From assembly GCA_004297225.1 (NCBI GenBank), contig SCUI01000003.1, positions 62,001 through 126,000 of the forward strand: a stretch of 64,000 bases of DNA. Direction: 5' to 3'. The notes beneath the pieces are model-generated. The model was not told the origin of the DNA. It saw only the letters and a list, made by a program, of their open reading frames with translations, and searched no databases. The translations under genes were made by a program, and so were the position numbers. This DNA is from Lysobacteraceae bacterium. Its GTDB lineage: Bacteria > Pseudomonadota > Gammaproteobacteria > Xanthomonadales > Xanthomonadaceae. Below, piece after piece: positions 1-64,000 of the stretch; within the stretch, counting starts at the first letter, position 1; each line of letters starts with the position of its first letter.

Positions 1-1
1 C

Positions 2-286
2 CGCCAGTACGAGCGGCTGATGGCGCATTGGCACCAGGCCTGGCCGGGGCGGATCCTCGACGTGTCGTACGCCGAACTCACCCGCGAACCCGAGGCGACG
101 ATGCGACGGGTATCCGCGTTCTGCGGCCTTCGGTTCGAACCCGGGATGCTGGAGCTGCAATCGCGTACCCGCGGCGTCGCCACCGCGAGCGCGGTCCAGG
201 TGCGGCAGGGAATCGTGGCGCGCGGGGAACCGAAGTGGAAGCCGTACGAAGCCTGGCTGCAACCGATGATCGAGGCGCTGCGGTAG
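2..286 (+). CDS. Sulfotransferase-like protein, C-terminal end only
   Basis: The 5' part lies outside the window; the visible frame gives 94 residues. A conserved tail (YAELTREPEATMRRV, then FCGL, then a late SRTRGVATASAVQVRQ stretch and PKWKPYEAWL) matches the 3'-phosphoadenylyl-sulfate-binding end of the sulfotransferase families, often fused to TPR repeats in xanthomonads. The family moves sulfate from PAPS to an acceptor; the acceptor here cannot be told. The TAG stop is supplied by the GTAG head of a REP palindrome (283-305). I am fairly sure of the family and cannot say whether a TPR part exists upstream. Confidence 0.7.
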   Translation, partial: RQYERLMAHWHQAWPGRILDVSYAELTREPEATMRRVSAFCGLRFEPGMLELQSRTRGVATASAVQVRQGIVARGEPKWKPYEAWLQPMIEALR

Positions 287-348
287 AGCCGACCCATGGT
301 CGGCTGTGGTAACGGGTCAAGCGCCAGCCGACCGTGGGTCGGCTCTAC
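283..348. repeat. Inverted pair of GTAG-type REP palindromes
   Basis: Two hairpins face each other. The first runs 283-305: GTAG, then AGCCGACC (287-294), loop CAT, GGTCGGCT (298-305). The second is on the other strand: AGCCGACC (326-333), loop GTG, GGTCGGCT (337-344), ending CTAC (345-348). A tetranucleotide GTAG head plus an 8-bp stem is the signature of the REP family mobilised by RAYT (TnpA-REP) proteins, known in Stenotrophomonas as SMAG elements. Both GTAG heads provide the stop codons of the flanking convergent genes. A related pair lies at 28716-28773. It may also act as a bidirectional terminator, though no T-tract follows. Confidence 0.85.
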
Positions 349-1196
349 AGGTCCTGCTCGTAGCGGACGTAGGGGACGGTGCCTTCGCCGTCCTCGAGGC
401 TGTTGGCCGAGAACGGGTTCTTGCCGCGGGTCACGACGTTGTCGGCGCCGACGGTGAGCTGTCCGCTCCACGGAGTGCGCCAGGTCAGGCCGACGCCCAG
501 GCCGGTGAAGGCGGGCTGCCCGGGGGTGTCGAGGACATGGCCGACGATGCTCGCGCCGAATGCACCGATGCCGCCGCCCAGGGTCAACGACTTGCTGCTC
601 CAGCGGTCGGCGAGGTCGGGCGCGGCCTCGGACGCCGGCACCAGGCGCGCGCGCGCCACGGTACCCGCGATCGACACGAAGCCCTGGTTGGGCAGGTCCT
701 TCTGCGCGAACACGGTGAGGTCCTTGACGTCGACCTTGCCGCGCGGCGCTCCGGGCGTCAGCCAGGCGGGCAGGGTTTCGCGGCCGCTGCCGGCCAGCGC
801 GCCGATGCGGTTGCCGCCGCGGTTGAACGCCGCGCCGGCGGTGATGTGCTGGTCTCGCTGCTCCAGCCGCTCGCCCAGCGTGGCCAGCAGGCAATTGTTC
901 GGCAGCTGGCCGAGTCCGCTGCTGAAATTGCCCTTGCCGTTGCACAGCACGGCGAGCGAATCGCTGGCGTCCAGGCCGTAGGTGGCATCGAGCATGTTGT
1001 TGCCGAAGCGCAGGCGGCTGGCCACCTGCGACTCCTGCGCCGGCTCCAGCACAAGGTAGGCCTCGAGCTTGCCGCTGGCCTTGTTCCACACCGGCAGCCA
1101 CGCGCTGTTGGCCGGTCGCGTCTGCGCGACCGCGCCTCCCGCCACGAACACGGCGAGCAGCAGGGTGGAAGCGAACTGGAGCAACATGGTCTTCAC
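345..1196 (-). CDS. Secreted or outer-membrane protein of unknown function
   Basis: A 283-residue protein with an N-terminal signal peptide (about residues 1-24, ending AVA-Q). The C-terminal half alternates glycine-rich and hydrophobic stretches typical of amphipathic beta strands, and it ends PYVRYEQDL, a tail reminiscent of xanthomonad outer-membrane barrels. Two cysteines (in LCNGKG and NNCLL) could form a disulfide. I recognise no enzyme motif. The first codon is GTG at 1196; an in-frame ATG three codons later is an alternative. A good promoter and a 5'-UTR hairpin precede it, and its TAG stop lies in a REP element. Function unknown. Confidence 0.75.
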   Translation of the reverse strand: MKTMLLQFASTLLLAVFVAGGAVAQTRPANSAWLPVWNKASGKLEAYLVLEPAQESQVASRLRFGNNMLDATYGLDASDSLAVLCNGKGNFSSGLGQLPNNCLLATLGERLEQRDQHITAGAAFNRGGNRIGALAGSGRETLPAWLTPGAPRGKVDVKDLTVFAQKDLPNQGFVSIAGTVARARLVPASEAAPDLADRWSSKSLTLGGGIGAFGASIVGHVLDTPGQPAFTGLGVGLTWRTPWSGQLTVGADNVVTRGKNPFSANSLEDGEGTVPYVRYEQDL

Positions 1197-1247
1197 GGCG
1201 GGTGTGACCTTTGCATCCCGGGCGAGTTCCCGGAAGGATGCACCTTG

Positions 1248-1276
1248 AATCTAACCGGTTTATGTTTATTTAACAA
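1248..1276 (-). promoter_or_regulatory. Sigma70-type promoter of the 345-1196 gene
   Basis: On the minus strand, TTGTTA (1276-1271), a 17-base spacer, and TAGATT (1253-1248) lie in an unusually AT-rich island. Transcription would begin near 1241. A hairpin, GCATCC (1213-1218) with GGATGC (1236-1241) plus an inner CGGG/CCCG, would form the 5' end of the message. Confidence 0.5.
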
Positions 1277-1302
1277 TCGCGGCGGTGTGAACGGCGCCAC
1301 AG

Positions 1303-2214
1303 TCACTGCAATCGGTCCGAGCCCTCGGCGGTGGGCCGCGGTTCGAACAAGGCCGTGATTTCATCCGGGGAATAACGATACTGCTCCCCGCAGAACTCGC
1401 AGCGGACCAGGGCCTCGCCCTCGGCAGCGGCGGCGTTGGCTTCCTCCTCGCCCAGTCCCTGGAACATGGCCGAGACCCGATCGCGCGAGCAGGAGCAGCC
1501 GAAGGCCAGCGGCCGCCCGCCCAGCAATTCCACGCCTTCCTCGTGGAACAGCCGGCGCAGGAGAGTGTCGGCCGGAAGCGCCAGCAGTTCGTCGCCGCCC
1601 AAGGTGTCGAACAGGGCGGTCGCCCGGTTCCAGCCGTCGTCGTCGCCGCTGTCGCCGGGCAGTTTCTGCAGCATCAGCCCGGCGGCAGCCTGGTCGCCGG
1701 CGGCAAGCAGCAGCCGGGTCGGCAGTTGTTCGGACTGGCGGAAATAGTCCTCGAAGGCGCCGGCGAGCGAATCGGCCTCCAGCGGCACCAGCCCCTGGTA
1801 GCGGATCGGCTCGCGGCCGCCGGGGGCCGGGTTCTCGATGGTGATGGCCATGATCGCGCCGTCGCCGAGCGCGCGCAGGTCGCGCGACAGCGGGCCGTCG
1901 CCTTCCACCTGGGCGATTCCGCGCACGGTTCCCGCGGCGGTGCATTCGGCGAACAGCGTGCGAAGCGGGCCGTTGCCCCGCAGCTGCACCGACAGGCGTC
2001 CTTCGACCTTGGCATGCCCGGTGAACAGCGCCGCGGCCGCCGTGGCCTCGCCCAGCAGTTCGACCACCGCGGCCGGATGGTTGGCCTCGGCCTCGGCGCG
2101 CCTGCGGACCTGCCGCCAGGCGTCGTCCAGGTGCACGCGCACGCCGCGCACGCCGGCATGCGGCAGCAGGAAACGGGTGAGGTGGTCGTGGTCGTGCGGC
2201 ATGGTGTCGGGCAT
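1303..2214 (-). CDS. hslO: Hsp33 redox-regulated chaperone
   Basis: Hsp33 is a cytoplasmic holdase switched on by oxidative stress when its zinc is lost and disulfides form. The 303-residue protein carries the zinc-binding redox switch: C240 and C242 (CSC) and C272 and C275 (CEFC) in the C-terminal domain. The N-terminal substrate-binding core is full length for the family. The start is uncertain: ATG at 2214 or the in-frame ATG at 2202. It is divergent from mtgA; a CATTAT box (2224-2219) on this strand overlaps a GATAAT box on the other. Confidence 0.95.
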   Translation of the reverse strand: MPDTMPHDHDHLTRFLLPHAGVRGVRVHLDDAWRQVRRRAEAEANHPAAVVELLGEATAAAALFTGHAKVEGRLSVQLRGNGPLRTLFAECTAAGTVRGIAQVEGDGPLSRDLRALGDGAIMAITIENPAPGGREPIRYQGLVPLEADSLAGAFEDYFRQSEQLPTRLLLAAGDQAAAGLMLQKLPGDSGDDDGWNRATALFDTLGGDELLALPADTLLRRLFHEEGVELLGGRPLAFGCSCSRDRVSAMFQGLGEEEANAAAAEGEALVRCEFCGEQYRYSPDEITALFEPRPTAEGSDRLQ

Positions 2215-2264
2215 GGCGATAATGACGGGATGCAGTCCAGCACACTCAATGGGGGCGACGGGTC

Positions 2265-3011
2265 ATGAGGCAAGCGCGGCGACGCGGTGACCCGGCCGCC
2301 GCCAGGCCGAAGCGGCGCCGACGCTGGCTGCGCTGGCTGTGGCTGTTGCCCCTGCTGCTGGTGCTCGCGACCACGCTGCAGGTGGCCATCCTGCGCTTCA
2401 TCGACCCGCCGTTTTCCGCGTTCATGGTGGCGCGCCAGGTCGAAGCCCTGGCCGACGGCGACTGGGACTTCCGCATCGCCCATGACTGGCGCGACCTCGA
2501 CGCGATGGCGCCGAGCCTGCCGTTGGCGCTGGTCGCGGCCGAGGACCAGCAGTTCCCCGCGCACCATGGCTTCGACCTGGAAGCGATCGAAAAAGCGCGC
2601 CGCAACAACGCCCGCGGCCGCAAGGTGCGCGGCGCCAGCACCATCAGCCAGCAGGTAGCGAAGAACCTCTTCCTGTGGAGCGGGCGCAGCTGGGTGCGCA
2701 AGGGCATCGAGGCCTGGTACACGGTGCTGATCGAAATGCTGTGGCCCAAGCACCGGATCCTGGAGGTCTACGCCAACATCGCCGAGTTCGGCGACGGCGT
2801 TTACGGCGCGCAGGCCGCCGCGCGCAGCTTCTTCGGCCGCGATGCCGCGCGGCTGACCCCGTCGCAGAGCGCGCGCCTGGCCGCGGTGCTGCCGAGCCCG
2901 AGGCGTTACCACGCCCGCAACCCGGGTCCCTACGTGCAGCGCCGCACCCGCGGGATCGAACGGCAGATGCGGCAACTGGGGCCTGGCTACCTCGATACAA
3001 TCGCGCCATGA
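2265..3011 (+). CDS. mtgA: Monofunctional biosynthetic peptidoglycan glycosyltransferase
   Basis: MtgA polymerises lipid II into glycan strands in the periplasm while anchored to the inner membrane. The 248-residue protein has a basic cytoplasmic N-terminus, one membrane helix (about residues 21-45), and a GT51 domain with the catalytic Glu in [13 protein letters not shown] (E93) and the GASTISQQ motif (123-130). There is no transpeptidase domain. The ATG follows a G-rich stretch. A GATAAT box at 2218-2223 would start transcription near 2230. The stop overlaps the next start codon (ATGA). Confidence 0.95.
2996..3001 (+). promoter_or_regulatory. -10 box for a leaderless GT2 message
   Basis: TACAAT is followed by six bases (CGCGCC) and then ATG at 3008, so the predicted transcription start is the start codon itself. 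There is no Shine-Dalgarno and no clear -35 box. It lies inside the end of mtgA. Confidence 0.4.
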
Positions 3012-4066
3012 CCCGGGACCGGCTGACGGTGGTGGTGGCGGCCTTCAACGAGGCCGATGCGCTGCCGTTGCTGCACCCGCGCATCGCCGCCGTGCTCGAC
3101 GGGCTGCGCGGCGACGGCATCGACGGCCGGATGCTGTACGTGGACGATGGCAGCCGCGACGCGACCTGGGCGGTGCTGCAGCGCATCGCCGCGGCCGACC
3201 CGCGGGTGTCGCTGCTGCGGCTCTCGCGCAACTTCGGCAAGGAGGCCGCGCTCACCGCGGGGCTGGACCTGGTGGACGAGGGCGCCGCGCTGATCCTCGA
3301 TGCCGACGGGCAGGATCCGCCGGAACTGATCCCGCGATTCGTCGCGCGCTGGCGCGAGGGCAACGACGACGTCCACGGCACGCGCACCGAACGCGCCGGC
3401 GAAGGCCTGCTCAAGCGCGGCACCGCGCACCTGTTCTACCGCCTGATCGGGCGCCTGTCGCACACGCCGATCCCGGAGGACACCGGCGACTTCCGCCTGC
3501 TCTCGCCGCGAGCGCTGGCGGCGCTGCGCCAGTTGCGCGAACGGCACCGCTTCATGAAGGGACTGTTCGGCTGGGTCGGCTTCAATCGCAGCGCGATCGC
3601 CTACCAGCGCGATGCGCGCGTGGCCGGGAGCAGCAAGTTCAATTTCTGGAAGCTGTGGAATTTCGCCCTGGAGGGCATCACCAGCTTCTCGACCGCGCCC
3701 TTGCGGCTGGCGACCTACCTGGGTGTGGCCACCGCGCTGCTGGCGTTCGCCTACGCCCTGTGGATCGTGGTGAAGTCGCTGCTGTGGGGAGACCCGGTCG
3801 CGGGCTGGCCGTCGATGATGGCGGTGATCCTGCTGCTGGGCGGCGTGCAGCTGGTGGCGCTGGGCCTGATCGGCGAATACCTGGGCCGCCTGTACATGGA
3901 ATCCAAGCAACGGCCGCTGTACCTGGTCCAGGACTGGCGGCCGGCCAGGGTGTCCGGTTCGGCGGCTGCCAACCCGCTCGCGCCCGGAGTATGCTCGGAC
4001 CTGTCCCCTGAAGAAGGAGATGGCCATGCGCAGCGTTCGGCAACTGCTGGAAGCCAAGGCCCCTGA
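3008..4066 (+). CDS. Membrane glycosyltransferase family 2 (GtrB/DPM-synthase type)
   Basis: A 352-residue GT2 enzyme that likely moves a sugar from a nucleotide donor to a polyprenyl phosphate at the inner face of the membrane. It has VDDGSRD (45-51), the DAD metal motif (98-100), and two C-terminal membrane helices (about 233-256 and 269-292), as in GtrB and ArnC-like enzymes. The start is the ATG whose ATGA overlaps the mtgA stop; no Shine-Dalgarno is present and a TACAAT box sits 6 bases upstream. The last 41 bases overlap the CBS gene in another frame. The sugar and pathway are not determinable. Confidence 0.85.
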
Positions 4067-4454
4067 AGTCTTCGCCATCGGGCCCGACGAGCCCGTGGTC
4101 GACGCGATCCGGTTGATGGCTGAAAAGCGCATCGGCGCGCTGCTGGTGATGCAGGCCGGCAAGCTGGTCGGGATCGTCTCCGAGCGCGACTATGCCCGCA
4201 AGGTGGTGCTGCAGGGCAAGTCGTCCCGCGACACCCCGGTCAGCGACATCATGACCCCGCAGGTGATGACGGTCGGCCTCGGCGACACCGCCGAGCACTG
4301 CATGCAGCTGGTGACCAACCGCCGCATCCGCCACCTGCCGGTGATGGATGGCGAACACGTGCTGGGCGTCGTCTCGATCGGCGACCTGGTGCGCGCGGTG
4401 ATCGAGGACCAGCAGGTGGAGCTCGACCAGTTGCAGCGCTACATCGCCGGGTGA
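4026..4454 (+). CDS. CBS-domain pair protein
   Basis: A 142-residue protein made of two CBS domains (about residues 8-60 and 72-130), the regulatory module that binds adenosyl ligands such as AMP or ATP. There is no attached enzyme or channel. The start at 4026 is chosen because AAGGAG (4014-4019) lies 6 bases before it; the in-frame ATG at 4020 would have no spacing. It overlaps the end of the GT2 gene and abuts the convergent lipoprotein gene with no gap. The binding partner is unknown. Confidence 0.85.
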   Translation: MRSVRQLLEAKAPEVFAIGPDEPVVDAIRLMAEKRIGALLVMQAGKLVGIVSERDYARKVVLQGKSSRDTPVSDIMTPQVMTVGLGDTAEHCMQLVTNRRIRHLPVMDGEHVLGVVSIGDLVRAVIEDQQVELDQLQRYIAG

Positions 4455-4856
4455 TCACGCCGGCGCGCAGGTGAGTTCGTTCGCCTCCTGTTCCTGCGAC
4501 AACCGCGCGTCCTGTTCGCCCACGGTGAAGTAGAGCGAGCCGCCGGTGAACACCGGCGGTGCGCTGCCGGCGATGCGCGAGATCGTGACCTGCTGTCCGT
4601 CCGGCAATGAAACCCGCGCGGTGCCGTCGGCGAGCACGGTCACTTCCGTTTCGGCATCGCAGGTATAGCGCATCGTCACCCCGGTGTTGTCCCGGGGTGT
4701 TTCGTTGCCGGTTGCCGGGCCTGCATCGGCGGAAGGGGCGGTGGCAGCGGCGTCCGCGGCCGCGGGCGGTGGTTCGGCCGGACCGGAGCAGGCGGCCAGG
4801 AGGCACGCGGCAGCGGCGAAGGTGGCAGGCAGCAGCAGGGGGGCGATGGCGCGCAT
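4455..4856 (-). CDS. MliC-like lipoprotein (C-type lysozyme inhibitor family)
   Basis: A 133-residue lipoprotein: signal with lipobox LLAAC near residue 22, a Pro/Ala-rich linker, then a small beta domain starting MRYTCDAET and containing GGSLYFTVG and a final Cys in ELTCAPA. This matches the MliC/YodA-type lysozyme-inhibitor fold, which protects the periplasm from host lysozyme. The second Met (4856) is preferred over 4865 because GGAGG lies 9 bases before it and directly abuts the first ATG. The family call is by motif pattern only. Confidence 0.7.
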   Translation of the reverse strand: MRAIAPLLLPATFAAAACLLAACSGPAEPPPAAADAAATAPSADAGPATGNETPRDNTGVTMRYTCDAETEVTVLADGTARVSLPDGQQVTISRIAGSAPPVFTGGSLYFTVGEQDARLSQEQEANELTCAPA

Positions 4857-4922
4857 TGGATCCATCCTCCAGCATCGGGAACGGCGATGGTCGCCGGGAC
4901 AGCGTCGTCGGCGGGTGTAGGC

Positions 4923-5819
4923 CTACGGTAACGCGGCCAGTACCCGGTTGGCGTCCAGCGCGGCCAGCGGGTCGCCGACGATCGCGGCGAAACGCTCGCG
5001 GACGATTCCGGTCTGCCACGGCGCCGGCCCCGGGCCGAACACGGCCACGCCACGGCAGCCCAGGTGGGCCGCCAGGTGCGTGGGTCCGCTGTCGTTGCCG
5101 AAAACGCATGCGGCGCGCGGCAACAGGCATGCCAGCTGCGGAATCGTGAGTGGACGCCCGCCGTCGAGCAGTGGCTCGCCCGGCATCGCATCGAGCGCGG
5201 CCATCTCGTCCGGGCCGGGCGCGCTGAAGACTTGCAAGCCGCGCAACTGCAGCAGGCGGGCCAGCTCCGCGTAGTGCGGCCACCGCTTTCCCGGATGCCG
5301 GGCGGACGATCCCGGCAGCAGCACCGCGAACGGCGACCGCAGCCGCTCCTCCAGCGCCGCGGGCAGCGGTGTGGCGAGCCAGTCCGGGCGCGGCGCGCGC
5401 GCATGCGCCACCGGTACGCCGCAGGCCGCCAGTTGCGCGGCGTGCCGCTCGAGCACCGGCGTCGCGCGCGCGCCGCGACCGCTGGCCCGTTCGCCGCCGC
5501 ACCATTGCGCGCGGGGCAGCAACCAGTGCCGGTAGAAGGCGCTGCGCCGCGAATTCTGCAGGTCCACCACGCGGCGCGCGCCGATGCCGCGCAGCCGCCT
5601 TGCCAGGGACAGCATCCGGTCCAGGCGCCAGCGCGGCGCGTTGTCGTCGGCGATGACTTCGTCCACCCACGGGCAGCGGGCCATCATCGCCGCGAACGGG
5701 CGGCGCGTGAGCAGGACGATGCGCTCGCCGGCATGGTGCGCGCGCAGGTCGCGCAGTGCGCCGTCGGCCAGCAGCAGGTCGCCGAGCGCGCCGAGCTTGA
5801 CCACCAGCAGCGTGGCCAT
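4923..5819 (-). CDS. Glycosyltransferase family 9 (heptosyltransferase-like)
   Basis: A 298-residue GT9 protein. The N-terminal VVKLGALGDLLLADGALRDL and the C-terminal GNDSGPTHLAAHLG motifs are the acceptor- and ADP-sugar-binding signatures of LPS heptosyltransferases such as WaaC/WaaF. It is somewhat shorter than WaaC, and there are no LPS-core neighbours, so the exact acceptor is open. It starts 10 bases after the prfC stop, with GAGGCACC before the ATG, and is probably co-transcribed with prfC and the lipoprotein gene upstream. Confidence 0.85.
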   Translation of the reverse strand: MATLLVVKLGALGDLLLADGALRDLRAHHAGERIVLLTRRPFAAMMARCPWVDEVIADDNAPRWRLDRMLSLARRLRGIGARRVVDLQNSRRSAFYRHWLLPRAQWCGGERASGRGARATPVLERHAAQLAACGVPVAHARAPRPDWLATPLPAALEERLRSPFAVLLPGSSARHPGKRWPHYAELARLLQLRGLQVFSAPGPDEMAALDAMPGEPLLDGGRPLTIPQLACLLPRAACVFGNDSGPTHLAAHLGCRGVAVFGPGPAPWQTGIVRERFAAIVGDPLAALDANRVLAALP

Positions 5820-5829
5820 GCGTGGTGCC

Positions 5830-7439
<1,610 letters not shown>

Positions 7440-7443
<4 letters not shown>

Positions 7444-8573
7444 TCCGTGCAGGCGCGGTCGAGCCCCAGGGTGGCGGCGACATCGCGCAGGTCGAAGGCG
7501 GTGATCGAGGCGTCGTCGTTCACCGCGTAGAGCACGCCGCCAGGGAAACGTCCGCTGGCGGTGGCGTCGAGGGCGATGCCGTCGGTATGCGAGGTCACCT
7601 GGCCCTGGAAGCTGCCGGCCGCGGCCAGCGTGACGCGGTCGAACAGGTGGAAGCGGGTGAGGGGGGCCAGTTGGTCCACCGCTATCCAGTAGCCACCGCC
7701 ACCGGGGCAGGCCCACAGCGCCACGCCTTCGGCTTCGGCGTCGAAGCTGCCTTCGGGCAGGCTGCGGCCGCTGGCGCGGCCGGCGAGGTCGTATTCGCGC
7801 AAGGTCGAACCGCCGTGGCCGTCGCTGCCGTCGCGCGACTCGTCGGCGACCAGCAGGCGGTCGTTGGCGGCGTCGCCACCGATCGATTCGACGATCCGCA
7901 GCGCACCGGCGGCGGTGGTATCGCCGAAATGGCCGGCGGGGGTCGTGCGCAGTCGGCCGAGGTGGTCGAAGGCGACGCGGAAGCGGCGCACGCGCCGGTC
8001 GAGTTCGTGCAATGGCGGGACCACGTCGTGGCGATCGCCGTACATGAAGCTGTCGGTGACGTACACCTCCAGTTCGCCGGGCTCGGTCTCGTTGATCCAG
8101 AGCCCGTAGGGGCTGCGCAGCACCTCGTCGCCGAAGCTGCCGAGGCTTGCCAGCGCGGGCAGCGTGAACACCTGCACGCGATGGTTGTCGCGCTCGACCA
8201 CGAACAGGTGGTCGGCGTACACCGCCAGGCCGTTGGGCCGGTCGAATTCGCCCGGGCCCTTGCCGGGACCGCCGAGTCGCCGCAGGGGCTGCCCGTCCTG
8301 GCCGTCGTACACCAGCACGCGGTCGGTGGACTTGGCGCTGGCGAACAGCCAGGTGGCGCCGCCGGGCGACTGCCACGCGGCCAGCGAATCGAGCTCCTCG
8401 GCGGGGACGCGCGCGGTTTCCCAGGCTTCCGCGACGGTCGCCGGCACTGCCACTGGCGCCGCGGGCGCGACGCGGGGCGTGGACATGACGGGCGCGGTCG
8501 GGGCGGTCGCCGTGGCACAGGCGACAAGCAGCAAGGCGGCGCACGCGGCGCCGGCGAAGGGTCGTATCGGCAT
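7440..8573 (-). CDS. Phytase-like beta-propeller lipoprotein
   Basis: The start at 8573 gives a 377-residue exported protein: signal with lipobox LLLVAC, an Ala/Pro-rich linker, then a propeller with [32 protein letters not shown] and later ADES and SHTDGIALD motifs. These fit the alkaline 3-phytase/NHL propeller group. Calcium-dependent phytate hydrolysis is possible but not shown by sequence alone. A CATAAT box lies exactly 6 bases upstream of this ATG; an earlier ATG at 8591 would precede the predicted transcript. It is translationally coupled to prfC. Confidence 0.7.
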
Positions 8574-8579
8574 CCGCGG

Positions 8580-8585
8580 ATTATG
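8580..8585 (-). promoter_or_regulatory. -10 box for a leaderless phytase-like message
   Basis: CATAAT on the minus strand, then six bases (CCGCGG), then ATG at 8573. No Shine-Dalgarno is present. Confidence 0.4.
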
Positions 8586-8613
8586 CGGCATGGCCGCAAC
8601 GGAAAGCCTTGTA

Positions 8614-8635
8614 TCGCTTCATCCGCATGAAGCGA
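8614..8635. promoter_or_regulatory. Perfect 9-bp inverted repeat upstream of metX promoter
   Basis: TCGCTTCAT (8614-8622), spacer CCGC, ATGAAGCGA (8627-8635). The repeat ends immediately before the -35 box TTGACA (8636). A symmetric site here suits a dimeric regulator of methionine genes; candidates by knowledge of related genomes are the ArsR-type SahR or LysR-type MetR. Which one binds cannot be read from the window. Confidence 0.6.
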
Positions 8636-8664
8636 TTGACAAGCCGCGGGGCCGCTGCCAAGCT
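8636..8664 (+). promoter_or_regulatory. Promoter of the met operon
   Basis: Consensus -35 TTGACA (8636-8641), a 17-base spacer ending in TGC (extended -10), and a weak -10 CAAGCT (8659-8664). The start would be near 8671, the first bases of the riboswitch. Confidence 0.5.
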
Positions 8665-8666
8665 GC

Positions 8667-8788
8667 GCGCATCCATCGAGACCGGCTGAGGGACAGGCCC
8701 GACGAAGCCGGGGCAACCTGATGGGGCGCAAGCCCCGTCGCGGTGCCAATTCCTGCGGGGACCTGTGGGTCCACCGGCAGATGGTCGC
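8667..8788 (+). ncRNA. SAM-I (S-box) riboswitch
   Basis: The S-box core elements appear in order: GAGGGA (8688-8693), GGCCC (8696-8700), GAAGCC (8704-8709), GGCAACC (8712-8718), a GC-rich hairpin (8722-8737), GGTGCCAATTCC (8742-8753), then a closing strand around CAGATGG (8778-8784). S-boxes bind S-adenosylmethionine and shut off methionine genes. The metX start lies 90 bases further on across GC-rich DNA with no T-tract, so I cannot tell translational from Rho-dependent or hairpin control. Confidence 0.88.
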
Positions 8789-8878
8789 GCTTCGCCCACC
8801 CCTCCCCGGGGCGGCGCGCTTCCGTGTCCCGGCGCTCCCCCGCGCGACTCGATGGCCCTTCCACCAAAGGAACGCGCC

Positions 8879-9913
8879 ATGAGCCTCGCCACCGCCCCAC
8901 TCCTCGATCGCGCTCCGTGCAGCGTGCCTGCTGCCATTGCCCTCGCGAACCTGGCACCCACCGCGGTCCAGGGCGTCGTCGATTGCACGTTGTCGCTGCG
9001 CCATGCCGGTCGGCGCACGCTGCGCCTGCGTTACGAATGGTTGGGTGACCCGGCATTGCCGGTGCTGCTGGTGGCTGGCGGGATCTCCGCCGGACGGCAC
9101 GTGGCCGCCAGCGAGGCGTTGCCGCAACCGGGTTGGTGGCAGGGCCAGGCGGGGGACGGCCTGGCGCTGGATCCCGTTCGCCATGGCGTGCTGGCGATCG
9201 ACTGGCTGGGCGCCGACGGCACGCTCGACGCGCCGATCGATCCCGCCGACCAGGCCGACGCGATCGCGCAGGTGCTCGATGCGCTCGGCATCGCCGCGCT
9301 CGACGCGTTCGTAGGCTGCTCGTACGGCGCGATGGTCGGGCTGCAGTTCGCCGCCCGCCATCCGTCGCGGCTGCGACGGCTGGTCGCGATCAGCGGCACC
9401 CATCGCGCGCATCCGTATTCGAGCGCGCTGCGCGCCTTGCAGCGGCGCGCGGTGGCGCTGGGTGCGCTGCAGTGCGACGAACGCGACGGGCTCGCGCTGG
9501 CCCGGCAGCTGGCGATCCTCAGCTACCGCACGCCGGAGGAATTCGCGCAACGCTTCGGCCCGGCCCAGGTCATCGGCAACGGCGTGCGCGTCGGCGCCGA
9601 GGACTACCTCGACCACTGCGGTGCCAAATACAGCGCCCATGCGTCGCCGACCGCGTTCCTGCGCCTGTCCGAATCGATCGACCTGCAGGCGCTGGCGCCG
9701 GAGTCCATCGCCGTGCCGGTGACCGTGGTCGCGGTGGCCGAGGATCGACTGGTGCCGATCGACGACGCCTACGACCTGGTCGAGCGGCTGGCGCGCGGGC
9801 GCCGCGGCCGCCGGCAGCCGCAGTTGCGCGTGCTGCGCTCGGCCTACGGGCACGACGCCTTCCTCAAGGAACACGCTGCGATCGACGCCGTGCTGCGGGA
9901 GGCGCTGGCATGA
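8879..9913 (+). CDS. metX: Homoserine O-acyltransferase of MetX type (probably succinyl)
   Basis: Catalyses acyl transfer to homoserine, the first dedicated step of methionine synthesis. The 344-residue alpha/beta-hydrolase fold has the nucleophile elbow GCSYG (S148), D289 (AEDRLVP) and H325 (YGHDAF). MetX-fold enzymes of xanthomonads have been assigned as succinyltransferases; substrate choice here is inference. The start at 8879 is favoured by AAAGGAA (8866-8872); the frame is open further upstream into the riboswitch. It is the first gene of a riboswitch-led operon and overlaps metB by ATGA. Confidence 0.93.
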   Translation: MSLATAPLLDRAPCSVPAAIALANLAPTAVQGVVDCTLSLRHAGRRTLRLRYEWLGDPALPVLLVAGGISAGRHVAASEALPQPGWWQGQAGDGLALDPVRHGVLAIDWLGADGTLDAPIDPADQADAIAQVLDALGIAALDAFVGCSYGAMVGLQFAARHPSRLRRLVAISGTHRAHPYSSALRALQRRAVALGALQCDERDGLALARQLAILSYRTPEEFAQRFGPAQVIGNGVRVGAEDYLDHCGAKYSAHASPTAFLRLSESIDLQALAPESIAVPVTVVAVAEDRLVPIDDAYDLVERLARGRRGRRQPQLRVLRSAYGHDAFLKEHAAIDAVLREALA

Positions 9914-11094
9914 GCCCCCCTTGCCTGCAGACCCGCGCGGTGCGCGCCGGCATCGACTGCGACGCCGCGTTCGGCGCGGTGACGCCGCCGCTGGTGCTGT
10001 CGAGCAACTTCAGCTTCGAAGGGCTTGGCGGCAAGCGCCGCTACGACTACACGCGCAGCGGCAACCCGACCCGCGACCTGTTCGCCGGCGCGCTGGCGGA
10101 ACTGGAGGGCGGCGCGGGCGCCGTCGCCACCGCCAGCGGCATGGCCGCGATCGCGTTGGTGCTCAATGCATTGCTGCGCCCGGGCCAGCGCGTCGTCGTT
10201 CCGCACGATGCCTACGGCGGCAGCTGGCGCCTGTTCGACGCGCTGGCGCGCAAGGGCCACTTCGAACTGCAGGTGTGCGACCTCACCGACCCGCGGGCAC
10301 TCGCGCTCGCGCTGGTCGAACCCACCGCGCTGGTGTGGATCGAGACGCCGTCCAACCCGCTGCTGCGGATCACCGACCTGCGCTTCGTGGTCGAGGCGGC
10401 GCACCGCGCCGGTGCGCTGGCGGTGGTCGACAACACCTTCCTCTCGCCCGCCTGGCAGCAGCCGCTGGCGTTCGGCGCCGACCTGGTGGTGCATTCGACC
10501 ACCAAGTACATCAACGGCCACAGCGACGTCGTCGGCGGCGCGGTGGTGGCGCGCGACGCGGCCCTGCACGAACGGATCGCCTGGTGGGCGAACGCGCTCG
10601 GCCTTGCCGCGGCGCCGTTCGACAGCTTCCTCGCCCTGCGCGGGCTGCGCACGCTGGATGCGCGCCTGCGCGTGCATGCGGAGAACACCGGCGCGGTACT
10701 GGAGCTGCTGGACGGGCATCCCGCGGTGCGCGCGTTGCACCATCCGTCGTTGCCGGGCCATTCCGGGCATGCGCTGGCGGCCCGCCAGCAACTCGGGTTC
10801 GGCGCGATGCTGTCGCTGGACCTGCATGGCGGCCTCGCCGCGGTGCGCGCCTTCCTCGACGGCTTGTCGTGCTTCACCCTGGCGGAGTCGCTGGGTGGCG
10901 TGGAGAGCCTGGTCGCGCATCCGGCGACGATGACCCACGCGGCGATGGCGCCGGAAGTCCGCGCCGCCGCCGGCATCGGCGACGGCCTGTTGCGTCTGTC
11001 GGTCGGCATCGAGCATGCCGACGACCTGGTCGCCGACCTGCGCGCCGCGCTGGAGCGCGCCAGTGCCGCGCTGCCCTCGAGCGTGGCCCGATGA
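9910..11094 (+). CDS. metB: Cystathionine gamma-synthase family PLP enzyme
   Basis: A 394-residue Cys/Met-metabolism PLP enzyme with YDYTRSGNPTR (45-55), TASGMAAI and the PLP lysine K199 in HSTTKYINGHSD. It condenses the O-acylhomoserine made by MetX either with cysteine (MetB, cystathionine) or with sulfide (MetZ); sequence alone does not decide, and MetB is my preferred call. The ATG overlaps the metX stop, and its stop overlaps the hom start (ATGA both times), so the three genes are translationally coupled. Confidence 0.85.
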   Translation: MSPPCLQTRAVRAGIDCDAAFGAVTPPLVLSSNFSFEGLGGKRRYDYTRSGNPTRDLFAGALAELEGGAGAVATASGMAAIALVLNALLRPGQRVVVPHDAYGGSWRLFDALARKGHFELQVCDLTDPRALALALVEPTALVWIETPSNPLLRITDLRFVVEAAHRAGALAVVDNTFLSPAWQQPLAFGADLVVHSTTKYINGHSDVVGGAVVARDAALHERIAWWANALGLAAAPFDSFLALRGLRTLDARLRVHAENTGAVLELLDGHPAVRALHHPSLPGHSGHALAARQQLGFGAMLSLDLHGGLAAVRAFLDGLSCFTLAESLGGVESLVAHPATMTHAAMAPEVRAAAGIGDGLLRLSVGIEHADDLVADLRAALERASAALPSSVAR

Positions 11095-12107
11095 GCGCCG
11101 TGCCCAGGCCGCGGGCGGCGCCCGTGCGCATCGCGCTGCTCGGTACCGGCACGGTGGGCACCGCGTTCCGCGAGCGGCTGCACGCGTGGCGCGACGAGCC
11201 GCGCACGCCGTTGGCGCTGGTGGCCGAGGCCAACACGCGCACCTGCCGCGTGCACGGGGCCGCCACCGCGGCGCGCGCGCCGGTGGCCGTGGGCTTCGCC
11301 GAACGCGCGGTGCACGCGCTCGGTTCGGGCGGCACCCGCATCGTCGTGGATGCGACCGCGAGCGAAGCGCTGGCCGAATGCCACGCCGGGTGGCTGGAAC
11401 GCGGCCTGCACGTCGTCACCGCGAGCAAGCTGGGCCAGGGCGGGCCGTGGTCGCGCTGGGAGGCGATCGTGTCGGCGCGCACCCGCGCCGGCACCCGCTA
11501 CGGCGACAGCGCCACGGTCGGCGCCGGCTTGCCGTTGCTGCGCAGCCTGCGCGACTTGCGCGCCGCCGGCGAGCGCATCCACGCCATTGCCGGCGTGCTG
11601 TCCGGATCGCTGGCCTGGCTGCTGGCGCGGCACGACGGCAGCCGCCCATTCGCGGACTGGGTCGGCGAGGCGCATGCGCGCGGCTACACCGAACCGGATC
11701 CGGGCCAGGACCTGTCGGGCGAGGACGTGCGCCGCAAGCTGCTGATCCTGGCGCGCGCGGCGGGGCACGCGCTTGCCTGCGACATCGTGCAGGTCGAACC
11801 GCTGCTGCCGGCGGCGATGGCGGCGCGCCTGGAGGAGGCCCGCATCGCCGGCGGGCGCCTGGCTTATGTCGCGCGCCTGCAATGCGATGGCGATCGGCTG
11901 CTGGCCCGCGCCGGCCTCGAATGCCTGGCGCCCGGCGATCCACTGGCGCATGGCGGCGAGACCGACAACCGCGTGGCGATCTGGTGCGACCGCTATCGCG
12001 AACGGCCGTTGCTGATCCAGGGCCCCGGGGCCGGCGCCGGCGTCACCGCGGCTGCGCTGCTGGACGACGTACTGGCGATCGCGCGCGGCGCCGCGCTCAC
12101 GTCATGA
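11091..12107 (+). CDS. hom: Homoserine dehydrogenase
   Basis: Reduces aspartate semialdehyde to homoserine, the substrate of MetX. The 338-residue protein has the Rossmann motif LGTGTVG (17-23), TASKLGQ (K113) and the catalytic block EPDPGQDLSGEDVRRK with D207, D212 and K216. There is no ACT domain and no aspartokinase fusion, so feedback by threonine is not apparent. Its place in the SAM-riboswitch operon would tie homoserine supply to methionine demand. The last 11 bases overlap the convergent EAL gene. Confidence 0.92.
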   Translation: MSAVPRPRAAPVRIALLGTGTVGTAFRERLHAWRDEPRTPLALVAEANTRTCRVHGAATAARAPVAVGFAERAVHALGSGGTRIVVDATASEALAECHAGWLERGLHVVTASKLGQGGPWSRWEAIVSARTRAGTRYGDSATVGAGLPLLRSLRDLRAAGERIHAIAGVLSGSLAWLLARHDGSRPFADWVGEAHARGYTEPDPGQDLSGEDVRRKLLILARAAGHALACDIVQVEPLLPAAMAARLEEARIAGGRLAYVARLQCDGDRLLARAGLECLAPGDPLAHGGETDNRVAIWCDRYRERPLLIQGPGAGAGVTAAALLDDVLAIARGAALTS

Positions 12108-14295
12108 CCGGCTCGCGCACCAGCGACGCGAGGTAACCCTTCAGCGGCTGCGGGTGGTCGATCGCGTAACCCTGCGCGTAATCCACCCCCAGCGCCGCCA
12201 GGGTCGCACGCACCTCGTTGCTTTCGGTGTGCTCGGCGATGGTCTTCTTGTCCAGCAGGTGGGCGATGCGGGTGATCGAGCCGACCACTTCCGCCGACAG
12301 CGGCGAGCGCGCCATGTCCTGGACGAAGCTGCCGTCGATCTTGATGAAGTCCACGTCCAGCGCACGCAGGTGGCCGTAGGAACAGAACCCGGTGCCGAAA
12401 TCGTCCAGCGCGAAACGGCAACCCAGGCCACGCAGCTCGTCGATCGCGCGCTGCGCGCGCGCCGGATCGCGCATCGCGCTGGTCTCGGTGATCTCGAAGC
12501 ACAGCCGCGACGCCGGGAAGCGGCTCGAATGCAGGCGCTCGGCGACGTGGTCGACGAAGGCCTCGTCGAGCAGCGCACCGGCCGACAGGTTGATCGTGCA
12601 CAGCGCCACCCGCGCCGCCGCCTCCGGCTGGGCGTCGAGCTGGGCCAAGGCCATGCGCACCACTTCGCGGTCGATGCGCAGCGCCAGGCGGAAGCGCTCG
12701 GCCGCGGCGATGAAGGTGTCCGGCGTGTGCGGCGGCCCGCCGTGCTCGTCGCGCATGCGCAGCAACAGCTCGAAACGCGCGCCGGGCTCCGGATCCGGCT
12801 GCAACGGCACGATCGACTGCGCGTACAGCAGGAAGCCGTCGTTGCGCAGCGCATCGCGGATGCGCACGGTCCAGCGCATGCCCGACACCGGGTCGGACAA
12901 GGCATTGCTGCCGACACCGGCGACGCGGACGCGGTCGCCGCCCAGTTCCTTGGCGGCGAAACAGGCGGCATCCGCCTGCGACAGCAGTTCCGCGAAGTCC
13001 ACGCGACCGGGCTGGAACGGGACCAGGCCGACGCTCGCGGTGGTGCCCAGCTCCTCGCCGCCGTAGCGGCAACGCGCCCTTTCGACCGCGCGCAGCAGCC
13101 CGAGCGCCCGCTCGCGGGCCGCGGTGGCGCTGGCGTTGCGCATCAACACCACGAACTCGTCGCCGCCCAGGTGGCCGAGGCTGTCGTCGGCGTGCAACTG
13201 CAGGCGCAGCGCCTCGGCGATCGCGACGATCAGCGCATCCCCGGCGCGATGGCTGGCGGTGTCGTTGACCAGCTTGAGGTTGTCCAGGTCGAGGTAGGCG
13301 AGGGCCAGCGAGGTCTGCGAGGGGTCCCCCATCGCCGCGCGCGCCTGTGCCTCGAACGCGCCGCGGTTGGGGAGCCGGCTCAGCGGATCGGTGCTGGCGC
13401 GGCGCTGCAGGCGCCGGGTAAGCGCGCGATGCTCGTCCACCGACAGCGCCAGCGCTTGCGGCAGGATCGCAAGCAGGCACAGGTAACCAAGCAGCACTGC
13501 GGTCTCCAGGGTGCCGTCCGGCCGCGGGAAACCAGCCAGGCCGTACGCGGCAAGCATCGCGATCAGCGCCACCGTGATCATCGCCGAGACCGAGGTCCGC
13601 ATCGGCGTGAAGCGCACCGCGCTCCAGACCATCGCGGCCAAGGGCAGCGTGGTCAGGCCGAGCGCGAAATCGCCGCTGGCGCCCATGCCCCAGGCCATCA
13701 GCAGGTAGCTGGCGACCAACGCGATGTTCCACAGCGAGCGCTCGCCGGCCAGCTGGGGCTGGCTGCTGCGCAACTGGCCGCGTTGCCAGCGCACCGCGCC
13801 GATCATCAGCGCTGGCGCGACGCTGGCGATGCCGAGGAAATCGCCCAGCGCCCACAGCAGTTGCGCGGTCGGCAACTGGTCCGCAAGTCCGTTCACCCAG
13901 AGTCCGTACCCGCCGACCGCGCCGCTGATCGCCGACATCAGCATGCCGCAGGCCATCATCCGGATCGCGTAGCGCACGCTGCCGGGGCGCAGCGTGGTTT
14001 CGCGACGCGCCAGTCCGCCGCCCACCAGCAATCCGCCGACGTTGCCGGCGATGCTGAAGGCGAGGAAGGCCGGCGGCACCGGCTCGAACCACAATGATTT
14101 CAGCACCAGCGCCGCCGCCACCAGCAGCGCCCAGCGCCAACCCGCGACCACCACCACCGCGAACGCCAGGCCCGATGCCGGCCAGTACATGGCGATGCGC
14201 GACGGGCCGTTGAAGTTGATCGCGAACGCACTCAAGGCCAGGTACAGGGCGACGAAGCCGAGCATGCGCAGCCACAACGGCACCCGGGGACTCAC
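12097..14295 (-). CDS. MASE1-GGDEF-EAL c-di-GMP enzyme
   Basis: A 732-residue membrane protein with a MASE1-type sensor of about eight helices (1-285), GGDEF domain with intact GGDEF (377-381), and EAL domain. In the EAL domain the signature reads ELL (E509 kept), with NLS, EITET, DDFGTG (631-636) and K652 present. Both synthesis and breakdown of c-di-GMP are possible; by family experience such doubles often act mainly as phosphodiesterases. The GTG start overlaps the upstream stop by 4 bases, so it works with the propeller protein encoded before it. Confidence 0.9.
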   Translation of the reverse strand: MSPRVPLWLRMLGFVALYLALSAFAINFNGPSRIAMYWPASGLAFAVVVVAGWRWALLVAAALVLKSLWFEPVPPAFLAFSIAGNVGGLLVGGGLARRETTLRPGSVRYAIRMMACGMLMSAISGAVGGYGLWVNGLADQLPTAQLLWALGDFLGIASVAPALMIGAVRWQRGQLRSSQPQLAGERSLWNIALVASYLLMAWGMGASGDFALGLTTLPLAAMVWSAVRFTPMRTSVSAMITVALIAMLAAYGLAGFPRPDGTLETAVLLGYLCLLAILPQALALSVDEHRALTRRLQRRASTDPLSRLPNRGAFEAQARAAMGDPSQTSLALAYLDLDNLKLVNDTASHRAGDALIVAIAEALRLQLHADDSLGHLGGDEFVVLMRNASATAARERALGLLRAVERARCRYGGEELGTTASVGLVPFQPGRVDFAELLSQADAACFAAKELGGDRVRVAGVGSNALSDPVSGMRWTVRIRDALRNDGFLLYAQSIVPLQPDPEPGARFELLLRMRDEHGGPPHTPDTFIAAAERFRLALRIDREVVRMALAQLDAQPEAAARVALCTINLSAGALLDEAFVDHVAERLHSSRFPASRLCFEITETSAMRDPARAQRAIDELRGLGCRFALDDFGTGFCSYGHLRALDVDFIKIDGSFVQDMARSPLSAEVVGSITRIAHLLDKKTIAEHTESNEVRATLAALGVDYAQGYAIDHPQPLKGYLASLVREPVMT

Positions 14296-17200
14296 GCCAG
14301 CGCTCCTTCGCGGGCGGACAGGCCGGGCGAGGCGCGCAGGTGCAGGCGGCCGGCGCGCAGCAGGCCGTCGAGGTCGCCGGGCGCCAGGCCCTGCAGCAGG
14401 CGCGGCAGGTCGGCGTGCACGGCCGGGCGCAGCAGGACCCAGCCGTCGCCGCCGCGCGCCTGCACCCAGCGCAGGCCCACGTCCGCCAGTTCGACCATCT
14501 GTTCCCAGCCCACGCCTTGCTGGCGCGCACCGCGCAACGGGTATTCGACCATGCCGATCGCGCAGGCCAGCCGCTCCGCGGCGCCGCCCTCGCGGGCGAA
14601 GCGCTGGCTGGCGAACGCCTCGCGGATGCGTTCGCCGATCGACTCCAGGCGCTGGTCGGGCAACGGGCGCAACACCAGCAGGAAGCCGTCGCCCCAGCGC
14701 GCGACGTAGTCGCTGCCGCGCACCAGCGAGGCCAGCAGTTGCGCCGACTGCACCAGCACGTGCGGGTCCCGGGTCGCCGGTTCCACCAGCACCAGCCCCA
14801 GCGCCTGGTCGAAGCCGTCGCCGCGCTTGCGGTCGCGCTCGTAGAACGCCAGGTCCGCCGGCACTTGGTTGGCCAGGTAGCGCTCATTGCGCAACCCGGT
14901 CAAAGGATCGGTCTGGCTGGCCTTCTCCAGGCGCGCCTTGGCCACGTTCAGCTCCAGCGTGCGCGATTGCACTTCGGCTGCAAGAAGGCCGCGCTGGCGC
15001 ACGTGTCGCTGTTGCTGCCGGCGGTACGCGGCATAGGCGATGGTGGCGATCAGCGCCGCCATCAGCAGCCGGAACAGCCAGGTCTCGTGGAAGCGCGGCA
15101 GGATCACGAAGCCCAGCGTCGCGGCCTGCGTGCTCCACTCGCCGGCGTTGTTGGCGGCGGCGACCTCGAAGCGGTAATCGCCTGGCGGCAGGTTTGTGTA
15201 GTTGGCGCTGCGCCTGCGGCTGTCCTCGAGCAGGTGCCAGTCACGGTCGTAGCCGAGCAGGCGATAGCGCAACTGGACGCTGCCCGGATCCTGGAAACTC
15301 AGGGCGGTGAACTCGAAGCCGAGGTCGCGGTCGCCGGCGGCCAACTCGAGCGGGCTCGCGCCGGCGCGCACGCTGCGCCACCCCGACGGCGTGCGCAGGC
15401 GTTCGATCGCGACCTGCGGCGGCACCGGGTTCTTGCGGATCGCGGCGGTATCGAGCGCGACGATGCCGTCGCGGGTCGGCAACCAGAGCACGCCGCCGCG
15501 CAGGAACCCCTTCGACAGTCCCGCGCCGTTGCAACAGAAGCCGCGCTGGCCGGCGTTGGGATCGCCGCGCTCGTTGAGCAGCATCTCGCCGCGCACGCGG
15601 ACGTTGCGTGCATCGCGCGGCAGGTCCGCGAGCGGGACCCGGGCGACGCCGCGGATGCCGGCTGCATACAGGTAGCCGCCATGTTCGGTGAAGAAGAACG
15701 GCGTGTTCGAGGGCATGCCCTGTTGCGGGCCGAGCTCGTGCCAGCGACCGCCGGCCTCGATCCAGGTGCGCTCGCTGACGCTGCCGAGCACCAGGCGGCC
15801 GTCGCCCAGCCGGTGCATCGCCGAAATGTCGAGGTCGGGCGGCAATCCCGGTGACGTTCGCGGGCGCACGCGGCCCTCGCGCCATTCGTAAAGCCCCGCT
15901 TGCGTGCCCAGCAGCATCGTCCCGTCCGCGCCCGGCAGCAGCGCGCGCACCTGTGGTTCGGCCAGGCCCTGTTCGCGGCCGTAATGGTGGAGGACGCCAC
16001 CGGCGAACCGGAACACGCCGTCAAGTGTCGGGAACCACAGGCTGCCGTCGGCCGCGCGCAGGATGCCGTAGACCTGGGTGCCGGCCATCGGCGCGAATTG
16101 CGGCGGCGCCACGACCTTGCCGTCGCGCCATTGCACCAGCCCGCGACGGGTGCCGATCCAGACGGTGTCGCCTTCGGCAAGCAGGTTGTAGGCATGGGGA
16201 TGCGGCAGGTCCTTGCCGGGCACGACCAGGGTGAAACGGGTGCCGTCGAACAGGCTCAGGCCGTCGTTGCTCCCCACCCAGGTGCGGCCGTCGCCGGCAG
16301 GGGCGACCGACCACACGATCGGATCGTTGAGGCCCTGGGTCGCGCCGTAGCGCCGGGTCCAGCCGTTCCACAGGCGGGCGATGCCGTCGAGCTGGCTGCC
16401 GAGCCAGAGGTTGCCTTCGCGATCCTCGAGCATGGACACGACCTGGCGGAAGGCATGGGGTCCCAGGTCAGGTTCGAATTCCACCACCGCGCCGCCGCGG
16501 AAACGCGCCAGGCCGCCGTTGCTGCCGACCCAGAGGTTGCCGTCGCGGTCGGCCAGCATCGCGCCGACCGGCGAACCGTCGAAGCCGGGATCGACCGGGA
16601 TCGGGATCCACTCTTCGCCGAGGAGGGCGAACAGGCCGGCCGAGGTGCCGGCCCAGAGCCGACCCTGGGCCTCGATGAGATGGTCGACGCTGGCGCTGCG
16701 GCTGGGTTCGGGCAGCCGCAGGTGCATGCCGCGGCCGGCGCGGATGCGCTCCACGCCGCCCCGGGTGCCGACCCACAGGCCGTCCGGGCGCACCAGCAGC
16801 GACAGCGACGGGTCCGGACCGGGGAGAGGATGCAGGCGACCGCCACGGACCTCGAACAGGCCGTCGCCGGTGGCGGCGAGGATGCGGTGGTCGGCGGTTT
16901 CGGCCAATGCGCGCACGTCCAGCGCCGGCCAGCGTCGCGGGTCGGCCGGCGCAATGGGCTGGAATTCGCCGTCCGACCGCACCGCCAGGCCCTTGTAGGT
17001 GCCGATCCACAGGCGGCCGTCGGAGCCGGACAGCAGCGTCCGGATCCAGACCGCCGGCAGCGCCGGAGTGTCCTGCGGCAGGTAATTGGTGAAGCGCACG
17101 CCGTCGAAGCGGGCGAGGCCGCTCTGGGTACCGATCCAGAGGTAGCCGTCCTTGTCCTGGGCCAGGCACAACGCGGTGATCTGCGGCAGGCCGTCCTGGA

Positions 17201-17330
17201 TGGACCAGCTGTCGCGCACGTAGTGGACATAGCCCTTGCCGGGGTCCAGCGCCCACGCCGGCAAGGCACAGGCAAGCGTCGCCGCCAGCAGCAGCGCGCC
17301 GACACCACGCAAGCGGTCGAGAACCGGCAT
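14292..17330 (-). CDS. Two-component-regulator propeller protein with degenerate GGDEF domain
   Basis: A 1012-residue protein: signal peptide (1-27), many propeller repeats with the LWIGT and GLARF pattern (about 40-690), a Y_Y_Y domain, one membrane helix (near 765-785), then a GGDEF-like domain starting TDPLTGLRNERYL. The signature reads RWGDGF instead of GGDEF and the metal-site aspartate region is lost, so it is probably not a cyclase. The periplasmic propeller would sense a ligand, perhaps a carbohydrate by analogy with related sensors, and signal to the coupled GGDEF-EAL enzyme. Confidence 0.88.
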   Translation of the reverse strand: MPVLDRLRGVGALLLAATLACALPAWALDPGKGYVHYVRDSWSIQDGLPQITALCLAQDKDGYLWIGTQSGLARFDGVRFTNYLPQDTPALPAVWIRTLLSGSDGRLWIGTYKGLAVRSDGEFQPIAPADPRRWPALDVRALAETADHRILAATGDGLFEVRGGRLHPLPGPDPSLSLLVRPDGLWVGTRGGVERIRAGRGMHLRLPEPSRSASVDHLIEAQGRLWAGTSAGLFALLGEEWIPIPVDPGFDGSPVGAMLADRDGNLWVGSNGGLARFRGGAVVEFEPDLGPHAFRQVVSMLEDREGNLWLGSQLDGIARLWNGWTRRYGATQGLNDPIVWSVAPAGDGRTWVGSNDGLSLFDGTRFTLVVPGKDLPHPHAYNLLAEGDTVWIGTRRGLVQWRDGKVVAPPQFAPMAGTQVYGILRAADGSLWFPTLDGVFRFAGGVLHHYGREQGLAEPQVRALLPGADGTMLLGTQAGLYEWREGRVRPRTSPGLPPDLDISAMHRLGDGRLVLGSVSERTWIEAGGRWHELGPQQGMPSNTPFFFTEHGGYLYAAGIRGVARVPLADLPRDARNVRVRGEMLLNERGDPNAGQRGFCCNGAGLSKGFLRGGVLWLPTRDGIVALDTAAIRKNPVPPQVAIERLRTPSGWRSVRAGASPLELAAGDRDLGFEFTALSFQDPGSVQLRYRLLGYDRDWHLLEDSRRRSANYTNLPPGDYRFEVAAANNAGEWSTQAATLGFVILPRFHETWLFRLLMAALIATIAYAAYRRQQQRHVRQRGLLAAEVQSRTLELNVAKARLEKASQTDPLTGLRNERYLANQVPADLAFYERDRKRGDGFDQALGLVLVEPATRDPHVLVQSAQLLASLVRGSDYVARWGDGFLLVLRPLPDQRLESIGERIREAFASQRFAREGGAAERLACAIGMVEYPLRGARQQGVGWEQMVELADVGLRWVQARGGDGWVLLRPAVHADLPRLLQGLAPGDLDGLLRAGRLHLRASPGLSAREGALA

Positions 17331-17383
17331 GCCAAGGACCCCTGTCCCCTGGTCCGGCCGATGGTATGCCTAATCGGGGGCGA

Positions 17384-18781
<1,398 letters not shown>

Positions 18782-18786
18782 GCCGT

Positions 18787-18793
18787 TATTCTA
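18787..18793. promoter_or_regulatory. Shared symmetrical -10 for sdaA and the glutaredoxin-like gene
   Basis: The seven bases read TATTCT on the plus strand (18787-18792) and TAGAAT on the minus strand (18793-18788). Each lies six bases from a start codon: ATG 18799 (+) and ATG 18781 (-), 18 bp apart. Both messages would be leaderless and could not initiate at the same moment. Confidence 0.45.
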
Positions 18794-18798
18794 TGCCG

Positions 18799-19044
18799 AT
18801 GGCCCGTCCTGAAACCGTGCGATTCCTGTTGTTCCAGCGCGACGATTGCCGGTTGTGCGACGAGGCGCTGGCGGTGCTGGCGGCGGCGCGCGCGCCCGCG
18901 TTCGAGAGCGTCTTCATCGACGACGACGCCGCGCTCGAGGCGCGCTACGGTACCCGCATCCCGGTCTTCCGCGACACCCGCCACGACCGCGAGCTCGACT
19001 GGCCGTTCACCGTCGAGGCGGTCGGCGCCTTTACCGGGGATTGA
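18799..19044 (+). CDS. Small glutaredoxin-family (DUF836-like) protein
   Basis: An 81-residue thioredoxin-fold protein with a CRLC redox pair near residue 14 (RDDCRLCDEAL), TRIPVF containing the cis-proline, and a short C-terminal end. It resembles the YruB/DUF836 glutaredoxin-like group; the substrate is unknown. I choose the second ATG (18799) because TATTCT lies 6 bases before it and the first ATG (18793) would be upstream of the predicted transcript. It overlaps the convergent YceI gene by 14 bases. Confidence 0.75.
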   Translation: MARPETVRFLLFQRDDCRLCDEALAVLAAARAPAFESVFIDDDAALEARYGTRIPVFRDTRHDRELDWPFTVEAVGAFTGD

Positions 19045-19603
19045 AGCGGACGCGGGTGCTGATGGCGATGGGGTCGGGGATCAGGCTGGTGTCGGCCCAG
19101 TCGCCGGTGCCGATGCCGAAGGCCAGCCGGCGCACCGTGGCCTTGCCGGCGAGCAGCGGCTGCGGGCCGGGCGTCCACGTGAACTCCAGCGCCACTGGCT
19201 GCTCCACGCCGTGCAGCGACAGCGTCCCCTGCGCGTTGTAACGGTCACCGCCCACGTGGCGGAACGAAGTGGCCGTGTAGCGTGCCGTCGGGAAGCGCGC
19301 GCTGTCCAGGAACGACGCGCCGCGCAATTCCGTGTCGTAGTCGGCGTTGGCGGTGGTCGCGCTGGACAGTTCGATCTCCACCTGCAGCCGCGCCTGGGCC
19401 AGGTTCGCCGGGTCGAACGACAGCGTGCTGTGGAAGTCCGGGAAGCGGCCGGCGAACGGCTCACCCTGGAAGGTGCCGCCGAAGGCGAGCGTGGAGCCCG
19501 GCGCCTGCGTGTAGTCGGCGGCTTGCGCAGGCGCCGCGGCAAGCCCCAGGGACAGGATGAATGGCGCCAGGGTGCATGCGATCGCGGTCGGTGCGTGCTT
19601 CAA
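19031..19603 (-). CDS. YceI-family periplasmic protein (copy 1)
   Basis: A 190-residue exported lipocalin-like protein; the YceI family binds long isoprenoids such as polyprenyl or quinone tails. Signal peptide about 1-28 (ending AQA-AD), then GGTFQGEPFAGRFPDFHSTLSF and a C-terminal AFGIGTGDW block. The start is TTG at 19603, overlapping the TGA of the cytochrome b561 gene (TTGA), with GGAGGAG 5 bases upstream. The frame has no closer ATG. Last gene of a three-gene operon with cytochrome b561 and another YceI. Confidence 0.88.
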   Translation of the reverse strand: MKHAPTAIACTLAPFILSLGLAAAPAQAADYTQAPGSTLAFGGTFQGEPFAGRFPDFHSTLSFDPANLAQARLQVEIELSSATTANADYDTELRGASFLDSARFPTARYTATSFRHVGGDRYNAQGTLSLHGVEQPVALEFTWTPGPQPLLAGKATVRRLAFGIGTGDWADTSLIPDPIAISTRVRFNPR

Positions 19604-20169
19604 GGTGACTCCTCCCGGTCGAGCCAGCCGCGCGGCAGCATCCGCGCCAGGGTGGCGTCGTGCTGGAACAGGTGGTGCCACACCGCGGCGAAGGCATGGC
19701 CGATGGCCAGCACCACCAGGCTCCAGAACAGCGCCTCGTGCCAGCCCTTGGCGAGCGCATGCAGGGCATCATCGCGTCCGCCGAATTGCGGGACGCTGAA
19801 CAGGCCGAACCAGCGCAGCGGGAAGCCGGTGGCGGCATTGGTGATCCAGCCGGTGATCGGCATCGCGAACAGCAGCATGTAGAGCAGGCCGTGGGTCAGC
19901 GCGGCGGCGCGCGCCTGCCAGCGCGCGATCCCCGCGATCGGCGGGGGCGCGCCAGCGTGCACGCGCCAGGCCAGGCGCAGCAGCATCAGCGCGAAGATCG
20001 TCAGCCCGACCGACTTGTGCAGGGCGTAAAGCTTCACCTTCAACGCGGTGTTCGGCAGTTCGACCATCACCAGGCCGAGCCCGGCCATCACCAGCACCAG
20101 CAACACGATCACCCAGTGCAGCGACTGGCTCACCGCGCCCCAGCGCAACGCGTTGCGCGCAGCGATCAT
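19600..20169 (-). CDS. Cytochrome b561 (YceJ/CybB type)
   Basis: A 189-residue four-helix membrane protein that should carry two b hemes and exchange electrons between quinol and a periplasmic partner. Histidines occur in the helices as in CybB: SLHWVI, ALHKSVG, LTHGLLY and the H of LAIGHAF. The ATG at 20169 overlaps the stop of the upstream YceI gene (ATGA), which fixes the start. E. coli has the same YceI-YceJ pairing, supporting a joint role in the redox handling of an isoprenoid carrier. Confidence 0.92.
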   Translation of the reverse strand: MIAARNALRWGAVSQSLHWVIVLLVLVMAGLGLVMVELPNTALKVKLYALHKSVGLTIFALMLLRLAWRVHAGAPPPIAGIARWQARAAALTHGLLYMLLFAMPITGWITNAATGFPLRWFGLFSVPQFGGRDDALHALAKGWHEALFWSLVVLAIGHAFAAVWHHLFQHDATLARMLPRGWLDREESP

Positions 20170-20789
20170 CGCGATCGCGCCTGCAGTTCGGCCAGTGCGG
20201 CGTCGTCGCGCAGGGCTTCGGCTTCGATCCGCAGTTCCACCTGCGTGCCGACCAGCGACTTCCAGTCGTCGATGCCGAAGGCGAGGCGGTCCAGCGACGC
20301 GGTCGCGGTGAAGCCGGCCTTGTCGCGGAACGGTGGCAGCGGCTCGCGCCTGGCCTGGTTGAAGCGCACGTCCAGGCACAGCGGCTGCCGTGCGCCATGC
20401 ATGTACAGGGTGCCGCAGGCTTGCGCGCGGGTCGCGTCCACCGGCACCACGCGATCGGAGATGAATCGGGCCTGGGGCCAGCTGGCGGCGCCGAGGATGC
20501 GCCGCGCCGCGGCGTTCCAGTCTTCGTCGCCGAAATCGATCCGTTCCAGCGGCACTCTCACGTCCACGCGCGCGCTGCTCCAGTCGGCGGGATCGAAGGC
20601 GACCAGGCCGGTGCTGCCGGAGACCGTGCCGAGCGCGGTCGAGTAGCCGGCATGGTCGAGCGCCACGAGCACGCGGGTGTGCACCGGGTCCAGGCGGAAA
20701 CCCTGCGGTCCGCCCGCCGCGACCGGCCAGGCCAGCACCAGCAGCGCCGCCGGTAGCCAGCGCAATGGCAATCGAATCGTGCAGTCCAT
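20166..20789 (-). CDS. YceI-family periplasmic protein (copy 2)
   Basis: A 207-residue exported protein: signal peptide about 1-25 (ending VAAGG), then the YceI pattern (FRLDPVHTRVLVALDHAGYSTA, VRVPLERIDFGDEDWN, LAFGIDDW). Three cysteines occur, two of them (QACG, QPLCL) in the mature part. It is diverged from copy 1 and opens the operon. TAGAAT lies 6 bases before the ATG and no Shine-Dalgarno is seen. Confidence 0.88.
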   Translation of the reverse strand: MDCTIRLPLRWLPAALLVLAWPVAAGGPQGFRLDPVHTRVLVALDHAGYSTALGTVSGSTGLVAFDPADWSSARVDVRVPLERIDFGDEDWNAAARRILGAASWPQARFISDRVVPVDATRAQACGTLYMHGARQPLCLDVRFNQARREPLPPFRDKAGFTATASLDRLAFGIDDWKSLVGTQVELRIEAEALRDDAALAELQARSR

Positions 20790-20795
20790 GCCCCG

Positions 20796-20801
20796 ATTCT
20801 A
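20796..20801 (-). promoter_or_regulatory. -10 box for a leaderless YceI operon
   Basis: TAGAAT on the minus strand, six bases (CGGGGC), then ATG at 20789. Confidence 0.45.
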
Positions 20802-20876
20802 GGCGGCGCGCGCGAATCCTGCCGGCGCGCCGGTAGCGCCGCTTGCGCCCGCGCGACGGCGTGGCAGGATCGGCGC

Positions 20877-23800
20877 ATGTCGCGGTGCGCATGGATGCTG
20901 TCCGGACTGCTGTTGGCCTGCGCGCCCCGAGCCTGCATGCCGGCGGCCCACGCCAGCGCGTTCGATGCGCCGGCGTTCCGTGTCGCCGGCGTCGCCGACG
21001 GACTACCCTCGAGCAACGTGAATGCGATCGGCCAGGATCGCGCCGGGTTCGTGTGGATCGCCACCGCCGATGGACTGGCGCGGCACGACGGCGCCGGCTT
21101 CCGCGTCTGGCGCCACGATCCCGCGGATCCGGCCTCGTTGCCGGGCAACAACATCCAGGCGCTGCACGTGGACGCGCAGGACCGGGTGTGGCTGGCGACC
21201 GAAGGCGGCGGCCTGAGCGTGCTGGACCCGCAGCGCCGGCGGTTCCGCCACTTCGACATGGCCACGCATCCGGCGATCGGCAGCAACGACACCTGGGCCA
21301 TCGCCAGCCGCGATGGCGTGCTGTGGTTCGGCACCTGGGGCGGCGGCCTGCATCGGCTCGATCGCGGGGGGCGCATCGACCGTTTCATGCCTGTCGCCGG
21401 GGATGCGCACAGCCTGCCGTCGGCGAACGTGACCGCACTGGCGTTCGATGCGCGCGGCCGACTGTGGATCGGTACCACGGCCGGACTCGCCCGCTGGACC
21501 GGGCGTGGATTCGAGCGCGTGCCGCTGCCCGGCACCGCCCCGGTTCCGGTGGTGTATGCGCTGGTGGCCGACGAAGGTGCGCTGTGGATCGCCACGGCTG
21601 CCGGCCTGCATCGGCGGATGGACGATGGCCACTGGCGCGATCCACCCTGGGCGCGGCGTTTCGCGCGTCCAGCTGCGGCGCTTGCGTTGGCCCGCGATCG
21701 CAACGGCGACTGGTGGATCGGCAGCCAGGACGGCCTGTGGCGCGCCGGCCGCGATCGGGATCCGCTGCGCGTGCCCCTGTTGCAGGCCACGGCAACCGCG
21801 GCGAGCGCGGCGGTGTTGCTGGATCGCGATGGCGACCTGTGGGCCGCCTTGCCCGGCGCGGGGCTCGGCTACCTGCCGGCGCGCTGGCGCGAGCTCGGGC
21901 AACTGCCGACGCCGGGGCGCGCGGGTGGCGCCGGTTATCGCGCAGTGGCGCCGGCGCGTGCCGGCGGGGCCTGGCTGGCTGGTGCGCTGGGGCCGCCGCT
22001 GCGGCTGGATCGCGCCGGCAACGTGCAATCCCTGCCGGCCAGCGCGCGGCGGCGACTGCAAGGCGAACGCGTTCGCGCGATCGCCGAATCCGACGACGGC
22101 ACTGCGTGGGTGGGCAGCCGCGAGCGCTTGTGGCGTATCGGTACCGACGGCAGCGTGCGCGCGTGGCAGGTTGGCGATCGCGCCGGTCCGCCGGGCCCGA
22201 TCGACCTGCTGCGCACCACGGCGGATGGCCGGCTGTGGCTGTCGAGCGCGGGCAACGGCGTGCAGCTGCGCGCCCCCGGCGGTCGCCTGTTGCACGCCTG
22301 GCGCGCGGGCGGAGCCGGGCTGGACGGGGCCGATGTCGAAGCGCTGGCGGTGGCGCGCGATGGCGGCGCGTGGATCGCCGGCGCCGGGGGCGTGTCGCGG
22401 CTGGCGCCGGATGGCGCTGCGTTCGTCCACGTCGCGGAGATGGGTACCGCGCGCGTCTATGCGCTGGCCTTCGATGGCGACGACGTGGCGTGGCTGTCGC
22501 GGCCGACCGGCCTGGAGCGCTATCGGCGGCAGGCGCATCGCTGGGTGCGGACCGCGCTGGTCGGCGCGCGATCAGGCGTTCCGGCCGTCGAAGCCGCCGG
22601 CCTGGTGGTCGACGCGCGCCACCGGCCGTGGCTGGCCACCGCGCGCGGTCTCTATCGCTGGGATCCGTCGACGCGGCAGACCCGGCGCATCGGCGTGCAG
22701 GATGGCTTGCGCAGCCAGGAGTTCGTCGCGCGTGGCATGGCCTTGTCGCGCGATGGCCTGCTGGTCGCGACCACCACGGCCGGTACCGTGGTGCTGGCCG
22801 ACACCCGCGCGCCGCCGCCGGCGCCGGTGGCGCGCGTGCTGGCGCTGGACGAACTGTCGATACGCGACAGCGGCCACTGGCGCGAACTTGCCGGCCCGGC
22901 GCCGCGGGTGCCGGCCGGGACGCGTGAATTGCGCGTGCGCGTGCGCCTGCCGGCGTATGCGAATCCGTCGGCGACGCGCTACGAGTCGTGGCTGCAGGGC
23001 GAGGACCGCGGCTGGCTGGCGATGGACGCGGGCGAGCGCGTGTTCGCCTCGTTGCCCGCCGGCGACTATGTCCTGCGCCTGCGTGCGACCGACGCCGACG
23101 GCAACCGCAGTGGCGAACGGCTGCTGCGCTGGCGGGTGCTGCCGCCGTGGTGGCGTACGCCGATGGCGCTTGCGGGCTGGACCGCCCTGGCGTGGCTGGC
23201 GCTGTCGCTCGTGGCAGTGGCTGCCCGATCGCGGCTTCGCGCACGCCGGCGGATGCGCTGGCTCGAACAGGGGCGCACGCTCGCCGAGCAGGCCTCGCGG
23301 GCGAAGAGCCGCTTCCTGGCCGACCTCGGCCATGAGGTGCGGACGCCGATGACCGGCGTGCTCGGCATGAGCGACCTGCTGCTCGACGGCAGCCTCGCCC
23401 CCGCGCAACGGCGGCAGGTGGAAGCCATCCGCAGCGCCGGACAACACTTGTTGCGTTTGGTCGACGATGCGCTGGACCTGGCACGGATCGAAGCGGGGCG
23501 GCTGGTGCTCGACCCGCGACCACTGGACCTGCGGGCGCTGCTGGCCGAGGTCGCGGCCTTGCAGGCGCCGCTGGCGCATCGTCGCGGGCTGGAGTTCGCC
23601 GCCGGCATCGCGCCGGGCACCCCCGCGATCGTGCTAGGCGACGCGCTGCGGATCAAGCAGGTGCTGTTCAACCTGCTGGCCAACGCGATCAAGTTCACGC
23701 AACAGGGCGAGGTCGGCGTTCTTGCCGAAGCTTTGCCGGGCGGCGGCCTGCGCCTCACCGTGCACGACACCGGCCCGGGCCTGGACGCGGCGCAGCGCGC

Positions 23801-24110
23801 GCGGCTGTTCGGCCGCTTCGAACAGGGCGATGCAGGCACCACCGCGCAGCACGGCGGCTTCGGCCTGGGGCTGGCGATCAGCCGCGAACTGGTGCTGGCG
23901 ATGGGCGGCCGGATCGGCGTGCACGCCGCCGCGGGCGGCGGCACGCGTTTCGTCGTGGACCTGCCGCTGGCGGCGGTTCAGCCGCGCGCGGACAACTCGT
24001 GCACGGCCTCGACCAGCGCGCCGACGTGCGCCGGATCCATGTCCGGCGACATGCCATGGCCCAGGTTGAACACGTGCCCCTCGCGCGAACCGCCGTTGCC
24101 GGCGGCGTAG
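20877..24110 (+). CDS. Propeller sensor histidine kinase (no receiver domain)
   Basis: A 1077-residue membrane kinase: signal peptide, two-component-regulator propeller repeats (about 35-660), Y_Y_Y domain, one membrane helix (about 758-783), HisKA with [10 protein letters not shown] (H819) and HATPase with [19 protein letters not shown] and [10 protein letters not shown]. The periplasmic propeller senses an unknown ligand and H819 autophosphorylates. No response regulator is fused or adjacent, so the partner is elsewhere. The last roughly 44 codons beyond LPLAAVQ run antisense into hemE and carry no domain. A weak CAGGAT box lies 6 bases before the ATG. Confidence 0.9.
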
Positions 24111-25090
24111 CTGTCGAGCACCTCGCGCACCTGCTCGCGGATCGCGTCCGGCGCGCCGTACAGTACGGCGGGATCGAGGTTGCCCTGCAACGCGACCTTG
24201 CCGCCGACGCGGTGCACGGCTTCCTCCAGGTCGATGGTCCAGTCGACGCCGACCGCTTCGCAGCCGCTCGCGGCCAGCGCTTCCAGGTGCGGCGCATTGC
24301 CCTTGCCGAACAGGATCAGTGGCGTGCGCGCATCGCCTTCGCCGCGATCGAGCTCGCGGGCGATGCGGGTGAGGTAGGGCAGCGAGAACTCGCGGTACAT
24401 CGAGGGCGACAACACGCCACCCCAGGTGTCGAACACCTGCAGCGCCTGCGCGCCGGCGGCGCGCTGCGCGGCCAGGTAGGCGATCACCGCGTCGGTATTG
24501 ACCGACAGCAGCGCGTGCAGCGCCGCCGGATCGTTCAGGGCCATCGCCTTGATCCGTCCGTATTCCTTGCTGCCGCCGCCCTCGACCATGTAGCAGGCCA
24601 GCGTCCACGGGCTGCCGGAGAAGCCGATCAGCGGCACTTGCCCGTCGAGCTCGCGGCGGATCGTGCGCACCGCGTCCATCACGTAACGCAGCTCGGTCTC
24701 CATGTCCGGCACGCCGAGCCTGGCGATCGCCGCGGCGTCGCGCACCGGGCGCTCGAACTTCGGGCCCTCGCCGTCGGCGAAATGCAGGCCCAGGCCCATC
24801 GCGTCGGGAATGGTGAGGATGTCGGAGAACAGGATCGCGGCATCCAGCGGGAAGCGGCGCAGCGGCTGCAGCGTCACCTCGCAGGCCAGTTCCGGATTCT
24901 TGGCCATGGCCAGGAAGCTGCCGGCGCCGGCGCGCGTGGCGCGGTATTCGGGCAGGTAGCGGCCGGCCTGGCGCATCAGCCACACCGGCGTGCGGTCCAC
25001 GGGTTCGCGGCGCAGCGCGCGCAGGAAGCGGTCGTTCTTCAAGGGGACGGACAAGGCCTTCTCCAGCGGCTTCGGGCTACTTCGGGGCAT
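23978..25090 (-). CDS. hemE: Uroporphyrinogen decarboxylase
   Basis: Decarboxylates uroporphyrinogen III to coproporphyrinogen III in heme synthesis. The sequence has [16 protein letters not shown], the [14 protein letters not shown] block, [16 protein letters not shown] and the C-terminal NLGHGMSPD, all family landmarks. From ATG 25090 it is 370 residues; the usual N-terminus would begin near PLKNDRFL, so a TTG at 25054 (GGAGAAGG 2 bases before) is a real alternative. It overlaps the WGR gene by 14 bases if 25090 is right, and its 3' end overlaps the kinase gene by 133 bases tail to tail. Confidence 0.95.
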
Positions 25091-25331
25091 CCGCGCCTTG
25101 CGCGAACACCAACTGGAAGCCCTTCTTCAGTTGCAGGTCGCGGGCGTGCTCGAGCGCGGCCAGCGCCGCGGCCTGTTCGAGGAACTGCTCGCGGCGGACG
25201 GAGCTGCGGCTGCCGACCTGGCCGCTTTCGCGCACCAGCGTCCAGCCGCCGAGCAGGTCGCGCTCGAGCATCAGCTGGACGAAGCGGGGCGCCTCGCGGC
25301 CATCGGGACGTTGTTGCAGGAGCAGTCGCAT
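25077..25331 (-). CDS. Stand-alone WGR-domain protein
   Basis: An 84-residue protein that is nearly all one WGR-type domain: MRLLLQQ, then [20 protein letters not shown], a helix [14 protein letters not shown], and [12 protein letters not shown] domains bind nucleic acid in PARPs and occur in MolR-type proteins; the role of single-domain forms is not established. TACAAT lies 6 bases before the ATG and there is no Shine-Dalgarno. It sits between aroKB and hemE on the same strand. Confidence 0.75.
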
Positions 25332-25337
25332 CCGCCA

Positions 25338-25343
25338 ATTGTA
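25338..25343 (-). promoter_or_regulatory. -10 box for a leaderless WGR message
   Basis: TACAAT on the minus strand, six bases (TGGCGG), then ATG at 25331, in the 21-base gap after aroKB. Confidence 0.4.
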
Positions 25344-25352
25344 TGGCGGGCG

Positions 25353-26987
25353 TCACGCGGGCGCGGCGAGGACCTCGAGGACGGCCGCATCGGGGACGCC
25401 GGAGACGATCTTCGCCCGGCCCGGCCCTTCCCACAGGACCAGGCGCAGCCCGCTGGCCAGCGCCTTCTTGTCCAGGCGCATGCGTGAAAGCAGCAGCTTG
25501 GGGTCGAGCCCGTGCGGCAGGCGCGTCGGCAGCCCGAACGCGTCCAGCAGCGAGGCCAGGCGGCGCGCGTCGGCTTCGCTGGCCATGCCCCGCAAGGCGG
25601 ACAAACGGGCCGCCAGCACCATGCCCACGGCGACGGCTTCGCCGTGGTTCAGCGCCGCGGCGCGTCCATAGCCCTGCTCGGCCTCGATCGCGTGGGCGAA
25701 GGTGTGGCCGAAGTTGAGCAACGCGCGCTCGCCGCGCTCGTGCGGGTCGCGCTCCACGATCGCGACCTTGTGCGCGCAGCTCCGGGCGATCGCCTCGGCC
25801 AGCACCTCGGCATCGCGCGCCAGCAGGAGCCCGGCGTTCGCGGCGAGCCACTCGAGGAAGCGGGCGTCGCGGATCGCGCCGTACTTGACCACTTCCGACA
25901 GGCCCGCGCGCAGTTCGCGGTCGGGCAGGGTGGCGAGCGTGCTGGTGTCGGCGAACACCGCGCGCGGCGGATAGAAGGCGCCGACCAGGTTCTTGCCCTG
26001 CGGCACGTCGATCGCGGTCTTGCCGCCGACCGAGGAATCGACCATGGCCAGCAGCGAGGTCGGCAATTGCACCAGGTCGATGCCGCGCATCCAGCAGGCC
26101 GCGGCGAAGCCGGCGAGGTCGCCGACCACGCCGCCACCGAGCGCGAACACGCAGGCATCGCGGGTCGCACCGAGTTCGGCGAGGTCGGTCAGCAGGTCGG
26201 CGAACTCGTCCAGCGACTTGGACTTCTCCCCGGGTGCCACGATGCTGACCCGCGCCTGGAGGCGGCCGCTGGTGGTCAGCGCGGCGAGGGTCCGCTCCGC
26301 GTACAGCGGGGCGACGTTGCCGTCGCTCGCCACCAGCGCGTGGCGGCCGCGAACCTGCGCCGCCAGGGCATTGCCGTCGTCCAGCAGGCCGGGACCGATG
26401 TGGATCAGGTAGGGATGCTCGCCGCCGACCTCGATGACGTGCGCGCCGCGGCGCCCGCCCGCTTCCTTCCAGCGATAGCGCACCATTTCCTCGAGGATCT
26501 CGACCACCTGGTCCTCGGTGAGTTCATCGGTTTCCAGCCGCAGGTCCGCAACCTTGCGGTACAGCGGCGTGCGCGTCGCCGCCAGCGTGCGCAGCACGCT
26601 TTCCGGATCGCCATCCCGCAGCAGGGGGCGATGGCTGCTGCCGTCGACCCGCGCCAGCTGGCTGTCGACCTGGGCGCCCAGCCAGACCACGCAGGCACGC
26701 GACTCGAGCAGTTCGCGATTGCCGGGATCCAGGACCACGCCGCCGCCGGTGGCCAGCACCCGGCCCACGCCGTCGAGCCGCTCGCGCAGCCGTGCGGATT
26801 CCAGCGCCCGGAAGGCATCCTCGCCGTCCTCGGCGAAGATCGCGGCAATGCTGCGTCCGGCCGCGATCTCGATGTCGTCGTCGAGGTCGCTGAACGGGAA
26901 GCCGAGCAGCGCCGCCAGGCGGCGGCCGACGGTGCTCTTGCCGGCGCCCATCGGACCGACGAGTACCAGGTTGGGAGCGGTATCCAT
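25353..26987 (-). CDS. aroKB: Fused shikimate kinase / 3-dehydroquinate synthase
   Basis: One 544-residue chain carries two shikimate-pathway enzymes. Residues 1-168 are a full AroK: P-loop GPMGAGKST (11-19), DLDDDIE, GGGVVL and the lid HRPLL. From about 184 to 544 is a full Aro[51 protein letters not shown] and [11 protein letters not shown] with HGEAVAVGM. The linker is short (about 169-183). AroB performs step 2 and AroK step 5 of the pathway. No stop or frameshift lies between. Most relatives encode two adjacent genes; natural AroKB fusions are known, for example in Thermotoga. Confidence 0.95.
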
Positions 26988-27060
26988 TGGTATTCGATCT
27001 TAACGGCCATGGCGGGGCCCATATAGACTTGACGCGACTCGCACCACGGTCCGGACAGCC

Positions 27061-28719
27061 ATGACCCTGCGCCTCGCGCTCGCGCAATTCGATTTCCCGG
27101 TCGGCGACATCGAGGGCAATGCCGAACGCATCATCGCCATGGCCGCCCAGGCGCGCGACGAGCTTGGCGCGCAGTTGGTGCTGTTCCCGGAACTGGCGTT
27201 GTGCGGCTATCCGCCGGAAGACCTGCTGCTGCGCCCCGCATTCCTGGCCGACTGCGAAGCGGCCATGCGCCGGATCGCCGCGGCCACCCGTGGCATCGTC
27301 GCGGTGGTCGGCTGGCCGGAGGCGGCGGGCGCGGTGGTCTACAACTCCGCCAGCGTGTTGCGCGACGGCGTCGTCGCCGCCACCAGCCGCAAGCGCGAAT
27401 TGCCCAATTACGCGGTGTTCGACGAGCGCCGCTATTTCGACGTCGACCCCGACGGCGGCCCTTGCGTGTTCGAGGTCGAGGGCGTGCCGGTCGGCCTGCT
27501 CGTCTGCGAAGACCTGTGGTTCCCCGAGCCACTGGCGCGCACCTGCGCCGCGGGCGCGAAGCTGGTGCTCGTGCCCAACGCCTCGCCGTTCGAGCGCGAC
27601 AAGCATGCGCAACGCGATGCGCTGCTGGCGCAGCGCGTCGCCGAGACCGCCCCCACCGGTGGCGCCGCGCTGGCCTACCTGAACGTGGTCGGCGGCCAGG
27701 ACGCACTGGTGTTCGACGGCGCCTCGGTGCTGGCCGACGGCGACGGCGTGGTGCATCCGGCGGCGGCCGCGTTCATCGACGAGTGGCTGGTCGCGGATTT
27801 CGATCCGAAGACCCTGCGCTTCCGCGCGGTGCAATGGACCGTGGACGGCGACGAGAGCCGCGACGCGCTGTGCTGGCGCGCACTGGTGCGCGGGATACGC
27901 GATTACTTCTCGAAGAACGGTTTCTCGCAGGCATGGCTGGGCCTGTCGGGCGGCATCGACTCGGCCCTGGTGCTGGCGCTGGCGGTGGATGCGCTGGGCG
28001 AGGACAACGTCACCGCCGTGCGCATGCCGTCGCGCTACACCGCCGGCCTGTCCAACGACCTGGCCGACGAGCAGTGCCGGTCGCTGGGCGTGCGGCTGCT
28101 GTCGATTCCCATCGAGCAACCGTTCCAGGGCTTCCTCGACGCGCTGGCCGGGACCTTCGAGGGCCGGCCGGTCGACACCACCGAGGAGAACCTGCAGTCG
28201 CGCAGCCGCGGCGCCGTGCTGATGGCATTGTCGAACAAGTTCGGCGGGCTGGTGCTGACCACCGGCAACAAGAGCGAGTACGCGGTCGGCTATGCGACGA
28301 TCTACGGCGACATGTGCGGCGGCTACGCGCCGCTCAAGGATGTCTACAAGACGGAGGTCTACGCGCTGGCGCGCTGGCGCAACACCGTCGGCGGCAGCGC
28401 CCCCAACGGCGGGCCGGTCATTCCGACCGGGGTCATCGAGCGGCCGCCCTCGGCGGAATTGCGCGCCAACCAGCTCGACCAGGACTCGCTTCCGCCCTAC
28501 GACGTGCTCGACGCGATCCTGCTGCGGCACGTCGACCAGGAGCAGTCGGGCGAGGAGATCGTCGCGGCGGGGTTCGACGCGGCGGTCGTGGAGCGGGTGC
28601 TGGAGCTGGTGCGCACCAGCGAATGGAAGCGCCACCAGTCGGCGCCGGGGCCGAAGGTCTCGCGGCGCGCTTTCGGGCGCGAGCGCCGCTACCCGATCAC
28701 CAACGGCTACCGCGCGTAG
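27061..28719 (+). CDS. nadE: Glutamine-dependent NAD+ synthetase
   Basis: Last step of NAD synthesis. The 552-residue protein has an N-terminal nitrilase-type glutaminase with the E44-K111-C149 triad ([23 protein letters not shown]) and a C-terminal ATP-PP synthetase with [14 protein letters not shown]. This is the two-domain form that uses glutamine rather than free ammonia. The ATG is the only nearby start; a TATAGA box lies about 35 bases upstream. The TAG stop is part of the GTAG head of a REP element. Confidence 0.96.
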
Positions 28720-28773
28720 AGCCGACCCATGGTCGGCTGACCGAGCGCGCAGCCGACCATGGGTCGGCCCTAC
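28716..28773. repeat. Second inverted pair of GTAG-type REP palindromes
   Basis: The first copy is GTAG (28716-28719) with AGCCGACC (28720-28727), loop CAT and GGTCGGCT (28731-28738). The second faces it: AGCCGACC (28751-28758), ATG, GGTCGGCC (28762-28769), ending CTAC (28770-28773). The stems match those at 283-348. The TAG stop of nadE and the TAG stop of bamD (read on the minus strand) both come from GTAG heads. Confidence 0.87.
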
Positions 28774-29624
28774 TCGCTGTCCAGCGCCGACTTCTCGCCC
28801 GCGAACGGATTCAGGCGGCGCAGGCGCGAGGGATAATCCGGCCAGTCGCCGCGCAGCCACGGGTGCGCGGAGTTGTTCTTTTCCAGCACCCGGCGCGCGT
28901 CCGCGGCGAGCGTTTCGTTGCCGAGTCGCTCGTAGGCCTCGCCCATCAGCGCGACCGCGTCGTCCTGCAGGCTGCTGCCAGGGTAGGTCTCGAGCACGTG
29001 TTGCGCGCGGTTGGCCGCGGCCACCCAGGCGCCGCGGCGCAGGTAGTACAGGCCGACGTCCAGGTCGTGCCGCGCGAACATGTCGCGCAGCTGCAGCATC
29101 CGTTCACGCGCATCGCCGGCGTAGCGGCTGTTGGGATAGCGCTCGGCGACGATGCGGAAGTCGTTGTAGGCCTGCAGCGGCGTGGACAGGTCGCGGCGGC
29201 TGGCGTCCAGCGACCAGACCTGCTGCAGGAAGATCGTGTCGCGGTCGGAATTGACCAGGCCGCGCAGGTAATAGAGGTAGGCGATGTTGCGGTGGGTCGG
29301 GTAGGTGCGGATGAAGCGGTCGATGGTCGAGATCGCCTCTTCGTTGCGGCCGGACTTGTACTGCGCATACGCCGTTTCCACCAGCGCCTGCTCGGTATGC
29401 TCGCCGTACGGGTACTGCGCGACCAGGCGCTTGTACACGGTGATGGCGGTGGCCCAGTTGCCGTGCTCCATCTCGGTGTGGCCTTTTTCGTACAGCTCGG
29501 ACACCGGCACGCCTTCGTTCGCGTCGCTGTCCTTGAACCAGCCCTTCACCCGCGTGCAGCCGGCGGAGGTGAGGACGGCGGCCAGCAAGAGCAGCACCAC
29601 CAAGCGTTGGAAGGGGCGGGACAT
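28770..29624 (-). CDS. bamD: Outer-membrane assembly lipoprotein BamD
   Basis: Essential lipoprotein of the BAM complex that inserts outer-membrane barrels. From ATG 29624 it is 284 residues with lipobox LTSAGC, then TPR repeats ([48 protein letters not shown]). An upstream ATG at 29657 would add 11 residues before the signal; I prefer the shorter form. Divergent from rluD, as in E. coli. A TATTAT box overlapping the rluD -10 would start this transcript near 29687. Confidence 0.94.
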
Positions 29625-29692
29625 CGCCGGGCGAGGCGGGGGCGAGCCTGGTGTCATGGGGTCGGTTCAAGGCGCCGGGGGCACGAAGGACG

Positions 29693-29699
29693 GATAATA
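29693..29699. promoter_or_regulatory. Symmetrical -10 between bamD and rluD
   Basis: The plus strand reads GATAAT (29693-29698), 7 bases before the rluD ATG; the minus strand reads TATTAT (29699-29694), about 36 bases before the bamD ATG. rluD would be leaderless, bamD not. Confidence 0.4.
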
Positions 29700-29705
29700 G
29701 CAGCC

Positions 29706-30695
29706 ATGCCTGAAGTCCACTCCGACAAGAATGAGCCGCTCCAGGCCCGGGTCCCGGAATCGGCCGCCGGCCGCCGGTTCGACGCCGTGCTGGCCGAATT
29801 GTTCCCGCAACACTCCCGTTCGCGCCTGTCCGCCTGGATCAAGGCCGGCAACGCGCTGCTCGACGGCATGACGGCGCGGCCGCGCGACCTGGTCCGTGGC
29901 GGCGAGGCGGTGGAGCTGGACGCGCCGGCCGAGGAAACGCAGGTCCACGCCGTCGCCCAGGACATTCCCCTGGACGTGTTGTACGAGGACGACCACGTGC
30001 TGGTGCTCGACAAGCCGCCCGGGTTGGTCGTGCATCCGGGCGCCGGCAATCCCGAGGGCACCCTGGTGAACGCGCTGCTGTACCGCGATCCGCGGCTGGC
30101 GGCACTGCCGCGCGCGGGCATCGTCCATCGCCTCGACAAGGACACCTCGGGCGTGATGGTGGTGGCGCGCACGCTGGAAGCGCACACCGCGCTGGTGGCG
30201 CAGTTGTCCGCGCGCGAGGTTCACCGGCAGTACCTGGCGGTGGTGGTCGGCGCGCTGGTCTCCGGCGGCACCGCCGACGCCGCCATCGACCGCCATCCGC
30301 GCGACCGCATCCGCATGGCGGTCCGCGAGGACGGCCGCGACGCGGTCACCCACTTCCGGCTGCGGGAACGCTTCCACGCGCACACGCTGCTGGAATGCCG
30401 GCTGGAGACCGGGCGCACGCACCAGATCCGCGTGCACATGGCCCACCTCAAGCATCCGATCGTCGGCGATCCGCTGTATGGCGGACCGCTGCGGCTGCCG
30501 CGCGGTGCCAGCGAGGCGCTGGTGGCGGCCCTGCGCGGCTTCCGCCGCCAGGCGCTGCACGCCGAAACGCTGGAGTTCCGCCACCCGGCGACGGGCGCGC
30601 CGGTGCGCACCAGCGCGCCGTTGCCCGAGGACATGCGCCTGTTGCTGGACGCGCTGCGCGAGGACACGCGCGCGCGGGCCGCCGCCGGCCGCTGA
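29706..30695 (+). CDS. rluD: 23S rRNA pseudouridine synthase RluD
   Basis: Makes pseudouridines in helix 69 of 23S rRNA. The 329-residue protein has an S4 RNA-binding domain (about 20-75) and the catalytic HRLDKDTSG motif with D144, plus the later [11 protein letters not shown] block. The ATG at 29706 has no Shine-Dalgarno; GATAAT lies 7 bases before it. Its TGA shares one base with the pgeF ATG. The neighbourhood bamD-rluD-pgeF is conserved in gammaproteobacteria, which supports RluD over RluC. Confidence 0.95.
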
Positions 30696-31474
30696 TGCGC
30701 GACGAAGCCTTGCTGGCGAGCATGTTGCCGGCGGACTGGCCGGCGCCGCCGGGGGTGCGGGCGCTCACCACGCTGCGCGGCCCGGCGGGCGATTCGCAAC
30801 CGCCGTTCGATGCGCTGGACCTGGGCTTGCGCAACGGCGACGACACGGCCGTGGTGCAGGGCAATCGCGCGCGCCTGGCGCGCGGACTCGCGTTGCCGTC
30901 GACGCCGCGCTGGCTGCGCCAGGTGCACGGGACGAGCGTCGTGGTGGAACCCGTGGCGGGCGACGAACCCGAAGCCGACGCCGCCGTGTCGTGCACGCCG
31001 GGCACGGTGCTGGCCATCCTCACCGCCGATTGCCTGCCGGTGGTGCTGGCCAGCAGCGACGGCCGCTGGATCGGGGCGGCCCACGCCGGTTGGCGCGGTC
31101 TCGCCTCGGGCGTGCTGGAAGCCACGGTGGCGGCGATGCAGCCGCCACCGGAAACGTTGCTTGCGTGGCTGGGACCCGCCGCGGGCCCGGACGAATACGA
31201 GGTCGGTGCCGAAGTACACGATGCCTTCGTCGCCCGCGACCCGCAGGCCCGGGCCGCCTTCGCGCCGACCCGCCCGGGCCACTGGCACGTCGACCTGTAC
31301 CAGCTCGCCCGCCAGCGCCTGCACAAGGCGGGCCTTGCCGCCCGCGCGATCCACGGTGGCGGCCTGTGCACCATCTCCGATCCGGCCCGCTTCTATTCCC
31401 ATCGCCGCGACCAGCGCACCGGTCGCATGGCCACCCTGGTCTGGCGTCAGGCCGCGGCGAGGGAGGCGAGGTAG
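30695..31474 (+). CDS. pgeF: PgeF/YfiH-type multicopper-like purine or peptidoglycan editing enzyme
   Basis: A 259-residue member of the DUF152 (laccase-domain) family. The conserved metal and substrate residues are visible: QVHGTSV, LTADCLPVV, AAHAGWRGL and the C-terminal CTISDPARFYSHRRDQRTGRM split by short gaps. The E. coli homologue corrects mis-incorporated serine in peptidoglycan precursors; relatives act as purine nucleosidases. It follows rluD directly (one shared base) and overlaps the convergent otsA by 28 bases. Confidence 0.9.
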   Translation: MRDEALLASMLPADWPAPPGVRALTTLRGPAGDSQPPFDALDLGLRNGDDTAVVQGNRARLARGLALPSTPRWLRQVHGTSVVVEPVAGDEPEADAAVSCTPGTVLAILTADCLPVVLASSDGRWIGAAHAGWRGLASGVLEATVAAMQPPPETLLAWLGPAAGPDEYEVGAEVHDAFVARDPQARAAFAPTRPGHWHVDLYQLARQRLHKAGLAARAIHGGGLCTISDPARFYSHRRDQRTGRMATLVWRQAAAREAR

Positions 31475-32829
31475 GCGTGGCGCCAGGCGGCGATGTCGTG
31501 GACCGAGAGATAGTCGAACATCGCGCGCCAGCGTTCGCGGCGTTCGCGTAGCGGCATCCTGGCGGCCGTGGCGATCGCGTCGGCGACGCCGTCGAGGTCG
31601 TAGGGATTGACGATCAGCGCGCTGTCCAGCTCGCGCGCGGCGCCGGCGAAAGTGGACAGCACCAGCACGCCGGGATCCTCCGGATCCTGCGCCGCGACGA
31701 ATTCCTTCGCCACCAGGTTCATGCCGTCGCGCAGCGGCGTCACCAGGCCCACGCGCGCCAGCCGGTAGAAGCCAGTCAGGGTGGGATGGGCGTAGTTGCG
31801 GTTGACGTAGCGCACCGGGGTCCAGTCCGGCTCGGCGTGCGCGCCATTGATGTGGCCTGCAAGCTGTTCCAGCTCCTGCCGCAACTCGCGGTACTCGGCG
31901 ACGTCCGCGCGCGAGACCGGCGCGATCTGCAGGAAGGTGAGCTCCCCCAGCTGGTCGGGATGGCGCTTGAGGTAACGCTCGAATGCGCGGAACCGCTCCG
32001 GCAGGCCCTTGGAATAGTCCAGCCGGTCGACGCCGATCGCCAGCGCGCGGCCGGACAGGCTCTCCCGCAGGCGCTTGACGCTGGCCTTGTCCACCGCGTC
32101 CGCGGCTTGCCGCGCGATGCGTCCCGTGTCGATGCTGATGGGGAACGCCCCTGCCCGCAACAGGCGGCCACCCGCGGTCTCCAGCAGGCCCGGCGCGACC
32201 ACGTTGCCGCGGCCGAACAGGCGCACGTAGTCCTGGAAGCGCTCGAGGTCGCGCTGCGTCTGGAATCCCACCAGGTCGTACGCCGACAGGCCTTCGAACA
32301 ACCGGCCGTGCTGCGGCAGCGCCGCCAGCAGGTCGGAGGACGGCATCGGCACGTGCAGGAAGAAGCCGAGCTTGCAGCGCACGCCGCGCTCGCGCAGCAG
32401 CGATGCCAGCGGGATCAGGTGGTAGTCGTGCACCCACACCAGGTCGCCGTCGCGCAGGCGTGGCGCCAGCTTTTCCGCGAACAGGGCGTTGACCCGGCGG
32501 TAGGCCGCATAGGTTTCCCGGCTGTAGTCCACCAGGTCCATGCGGAAGTGCAGCAACGGCCACAGCGAGCGGTTGGCGAAGCCGTTGTAATAGTCGGCGT
32601 GGTCGCGGCGCGACAGGTCGATGGTGACGTAGTCGATGCCACCCTCCGTCTGTTCGTGCAGCATGCCCGAGCGCACCGGGTCGATCTTGCCGCTCCAGCC
32701 GAACCACAGGCCGCCGCGTTGCTCCGTGGCCTGGTCCTCGAGCGCGTCCTGCAATGCCACGGCGAGCCCGCCCGCCCGGTTCTCGCCGGGTAGCGCGACG
32801 CGGTTGGAGACGACGACGAGGCGGCTCAT
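31447..32829 (-). CDS. otsA: Trehalose-6-phosphate synthase
   Basis: Joins UDP-glucose and glucose-6-phosphate. The 460-residue GT20 enzyme has the N-terminal [16 protein letters not shown] loop, [33 protein letters not shown] and [13 protein letters not shown]. Length is normal. It starts 10 bases after the GH15 stop, the third gene of an otsB-GH15-otsA operon read on the minus strand. Trehalose would serve osmotic and desiccation protection. Confidence 0.96.
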
Positions 32830-32839
32830 GCGGGCATGC

Positions 32840-34615
32840 CTAGATCGCGTCCTGCCAGGGCCGGCTCAGCGCCATCGCGGCGATGATCAGGCCCACGTGC
32901 GAGTACGTCTGCGGGAAATTGCCCCATTGCTCGCCGCTGTCGAAGGCGAGGTCCTCGGACATCAGCCCGAGGCCGTTCCGCCGCGCCAGCACGTGGCCGA
33001 ACATCTCGCGCGCCTCGTCCTTGCGGCCGATCGACGCCAGCGCATCGATGTACCAGAACGTGCAGATGGTAAAGCTGGTTTCCGGCGTGCCGAAGTCGTC
33101 GGGCGCGATGTAGCGGAACAGGCCGTTGCCGCGCTTGAGCTCGCGGCCGATCGCCTCGACCGTGGCGACGAAGCGCGGATCGCGCGCCTCGACGAAGCCC
33201 AGGTCGGCCAGGAGCAGCAGCGAGGCATCCAGGCGCTCGCCGCCGAACGCATCGGCGAAATGGCCCTGCGAATCGTTCCAGGCTTCCCGCAGCACCCGCT
33301 CGCGGATGGTGGCGGCGCGCACGCGCCAATGCGCCTCGCGTTCCTCGAGGCCGAGCTGGCGCGCGATGCGCGCAAGCCGGTCGCATGCGGCCCAGCACAT
33401 CACCGCGGAGTAGGTGTGCACGTGGGCGATGCCCCGGAACTCCCAGAGGCCGGCGTCGGGCTGGTCGTGGAGCTGGAACGCGCGTTCGCCCAGGGGCTCC
33501 AGGCGCTCGAACATGGCCTGGTCGCCGCGGTGGCGCAGGCGCTGGTCGAAGAACAGCTGCGCGGAGGCCAGCACCACCGACCCGTAGACGTCGTGCTGCT
33601 TCTGCAACCAGGCCAGGTTGCCGCGGCGCACCGGCCCCATGCCGCGGTAGCCGGCCAGGCTTTCCACGGTTTCCTCCGCCAGTGACCTCTCGAAACCGAT
33701 GCCGTAGACCGGCTGCAATTCCGGGTCGTCCCTGGCGACGACGTTGAAGATGTAGCGGATGTACTCCTCCATGCTGCGGGTGGCGCCCAGGCGGTTGAGC
33801 GCGCGCACCACGAAGGCCGCATCGCGCAGCCAGCAGTAGCGGTAGTCCCAGTTGCGCGCAGTGCAGGGTGCCTCCGGGATCGAGGTGGTCAGCGCGGCGA
33901 TGATCCCGCCGGTGTCCTCGTACTGGCAGAGTTTCAGGGTGATCGCGCTGCGGATGATCGCGTCCTGGAACTCCAGCGGCAGCGACAGGTACCGGACCCA
34001 CTCCAGCCAGTATTCCTCGGTCTGCTGCTGGGCGTCCTCGACGAAGCGCGGCAATGGCTGGGTGAGGGTTTCGTCCGGGCCGAGCACGAAGCGCAACTCG
34101 CGGTCGAGCACGAACGGCAGCTCGTGGCGGAGCAGTCGCAATGGCGCGTCAGTGGTCAGGCGCAGGGTCATCCCGGGCAACAGGTGGCGGATGTGGTTGC
34201 TGCCCCAGGTGCGTTCGGGGACGCGGGCGCCCCACTCGGCGAGCGGGCGCAGGCGCACGCGCACCCGCGGGCTGCCGGCCAGCGGGCGGATGCGTCGCAT
34301 CAGCATCACCGGGCGATAGAAGCGGCCGTGCTGGCGCCAGCGTGGCGCGAAATCGATCTGTTCGACGGTGCCGCCATGCGCATCGTGCAGCAGCGTTCGC
34401 AGGATCGCCGTGTTGGGCAGGTAATGCTGCTCGGAGGAGGCGAAGTCCTCCAGCTCCACCGCCCATTCGCCGCCGTCGATCTTCGGTTCGAGCAAGGCGC
34501 AGAACGCCGGGTCGCCGTCGAAGGCGGGCAGGCAGCACCACACCACGCGCCCGCGCGCGTCGAGCAGCGCGCCGAAACTGCCGTTGCCCACCAGCCCGAG
34601 TTCGAGGCTGTTCAT
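32840..34615 (-). CDS. Glycoside hydrolase family 15 protein in the trehalose operon
   Basis: A 591-residue GH15 enzyme: an N-terminal beta domain starting LGLVGNGSFGALLDARGRVVWCC and an (alpha/alpha)6 catalytic barrel with NWDYRYCWLRDAAF. The two catalytic acids are E392 (LWEFRG) and E562 (SGEQWGNFPQTYSH). GH15 contains glucoamylases, but mycobacterial members hydrolyse trehalose; sitting between otsB and otsA it may be a trehalase or a maltodextrin hydrolase. It lacks a signal peptide, so it acts in the cytoplasm. It overlaps otsB by 4 bases. Confidence 0.9.
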   Translation of the reverse strand: MNSLELGLVGNGSFGALLDARGRVVWCCLPAFDGDPAFCALLEPKIDGGEWAVELEDFASSEQHYLPNTAILRTLLHDAHGGTVEQIDFAPRWRQHGRFYRPVMLMRRIRPLAGSPRVRVRLRPLAEWGARVPERTWGSNHIRHLLPGMTLRLTTDAPLRLLRHELPFVLDRELRFVLGPDETLTQPLPRFVEDAQQQTEEYWLEWVRYLSLPLEFQDAIIRSAITLKLCQYEDTGGIIAALTTSIPEAPCTARNWDYRYCWLRDAAFVVRALNRLGATRSMEEYIRYIFNVVARDDPELQPVYGIGFERSLAEETVESLAGYRGMGPVRRGNLAWLQKQHDVYGSVVLASAQLFFDQRLRHRGDQAMFERLEPLGERAFQLHDQPDAGLWEFRGIAHVHTYSAVMCWAACDRLARIARQLGLEEREAHWRVRAATIRERVLREAWNDSQGHFADAFGGERLDASLLLLADLGFVEARDPRFVATVEAIGRELKRGNGLFRYIAPDDFGTPETSFTICTFWYIDALASIGRKDEAREMFGHVLARRNGLGLMSEDLAFDSGEQWGNFPQTYSHVGLIIAAMALSRPWQDAI

Positions 34616-35364
34616 GCCGCGACTCCCTCGATGAGCCAGCGACGCACCGCTTCGGGCCCGGGCAAGGCGAAGTGCGCGGCGCTGGGCTCGCGGTCGCCGA
34701 CCAGCACGCTGATGCCGGCGCGCGCGTTGACCACGGCGAAGCCGCTTTCATCGGTGATGTCGTCGCCGGCGAACACAGGCACGCGGCCGCGGAACGGCGG
34801 TTCCGCGAGCAGGGCCTCGATCGCGTTGCCCTTGTCGCTGCCGTCGGGACGCAACTCGACCACGTGGTTGCCGTGCTGCAGGCGATACCCGGGCAGCCTC
34901 GGCAATGCCGCCTCGGCGAAGCCGCGCAGGGATTCCTTCGCTTCGGGCGCGCCACGCCAGTGCAGTCCCAGCGCGACACCCTTGTCCTCCACCAGCGCGC
35001 CGGGGAATCGCGCCGCGATGCCGTGCGCCTCCGCGCGCACCGAATCCATGACCACGGGCCGTTCCGGCGGCGGCGAGCTGGCATTGCCATTGCGGCGCTC
35101 GAGTCCGTGCAGGCCCGCGCCTGAAAAGCGGGCCGGCGCGAACAAGGCATCGAGCCCGGCCAGCGGTCGCCCGCTGACCAGCGCCAATGCACCGCCGAGG
35201 CGATCGCCAAGCGCCTGCAGCGTGGCGAGCAACCGTGGCGGGACGCGCACGGCGTCGGGCTGGTCGGCCAGGTCGAGCAGGCACCCGTCCACGTCCAGGA
35301 ACAGGGCCCAATCGTCGGCGGGTGCGGGCGGACGCGGTCGTGTCGCTACTTGGCGTGCAGGCAT
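34612..35364 (-). CDS. otsB: Trehalose-6-phosphate phosphatase
   Basis: Removes phosphate from trehalose-6-phosphate. The 250-residue HAD phosphatase has LDVDGCLLD (nucleophile D24 and D26), LVSGRPLAGLD and the metal-binding GDDITDESGF. The ATG at 35364 has CACAAT 6 bases upstream and no Shine-Dalgarno. It is the first gene of the operon with GH15 and otsA. Confidence 0.95.
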   Translation of the reverse strand: MPARQVATRPRPPAPADDWALFLDVDGCLLDLADQPDAVRVPPRLLATLQALGDRLGGALALVSGRPLAGLDALFAPARFSGAGLHGLERRNGNASSPPPERPVVMDSVRAEAHGIAARFPGALVEDKGVALGLHWRGAPEAKESLRGFAEAALPRLPGYRLQHGNHVVELRPDGSDKGNAIEALLAEPPFRGRVPVFAGDDITDESGFAVVNARAGISVLVGDREPSAAHFALPGPEAVRRWLIEGVAA

Positions 35365-35370
35365 CGCGTC

Positions 35371-35376
35371 ATTGTG
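35371..35376 (-). promoter_or_regulatory. -10 box for a leaderless trehalose operon
   Basis: CACAAT on the minus strand, six bases (GACGCG), then ATG at 35364. Confidence 0.35.
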
Positions 35377-35416
35377 GACGCGCGCGCGTTAGGCTCGCGT
35401 TCACGCGTTGCACGCG

Positions 35417-36682
35417 TCAGCGGAACTCGAACAGCTCGTGGCGCAGGTTCTTCGCCGGCACGCCGTTGGCAACGAGTGCCGCGCGCACGTGCCCGAGCAG
35501 TCCCTTCGGCCCGCAGAACGCGACGTCCACCGAGCGCGGCCCGTGTTCGCGGCACAGCTCCGCGAAGCGCTCGACGAACGCCGGATCGCCGGGGCCGCCG
35601 GCCACGCCGACCAGTTCGATGCCGCGTTCGCGGGCCATGGCCTGCATCACCGGCAATTCGGGGAACTCGCGGCCGGGCGTGTAGAAATAGAACAGCGTGA
35701 CCTTGTCGAAGCCGCCGGCGGATCGGTCCTGCAGCCAGGCGATGAACGGCGAGATGCCGACGCCGCCGCCGATCCAGGCTTCGCGCGGTGCGTCCGGGTT
35801 GCGCACGAAGCGGCCGTAGGGCGCGAACACGTCCGCGCGCATCCCCGGGCGCACCTGCGATACCAGCCGGGTGGTGTAGTCGCCCAGCGCACGGATCACG
35901 AAATCCACGCGGCCGTCGCCGCCGCTGCCCGAGGCGATGGTGAACGGATGCGGTTCGCGCAGTCCCTCGTGTTTCATCCGCAGGAAGCCGAACTGCCCCG
36001 GCACGAAGCGCACCGCGTGCGCGACCGGGGTCAACTGGATGTGCGCCGCCCCGTTCCCCGGGTCGATCGCCACCACCTCGTATTCCGCCTGCTTCGCGAG
36101 CAACGGGTACAGCAGCAGCTTGTACAGCGCGCCCGCCGCGCCCAGCAGCGACCACCCCGCGAGCCACGCGCCGGCGGCGCTGTCCAGCCGGATCGGCGAG
36201 CGGAAGCTCAGCCAGTGCAGCACCACGACCAGGAACAGCGGACCCGACAGCTTGTGCCACCAGCGCCACACCGAATAGCGGATGTTGCGGTTCAGCGCGA
36301 GCATCACGATCAGGACCAGCGCCACGTACGACGCCTGGCGCAGCAGCCGGGTCCAGAACGCGGGCAGTTCCAGGATCGGCGCCACGTCCCAGCCTTCGGC
36401 GCCGGCCTTGAACAGGAAGTGCCCGCTGGCCAGGACCAGCGCCCAGATGCCCATCCACTTGTGAGCCGAATAAACACGGTCCAGGCCGCCGAAGGCCTGC
36501 TCGATCCAGCGCCAGCGGGAGCCCAGCAAGGCCGCCGCCGCCATCAGCGTCAGCGCCGCGACGCCCGCCGCCAGGCTGAATCCGCCAGTGACCAGGCGGG
36601 TCCCGGCAGGCAGCGCCGCCAGCGTCACGGCCGTGGCCAGCACCGTGGGAACCGCCACACCCTGCCACGCCCTGATCGCCAT
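35417..36682 (-). CDS. Membrane ferric-reductase-like protein with ferredoxin-reductase domain
   Basis: A 421-residue protein with about six membrane helices holding histidines (YSAHKWMGIW, LASGHFLF, WWHKLSGPLF, LVVVLHWLSF) for two b hemes, then an FAD domain (PGQFGFLRM, HPFTIASG) and an NAD(P) domain (IGGGVGISPF, FCGPKGLLGHV). This is the NADPH-oxidase/ferric-reductase layout: electrons from NAD(P)H cross the membrane. The acceptor is unknown. The start at 36682 has GAGAGGG just before it; an earlier ATG at 36733 has none. Confidence 0.9.
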   Translation of the reverse strand: MAIRAWQGVAVPTVLATAVTLAALPAGTRLVTGGFSLAAGVAALTLMAAAALLGSRWRWIEQAFGGLDRVYSAHKWMGIWALVLASGHFLFKAGAEGWDVAPILELPAFWTRLLRQASYVALVLIVMLALNRNIRYSVWRWWHKLSGPLFLVVVLHWLSFRSPIRLDSAAGAWLAGWSLLGAAGALYKLLLYPLLAKQAEYEVVAIDPGNGAAHIQLTPVAHAVRFVPGQFGFLRMKHEGLREPHPFTIASGSGGDGRVDFVIRALGDYTTRLVSQVRPGMRADVFAPYGRFVRNPDAPREAWIGGGVGISPFIAWLQDRSAGGFDKVTLFYFYTPGREFPELPVMQAMARERGIELVGVAGGPGDPAFVERFAELCREHGPRSVDVAFCGPKGLLGHVRAALVANGVPAKNLRHELFEFR

Positions 36683-36799
36683 CGCCCTCTCCCCGGCCCC
36701 GGTCGGGATGGATGTTAACCGGACGACTTGCATTCGTGCGTTCCGGGCCTTACCTCCCCACTATCGCCGGTCGTTCGGCCCCAGACGGAGATGGTGTCC

Positions 36800-39379
36800 A
36801 TGCGCATGGACAAGCTCACCACCCGGTTCCAGCAGGCGCTGGCCGACGCGCAGTCGCTGGCCGTGGGCCGCGACCACAACCTGATCGAGCCGGCGCACCT
36901 GCTGGTCGCCCTGCTGGACCAGCAGGGCGGTGGCACGCGGCCGCTGCTGGCGCGTGCCGAAGTCAACGTGCCGCTGCTGCGCGAACGCCTGGGGGAAATC
37001 CTCGACGGCCTGCCGAAGGTGTCCGGGCAGGAAGGGAGCGTCTCGCTCGGCAACGACCTCTCGCGCCTGCTCAACGTCACCGACAAGCTGGCGCAGCAGC
37101 GCGGCGACGGCTTCATCGCCAGCGAACTGTTCCTGCTCGCGGCGCTGGACGACGGTGGCGCCGCGGGTCGCGCGCTGAAAGCCGCCGGAGCGACGAAGCA
37201 GAAGCTCGAGGCCGCGATCGATGCCGTGCGCGGTGGCGAGAAGGTGCAGGACGAGAACGCCGAAGAGGCGCGGCAGGCGCTGGAGAAGTACACCATCGAC
37301 CTGACCGCGCGGGCGGAGAGCGGCAAGCTCGATCCCGTGGTCGGCCGCGACGAGGAGATCCGCCGCACCATCCAGGTGCTGCAGCGCCGGACCAAGAACA
37401 ACCCCGTGCTGATCGGCGAGCCTGGCGTCGGCAAGACCGCGATCGTCGAAGGCCTGGCCCAGCGCATCGTCAACAACGAGGTACCCGAGGGCATCCGCGG
37501 CAAGCGCGTGCTGTCGCTGGACATGGGCGCGCTGATCGCCGGCGCCAAGTTCCGCGGCGAATTCGAGGAGCGGCTCAAGGCGGTGCTCAACGACCTGGCC
37601 AAGAACGAAGGCCAGATCATCCTGTTCATCGACGAACTGCACACGATGGTCGGCGCCGGCAAGGCCGAGGGCGCGATGGACGCGGGCAACATGCTCAAGC
37701 CCGCGCTGGCCCGCGGCGAGCTGCACTGCATCGGCGCGACCACGCTGGACGAGTACCGCAAGTACATCGAGAAGGACGCGGCGCTGGAGCGCCGCTTCCA
37801 GAAGGTGTTCGTCGGCGAGCCGAGCGTGGAGGACACGATCGCGATCCTGCGCGGCCTGAAGGAAAAGTACGCCGTGCACCACGGCGTCGAGATCACCGAC
37901 CCTGCGATCGTCGCCGCCGCCACCTTGTCCAACCGCTACATCTCCGATCGCCAGCTGCCGGACAAGGCGATCGACCTGATGGACGAGGCCGCCTCGCGCA
38001 TCCGCATGGAGATCGACTCCAAGCCCGAGGAGATGGATCGCAAGGAGCGCCGGCTGATCCAGCTGAAGATCCAGCGCGAGGCGCTGAAGAAGGAGAAGGA
38101 CGCCGAGTCGAAGAAGCGGCTGGCCGACCTCGAGGCGGAAATCGAAACGCTGGAGCGCGAATTCACCGACCTGGAGGAGGTCTGGAAGGCGGAGAAGGCG
38201 ACGCTGCAGGGGGCGACCAGGGTCAAGGAGCAACTGGAGCAGGCACGCCTGGACCTGGAGGCCGCGCAGCGGCGCCAGGACTACGCGCGCATGAGCGAGA
38301 TCCAGTACGGGCGGATCCCGGAGCTGGAGAAGCAGCTGGCGGCGGCACAGGAAGCCGAGACCCGGGGCTTCACCCTGCTGCAGGACAAGGTCACCGCCGA
38401 GGAGATCGCCCAGGTGGTCGCGCGCTGGACCGGCATCCCGGTCAGCAAGATGCTCGAGGGCGAGCGCGAGAAGCTGCTGAAGATGGAAGAACAGCTGCGC
38501 ACGCGCGTTGTCGGCCAGGACGAGGCGATCAAGGTGGTGGCGGACGCGGTGCGCCGTTCCCGCGCCGGGCTGTCGGATCCGAACCGCCCGTCGGGCTCGT
38601 TCCTGTTCCTCGGCCCCACCGGCGTCGGCAAGACCGAATTGACCAAGGCGCTGGCCGAATTCCTGTTCGACAGCAGCGACGCGATGGTGCGCATCGACAT
38701 GAGCGAGTTCATGGAGAAGCACTCGGTGGCGCGGCTGATCGGCGCGCCACCGGGCTACGTCGGCTACGAGGAGGGCGGCTACCTCACCGAGGCGGTGCGT
38801 CGCCGTCCGTACAGCGTGATCCTGCTCGACGAGGTCGAGAAGGCGCACCCGGACGTGTTCAACATCCTGCTGCAGGTGCTCGACGATGGCCGCCTGACCG
38901 ACGGCCAGGGGCGCACGGTGGATTTCCGCAACACGGTCATCGTGATGACCTCCAACCTCGGCTCGCACCAGATCCAGGAGCTCGCCGGCGACGATTCGCC
39001 GGAGGCCTACCTGCAGATGAAGGCCGCGGTCATGGGCGTGGTGCAGGCACACTTCCGCCCCGAGTTCATCAACCGCCTCGACGACATCGTCGTGTTCCAC
39101 CCGCTGGACAAGGCGCAGATCAAGCAGATCGCCAGGATCCAGTTGCGCGGGCTGGAGAAGCGGCTGGCCGAGCGCGGCATCGCGATCGAACTGACCGACA
39201 AGGCCCTCGACCTGCTGGGCAACGTCGGCTTCGACCCGGTCTACGGCGCGCGCCCGCTCAAGCGCGCGATCCAGGCGCAGGTCGAGAACCCGCTGGCGCA
39301 GAAGATCCTCGCCGGCGAGTTCGGCAGCGGCGATACGGTGCACGTCGACGCCGAGGGCGGGCAGCTGGTGTTCCGCTGA
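36800..39379 (+). CDS. clpB: Disaggregase ClpB
   Basis: Hexameric AAA+ protein that pulls aggregated proteins apart with DnaK. The 859-residue chain (E. coli 857) has the N-domain, the first ATPase with GEPGVGKT and DELHTM, the long middle coiled coil ([18 protein letters not shown]), the second ATPase with [10 protein letters not shown], and the small C-domain ([15 protein letters not shown]). The start [10 protein letters not shown] at 36800 matches E. coli and has GGAG 9 bases before it; upstream in-frame ATGs are shadows. A CCCCACTAT run at 36756-36764 resembles a heat-shock -10, but the -35 is badly spaced. Confidence 0.98.
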
Positions 39380-39418
39380 GACAAGTCCCGTATCGCGGGG
39401 CGGGGCGGGGCATTCGTC

Positions 39419-39424
39419 TAAAAT
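39419..39424 (+). promoter_or_regulatory. -10 box for a leaderless ABC-F message
   Basis: TAAAAT, six bases (GCGCGA), then ATG at 39431, in the 51-base gap after clpB. The expected -35 region is G-rich with no match. Confidence 0.45.
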
Positions 39425-39430
39425 GCGCGA

Positions 39431-41302
<1,872 letters not shown>

Positions 41303-41358
41303 GCAGCGGGGTGGAGCGTGGTGACGGCGCACACGCCGCTGCCGTTACCCTGTGGCCG

Positions 41359-42591
41359 GTGAGCCGCGACCTCGTCTACCTGATGCTGATCTTCGGCCTG
41401 CTGGTGGTGCCTCGCGCGCTGCAGCGGCTGCGAATCCCCGCGCCGATCACCAGCCTGCTGCTCGGCCTCGGGGCGATGCTGCTGTGGGGCGAGCAGACCC
41501 ACGACCCGGTGGTGGTGTTGCTGTCGGTGCTGGGCATCTCCTCGCTGTTCCTGTTCGCGGGGCTGGAAGTGGACTGGGCCACCCTGCGCAAGTGCGCCGG
41601 CCGGCTGCTGGTGCACCTGGCGATCCGTGTCGCCGCGCTGTTTGCCACCGCCTGGCTGGCCTGGCGCTACCTGGACCTGGGCTGGCAGGCGGCCGCGCTG
41701 CTGGCGCTGGCCCTGCTCACGCCATCCACCGGTTTCATCCTCGACACGCTGGAACGCATGGGCCTGGCGCCGGACGAGCGCTTCTGGGTCACCAGCAAGG
41801 CGATCGCCGGCGAGCTGCTGGCGCTGGCGGTGCTGTTCGTCGCGCTGCAGGCGGGCGACGCCGCGCAACTGGGCATGTCGTCGCTGGCGATGCTGGCGTT
41901 GCTGGTCGGTTTGCCGCTGCTGTTCCTGGCGCTCGGCCGCTGGGTGCTGCCGCAGGCGCCGGGCGCCGAATTCTCGCTGCTGGTGATGGTCGGCATGGTC
42001 GCCGCCTACGTCACCTACCGGCTCGGCGTGTATTACCTGGTCGGCGCCTTCATCGCGGGACTCACCGCGCGCCTGTTGCGCGAGCGGATGCCGAAGCTGG
42101 CCTCGCACGACAACATCCACGCATTGCGCCTGTTCGCCAGCTTCTTCGTGCCGTTCTATTTCTTCCACGCCGGCACCGTGATCTCGCGCGACGCATTGAG
42201 CTGGGATGCGTTGCTCGTGGGCCTGGGGCTGACCGCCGTGGTCCTGCCGTTGCGGGTCGCGGTGGCGTGGTTGCAGCGGCGGTGGCTGTTCGGCGATGGC
42301 CGGGAAGCCGCGATGCGCGTATCGGTGTCGCTGGCGCCGACCCTGGTGTTCACCCTCGTCCTCGCGCAGATCCTGTACGCGCGGTTCGACATACCAGGGG
42401 CGCTGTTCGGCGGGCTGGTGCTCTACACCGTGCTCAACACCATGCTGCCGTCGCTGGTGCTGAAGCAGACCTTCGACATCGATCCGCTCGATGCCACGGC
42501 GCCGCCGCCCAATCCGGAGGACGCGATCGACCCGGCGCGGCTCAATCCCTCAGGAAATACTCCACCGTCGTCACCACCCGCACCTTCTTGA
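41359..42591 (+). CDS. Cation:proton antiporter, CPA2/KefB-like membrane domain
   Basis: A 410-residue protein with about 11-12 membrane helices and no TrkA-N domain. It has the Na+/H+ exchanger fold (FAGLEVDW, LALALLTPSTGFILDTL, YLVGAFIAGLTARLL, FFVPFYFFHAGTVI). The ion is not determined. GTG 41359 is chosen as start since it directly precedes the first hydrophobic helix; the open frame upstream lies inside the ABC-F gene. The last 50 bases overlap the convergent SIMPL gene, and the tail there is Pro/Ser-rich and non-membrane. Confidence 0.85.
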   Translation: MSRDLVYLMLIFGLLVVPRALQRLRIPAPITSLLLGLGAMLLWGEQTHDPVVVLLSVLGISSLFLFAGLEVDWATLRKCAGRLLVHLAIRVAALFATAWLAWRYLDLGWQAAALLALALLTPSTGFILDTLERMGLAPDERFWVTSKAIAGELLALAVLFVALQAGDAAQLGMSSLAMLALLVGLPLLFLALGRWVLPQAPGAEFSLLVMVGMVAAYVTYRLGVYYLVGAFIAGLTARLLRERMPKLASHDNIHALRLFASFFVPFYFFHAGTVISRDALSWDALLVGLGLTAVVLPLRVAVAWLQRRWLFGDGREAAMRVSVSLAPTLVFTLVLAQILYARFDIPGALFGGLVLYTVLNTMLPSLVLKQTFDIDPLDATAPPPNPEDAIDPARLNPSGNTPPSSPPAPS

Positions 42592-43246
42592 CCTGCGGGC
42601 TGCCCTGGTCGCGATCGCTGATGGCGACCACGCCCTGGTTCGCGGTGCGGATCCCGCCCAGCTTCGAGCCCGAGTCCTTGGCGAACTGATCGGCGGACTC
42701 GCGCGCGTTGGCGGTGGCTTCGGCGATCAGCGCCGGCTTGATGTCATTGAGTTTCGTGTAGTCGAACTCCGGCATCGCGCCTTGGTCGAGCATCACCCCG
42801 CCGGCGACCAGCTGCCCGCTGTTGCGCATCGCCTGCAGCGCCCTGGGCACGTCGTTGGTGCGCAGGATCACGGTGTTGGCGTAGCGGAAGCGTTCGGGCG
42901 CGCGGTTTTCGCCAAAGGCATACGCCCAGCGGTCTTCCAGCCGTGGCGGCGAGACCACGATCTCCTCCGGCTTGAAGCCGGCATCGAGGAAGAACTTGCG
43001 GATCGCCGCGGTATTGGCGCTGAGCGCACGCTGCACGCCCGCCAGGTCGTTGCCGCCGACCGTGTGCGGCAGCGGCCACACCAGCAGGTCGGCATCGACG
43101 ATGCGTTCGGCCGAGCCCTTGACGGTGACGTAGCGGTCCTGGGTCTTGATCTTGACCAGCCCCTGGCCGATGTTCCAGCCGGCGAAGAGCAGGCCCAGCG
43201 CCAGGACCACGGCGGCCAGGGTCGAGAAGGTGCTGCGGTCGGACAT
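42542..43246 (-). CDS. SIMPL-domain (DUF541) membrane-anchored periplasmic protein
   Basis: A 234-residue protein: one N-terminal helix (8-28, uncleaved or signal), then a SIMPL domain (DRYVTVKGSAERIVDADLLVWPL, ALSANTAAIRKFFLDAGFKPEEI, later ARESADQFAKDSGSKLGGI). SIMPL proteins form periplasmic oligomers of poorly defined role, some linked to oxidative stress. GGGGAG precedes the ATG. Divergent from fmdB. Confidence 0.88.
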   Translation of the reverse strand: MSDRSTFSTLAAVVLALGLLFAGWNIGQGLVKIKTQDRYVTVKGSAERIVDADLLVWPLPHTVGGNDLAGVQRALSANTAAIRKFFLDAGFKPEEIVVSPPRLEDRWAYAFGENRAPERFRYANTVILRTNDVPRALQAMRNSGQLVAGGVMLDQGAMPEFDYTKLNDIKPALIAEATANARESADQFAKDSGSKLGGIRTANQGVVAISDRDQGSPQVKKVRVVTTVEYFLRD

Positions 43247-43292
43247 GGCGGCTCCCCGGGGTGCTCCTGCTTGAATGTACGCGAGCAGGCCC

Positions 43293-43298
43293 CAGAAT
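43293..43298 (+). promoter_or_regulatory. -10 box for a leaderless FmdB-type message
   Basis: CAGAAT, seven bases (AGCGCCC), then ATG at 43306. No Shine-Dalgarno. Confidence 0.35.
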
Positions 43299-43305
43299 AG
43301 CGCCC

Positions 43306-43614
43306 ATGCCGATCTATGCCTTCGCCTGCGACGCCTGCGGTCACGAATTCGACAGGTTGCAGAAACTCTCAGCCCCCGACCCGGATGCCTGCCCGTCCTG
43401 CGGCAAGCCGGCCGTCCGGCGCAAGGTGACCGCGCCCAGCTTCCGCCTGGCCGGTGGCGGCTGGTACGAGACCGATTTCAAGAAGGACGGCAAGCGCAAC
43501 CTGGCCGGCGACGCCGCCAGGCCGGCCGATTCGAAATCTGATTCGAAACCTGGTTCGAAACCCGATTCGAAACCTGCCGGGGACACCAAGCCCGCCGAGG
43601 CCGCCAAGCCTTAG
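43306..43614 (+). CDS. FmdB-family zinc-ribbon protein
   Basis: A 102-residue protein. MPIYAFACDACGHEF and CPSCGKPAVRRKV give a zinc ribbon with C8, C11, C29 and C32; the function of the family is not known. The C-terminal third is a low-complexity Lys/Ser/Pro tail built partly from a 12-base tandem repeat (43528-43575). Its place directly before aspS is conserved in proteobacteria. Confidence 0.88.
   Translation: MPIYAFACDACGHEFDRLQKLSAPDPDACPSCGKPAVRRKVTAPSFRLAGGGWYETDFKKDGKRNLAGDAARPADSKSDSKPGSKPDSKPAGDTKPAEAAKP
43528..43575 (+). repeat. Four 12-base tandem repeats in the FmdB tail
   Basis: The unit is roughly GATTCGAAACCT, four times, encoding D/G-S-K-P/S. Units 2 and 4 are identical (GAT, TCG, AAA, CCT). 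The composition is lower in GC than the rest of the gene, and the array could gain or lose units in frame. Confidence 0.85.
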
Positions 43615-43617
43615 AAT
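43612..43617 (+). promoter_or_regulatory. -10 box upstream of aspS
   Basis: TAGAAT overlaps the fmdB stop codon and would start transcription near 43624, leaving a leader of about 21 bases before ATG 43645. Confidence 0.4.
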
Positions 43618-43644
43618 GTCGGGCTTTCCCCAGCGAACGCCCCC

Positions 43645-45401
<1,757 letters not shown>

Positions 45402-45405
<4 letters not shown>

Positions 45406-45923
45406 CCGGGGCGCTGGCGATCCGGCGGGCCGGCGCGGGCGATGCCGCCGCGCTGTCGGCGATCGGCCGCGACACGTTCACCATCACGTTCGGGCACCTT
45501 TATCCGCCGGAAGACCTGGCGACCTTCCTCGACGACAGCCACGGCGAAGCGGCGTACGCCAGGTTGCTCGACGATCCGCGCTACGGCCTGTGGCTGCTGG
45601 AGGACGCCGGCCGCGCTGTCGGCTTCGCCGTGGCGGGTCCGTGCGGCCTGCCGCACGCGGACGTGCGCGCCGACGATGGCGAGCTCAAGCGCCTGTACCT
45701 GCTGCCCGAAGTACAGAACGGCGGCTGGGGCGGCCGCCTGTTCGCCACCGCGATCGACTGGCTGCAGGCGCAAGGGCGCCACCGCATCTGGATCAGCGTC
45801 TGGTCCGAGAACTTCGGTGCGCAGCGGTTCTACGGCCGCCATGGTTTCGCCAAGGTCGCCGAATACGAATTCCCGGTGGGCAGGCAGCGCGACATCGAGT
45901 TCATGTATCGGCGGGATTCCTAA
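45402..45923 (+). CDS. GNAT-family N-acetyltransferase
   Basis: A 173-residue acetyl-CoA-dependent acyltransferase: N-terminal strand [14 protein letters not shown], the acceptor-side [16 protein letters not shown], the pantetheine-binding [20 protein letters not shown] and the C-terminal [13 protein letters not shown]. The pattern resembles PaiA/RimI-like enzymes, so the substrate may be a polyamine or a protein N-terminus, but this is not fixed. The ATG overlaps the aspS stop. Confidence 0.87.
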
Positions 45924-45981
45924 CCAGCCGTTCAGGAATGTGGCGGGACACTCGCGGACACGCCCCACCGGGAGGAAAGCC

Positions 45982-46521
45982 ATGGAACGCAACGCCCGCA
46001 GCCTGCTCTCCGTCTCCCTGTTCACGGCTACGCTGGCCCTCTCGGGCGCAGCGCTCGCCGGGCAGCCGCCTGCCTCCGCGCTGGCCGGACCGGCAATGCA
46101 GGCGGGCCCGGTCGAGGTCTACTGGGCCGAGCCGTCCACTTTCTCGGAAGTGCGCCTGAGCATGAATCCCCGCGCGGCGCTCCAGGGCGACTGGGTCAGC
46201 CGCCTCGCCAACCATGTGCGCGATGAGGCGGAGCACCGCCTGCCGGCCGGCGATCGCATGGAAATCGTGATCAAGGACGTGGATCGCGCCGGCGAGCTGA
46301 CCCCGATCCACGGCACGCGGGTCATGCGCGAGCTCACCGCGCCGATGATCAAGCTCAGCTACGTCCATCGCGACGCCAGCGGCGAGGTCGTGGACTACGG
46401 CGAACGTACCTTGCGCGACCTGTCCTACCTGCACGGCCCGGCCAGCGTGGACCTGGATCCGCTGCGCTACGAGAAGCGCCTGATCGACCGCTGGCTGTCG
46501 CAAGCGCTGCCCGCCGCCTGA
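45982..46521 (+). CDS. Exported DUF3016 protein
   Basis: A 179-residue protein with a signal peptide (about 1-26, ending ALA-G). The body shows the DUF3016 pattern: [43 protein letters not shown] with short gaps, and a C-terminal [12 protein letters not shown]. The function is unknown; members are predicted periplasmic. GGAGGAA (45971-45977) sits 4 bases before ATG. Confidence 0.85.
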
Positions 46522-46547
46522 GCAGGCCCGCGCGCCGCGTCATCCTG

Positions 46548-47156
46548 ATGCCCGGGCTGTGGATGCCCGGGGCGTCCATGCACTGGCTGGCGTCGCACCT
46601 GCGCAAGGCCGGCTTCGCGCCCGAAATCCTCGGCTACCGGGCGGTAGCCGATGGCCCCGGACTCGCCATCGAACGCCTTGCGGAGCGGCTCCTGGCCGAG
46701 GGCGAGGCCGATATCGTCGCCCACAGCCTGGGCGGACTGGTCGCGCTGCAGGCATTGTGCGACGCGCCGCGACTGCCGGTCGCGAAAGTGGTCTGCCTCG
46801 GGTCGCCCTTGAACGGCAGCGGAGCCGCGGCCGGGATGTTGCGCTGGGCACCGGCCGCAACCTTGCTGGGTCGCAGTGCGCGGTTGCTCCGCGACGGTTT
46901 GCGACTGGGAGAGGAACACTGCTGGGTCGGGCGGGCCCGGGTCGGCGTCATCGCCGGCCGCGTCCCCCACGGCCTGGGCGCCCTGTTCGCGGGATTCGGG
47001 GGCGAACACGACGGCACCGTGGCGGTTGCCGAAACCCGGCTCGACGGCATTTCCGACCATGTCGTGGTGAAAGCCAGCCACAGCGGCCTGCTGTTCTCGG
47101 GGGAAGCTGCGGGGCAGGCGGTCCATTTCCTCCGGGACGGCTGCTTCCTGCATTAG
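46548..47156 (+). CDS. Alpha/beta hydrolase (esterase/lipase-like)
   Basis: A 202-residue hydrolase with nucleophile elbow AHSLGG (S60), a later [10 protein letters not shown] holding the acid, and the histidine in [10 protein letters not shown]. It resembles short triacylglycerol-lipase-type folds; the substrate is unknown. The first ATG (46548) may be internal, since the frame stays open upstream and relatives begin a few residues before [10 protein letters not shown]. No Shine-Dalgarno is obvious. Confidence 0.8.
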
Positions 47157-47157
47157 C

Positions 47158-47163
47158 TAGAAT
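47158..47163 (+). promoter_or_regulatory. -10 box upstream of the YebC-family gene
   Basis: TAGAAT would start transcription near 47170, giving a leader of about 25 bases before ATG 47195. Confidence 0.35.
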
Positions 47164-47194
47164 CGCGCCCTTTCCAGCTTGCAGGCGATTCCCC

Positions 47195-47923
47195 ATGGGT
47201 AGAGGCCCTTCCATCGAGGCGCGGAAGAACGCCGAGGATGCGCGCCGCGGCAAGATCTTCACCAAGATCATCCGCGAGATTTCCGTGGCGGCCCGCGCCG
47301 GAGGCGGCGACCCGGGCGGCAACCCGCGCCTGCGCAGCGCCATCGACAAGGGCCTGGCGGCGAACATGACCAAGGATGTCATCGAGCGCGCGATCAGGAA
47401 GGCCACCGGCGAACTCGAGGGTGTCGAGTACGAGGAGATCCGCTACGAGGGCTACGCCCCCGGCGGCGTCGCCGTGATCGTGGACTGCCTCACCGACAAC
47501 CGCGTGCGCACCGTCGCCGATGTCCGCCATGCGTTCGGCAAGTTCGGCGGCAACATGGGCACCGAGGGCTCGGTCGCCTTCATGTTCCGCAAGCTCGGCG
47601 TGCTGTCGTTCGACGCGGGCGTGGACGAGGAGCGGCTGACCGAGGCGGCCATCGAGGCCGGCGCCGACGACGTGGTGGTGCACGACAACGGCGCGATCGA
47701 CGTGCTCACCGCGCCGGAATCCTTCGCCGAGGTGAAGGCGGCGATGGACGCGGCCGGGTTCCGCGCCGACATCGCCGAACTCGCCATGCGCGCCGACAAC
47801 GACGTGGTGGTCGAAGGCGAGACCGCCCAGCAGGTGGCGAAACTGCTGCGCTGGCTCGAGGACATGGACGACGTGCAGGCGGTCCATTCCAATGCCGACC
47901 TCGGCGACGCCGCTTACGCGTAA
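47195..47923 (+). CDS. YebC/PmpR-family regulator
   Basis: A 242-residue protein with [20 protein letters not shown] and [20 protein letters not shown], the conserved start of the YebC family, and a C-terminal domain with [27 protein letters not shown] split over short gaps. YebC members have been described as DNA-binding regulators and, more recently, as ribosome-associated factors easing translation of proline runs. It heads the ruvC-ruvA cluster, as in many gammaproteobacteria. Confidence 0.93.
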
Positions 47924-47932
47924 GCTGGGCCC

Positions 47933-48463
47933 GTGATCCGCATCCTCGGCATCGACCCGGGTTCGCAGCGGACCGGCATCGGCGTGGTCGACGTCGACGA
48001 TGCCGGCCGCTGCCGCTACGTCCACGCGCAGGCGCTGGTGCTGCTGGGGGCCGACGATTTCCCGTCGCGCCTGGGCCTGTTGTGCGACGGCCTGGAGGCG
48101 TTGCTGGACGAGTGGCGGCCGCAGCAGGTGGCGATCGAGACGGTGTTCATGGACAAGTCCGCGACCTCGGCGCTCAAGCTCGGCCATGCCCGCGGCGCGG
48201 CACTGGCGACGGTGGTGCGGCGCAAGTTGCCGGTCAGCGAGTACGCGCCACGGCTGATCAAGCAGTCGCTGGTCGGGCGCGGAGCGGCCGACAAGGCGCA
48301 GGTGCAGCACATGGTGCGTCTGCTGCTCAACCTCGCGGCCGACGCGAAGCTGCAGGCCGACGCCGCCGACGCGCTGGCCGTGGCGCTCACCCACGCGCAC
48401 ATGAGCGCGACCGCCGGGCGCACCGGCGTCAGCACGGCCCTGTTGCGGAGGCGCGGCGGATGA
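47933..48463 (+). CDS. ruvC: Holliday junction resolvase RuvC
   Basis: Cuts Holliday junctions as a dimer. The 176-residue protein keeps the four catalytic acids: D8 (GIDPGS), E69 (AIETVF), D143 and D146 (DAADAL). The GTG start lies 9 bases after the upstream stop; the bases TAAGCT 6 before it are a weak -10. The TGA overlaps the ruvA ATG. Confidence 0.97.
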
Positions 48464-49047
48464 TCGGCAGGCTCAAGGGCATCCTCGTGCACAAGCAGCC
48501 GCCGTGGCTGGTGGTCGACGTCAATGGCGTCGGCTACGAACTGGAGGCGCCGATGAGCACCTTCTACGACCTGCCCGAAACCGGTCGCGAGGTCGCCCTG
48601 TTCACCCACTACGCGCAGAAGGAGGACAGCGTCTCGCTGTACGGCTTCCTGCGGGAAGGCGAGCGGCGGCTGTTCCGCGACGTGCAGAAGGTTTCCGGCA
48701 TCGGCGCAAGGATCGCGCTGGCGGTGCTGTCGGGCGTGAGCGTGGACGAATTCGCGCGACTGGTGCAGGCCTCCGACGTGGCCGCGCTCACCCGCATCCC
48801 CGGCATCGGCAAGAAGACCGCCGAACGCATGGTGGTCGAGCTGCGCGACCGCGCGGCCGATTTCGGTGGTGGCGGCGGCCCGCTGGCGGGCGCCGGCATC
48901 GGCGACGCCCAATCCGAGGCCGTGGCCGCGCTGCAGCAGCTGGGCTACAAGCCCGTCGAGGCCGCGCGCATGGCACGCGAGGCCGTGGCCGCGGGCGACG
49001 ATTCCGCGACCATCATCCGCAAGGCGCTACAGTCCGCGCTGCGCTGA
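48460..49047 (+). CDS. ruvA: Holliday junction branch-migration protein RuvA
   Basis: Binds the junction as a tetramer and loads RuvB. The 195-residue protein has the N-terminal OB-fold ([20 protein letters not shown]), two helix-hairpin-helix motifs ([30 protein letters not shown]) and the C-terminal RuvB-contact domain ([18 protein letters not shown]). Coupled to ruvC by ATGA. Confidence 0.97.
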
Positions 49048-49069
49048 GCGGCGCAGGCCAGGAAAATCC

Positions 49070-50968
49070 ATGCCGACCCAGCACAAACGCGCCCATGCCC
49101 ACGGCAATACCGGGCTCGCGGGACTCATCCTCGGCGCCATCGGCGTCGTCTTCGGCGACATCGGCACCAGCCCGCTGTACACGCTGAAGGAGGCCTTCAG
49201 CCCCCACTACGGGCTCACCGCCAACCACGACACCATCATCGGCATCCTGTCGCTGGTGTTCTGGGCCTTGATGCTGGTGGTGACGCTGAAGTACGTCACC
49301 ATCGTCATGCGTGCCGACAACGAGGGCGAGGGCGGCATCATGGCGCTGATGGCGCTGGCGCAGCGCACCCTCGCCAAGGGTTCCCGGGCCGCCTACGTGG
49401 TCGGCATCCTCGGGGTATTCGGCGCCGCGCTGTTCTTCGGCGACGGCGTGATCACGCCCGCGATCTCGGTGCTGTCGGCGCTGGAAGGCCTCGAGGTGGT
49501 GGCGCCCTCGCTGGACCGCTGGGTGGTGCCGCTGACCGTGGTCGTGCTGCTGGCGCTGTTCGCGACCCAGCGCTACGGCACCCACAAGGTCGGGCGCGTG
49601 TTCGGACCGGTCACCGCGCTCTGGTTCGTCGCATTGGCGGTGCTGGGCGTGCTCAACATCACGCACGAGCCGGAGGTGCTGCACGCGATCAATCCCTGGT
49701 GGGCGATGCAGTTCTTCGCCAACCACGGCTGGCACGGCGTGTTCATCCTCGGCGCGGTGGTGCTGGCGGTCACCGGCGGCGAGGCGATCTACACCGACAT
49801 GGGCCATTTCGGTGCGCGCCCGGTGCGCCTGGCCTGGTACTGGTTCGTGCTGCCCGCGCTGATGCTCAACTACCTGGGGCAGGGCGCGCTGGTGCTCGAG
49901 GACCCGACCGCGATCCGCAATCCTTTCTACATCGGCGTCCCCGACTGGGCGCGGCTGCCGATGATCATCCTGGCGACCGCCGCCACGGTGATCGCCTCGC
50001 AGGCGGTGATCACCGGCGCGTTCTCGGTCACGCGCCAGGCGATGCAGCTCGGCTACATCCCGCGCATGCTGATCCGCCACACCTCCCGCGACGCCATCGG
50101 CCAGATCTACATCCCGGGCGTCAACTGGGCGATGGCGGTGGTCGTGATCCTGCTGGTGGTCAGCTTCGGCAGTTCCACCAACCTGGCCACTGCCTACGGG
50201 ATTTCGGTGTCCGGCACGATGCTGATCGACACCCTGCTGCTGGCCCTGGTGGCCTATGCCTTGTGGCCGCGCTGGCGCTGGGTGGTCCTGCCGCTGTGCG
50301 TCGTCTTCCTGGTCGGCGACCTCGCGTTCGTCGTCGCCAACGGCGCCAAGCTGATGCAGGGCGGCTGGTTCCCGCTGGCGCTGGGCATCGTCCTGTTCAC
50401 CTTGTTGCGCACCTGGCGCCGTGGCCGCGAGCTGCTCTACCAGGGCATCCGCAGCCAGGGCATCCAGCTCGACAGCTTCCTGCCCGGCCTGATGCTCGCC
50501 CCGCCGGTACGCGTGCCGGGCACCGCGATCTTCCTGATCGCCCACACCGGCATGGTGCCGCAGGCGCTGCTGCACAACCTGAAACACAACAAGGTCCTGC
50601 ACGAGCGCAACGTGTTCCTGACCGTGGAGACATTGAATGTCCCGTATGCGCCAGCGGACAGACGGCTGCGGATCGACGAGATCGGCAACGACTTCCACCG
50701 CGTGATCCTGCGTTTCGGCTTCATGGAAACGCCGGACGTGCCATTGGCGCTGATGCGTTCCTGCGACAGGGGCGGGATCCATTTCGACCCGATGGAAACG
50801 ACCTACTTCGCCAGCCGCGAGACCATCGTCGCGCGCAGGGGAGGCGGCATGCCGATCTGGCGCGACAAGCTGTTCGCGGTGATGCACCGCAACGCCGCGC
50901 CGGCGACGGGCTTCTTCCGGATCCCGGGCAACCGGCTGGTGGAGCTCGGGTCACAGGTCGAGATCTAG
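49070..50968 (+). CDS. kup: Low-affinity potassium uptake protein Kup
   Basis: A 632-residue K+:H+ symporter with about 12 membrane helices and a cytoplasmic tail. [17 protein letters not shown] opens the transmembrane core, followed by [12 protein letters not shown] and [14 protein letters not shown], all KUP signatures. AGGAAA lies 4 bases before ATG 49070. It separates ruvA from ruvB, which are adjacent in E. coli. Confidence 0.97.
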
Positions 50969-50973
50969 TGGGC

Positions 50974-50979
50974 CATAAT
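50974..50979 (+). promoter_or_regulatory. -10 box for a leaderless ruvB message
   Basis: CATAAT, six bases (CGCGGC), then ATG at 50986, in the 17-base gap after kup. No Shine-Dalgarno. Confidence 0.45.
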
Positions 50980-50985
50980 CGCGGC

Positions 50986-52011
50986 ATGCAGGAAGATCGC
51001 CTGATCAACCCGGACGCGACCATCGAGGACGAGGCCGCCGAGGCCTCGATCCGGCCGAAGCGGCTGGACGAATACCTGGGCCAGCAGCCGGTCCGCGAGC
51101 AACTGGGCATCTACATCGAGGCCGCCCGCGGCCGCGGCGAGGCGATGGACCACGTGCTGATCTTCGGGCCCCCGGGGCTCGGCAAGACCACGCTCAGCCA
51201 CGTCATCGCCAACGAGCTGGGCGTCGGGTTGCGGGTGACGTCCGGCCCGGTGATCGAGAAGGCCGGCGACCTTGCCGCGCTGCTGACCAACCTGCAGCCG
51301 CACGACGTCCTGTTCATCGACGAAATCCATCGCCTTTCGCCCGTGGTCGAGGAAGTGCTGTACCCGGCGATGGAGGATTTCCAGATCGACATCATGATCG
51401 GCGAGGGCCCCGCGGCCCGTTCGATCAAGCTCGACCTGCCGCCTTTCACCCTGGTCGGCGCCACCACCCGCGCCGGGCTGCTGACCGCGCCGCTGCGCGA
51501 CCGCTTCGGCATCGTCCAGCGGCTGGAGTTCTATTCCCCGGAGGAGCTGACGCGGATCGTGCGGCGCTCGGCGAGGATCCTGGGCATCGACTGTTCGCCC
51601 GAGGGCGCCGACGCGATCGCGAGCCGCGCCCGCGGCACGCCCCGCATCGCCAACCGGCTGCTGCGGCGCGTGCGCGACTATGCCCAGGTGCGCGCCGGCG
51701 GACACATCGACGGCGCCGTGGCCGACGCCGCGATGGCGATGCTGAAGGTCGACCCGGAAGGCTTCGACGAACTCGACCGGCGCCTGCTGCGCACGATCGT
51801 CGAGGCGTTCGATGGCGGCCCGGTAGGCGTCGAGTCGCTGGCGGCCGCCTTGAGCGAGGAGCGCGGCACGCTGGAGGACGTGGTCGAACCTTTCCTGATC
51901 CAGCGGGGCTTCCTGGTGCGCACCGCACGCGGCCGCATGGCGACGCCGAAGGCGTACCAGCACCTGGGCCTGCGACCCAAGGCGGGCGCCCCGGACCTGT
52001 TCGGGTCTTAA
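50986..52011 (+). CDS. ruvB: Holliday junction helicase motor RuvB
   Basis: AAA+ motor that drives branch migration with RuvA. The 341-residue protein has Walker [10 protein letters not shown] (61-69), Walker B with DEIH (112-115), sensor GATTRAG and the C-terminal winged helix ([20 protein letters not shown]). It probably has its own leaderless promoter after kup. The ybgC start follows 3 bases after its stop. Confidence 0.97.
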
Positions 52012-52014
52012 CCG

Positions 52015-52422
52015 GTGTTCAGCCATCCGCTGCGGGTTTACTGGGAAGATACCGACGCTGGCGGCGTGGTCTACCACGCGCAGTACCTGGCGTTCCTCGA
52101 GCGCGCGCGCAGCGAGTGGTTGCGTTCGCTCGGGCAGGACCAGGAACTGCTGCGCCGCGAGCACGACCTCGTGTTCGCGGTGCGGGCAATGCAGGTGGAC
52201 TTCCGCGCGCCGGCGCGGCTGGACGATGCATTGCACGCGACGGTGGCCCTGCGCGAGTGCCGCAACGCCAGCATGGTGTTCGCGCAGGAAGTCCGTCGCG
52301 GCGACAGGCTGCTGCTGGCGGCGACCGTGAGGATCGCGGTGCTGGCCGCTTCGACCTTCCGGCCGCGCCCGCTGCCGGACGCGCTCTACGACACGCTCAA
52401 GGACCTGGAGGAACGCGACTGA
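52015..52422 (+). CDS. ybgC: Acyl-CoA thioesterase YbgC
   Basis: A 135-residue hotdog-fold thioesterase with the conserved YWEDTDAGGVVYHAQYL and catalytic D14. YbgC cleaves short or hydroxyacyl thioesters and, in the Tol-Pal cluster, is linked to phospholipid handling. GTG start, and its TGA overlaps the tolQ ATG by one base. Confidence 0.94.
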   Translation: MFSHPLRVYWEDTDAGGVVYHAQYLAFLERARSEWLRSLGQDQELLRREHDLVFAVRAMQVDFRAPARLDDALHATVALRECRNASMVFAQEVRRGDRLLLAATVRIAVLAASTFRPRPLPDALYDTLKDLEERD

Positions 52423-53129
52423 TGCAGCCCATCGAACCCACCGCCGCGCAGGACGGCATCAACATGCTGGCGCTGGTGCTGCACGCCTCGATCCCGGTGC
52501 AGCTGGTGATGCTGCTGCTGCTGTTCGGGTCGGTCGCGTCCTGGGTGATCATCTTCCGCAAGAAGCGCGTGCTCGACCGCGCCGAGGAAGAGGCCGACCG
52601 CTTCGAGGAGCGCTTCTGGTCCGGCGCCGAGCTGTCGAAGCTCTACGCGGGCGCCACCGAGCGCAACCGCGAGATCGGCGGCCTGGAGGCGATCTTCGAG
52701 GGCGGCTTCCGCGAGTTCCACAAGGTGCGGCAGCGTCGCGGCGGCGACAGCCGCATGCAGCTGGAATCGGCGCAGCGCGCCATGCGCGCGGCGGCCTCGC
52801 GCGAGCTGGACGGGCTGGAGCGCAACCTCGAGTTCCTCGCCAACGTCGGCTCGATCGCACCCTACGTCGGCCTGTTCGGCACGGTGTGGGGGATCATGGT
52901 CTCGTTCCAGGGGCTGGCCAACGTCAAGGAAGCGACCATCGCCACGGTGGCGCCGGGCATTTCCGAGGCGCTGATCGCCACCGCGATGGGCCTGTTCGCG
53001 GCGATCCCGGCGGTGTGGGCGTACAACCGCTACGCCACGCGCGTGGAGCGGATGTCGGTGCGCTACGACACCTTTTCCGAGGAGTTCTCCTCGATCCTGC
53101 AGCGCCAGGCCCACCTCGAAGAGGCCTGA
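52422..53129 (+). CDS. tolQ: Tol-Pal system proton-channel subunit TolQ
   Basis: Inner-membrane protein that, with TolR, turns proton flow into movement of TolA at the division site. The 235-residue protein has three helices (about 25-45, 145-165, 180-200), with the channel motif FLANVGSIAPYVGLFGTVWG and ALIATAMGLFAAIPAVWAYN typical of the ExbB/MotA/TolQ group. Confidence 0.96.
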   Translation: MQPIEPTAAQDGINMLALVLHASIPVQLVMLLLLFGSVASWVIIFRKKRVLDRAEEEADRFEERFWSGAELSKLYAGATERNREIGGLEAIFEGGFREFHKVRQRRGGDSRMQLESAQRAMRAAASRELDGLERNLEFLANVGSIAPYVGLFGTVWGIMVSFQGLANVKEATIATVAPGISEALIATAMGLFAAIPAVWAYNRYATRVERMSVRYDTFSEEFSSILQRQAHLEEA

Positions 53130-53132
53130 ACC

Positions 53133-53590
<458 letters not shown>

Positions 53591-53594
<4 letters not shown>

Positions 53595-54529
53595 GGGAGA
53601 CCCGCGCCGACACCCAGCGTGCCGTCGCCGGTGCCCTCGCACTGCACGTGTTGCTGTTCGCGCTGATGTTCGCGGGGCTGTGGTGGACCCGCACCGCCAA
53701 CCCTGTCTCGGCCGCCGGCCCGATGATCGAAGCCGACCTGATCGACCCCAATGCGCTGTCGGCGCCGCTGCGCAGCGCGCTGGACGCGCCGGCCGAGGAG
53801 CCGCCCGCCCCGGTGCCGGATATCGAACCGGAGCCGGTCCAGCCGGAACCGCAGGAGGCCGTGCCGCCGCCGCAGGCGCAGCCGCAGCCGCAGGACTTCA
53901 TTCCCGAACCGGACATGCGCGAGCAGGAGCGCGTCGAGCGCGAAGCAGAGGCCGCGCGCCAGGCCGCCCGCGAGCAGGAGGAAAAGCGCCGGCAGGAGCA
54001 GATCGACCTGACCGAACGCAAGCGCGTGGCCGAGCAGCAGGCGCGCGAAGCGAAGCAGAAGGAAATCGCCGACAAGCTGGCGAAGGTCCGCGCGGAGCGC
54101 GAGAAAGCCGAGCGCCAGGCGAAACTGGCCGAACAGCGTTTGCAGCAGATCGAGGACGCCCGTTCCCGCAATGCCGCCGTGGCTGCCGCCCAGTCCGATG
54201 CGGCAGCCACCGCCAGCCCGCCGCCTGGCACGGGCGGCGATTCCAACGATCTCGCGGCGCGCTACGCGGCTGCGCTGCAGGCGGCGATCCTGCGCAACTG
54301 GACCCGCCCGGAGTCCGTGCCGCTGGGGCAGCGCTGCCGGATCGTGATCCGGCAGATCCCCGGTGGCGAAGTGATCGAGGCGAAGGTCGACCCCAGCTGC
54401 CCCTACGACGAACTGGGCCGGCGTTCGGTCGAAGCCGCGGTGCTGAAGGCGCAACCCTTGCCCTACGCGGGCTTCGAACCGGTCTTCCAGCGCACCCTGA
54501 CCCTGAATTTCATGGCGCAGGACCGTTGA
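53591..54529 (+). CDS. tolA: Tol-Pal system protein TolA
   Basis: Spans from the inner membrane (helix about 14-33) through a long periplasmic helix to the outer membrane. The 312-residue protein has a Pro/Glu-rich segment, an Ala/Lys/Glu-rich coiled coil (about 105-205), and a C-terminal globular domain with a Cys pair (GQRCRIVIRQIPGGEV, DPSCPYDELGRRSVEAAVL). Start is GTG overlapping the tolR stop. Confidence 0.94.
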
Positions 54530-54620
54530 ACCCAGCCCTGGTGCGGGTCCATTCATCTTTGAACGGCCCTTCACGGCCAAGCTGTTAACAATCCTGACTG
54601 AACCGTTCGGAACCCCCTGA

Positions 54621-55952
54621 ATGAGCCGTCCGCTGCGCGCGCCCGCCGTCCTGCTCCTGTTGTTGCTGTCGTTGTGCCTGCCCGGCCTGGTCGTGGCCCA
54701 GGAACGGGGACTGGAGATCGACATCGTCGGCGGCAATGCCGCGGCCCTGCCGATCGCGGTGGTGCCGATGCCCTACCAGGGCGGCGGGGCGGCCCCGGAC
54801 ACCGACATCGCCGGCATCGTGCGCTCGGACCTGGCCCGCTCCGGCCAGTTCCGGACCCTGGACGAGGCGCAGATGGTCGAGCGCCCGACCCGTGGCAGCG
54901 AAGTCGTCTACCCCACCTGGCGCCTGCTCAAGCAGGACTTCCTGGTCGTGGGCCGGGTCGTGGACGGCGCCCCGGGCAACTACCGGGTCGAGTACGAGCT
55001 GTACGACGTCGCCCGCCAGCAGCGCCTGCTGGGTTTCGCGCTGACCGCGCCGGCCGGCGCCATGCGCGACGTCGCCCACCAGATGGCCGATGCCATCTAC
55101 GAGAAGATCCTCGGCGTGCGTGGCGCGTTCTGGACGCGGATCGCCTACGTCACCGCGACGGGCGTCGGTCGCGGCACCCAGTACGCGTTGATGGTCGCCG
55201 ACTCCGACGGCTGGAACCCGCAGACCGTGGTCCGCTCCGGCGAACCGTTGCTGTCGCCTGCATGGAGTCCGGATGGCCGCAAGCTGGCCTACGTCAGCTT
55301 CGAGCGCGGCAATTCCTCGATCTACATCCAGGACATCGCCACCGGCGCGCGCGAGCTCGTCGCCAGCTTCCGCGGCATCAACGGCGCGCCGGACTTCTCC
55401 CCCGACGGCCGCCGCCTGGCACTGACCCTGTCGAAGTCCGGCAACCCGGAAATCTACGTGATGGACCTGGGCAGCAAGGCGCTGACCCAGGTCACCAACC
55501 AGTTCGGCATCGATACCTCGCCGACCTGGAGCGCGGACGGCAACACCCTGTACTTCACCTCCGACCGCGGCGGCAAGCCGCAGATCTACCAGGTCTCCGC
55601 CAGCGGCGGCGGCGCGACCCGGGTCAGCTTCCAGGGCAGTTACAACGCCGATCCGAGCGTGTCCGACGACGGCAGGAAGATCGCCACCACCCAGGGCAAC
55701 GGCAACAACTACCGGATCGCGCTGCTGGACCGCAGCCTGGGCTCGCCGCGCTGGTCGCTGCTCTCGCCCGGCTCCCTCGACGAATCCCCCAGCTTCGCCC
55801 CCAACGCCGGCATGTTGCTGTATGCGGCCAAGGAAGGCGGACGCGGCGTGCTCTATGCGGTCTCGGCCGATGCCCGTGTCCGCCAGCGTTTGGTGCTGGC
55901 AGACGGCGACGTCCGCGAGCCGGCCTGGGGCCCGTATCGCGAGCGCCGCTGA
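54621..55952 (+). CDS. tolB: Tol-Pal system periplasmic propeller TolB
   Basis: A 443-residue periplasmic protein: signal peptide (1-26, ending VVA-Q), a D1 domain ([23 protein letters not shown]) and a six-blade propeller with the repeating [38 protein letters not shown] pattern. It binds Pal and TolA. The 91 bases before it hold no clear promoter, only TTGAAC and GTTAAC boxes at poor spacing. Confidence 0.97.
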
Positions 55953-56038
55953 TCCCTCTTGCGGCCCCGGCGGGTGCCGGGCGCCGAAAGGTCGTCGTAG
56001 TTCCACTCACCGTTCACCAGCTCAGACGAGGAAGCGCA

Positions 56039-56551
56039 ATGAACACCACGAGTCGAGTCCTGCTGGCCGCGCTGCTGTGCACCGCCGCGGTCGCCTGCTC
56101 CAAGAAGGTCAAGGAAGTTCCACCGCCCGTGACCGCAACCCCCGAAGCCCCGGTCACGCAACCGGCCGATACCTCGGGCATCTACGGTCCCGAGGACCTG
56201 GATACCGATGCCTGCCTGCGCAACCGCATCGTCTATTTCGACTTCGACATGGACAACGTGCGTCCGGAGTTCCAGGACGAGATGGCCTGCCATGCGAAGT
56301 ACCTGCGCGACCGCCCGTCCTCGCGCATGACGCTGGAAGGCCACGCCGACGAGCGCGGCAGCCGCGAGTACAACGTCGCCCTGTCCGAGCGCCGCGGCAA
56401 TGCCGTGTCCTCGGCGATCCAGGCCAACGGCGGCTCCGGCACGCAGATGTCGGTGGTCAGCTACGGCGAGGAGCGCCCGGTGTGCACCGAGTCGAACGAG
56501 GACTGCTGGCAGCGCAACCGCCGGGTCGAGATCGTGTACACGGTCAAGTAA
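56039..56551 (+). CDS. pal: Peptidoglycan-associated lipoprotein Pal
   Basis: A 170-residue outer-membrane lipoprotein (lipobox VAC, C20), a Pro-rich linker, then an OmpA-like peptidoglycan-binding domain with VYFDFDMDNVRPE and LEGHADERGSREYN. GAGGAAG precedes the ATG. It closes the tol block before a heptamer repeat and a terminator. Confidence 0.96.
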   Translation: MNTTSRVLLAALLCTAAVACSKKVKEVPPPVTATPEAPVTQPADTSGIYGPEDLDTDACLRNRIVYFDFDMDNVRPEFQDEMACHAKYLRDRPSSRMTLEGHADERGSREYNVALSERRGNAVSSAIQANGGSGTQMSVVSYGEERPVCTESNEDCWQRNRRVEIVYTVK

Positions 56552-56555
56552 GAGC

Positions 56556-56589
56556 GGGAACAGGGAACAGGGAACAGGGAACAGGGAAC
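56556..56589 (+). repeat. GGGAACA heptamer tandem repeat
   Basis: Four full GGGAACA units followed by GGGAAC, directly after the pal stop. The array is low-complexity, non-coding and likely to vary in copy number; short GGGAA-type arrays are common between genes in this bacterial family. Confidence 0.9.
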
Positions 56590-56635
56590 GGTGGAATGCC
56601 GCGACCTGGGCCCTTTCCCGCCTGCGGACAGTCGC

Positions 56636-56672
56636 GAGTAAGGCAGCGGTGATCCCGCTGCCTTACTCTTTT
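56636..56672 (+). terminator. Rho-independent terminator between pal and cpoB
   Basis: GAGTAAGGCAGCGG (56636-56649), loop of 5, CCGCTGCCTTACTC (56655-56668), then TTTT. This is a perfect 14-bp stem with a short T-run, the clearest intrinsic terminator in the window. It would end or attenuate tol-pal transcription before cpoB. Confidence 0.85.
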
Positions 56673-56702
56673 GCGGGTCTTCACGTCTTTCCGGGGCCTA
56701 CG

Positions 56703-57503
56703 ATGACCATCCGATCCTCGCTTTTCGCCGCCGCGATGCTGCTGGCGCTGGTGCCGGCCGTGGCGCAGGCGCAGCGCGCCAGCCTCGCCGAGCGGGTGGC
56801 CGCGCTGGAACAGCGCGCCGCCGTCGACCAGGGCAACGTCGACCTGTTGCGCCAGGTGAACGCGCTGAAGGATGAAGTGCAGTCGCTGCGCGGCCAGCTG
56901 GAGGAACTGCAGCACGAGTTGCAGACCTGGCGCGAAAGCAGCCGCAACCAGTACCTGGACGTCGACGGCCGGTTGACGCGGCTGGAAGGCGGCACCCCGG
57001 CGACCTTGCCGCCGACCACGGCGCTGCCGCCGGAGGACGAGCCGGCGCGAGCGCCTGCACCCGTCGCGGCGACGCCCGCCGCGCCGGCGCCGGCCACGCC
57101 TGGTCCTGTCGGCGATGCCGAGCGCGCCGCGTACGGCGCCGCCTTCGACGTGCTCAAGGCCGGCCGCTACGACGAATCGGCGAACATGTTCCAGGATTTC
57201 CTGCGCCAGTTCCCGCAAGGCGGGCTGGTCCCCAACGCGCTGTACTGGCTTGGCGAGAGCTATTACGCCACCCAGAACTACGCGCTGGCGCTCGACCAGT
57301 TCCGCTTCCTGCTGGAACGCTTCCCGGCCAACGACAAGGCGCCCGGGGCGCTGCTGAAGCTGGGCCTGTCGCAGTACGGCCTGGGCCAGCGCGCCGACGC
57401 CGAATCCACGCTGGCCGAAGTCGGACGCCGCTATCCCGGCAGCGACGCGGCGCGCACCGCCGACGACCGCCTGCGCGCGATGCAGCTGGGTTCATTGCGC
57501 TAG
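56703..57503 (+). CDS. cpoB: Cell-division coordinator CpoB (YbgF)
   Basis: Periplasmic partner of TolA and PBP1B. The 266-residue protein has a signal peptide (1-22, ending AQA-Q), a trimerising coiled coil (about 25-95: LAERVAALEQR, VNALKDEVQSLRGQLEELQ), a Pro/Ala linker and TPR repeats (AFDVLKAGRYDESANMFQDFL, ALYWLGESYYATQNYALALDQF). It lies 30 bases after the terminator, so it may rely on readthrough or its own start. Confidence 0.94.
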   Translation: MTIRSSLFAAAMLLALVPAVAQAQRASLAERVAALEQRAAVDQGNVDLLRQVNALKDEVQSLRGQLEELQHELQTWRESSRNQYLDVDGRLTRLEGGTPATLPPTTALPPEDEPARAPAPVAATPAAPAPATPGPVGDAERAAYGAAFDVLKAGRYDESANMFQDFLRQFPQGGLVPNALYWLGESYYATQNYALALDQFRFLLERFPANDKAPGALLKLGLSQYGLGQRADAESTLAEVGRRYPGSDAARTADDRLRAMQLGSLR

Positions 57504-57510
57504 CGCCCGG

Positions 57511-57516
57511 TAAAAT
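57511..57516 (+). promoter_or_regulatory. -10 box for a leaderless queE message
   Basis: TAAAAT, six bases (GCGCGC), then ATG at 57523, in the 19-base gap after cpoB. Confidence 0.45.
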
Positions 57517-57522
57517 GCGCGC

Positions 57523-58206
57523 ATGAGCACCGTCGCCCCGCCAGCGGCCGCCGCCGCCGGGACGGCGGACCGGCTCCGCATCACCGAGATCTTCCTGTCG
57601 CTGCAGGGCGAGGCCCGCGACGCGGGCTGGCCGACCGTGTTCGTGCGCCTGACCGGCTGCCCGCTGCGCTGTACGTACTGCGATACCGCCTATGCCTTCC
57701 ATGGCGGCGAGTGGCGCAGCTTCGACGAGATCCTGGCCGAGGTCGCCCGCCACGGCGTCCGCCACGTCTGCGTGACCGGCGGCGAACCGCTGGCGCAGAA
57801 ACGTTGCGTCGAACTGCTGCAGCGATTGTGCGACGCCGGATACGAAGTCTCGCTGGAAACCTCCGGGGCGCTGGACATCGGTGGCGTCGACCCTCGCGTG
57901 TCGCGCGTGCTGGACATCAAGACGCCTGGTTCGGGCGAGTCGGCGCGCAACCGCTGGGAGAACCTGCCGCTGCTCGGCTCCCGCGACCAGGTGAAGTTCG
58001 TCGTCTGCGACCGGGCGGATTTCGAATGGGCGCGCGAAGTGGTGCGCGAGCACGCGTTGCCGGCGCGTTGCGACGTGCTGTTCTCGCCCAGCTTCGGCCA
58101 GCTGGACGGGCGCGAGCTCGCCGACTGGATCGTGGCCGAACGCCTGCCGGTACGCTTCCAGCTGCAGCTGCACAAGCTGCTGTGGAACGACGAGCCGGGA
58201 CGATAG
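57523..58206 (+). CDS. queE: 7-carboxy-7-deazaguanine synthase QueE
   Basis: Radical-SAM enzyme of the queuosine pathway that contracts CPH4 to 7-carboxy-7-deazaguanine. The 227-residue protein has the cluster motif C46-C50-C53 ([11 protein letters not shown]) and [27 protein letters not shown] binds substrate. It precedes queC by 13 bases. Confidence 0.96.
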
Positions 58207-58219
58207 GGAGGCCGTCGAC

Positions 58220-58915
58220 ATGGACGCGAGCGCGAAGAATCCCGCGGTGGTGCTGGTCTCCGGCGGCATGGACTCGGCGGTGGTCGCCGCCATCGCGCAG
58301 GAGCGCGGATTCTCGGTGCACGCGCTCAGCGTGCGCTACGGGCAGCGGCATACGTCCGAGCTGGACGCGGCCGATCGCGTGGCGCGCGCGCTGGGCGCGG
58401 TCGAGCACAAGGTCGTCGCCGTGGACCTGCGCAACATCGGCGGTTCGGCGCTGACCGCCGACATCGCGGTGCCGGAGGACGGCGACGGACACGTGATCGG
58501 CGAAGGCATCCCGGTCACCTACGTGCCGGCACGCAACACCATCATGCTGTCGCTGGCCCTGGGCTGGGCCGAGGTGATCGGCAGCTCGGACCTGTTCTGC
58601 GGCGTCAACGCGGTGGATTACTCGGGCTATCCCGATTGCCGGCCCGAATTCATCGAGGCCTTCGAGCGCCTGGCGAACGTGGCCACCAAAGCCGGCGTCG
58701 AGGGCACGGGTTTCCGCGTCCACGCGCCGCTGCTGCACATGTCGAAGGCCGAGATCGTTCGTGAAGGCCTGCGCCTGGGCGTGGATTTCGCGCAGACCGT
58801 CAGTTGCTACCAGGCCGATGCCGAAGGCCGCGCCTGCGGCCATTGCGATGCCTGTCGGCTGCGGGCCGAGGGTTTCGCCGCGGCCGGGATCACCGACCCG
58901 ACCCGTTACCGGTAA
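58220..58915 (+). CDS. queC: 7-cyano-7-deazaguanine synthase QueC
   Basis: Converts the QueE product to preQ0 with ATP and ammonia. The 231-residue protein has the PP-loop VSGGMDS (13-19), [13 protein letters not shown] and the C-terminal zinc cysteines ([15 protein letters not shown]). Its TAA stop lies within the -10 box of the tRNA promoter. Confidence 0.96.
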
Positions 58916-58918
58916 AAT
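58913..58918 (+). promoter_or_regulatory. -10 box for the tRNA-Lys gene
   Basis: TAAAAT lies 20 bases before the mature tRNA 5' end, so the precursor would carry a leader of about 14 bases. The -35 region is weak. Confidence 0.45.
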
Positions 58919-58938
58919 CCAGGCCAGGCTGTCTTCGT

Positions 58939-59014
58939 GGGCCGTTAGCTCAGTCGGTAGAGCATCGGACTTTTAATCCGCTGGTCGATGGTTCGAATCC
59001 ATCACGGCCCACCA
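58939..59014 (+). tRNA. tRNA-Lys (anticodon UUU)
   Basis: A 76-base cloverleaf with CCA encoded. Acceptor stem GGGCCGT (58939-58945) pairs with ACGGCCC (59004-59010), D arm GCTC/GAGC, anticodon loop CTTTTAA with TTT at 58972-58974, T arm GATGG-TTCGAAT-CCATC, discriminator A. No terminator is visible after it. Confidence 0.97.
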
Positions 59015-59040
59015 TCCATCCGGCGTTCCCTGGAGTTCCC

Positions 59041-60783
59041 ATGGCCCACCCGCCGCGTACCGATGCCAGCGTCGCCAAGCAGCTGTTCCTCGGCGAGATC
59101 CTCGAGGAAAACCTGTTCCCGTACCCGCGCATCCGGGAGCGCGACCGGGAGATGCTCGGGGCGATCAACGACGCCGTCGACGCCTTCCTGGGCGACAAGG
59201 CGGCCGACTTGCGCCGCTACGACCGCGAGGGCGAGCAGCCTGCCGACTTCATCCAGGCGTTGCGCGAGATGGGCCTGTTCGGCTTGATCATCCCCGAGGA
59301 ATTCGGCGGCATGGAGCTGTCCAACGGCGCCTATGCCCGCGTTCTCGGCCAGACCAGCAGCCACGACAGTTCGGTATCGCTGACCATCGGCGCCCACAGC
59401 TCGATCGGCATGAAAGGATTGCTGCTGTTCGGCAGCGACGAGCAGAAACAGCGCTACCTGCCGCGCCTGGCCAGCGGCGAACTGATCGCCGCTTTCTGCC
59501 TCACCGAAGCCGGTGCAGGCTCGGACTCGGCGGCGATCCGGACCCGCGCGGTGCGCAACGACGACGGCAGCTGGACGCTCGACGGCGAGAAGATCTACAT
59601 CACCAATGGCGGCATCGCCGGCTTCTACACCGTGTTCGCGCGCACCGACACCGCGGAGGGGAAGATCACGGCTTTCATCGTCGACGCGGACCTGCCCGGC
59701 GTCAGCCGCGGCCCGCACGAGGACAAGATGGGGATCCGCGCGTCGTCCACCACGACGGTCGCCTTCAGCGGCGTGCGCGTGCCGCCGGAAAACGTGCTCG
59801 GTCCCGTCGGCAAGGGTTTCAAGGTGGCGATGAGCATCCTCAACAGCGGCCGCACCGGGCTGGGCGGCGGCGCGGTCGGCGGCATGCGCAACCTGATCCG
59901 GTTGTCGACCGCGCAGGCCAACGGCCGCGAGCAGTTCGGCAAGCCGATCGCGGAATTCGGCCTGGTGCGGGCCAAGATCGCGCAGATGGCGATCGACTGC
60001 TTCGCCGCCGAAAGCACGGTGTGGATGGTCGCCGGCCTGATCGACGGCGGCCATTCGGACTATTCGGTCGAGGCCGCGATCAGCAAGGTGTTCGCCAGCG
60101 AAGCGATCCAGCGTTGCGCCCACGAAGCGCTGCAGATCGCCGGCGGCAACGGCTTCATGCGCGAGTTCCCCTACGAGCAGGTCACCCGCGACAGCCGCAT
60201 CCTCTCGATCTTCGAAGGCACGAACGAGATCCTGCGCCTTTACATCGCCCTGTCCGGGCTGAAGGTCGCCGGCGCCAGCCTCGGCGAGCTGCAGGCCGCG
60301 GTCGGCAAGATCTTCAACGATCCGATCAAGGGTTTCGGCGTGCTCGGCGGCTATACCGGGCGGCGTGTGCGCGAGGCCACCGGCTATGGCATCGACCGCA
60401 TCGGTTTCGAATTGCCCGGCACGCTGCGGCGACCGGCGGCGACGCTGGAACAGTACGCCTCCGAGCTCTCCAGGGCGGGCGATCGCCTGCTGCGCCGCCA
60501 TGGCAAGGCGGTCACCGACATGCAATACCACCAGCAGCGCCTGGCCGATGTCGCGATCGATTTGTTCGTCGGCCTCTGCGTACTCTCCCGCGCCGCTTCG
60601 CTGGTCGCCGGAAACCACCGCGAAGCCGAAGACGCCGTGCGCATCGCACGCGTTTTCGCGCGGCAGGCGCGCCGGCGCATGGCGCGCAACCTGCGCGCGC
60701 TGGAGCGCAACGACGACCTGCAGATGGAGAAGCTGGCGGCCTCGACCCTGGCTCGCGGTTCCTATCCGTTCGACGTGGCCTGA
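59041..60783 (+). CDS. Acyl-CoA dehydrogenase (VLCAD/ACAD9-like)
   Basis: A 580-residue flavoenzyme for the first oxidation step of fatty acyl-CoA breakdown. It has the FAD and substrate motifs CLTEAGAGSDSAAIRT, LDGEKIYITNGG, FGKPIAEFGLVRAKIA and the catalytic glutamate E392 in FEGTNEIL. The extra C-terminal roughly 150 residues (helical, ending [17 protein letters not shown]) are typical of the very-long-chain type. It starts 26 bases after tRNA-Lys and overlaps the glycerate-kinase gene tail by 22 bases. Confidence 0.92.
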   Translation: MAHPPRTDASVAKQLFLGEILEENLFPYPRIRERDREMLGAINDAVDAFLGDKAADLRRYDREGEQPADFIQALREMGLFGLIIPEEFGGMELSNGAYARVLGQTSSHDSSVSLTIGAHSSIGMKGLLLFGSDEQKQRYLPRLASGELIAAFCLTEAGAGSDSAAIRTRAVRNDDGSWTLDGEKIYITNGGIAGFYTVFARTDTAEGKITAFIVDADLPGVSRGPHEDKMGIRASSTTTVAFSGVRVPPENVLGPVGKGFKVAMSILNSGRTGLGGGAVGGMRNLIRLSTAQANGREQFGKPIAEFGLVRAKIAQMAIDCFAAESTVWMVAGLIDGGHSDYSVEAAISKVFASEAIQRCAHEALQIAGGNGFMREFPYEQVTRDSRILSIFEGTNEILRLYIALSGLKVAGASLGELQAAVGKIFNDPIKGFGVLGGYTGRRVREATGYGIDRIGFELPGTLRRPAATLEQYASELSRAGDRLLRRHGKAVTDMQYHQQRLADVAIDLFVGLCVLSRAASLVAGNHREAEDAVRIARVFARQARRRMARNLRALERNDDLQMEKLAASTLARGSYPFDVA

Positions 60784-61583
60784 ACCGGGTTGCGCTCCGC
60801 GTCCAGGCGGATCGTGCGGTCGGCGATGCCCGGCCAGGTCTTCATCGCCTGCCGGCTGACCCGCTCGAAGAACTGGACGAAGCGCATCACCTGCGGATGC
60901 GTCATCGCCTGCCGCCCCGGATGCCCGGCTTGCAGGGTTTGCTCCTGCTGCCAGCGCCATCGCGGGACGACGTCGAAGCCGGGTCCTTGCAGGAACAGCA
61001 GGTACGGCAGGCGTTGCCACAGCGGCGGGTAGTCCCGCGCCAGGCACTGGTTGCTCCAGCGCCGCCAGGTACCCTCCGGGTCCTCTTCGCGCTCGAGCCG
61101 GTTGATCGGATCCGACAGCGCTTGCGGCGGCTCGGCCGGCACTTTCAGGAACCAGCCCTCGAGCACCACCAGGTCGGCGTGGTCGACCCGCGGCCACTGC
61201 GACTCGGGCAGGCGGTCATCGGCGATCTTGTCGAAGCGGGGCAGGGTCGTCGGCCGGCCTTGCGCCAACGCGTCCACCACCTCGCAGGCCAGGGCCGGAT
61301 CGTGGGTTCCCGGAACGCCGCGGGTGGAGCACAGCGGGTGCACCTCGCGGCCGAGCTTCTGCCGTGCCGCGTGGCCAAGGTAGAAGTCGTCGATCGACAG
61401 CGGCACCACGCGCAGCCCGCGCTCGCGGCCGAGCGCGGCAAGCTGCAACGACAGGGTGGACTTGCCGGTACCCTGCAGCCCGGCGACGGCGAACACCTTG
61501 CCGGCGCCGCGGGCGAGTTCGAAAACCGTGGAAACGAAGCCTGGCGCGTAGCCCGCGGCCAGGTGCTTGTGCGTGGGGTCCAT
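60762..61583 (-). CDS. D-glycerate 3-kinase-like P-loop kinase
   Basis: A 273-residue kinase with P-loop GLQGTGKST (35-43), [18 protein letters not shown] and [10 protein letters not shown], the layout of plant GLYK and bacterial YgiK/uridine-kinase-like glycerate kinases of the phosphoribulokinase superfamily. The product would be 3-phosphoglycerate. The start at 61583 fits a TATTGT box 6 bases upstream that is shared with pdxH; no Shine-Dalgarno is present. Confidence 0.8.
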
Positions 61584-61588
61584 CGCGC

Positions 61589-61595
61589 GACAATA
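61589..61595. promoter_or_regulatory. Shared symmetrical -10 for pdxH and glycerate kinase
   Basis: The plus strand reads GACAAT (61589-61594), 6 bases before ATG 61601; the minus strand reads TATTGT (61595-61590), 6 bases before ATG 61583. The two start codons are 18 bp apart and both messages would be leaderless. Confidence 0.45.
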
Positions 61596-61600
61596 GCGCA

Positions 61601-62224
61601 ATGGACGAAACCCCCGCCGACGCCCCCGACGATCCGCTGTTCGCCGAAGCCCTGGCCGAATTCGCACGGCTGTTCGACGCCGCGGCGCTGGCCGGCGAAC
61701 CCGACCGTACCGCGATGACCCTCGCTACCGCGGCGCTGGATGCGCGCCCGTCGGCGCGCACCGTGCTGCTCAAGGGCTTCGATGCGCGCGGTTTCGTGTT
61801 CTACACCCACATGGACGGGCGCAAGGGACGCGAGCTGCAGGCCAATCCATACGCCGCGCTGCTGTTCCACTGGCCGCGGATCGGCCAGGGCATCCAGGTG
61901 CGGATCGAGGGCCGCGTGCACACCGTCCCCGACGACGAAGCCGACGCCTATTTCGCCACGCGCCCGCGTGGGAGCCAGCTGGGTGCGTGGGCTTCGCTGC
62001 AGTCGGAAACGCTGGACGCGCGCGCATCCTTCGAGCAGCGGCTGGCCGAGGTCGAGTGCCGTTTCGAGGGCCGCGAAGTCCCGAGGCCACCGCGCTGGAC
62101 CGGTTTCCGCGTGCGCCCGCGCTGGATCGAGTTCTGGCATGCCGCGCCGTTCCGCTGGCACGAGCGCGTGCTCTACGAACGCGACGTCGCCGCGCGCTGG
62201 TCGAAGCGGATGCTGTATCCGTGA
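61601..62224 (+). CDS. pdxH: Pyridoxamine 5'-phosphate oxidase
   Basis: FMN enzyme that makes pyridoxal 5'-phosphate. The 207-residue protein has [68 protein letters not shown] (in parts) and the C-terminal [20 protein letters not shown]. Its stop overlaps the next GTG. Confidence 0.95.
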
Positions 62225-63027
62225 CGGCTGGCGTCGGCCCGCGGCGCATCGTCTGCCTCACCGAGGAACCGACCGAGGTCCTGTATGCGCTCGGCGAGCA
62301 GGACCGCATCGTCGGCATCAGCGGCTTCACCGTCCGTCCGCCGCGCGCGCGACGCGAGAAGCCGAAGGTCAGCGCGTTCACCAGCGCGAAGATCGGCGCG
62401 ATCCTCGAGCTCGAACCGGACTTCGTGGTCGGCTTCTCCGACATCCAGGCCGACATCGCCGCCGAACTGATCAGGCATGGGATCGAGGTCTGGATCAGCA
62501 ACCATCGCAGCGTCGAAGGGATCATCGATTACGTGCGCCGGCTCGGCGCGCTGGTGGGCGCGGCCGATCGTGCGAACGCGTACGCGGATGGCCTGCGGCG
62601 CGGATTGGAGGAGATCGCGGCGGCTGCCGCGACACTGCCCCGCCGCCCGAAGGTCTATTTCGAGGAGTGGGACGAACCGCCGATCACCGGCATCCGCTGG
62701 GTCGCCGAACTCATCCGCATCGCCGGCGGCGACGACATCTTTCCGGAACGCGCGTGCGAACCGCTGGCGAAGGCGCGCATCCTCGAGGACGCCGGCGAGG
62801 TCGTGCTTCGTGCGCCGGACATCATCCTGGGCTCGTGGTGCGGCAAGAAGTTCCGCCCGGACAAGGTCGCCGCGCGCCCGGGCTGGGAGGCGATTCCCGC
62901 GGTCCGCGATGGACAACTGTTCGAGGTGAAGTCCCCGATCATCCTGCAGCCCGGGCCGGCGGCGTTGACCGACGGCGTCGCCGCGATGGCCGCGATCTTC
63001 CGCGACTGGGCCCGCCGGCACGGCTGA
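62221..63027 (+). CDS. Cobalamin-binding-like protein (BtuF type) without signal peptide
   Basis: A 268-residue class III substrate-binding fold: [58 protein letters not shown] and [18 protein letters not shown]. The family binds cobalamin or siderophore-like ligands for an ABC transporter. No signal peptide is present and no permease or ATPase lies nearby, so the cellular site and role are unclear; cytoplasmic forms are known. GTG start overlaps the pdxH stop (GTGA). Confidence 0.8.
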
Positions 63028-63099
63028 GCCGCCTGCCACGAGGCGGCCTTCACGCCGCCTGTGGCATACCTCGGCGGGTCCAAGACGAGGGAGCCTGCC

Positions 63100-63474
63100 A
63101 TGTTCCGGAAGTTCGTTGCCACGCCGCTGCTGGTCGGCGCGCTGTCGCTGTCGATGGTCGTGCAGCCCGCCAGCGCGGCCGTCATCAATACCCGCGATGC
63201 CTTGTCCGCGGAAGCCCGCGCCGCGACCGAGGACAGCGTCCGCTCGACGCTCGCCCGCGACGACGTGCGCCAGGCCATGGAACGCCTCGGCGTGGATCCG
63301 CTCGATGCGCAGGCGCGGGTCGCCTCGCTCAGCGATGCCGAATTGATGCGCATGCAGGGCGAGCTCGACCGGCTGCCCGCCGGTGGCGACGCGATCGCGG
63401 TGATCGGCGTGGTCTTCCTGGTGCTGCTGATCCTCGAACTCGTCGGCGTCACCAACATCTTCAACCGGGTCTGA
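63100..63474 (+). CDS. PA2779-family exported membrane protein
   Basis: A 124-residue protein: signal peptide (about 1-26, ending ASA-A), a helical acidic domain (DALSAEARAATEDSVRSTL, VRQAMERLGVDPLDAQARV) and a C-terminal helix (about 95-118). It matches the small PA2779 family that travels with PA2778-type cysteine peptidases. GAGGGAG precedes the ATG at 63100. Function unknown. Confidence 0.8.
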   Translation: MFRKFVATPLLVGALSLSMVVQPASAAVINTRDALSAEARAATEDSVRSTLARDDVRQAMERLGVDPLDAQARVASLSDAELMRMQGELDRLPAGGDAIAVIGVVFLVLLILELVGVTNIFNRV

Positions 63475-64000
63475 TGCCGACGCGCCCCCGGCGGGCGCGG
63501 CAACGCGCGGCGGCGGGCCTGGTGCTTGCCGCCGCGCTGCTGTGCGCGGGCTGCTCGATCGATCCCCGCTGGCAACTGGCCCGCGGCGACGCGCCGGCGG
63601 CGCCGGTGCTGCTCGACGTGCCGTTCCATCCCCAGACCGAATACCAGTGCGGACCGGCGGCGCTGGCGACGGTGCTTGGCGCCAGCGGGGTCGCGACCAG
63701 CCCGCAGGCGCTGGTGCCGCAGGTCTACCTGCCGGGCCGCGAAGGCAGCCTGCAGCTCGAACTGGTCGCCGCCACCCGGCGTGCCGGCCGCATTCCCTAT
63801 GTGCTGGATCGCGAGCCCGACGGCCTGCTCGCCGAACTCCACGACGGCCGTCCCGTGCTGGTGCTGCAGAACCTGCTGGTGCGCACCTTCCCGCGCTGGC
63901 ATTACGCGGTGCTGGTCGGCAGCGAGCCCGCGGCCAATTCGCTGTTGCTCAACAGCGGCACCGAGCAGGGCTTGCGGCTCGCCGCCCCGAAGTTCCTGCG
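63474..64000 (+). CDS. PA2778-family C39-like cysteine peptidase lipoprotein (cut at window end)
   Basis: The frame runs open to 64000, giving the first 175 residues. A signal with lipobox-like CAGC (C27), then a C39-type peptidase domain: QCGPAALATVL with the catalytic C59 and RWHYAVLVG with H143. The lipidation site and the pairing with a PA2779 protein match P. aeruginosa. The ATG overlaps the previous TGA by one base. The substrate is not known; the C39 fold suggests processing of exported peptides or proteins. The 3' end lies outside the window. Confidence 0.82.
   Translation, partial: MPTRPRRARQRAAAGLVLAAALLCAGCSIDPRWQLARGDAPAAPVLLDVPFHPQTEYQCGPAALATVLGASGVATSPQALVPQVYLPGREGSLQLELVAATRRAGRIPYVLDREPDGLLAELHDGRPVLVLQNLLVRTFPRWHYAVLVGSEPAANSLLLNSGTEQGLRLAAPKFL

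Follow-up and report, generated by a model that had tools for sequence, protein, structure and literature searches.

Bidirectional promoters, described by Warman, Grainger and colleagues, contain one symmetrical −10 element in which the −11A of each direction is paired with the −7T of the other, and their divergent starts lie most often 18 bp apart (PMC10268837 and PMC12825309, in the parts accessible). The same sources attribute the T found at −18 to the opposite strand starting with A. Such promoters have hardly been studied so far according to the accessible part of PMC12825309, which also states that competition between the two directions appears only if one of them is strong. Leaderless genes, in turn, carry a TANNNT hexamer approximately 12 bp upstream of the start codon (PMC3160421, PMC3898074 and PMC12340547, in part). 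One described pair of divergent neighbours, prpD and Rv1129c of M. tuberculosis, gives leaderless mRNAs on both sides, and a legend in PMC3898074 describes divergent promoters in close juxtaposition as common. The word "leaderless" is absent from the accessible text of PMC12825309, "divergent" is absent from the accessible main texts of PMC12340547 and PMC3160421, and the accessible parts of the three papers on leaderless genes mention no shared −10. Among the matches listed in literature searches, with subscription literature mostly outside them, no paper dealt with divergent leaderless pairs sharing a −10 or with an sdaA/glutaredoxin pair.

The locus described here lies between sdaA and a divergent glutaredoxin-like gene, glrx. 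It resembles the bidirectional promoters of PMC10268837 and PMC12825309, as far as their accessible text goes, in its symmetrical −10 with reciprocal pairs and, on the predicted starts, in an 18-bp distance and a −18T opposite a +1A, but differs from them, their starts having been mapped experimentally, in that its start codons would themselves serve as start sites and promoter bases. As in known leaderless genes, TANNNT lies approximately 12 bp before each start codon and no leader is predicted. The locus is also like prpD/Rv1129c in being divergent and, by prediction, leaderless on both sides, whereas the accessible part of PMC3898074 gives neither a shared −10 nor a spacing for that pair. 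Provided that each transcript starts on its ATG, all features of a bidirectional promoter fit sdaA/glrx, and the site would be an extreme new variant of this known type. Specifically, the heptamer TATTCTA is in our judgement quite probably a single bidirectional σ70-type −10 for both genes, with both mRNAs leaderless in this clade. By uniting a −10 that works in both directions with leaderless starts, each already known, such a site would form about the tightest divergent control region possible.

The start region of sdaA and glrx

The window, by which we mean the whole 64,000-nt stretch of DNA analysed, contains sdaA at 17384–18781 on the minus strand and glrx at 18799–19044 on the plus strand, both predicted to be leaderless. 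The sdaA product (465 aa; TIGR00720, PF03313, PF03315) scores 703.8 bits against TIGR00720, with a cut-off of 345.1, identifying it as a single-chain L-serine ammonia-lyase. The glrx product, a glutaredoxin-like protein of the DUF836 type, scores 35.9 bits against PF05768 (cut-off 26) when read from 18793, and has no NCBIfam match at E 0.001. The 3′ ends of glrx and a convergent YceI gene overlap by 14 bp (19031–19044).

Direct reading of the plus strand at 18779–18801 gives CAT-N5-TATTCTA-N5-ATG. On the minus strand the CAT (18779–18781) reads as the ATG that opens sdaA, with its A at 18781, and the ATG of glrx occupies 18799–18801, with its A at 18799. Between them, the seven bases at 18787–18793, delimited by sequence and by conservation in the family, read as TATTCT on the plus strand (18787–18792, the proposed and weak glrx −10) and as TAGAAT on the minus strand (18788–18793, the proposed and strong sdaA −10). 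As the original prediction had it, each hexamer lies 6 bp from its start codon and the two start-codon A residues are 18 bp apart; the letters confirm both this geometry and the double reading of the heptamer. The −10 is thus readable on both strands with reciprocal pairing of −11A and −7T, the key base pairs being 18788 and 18792. Furthermore, the T:A pair at 18781 would be the +1A of sdaA and the −18T of glrx, while the A:T pair at 18799 would be the +1A of glrx and the −18T of sdaA, following the scheme in the accessible part of PMC10268837.

A second in-frame ATG of glrx, at 18793, overlaps the heptamer. Relatives L011, L061 and L064 lack this codon and keep the ATG matching 18799, so the originally predicted glrx start is the better choice. 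A consensus scan of 18650–18950 detected no promoter that includes a −35 match, whichever strand was read. The window contains a single TATTCTA, where 0.09 would be expected, and TANNNTA as such is at chance level, with 4 occurrences against 4.9 expected. The full frame CATN5TANNNTAN5ATG is found in the source genome (2.5 Mb, 229 contigs) only at this locus, and its reversed control is not found at all.

The spacing was compared with 417 genes from the window and from 400 kb of G054, whose genus is the same; these genes were called by codon use, with promoter signals left aside. In this genus, TANNNT-N6-ATG is a genuine mark of leaderless genes: TANNNT precedes a near-start ATG at spacer 6 in 29 sites and at spacer 7 in 9, every other spacer up to 22 accounts for 0–2 sites, and gene-internal ATGs, taken as a control, have TANNNT at spacer 6 in 2. 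The spacer of 6 bp on both sides of the heptamer therefore coincides with the peak of the genus sample and would place each +1 on its start codon. Together, these data support the predicted symmetrical −10 with canonical 18-bp geometry and leaderless-type spacing on both sides.

The two hexamers, treated alike in the original prediction, are not equivalent. At spacer 6, TAGAAT outnumbers every other hexamer (8 of 29, this sdaA counted), and it makes up 8 of 36 at spacers 6–7 with this locus left out. In a profile of these 36 other leaderless-type sites TAGAAT has the top score and TATTCT stands at approximately the 11th percentile, which leads us to expect sdaA to be the stronger direction; judged by sequence, it should outdo the glrx direction. 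TATTCT is found at spacer 6 in the genus sample only at this glrx. When the scores of both strands are summed, TATTCTA ranks third among the 32 symmetrical heptamers.

Conservation of the heptamer and of its distance to the starts

A glrx match is present in 192 of 198 genomes of the family. Ninety glrx loci were opened, 30 returned by search and 60 chosen for genus coverage, and 86 of them have a divergent sdaA start within the stretch opened. TATTCTA is exact in 74 of these 86 loci, spanning 38 genera, whatever its distance to either start. Among the twelve non-exact loci, which were aligned by eye, seven retain TANNNTA, as TATCCTA (L007), TATTGTA (L093), TAGTCTA (L096, L103, L118) or TACTATA (L100, L119). 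The other five lack the first T, reading GATTCTA in L071 and CATTGTA in the remaining four (L023, L029, L066, L089), which belong to one genus, g10; glrx is still present in all five. The last A of the heptamer, needed by sdaA, is thus kept in 86/86 loci, and the first T (18787), which is needed only by the glrx-side hexamer and forms the −6 base of sdaA, is kept in 81/86. At other leaderless-type sites of the genus sample the −6 base is A in only 2 of 36, and none of 14 TAGAAT hexamers near other gene starts is followed by A. Retention in 81/86, set against 2/36 elsewhere, supports a working bidirectional −10 as read from sequence.

Conservation of the flanks is low. In a genus-weighted logo built from loci with the exact heptamer, the strongest flanking column is a G two bases to the right of the heptamer (87%). 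Across the 74 exact-heptamer loci the prevailing base at the expected +1 is C, not a purine, on either side (67% for glrx, 47% for sdaA).

The heptamer also lies between both genes in named records of Xanthomonas, Stenotrophomonas, Thermomonas, Luteimonas, Arenimonas, Coralloluteibacterium and Dyella flava, and in f12, another family of the order; in Luteimonas salinisoli, sdaA is at spacer 6. In f12, where the letters were read by eye, the sdaA hexamer is still followed by A in 18 of 20 loci with an adjoining glrx and in 2 of 4 sdaA loci where no glrx was found in the stretch, a weak contrast; its presence in these two means that retention of the A is not strictly tied to glrx. The corresponding base is G in a Dyella jiangningensis record without glrx and C in L196, which has glrx. 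TAGAATA was not found within 110 bp before sdaA in records of Thauera, Wenzhouxiangella, Noviherbaspirillum, Stutzerimonas, Rubrivivax and Actinomadura or in a Pseudomonadales bin and a Granulosicoccaceae bin.

Four loci have glrx with no sdaA in the 450 bp upstream. TATTCTA is still there in L081; L094 has TAGACT 7 bp before the ATG; L097 has TATAGAATG; and L099 has GATTCTA beside a divergent gene, presumably encoding a cytochrome b561. One further record, L184 (JAHREJ010000001.1), is titled Bacillus subtilis SK7B5, and its sdaA is 79% identical to that of the window, with an upstream region resembling Stenotrophomonas-type loci; it is probably mislabelled or contaminated.

The distances from the heptamer to the starts fall into two groups. 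On the sdaA side, the gap is 4–6 bp in 14 of 74 loci (exactly 5 bp in 12), and the next gap is 23 bp. On the glrx side, taking the ATG nearest to the conserved motif in 71 exact-heptamer loci, the ATG is at spacer 6 or 7 in six (12–13 bp from the first base of the heptamer), one further distance is 17 bp, and the rest are at least 32 bp. These bimodal gaps imply that each side tends to be either leaderless or provided with a full leader. In addition, three TAGTCTA loci outside the 71 (L096, L103 and L118, genus g9) place, by eye, their glrx ATG at a spacer of 6 or 7, and sdaA retains a 35-bp gap; of the two genes, only glrx would be leaderless there.

The exact 18-bp spacing of sdaA and glrx is confined to 5 of 198 family genomes, four of one genus (G000, G054, G108, G168) and G037; L006 has 19 bp. 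The flanks of the five look alike, as from one inherited event. The expectation that orthologous pairs would keep the 18-bp spacing thus fails outside one clade, and the −10 itself is conserved throughout the family; since it is conserved whatever the spacing, poor conservation of the spacing does not refute a shared −10. From the sequences compared, the conserved feature is the putative shared −10, not the 18-bp spacing, which suggests that a bidirectional promoter came first and may have been compacted to double leaderlessness later. In a tree of sdaA N-termini, leaderless sdaA takes at least 7 changes and leaderless glrx at least 4; the tree has few columns and leaves 49 of 82 inner branches open, and no evidence of independent origins was taken from it.

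Between the heptamer and the glrx ATG, 57 of 71 loci contain no other TANNNT and 14 contain some other one, such as TACCGT. A glrx promoter nearer to the gene, marked in some genera by CATAC/TACCGT-like words approximately 31 bp from the heptamer, was considered and rejected as a general solution because of the 57 loci. In three loci of genus g13 (L022, L027, L030) the two starts lie approximately 680–730 bp apart and TATTCTA stays 143–148 bp from sdaA.

Probable two-way use of one −10 and alternative readings

We infer from sequence that the heptamer is transcribed from in both directions. RNA polymerase would bind TATTCTA in either orientation, one at a time, so that the polymerases would exclude one another, with base pairs 18788 and 18792 acting as −11A and −7T for both directions. 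In this clade the exact start sites would be the start-codon A residues, making both mRNAs leaderless and translated as such, and each A would double as the −18T of the opposite direction. For most family members, this −10 would serve longer leaders, and the direction of evolutionary change would be from these to the double leaderless form as a derived compaction. As only one polymerase could load at any time, the two genes may compete directly; sdaA, having the better hexamer, would dominate, and its activation might lower glrx. Natural variants without a base needed by one direction only offer ready-made tests.

Alternatively, the heptamer could act as a −10 for sdaA alone. It would then be readable towards glrx simply because TATAAT-like sequences are symmetrical, and glrx would either be transcribed at a very low level or have an overlooked promoter within sdaA. 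This is in keeping with the inequality of the two hexamers, with the 14/71 loci that contain another TANNNT before the glrx ATG, and with the five loci that have lost the glrx-side T. We nevertheless regard it as unlikely, as the T at 18787 is retained far beyond what other −6 positions show, a solitary glrx (L081) is still preceded by TATTCTA, and the glrx ATG sits at spacer 6 or 7 in six compacted genomes and the three g9 loci. Much less probable is that TATTCTA is mainly the binding site of a transcription factor regulating both genes, its likeness to a −10 being secondary. The three middle bases are indeed unchanged in 74/86 loci, beyond what TANNNT needs, and the same heptamer lies next to a regulator gene in the ArsR-type/FMN reductase pairs described below; yet seven bases are short for a factor, the logo has no flanking palindrome, the variants TAGTCTA, TATCCTA, TATTGTA and TACTATA retain TANNNTA but not the middle, and no leaderless-type hexamer is commoner in the genus sample than TAGAAT. 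Least probable of all is chance, in which only one promoter of a compact divergent pair is real and the second ATG happens to lie 18 bp away: the rarity of the exact spacing and the alike flanks of its five carriers would fit, but the 18-bp peak recurs in unrelated gene pairs and in actinomycetes, and the spacing controls given below make coincidence unlikely. A shared bidirectional −10 is the reading we prefer, although several observations count against it: the missing −35 match, the low score of TATTCT, the prevalence of C at the expected +1 positions, the five losses of the glrx-side T, the A kept in f12 without glrx, the rarity of the exact 18-bp spacing and, as set out below, a share of two-sided sites at 20 bp little below that at 18 bp.

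The 18-bp frame in other gene pairs and genomes

The frame CATN5TANNNTAN5ATG, with 18 bp between the starts, occurs at 69 sites in 55 of the 198 family genomes, against 29 for the reversed control. With 4-bp gaps (16 bp) there are 9 sites in 9 genomes (control 34), and with 6-bp gaps (20 bp) 20 sites in 20 genomes (control 17). In 296 actinomycete genomes, 94 sites in 72 genomes have the 18-bp frame (control 37) and 15 sites in 14 genomes the 16-bp frame (control 58). The 18-bp totals of both groups and the reversed-control totals are tallies of per-genome tables. The 18-bp excess over the control is only approximately 2.4–2.5-fold, in family and actinomycetes alike, and the reversed pattern is an imperfect control, exceeding the forward count at 16 bp (34 against 9; 58 against 15); we therefore relied on the comparison of spacings. 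Nineteen named actinobacteria gave 6, 0 and 2 sites at 18, 16 and 20 bp, respectively, and L332 is the sole two-sided-looking site among the six.

Sites opened in the family were 60 of 69 at 18 bp, all 9 at 16 bp and all 20 at 20 bp. By a fixed two-sided rule (both ORFs at least 80 aa with a coding base pattern), 20/60, 0/9 and 5/20 are two-sided, respectively; the share at 20 bp is not much below that at 18 bp, so the 18-bp peak lies in numbers more than in share, and many of the opened sites are coding on one side only or lack long ORFs altogether. Pairs that we judged real but that fail the rule are L032, L033 and L056 (an ORF below 80 aa) and L122; L040, L050 and L170 pass it, but we doubt them. 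Our own judgement gives 21/60 at 18 bp and, with L160 doubted, 4/20 at 20 bp. Of the 94 actinomycete sites at 18 bp, 30 were opened, and six of these pass the rule, one of them doubtful and two the same pair.

The pairs judged real at 18 bp in the family comprise sdaA/glrx (5 sites), an HTH_20 ArsR-type regulator with an FMN reductase (9 sites, same heptamer), an IF-2B protein with an unknown gene (3 sites), a glutamyl-tRNA-synthetase-type gene with a phosphoesterase (2 sites), an ABC protein with a Na/H-exchanger-type protein (1 site) and an ABC protein with an unknown gene (1 site); for each of the five kinds other than sdaA/glrx, one pair was analysed with Pfam. We take the FMN reductase to be ArsH, the IF-2B protein to be MtnA and the phosphoesterase to be LpxH. 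On balance, these several Lysobacteraceae and actinomycete pairs lead us to favour the view that divergent leaderless pairs on one symmetrical −10 form a recurrent promoter class in leaderless-rich bacteria, with TANNNTA 5 bp from each ATG and each start codon acting as translation start, transcription start and opposite −18T. If so, this would be about the shortest two-gene promoter possible. The frame, with its peak at 18 bp, also provides a sequence-only handle for bidirectional promoters driving two real mRNAs.

In the four genera opened, TATTCTA lies at 18-bp spacing between the divergent ArsR-type and FMN reductase genes (L041, L042, L051–L053, L055, L058–L060, L179 and L180), and the reductase-side ORF from the 18-bp-frame ATG is short in L060 and L180. 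It seems possible, from the arrangement of these genes, that an ArsR-type regulator autoregulates a shared −10. At L131 and L132, the glutamyl-tRNA-synthetase-type and LpxH-like genes, both of which we presume to be essential, are apparently leaderless around one TAAAATA/TATTTTA heptamer.

Two other kinds of site recur without long ORFs. In genus g6, a site of type CATCGCGCTACTATA is conserved in six genomes (L123, L124, L177; G085, G111, G153), and the three opened loci (L123, L124 and L177) have only short ORFs, of at most 55 aa, on both sides; judged by sequence, such sites perhaps belong to small proteins or RNAs. An AT-rich site like CATAAATGTAATATATGCATATG recurs in genera g6 and g28 (L127, L128, L129), likewise without long ORFs. 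Finally, actinomycetes with genomes of 1.3–1.8 Mb (G368, G405, G434, G552, G578, G604, G636) share a conserved 18-bp site like CATCACAGTAGGGTAGGCAAATG.
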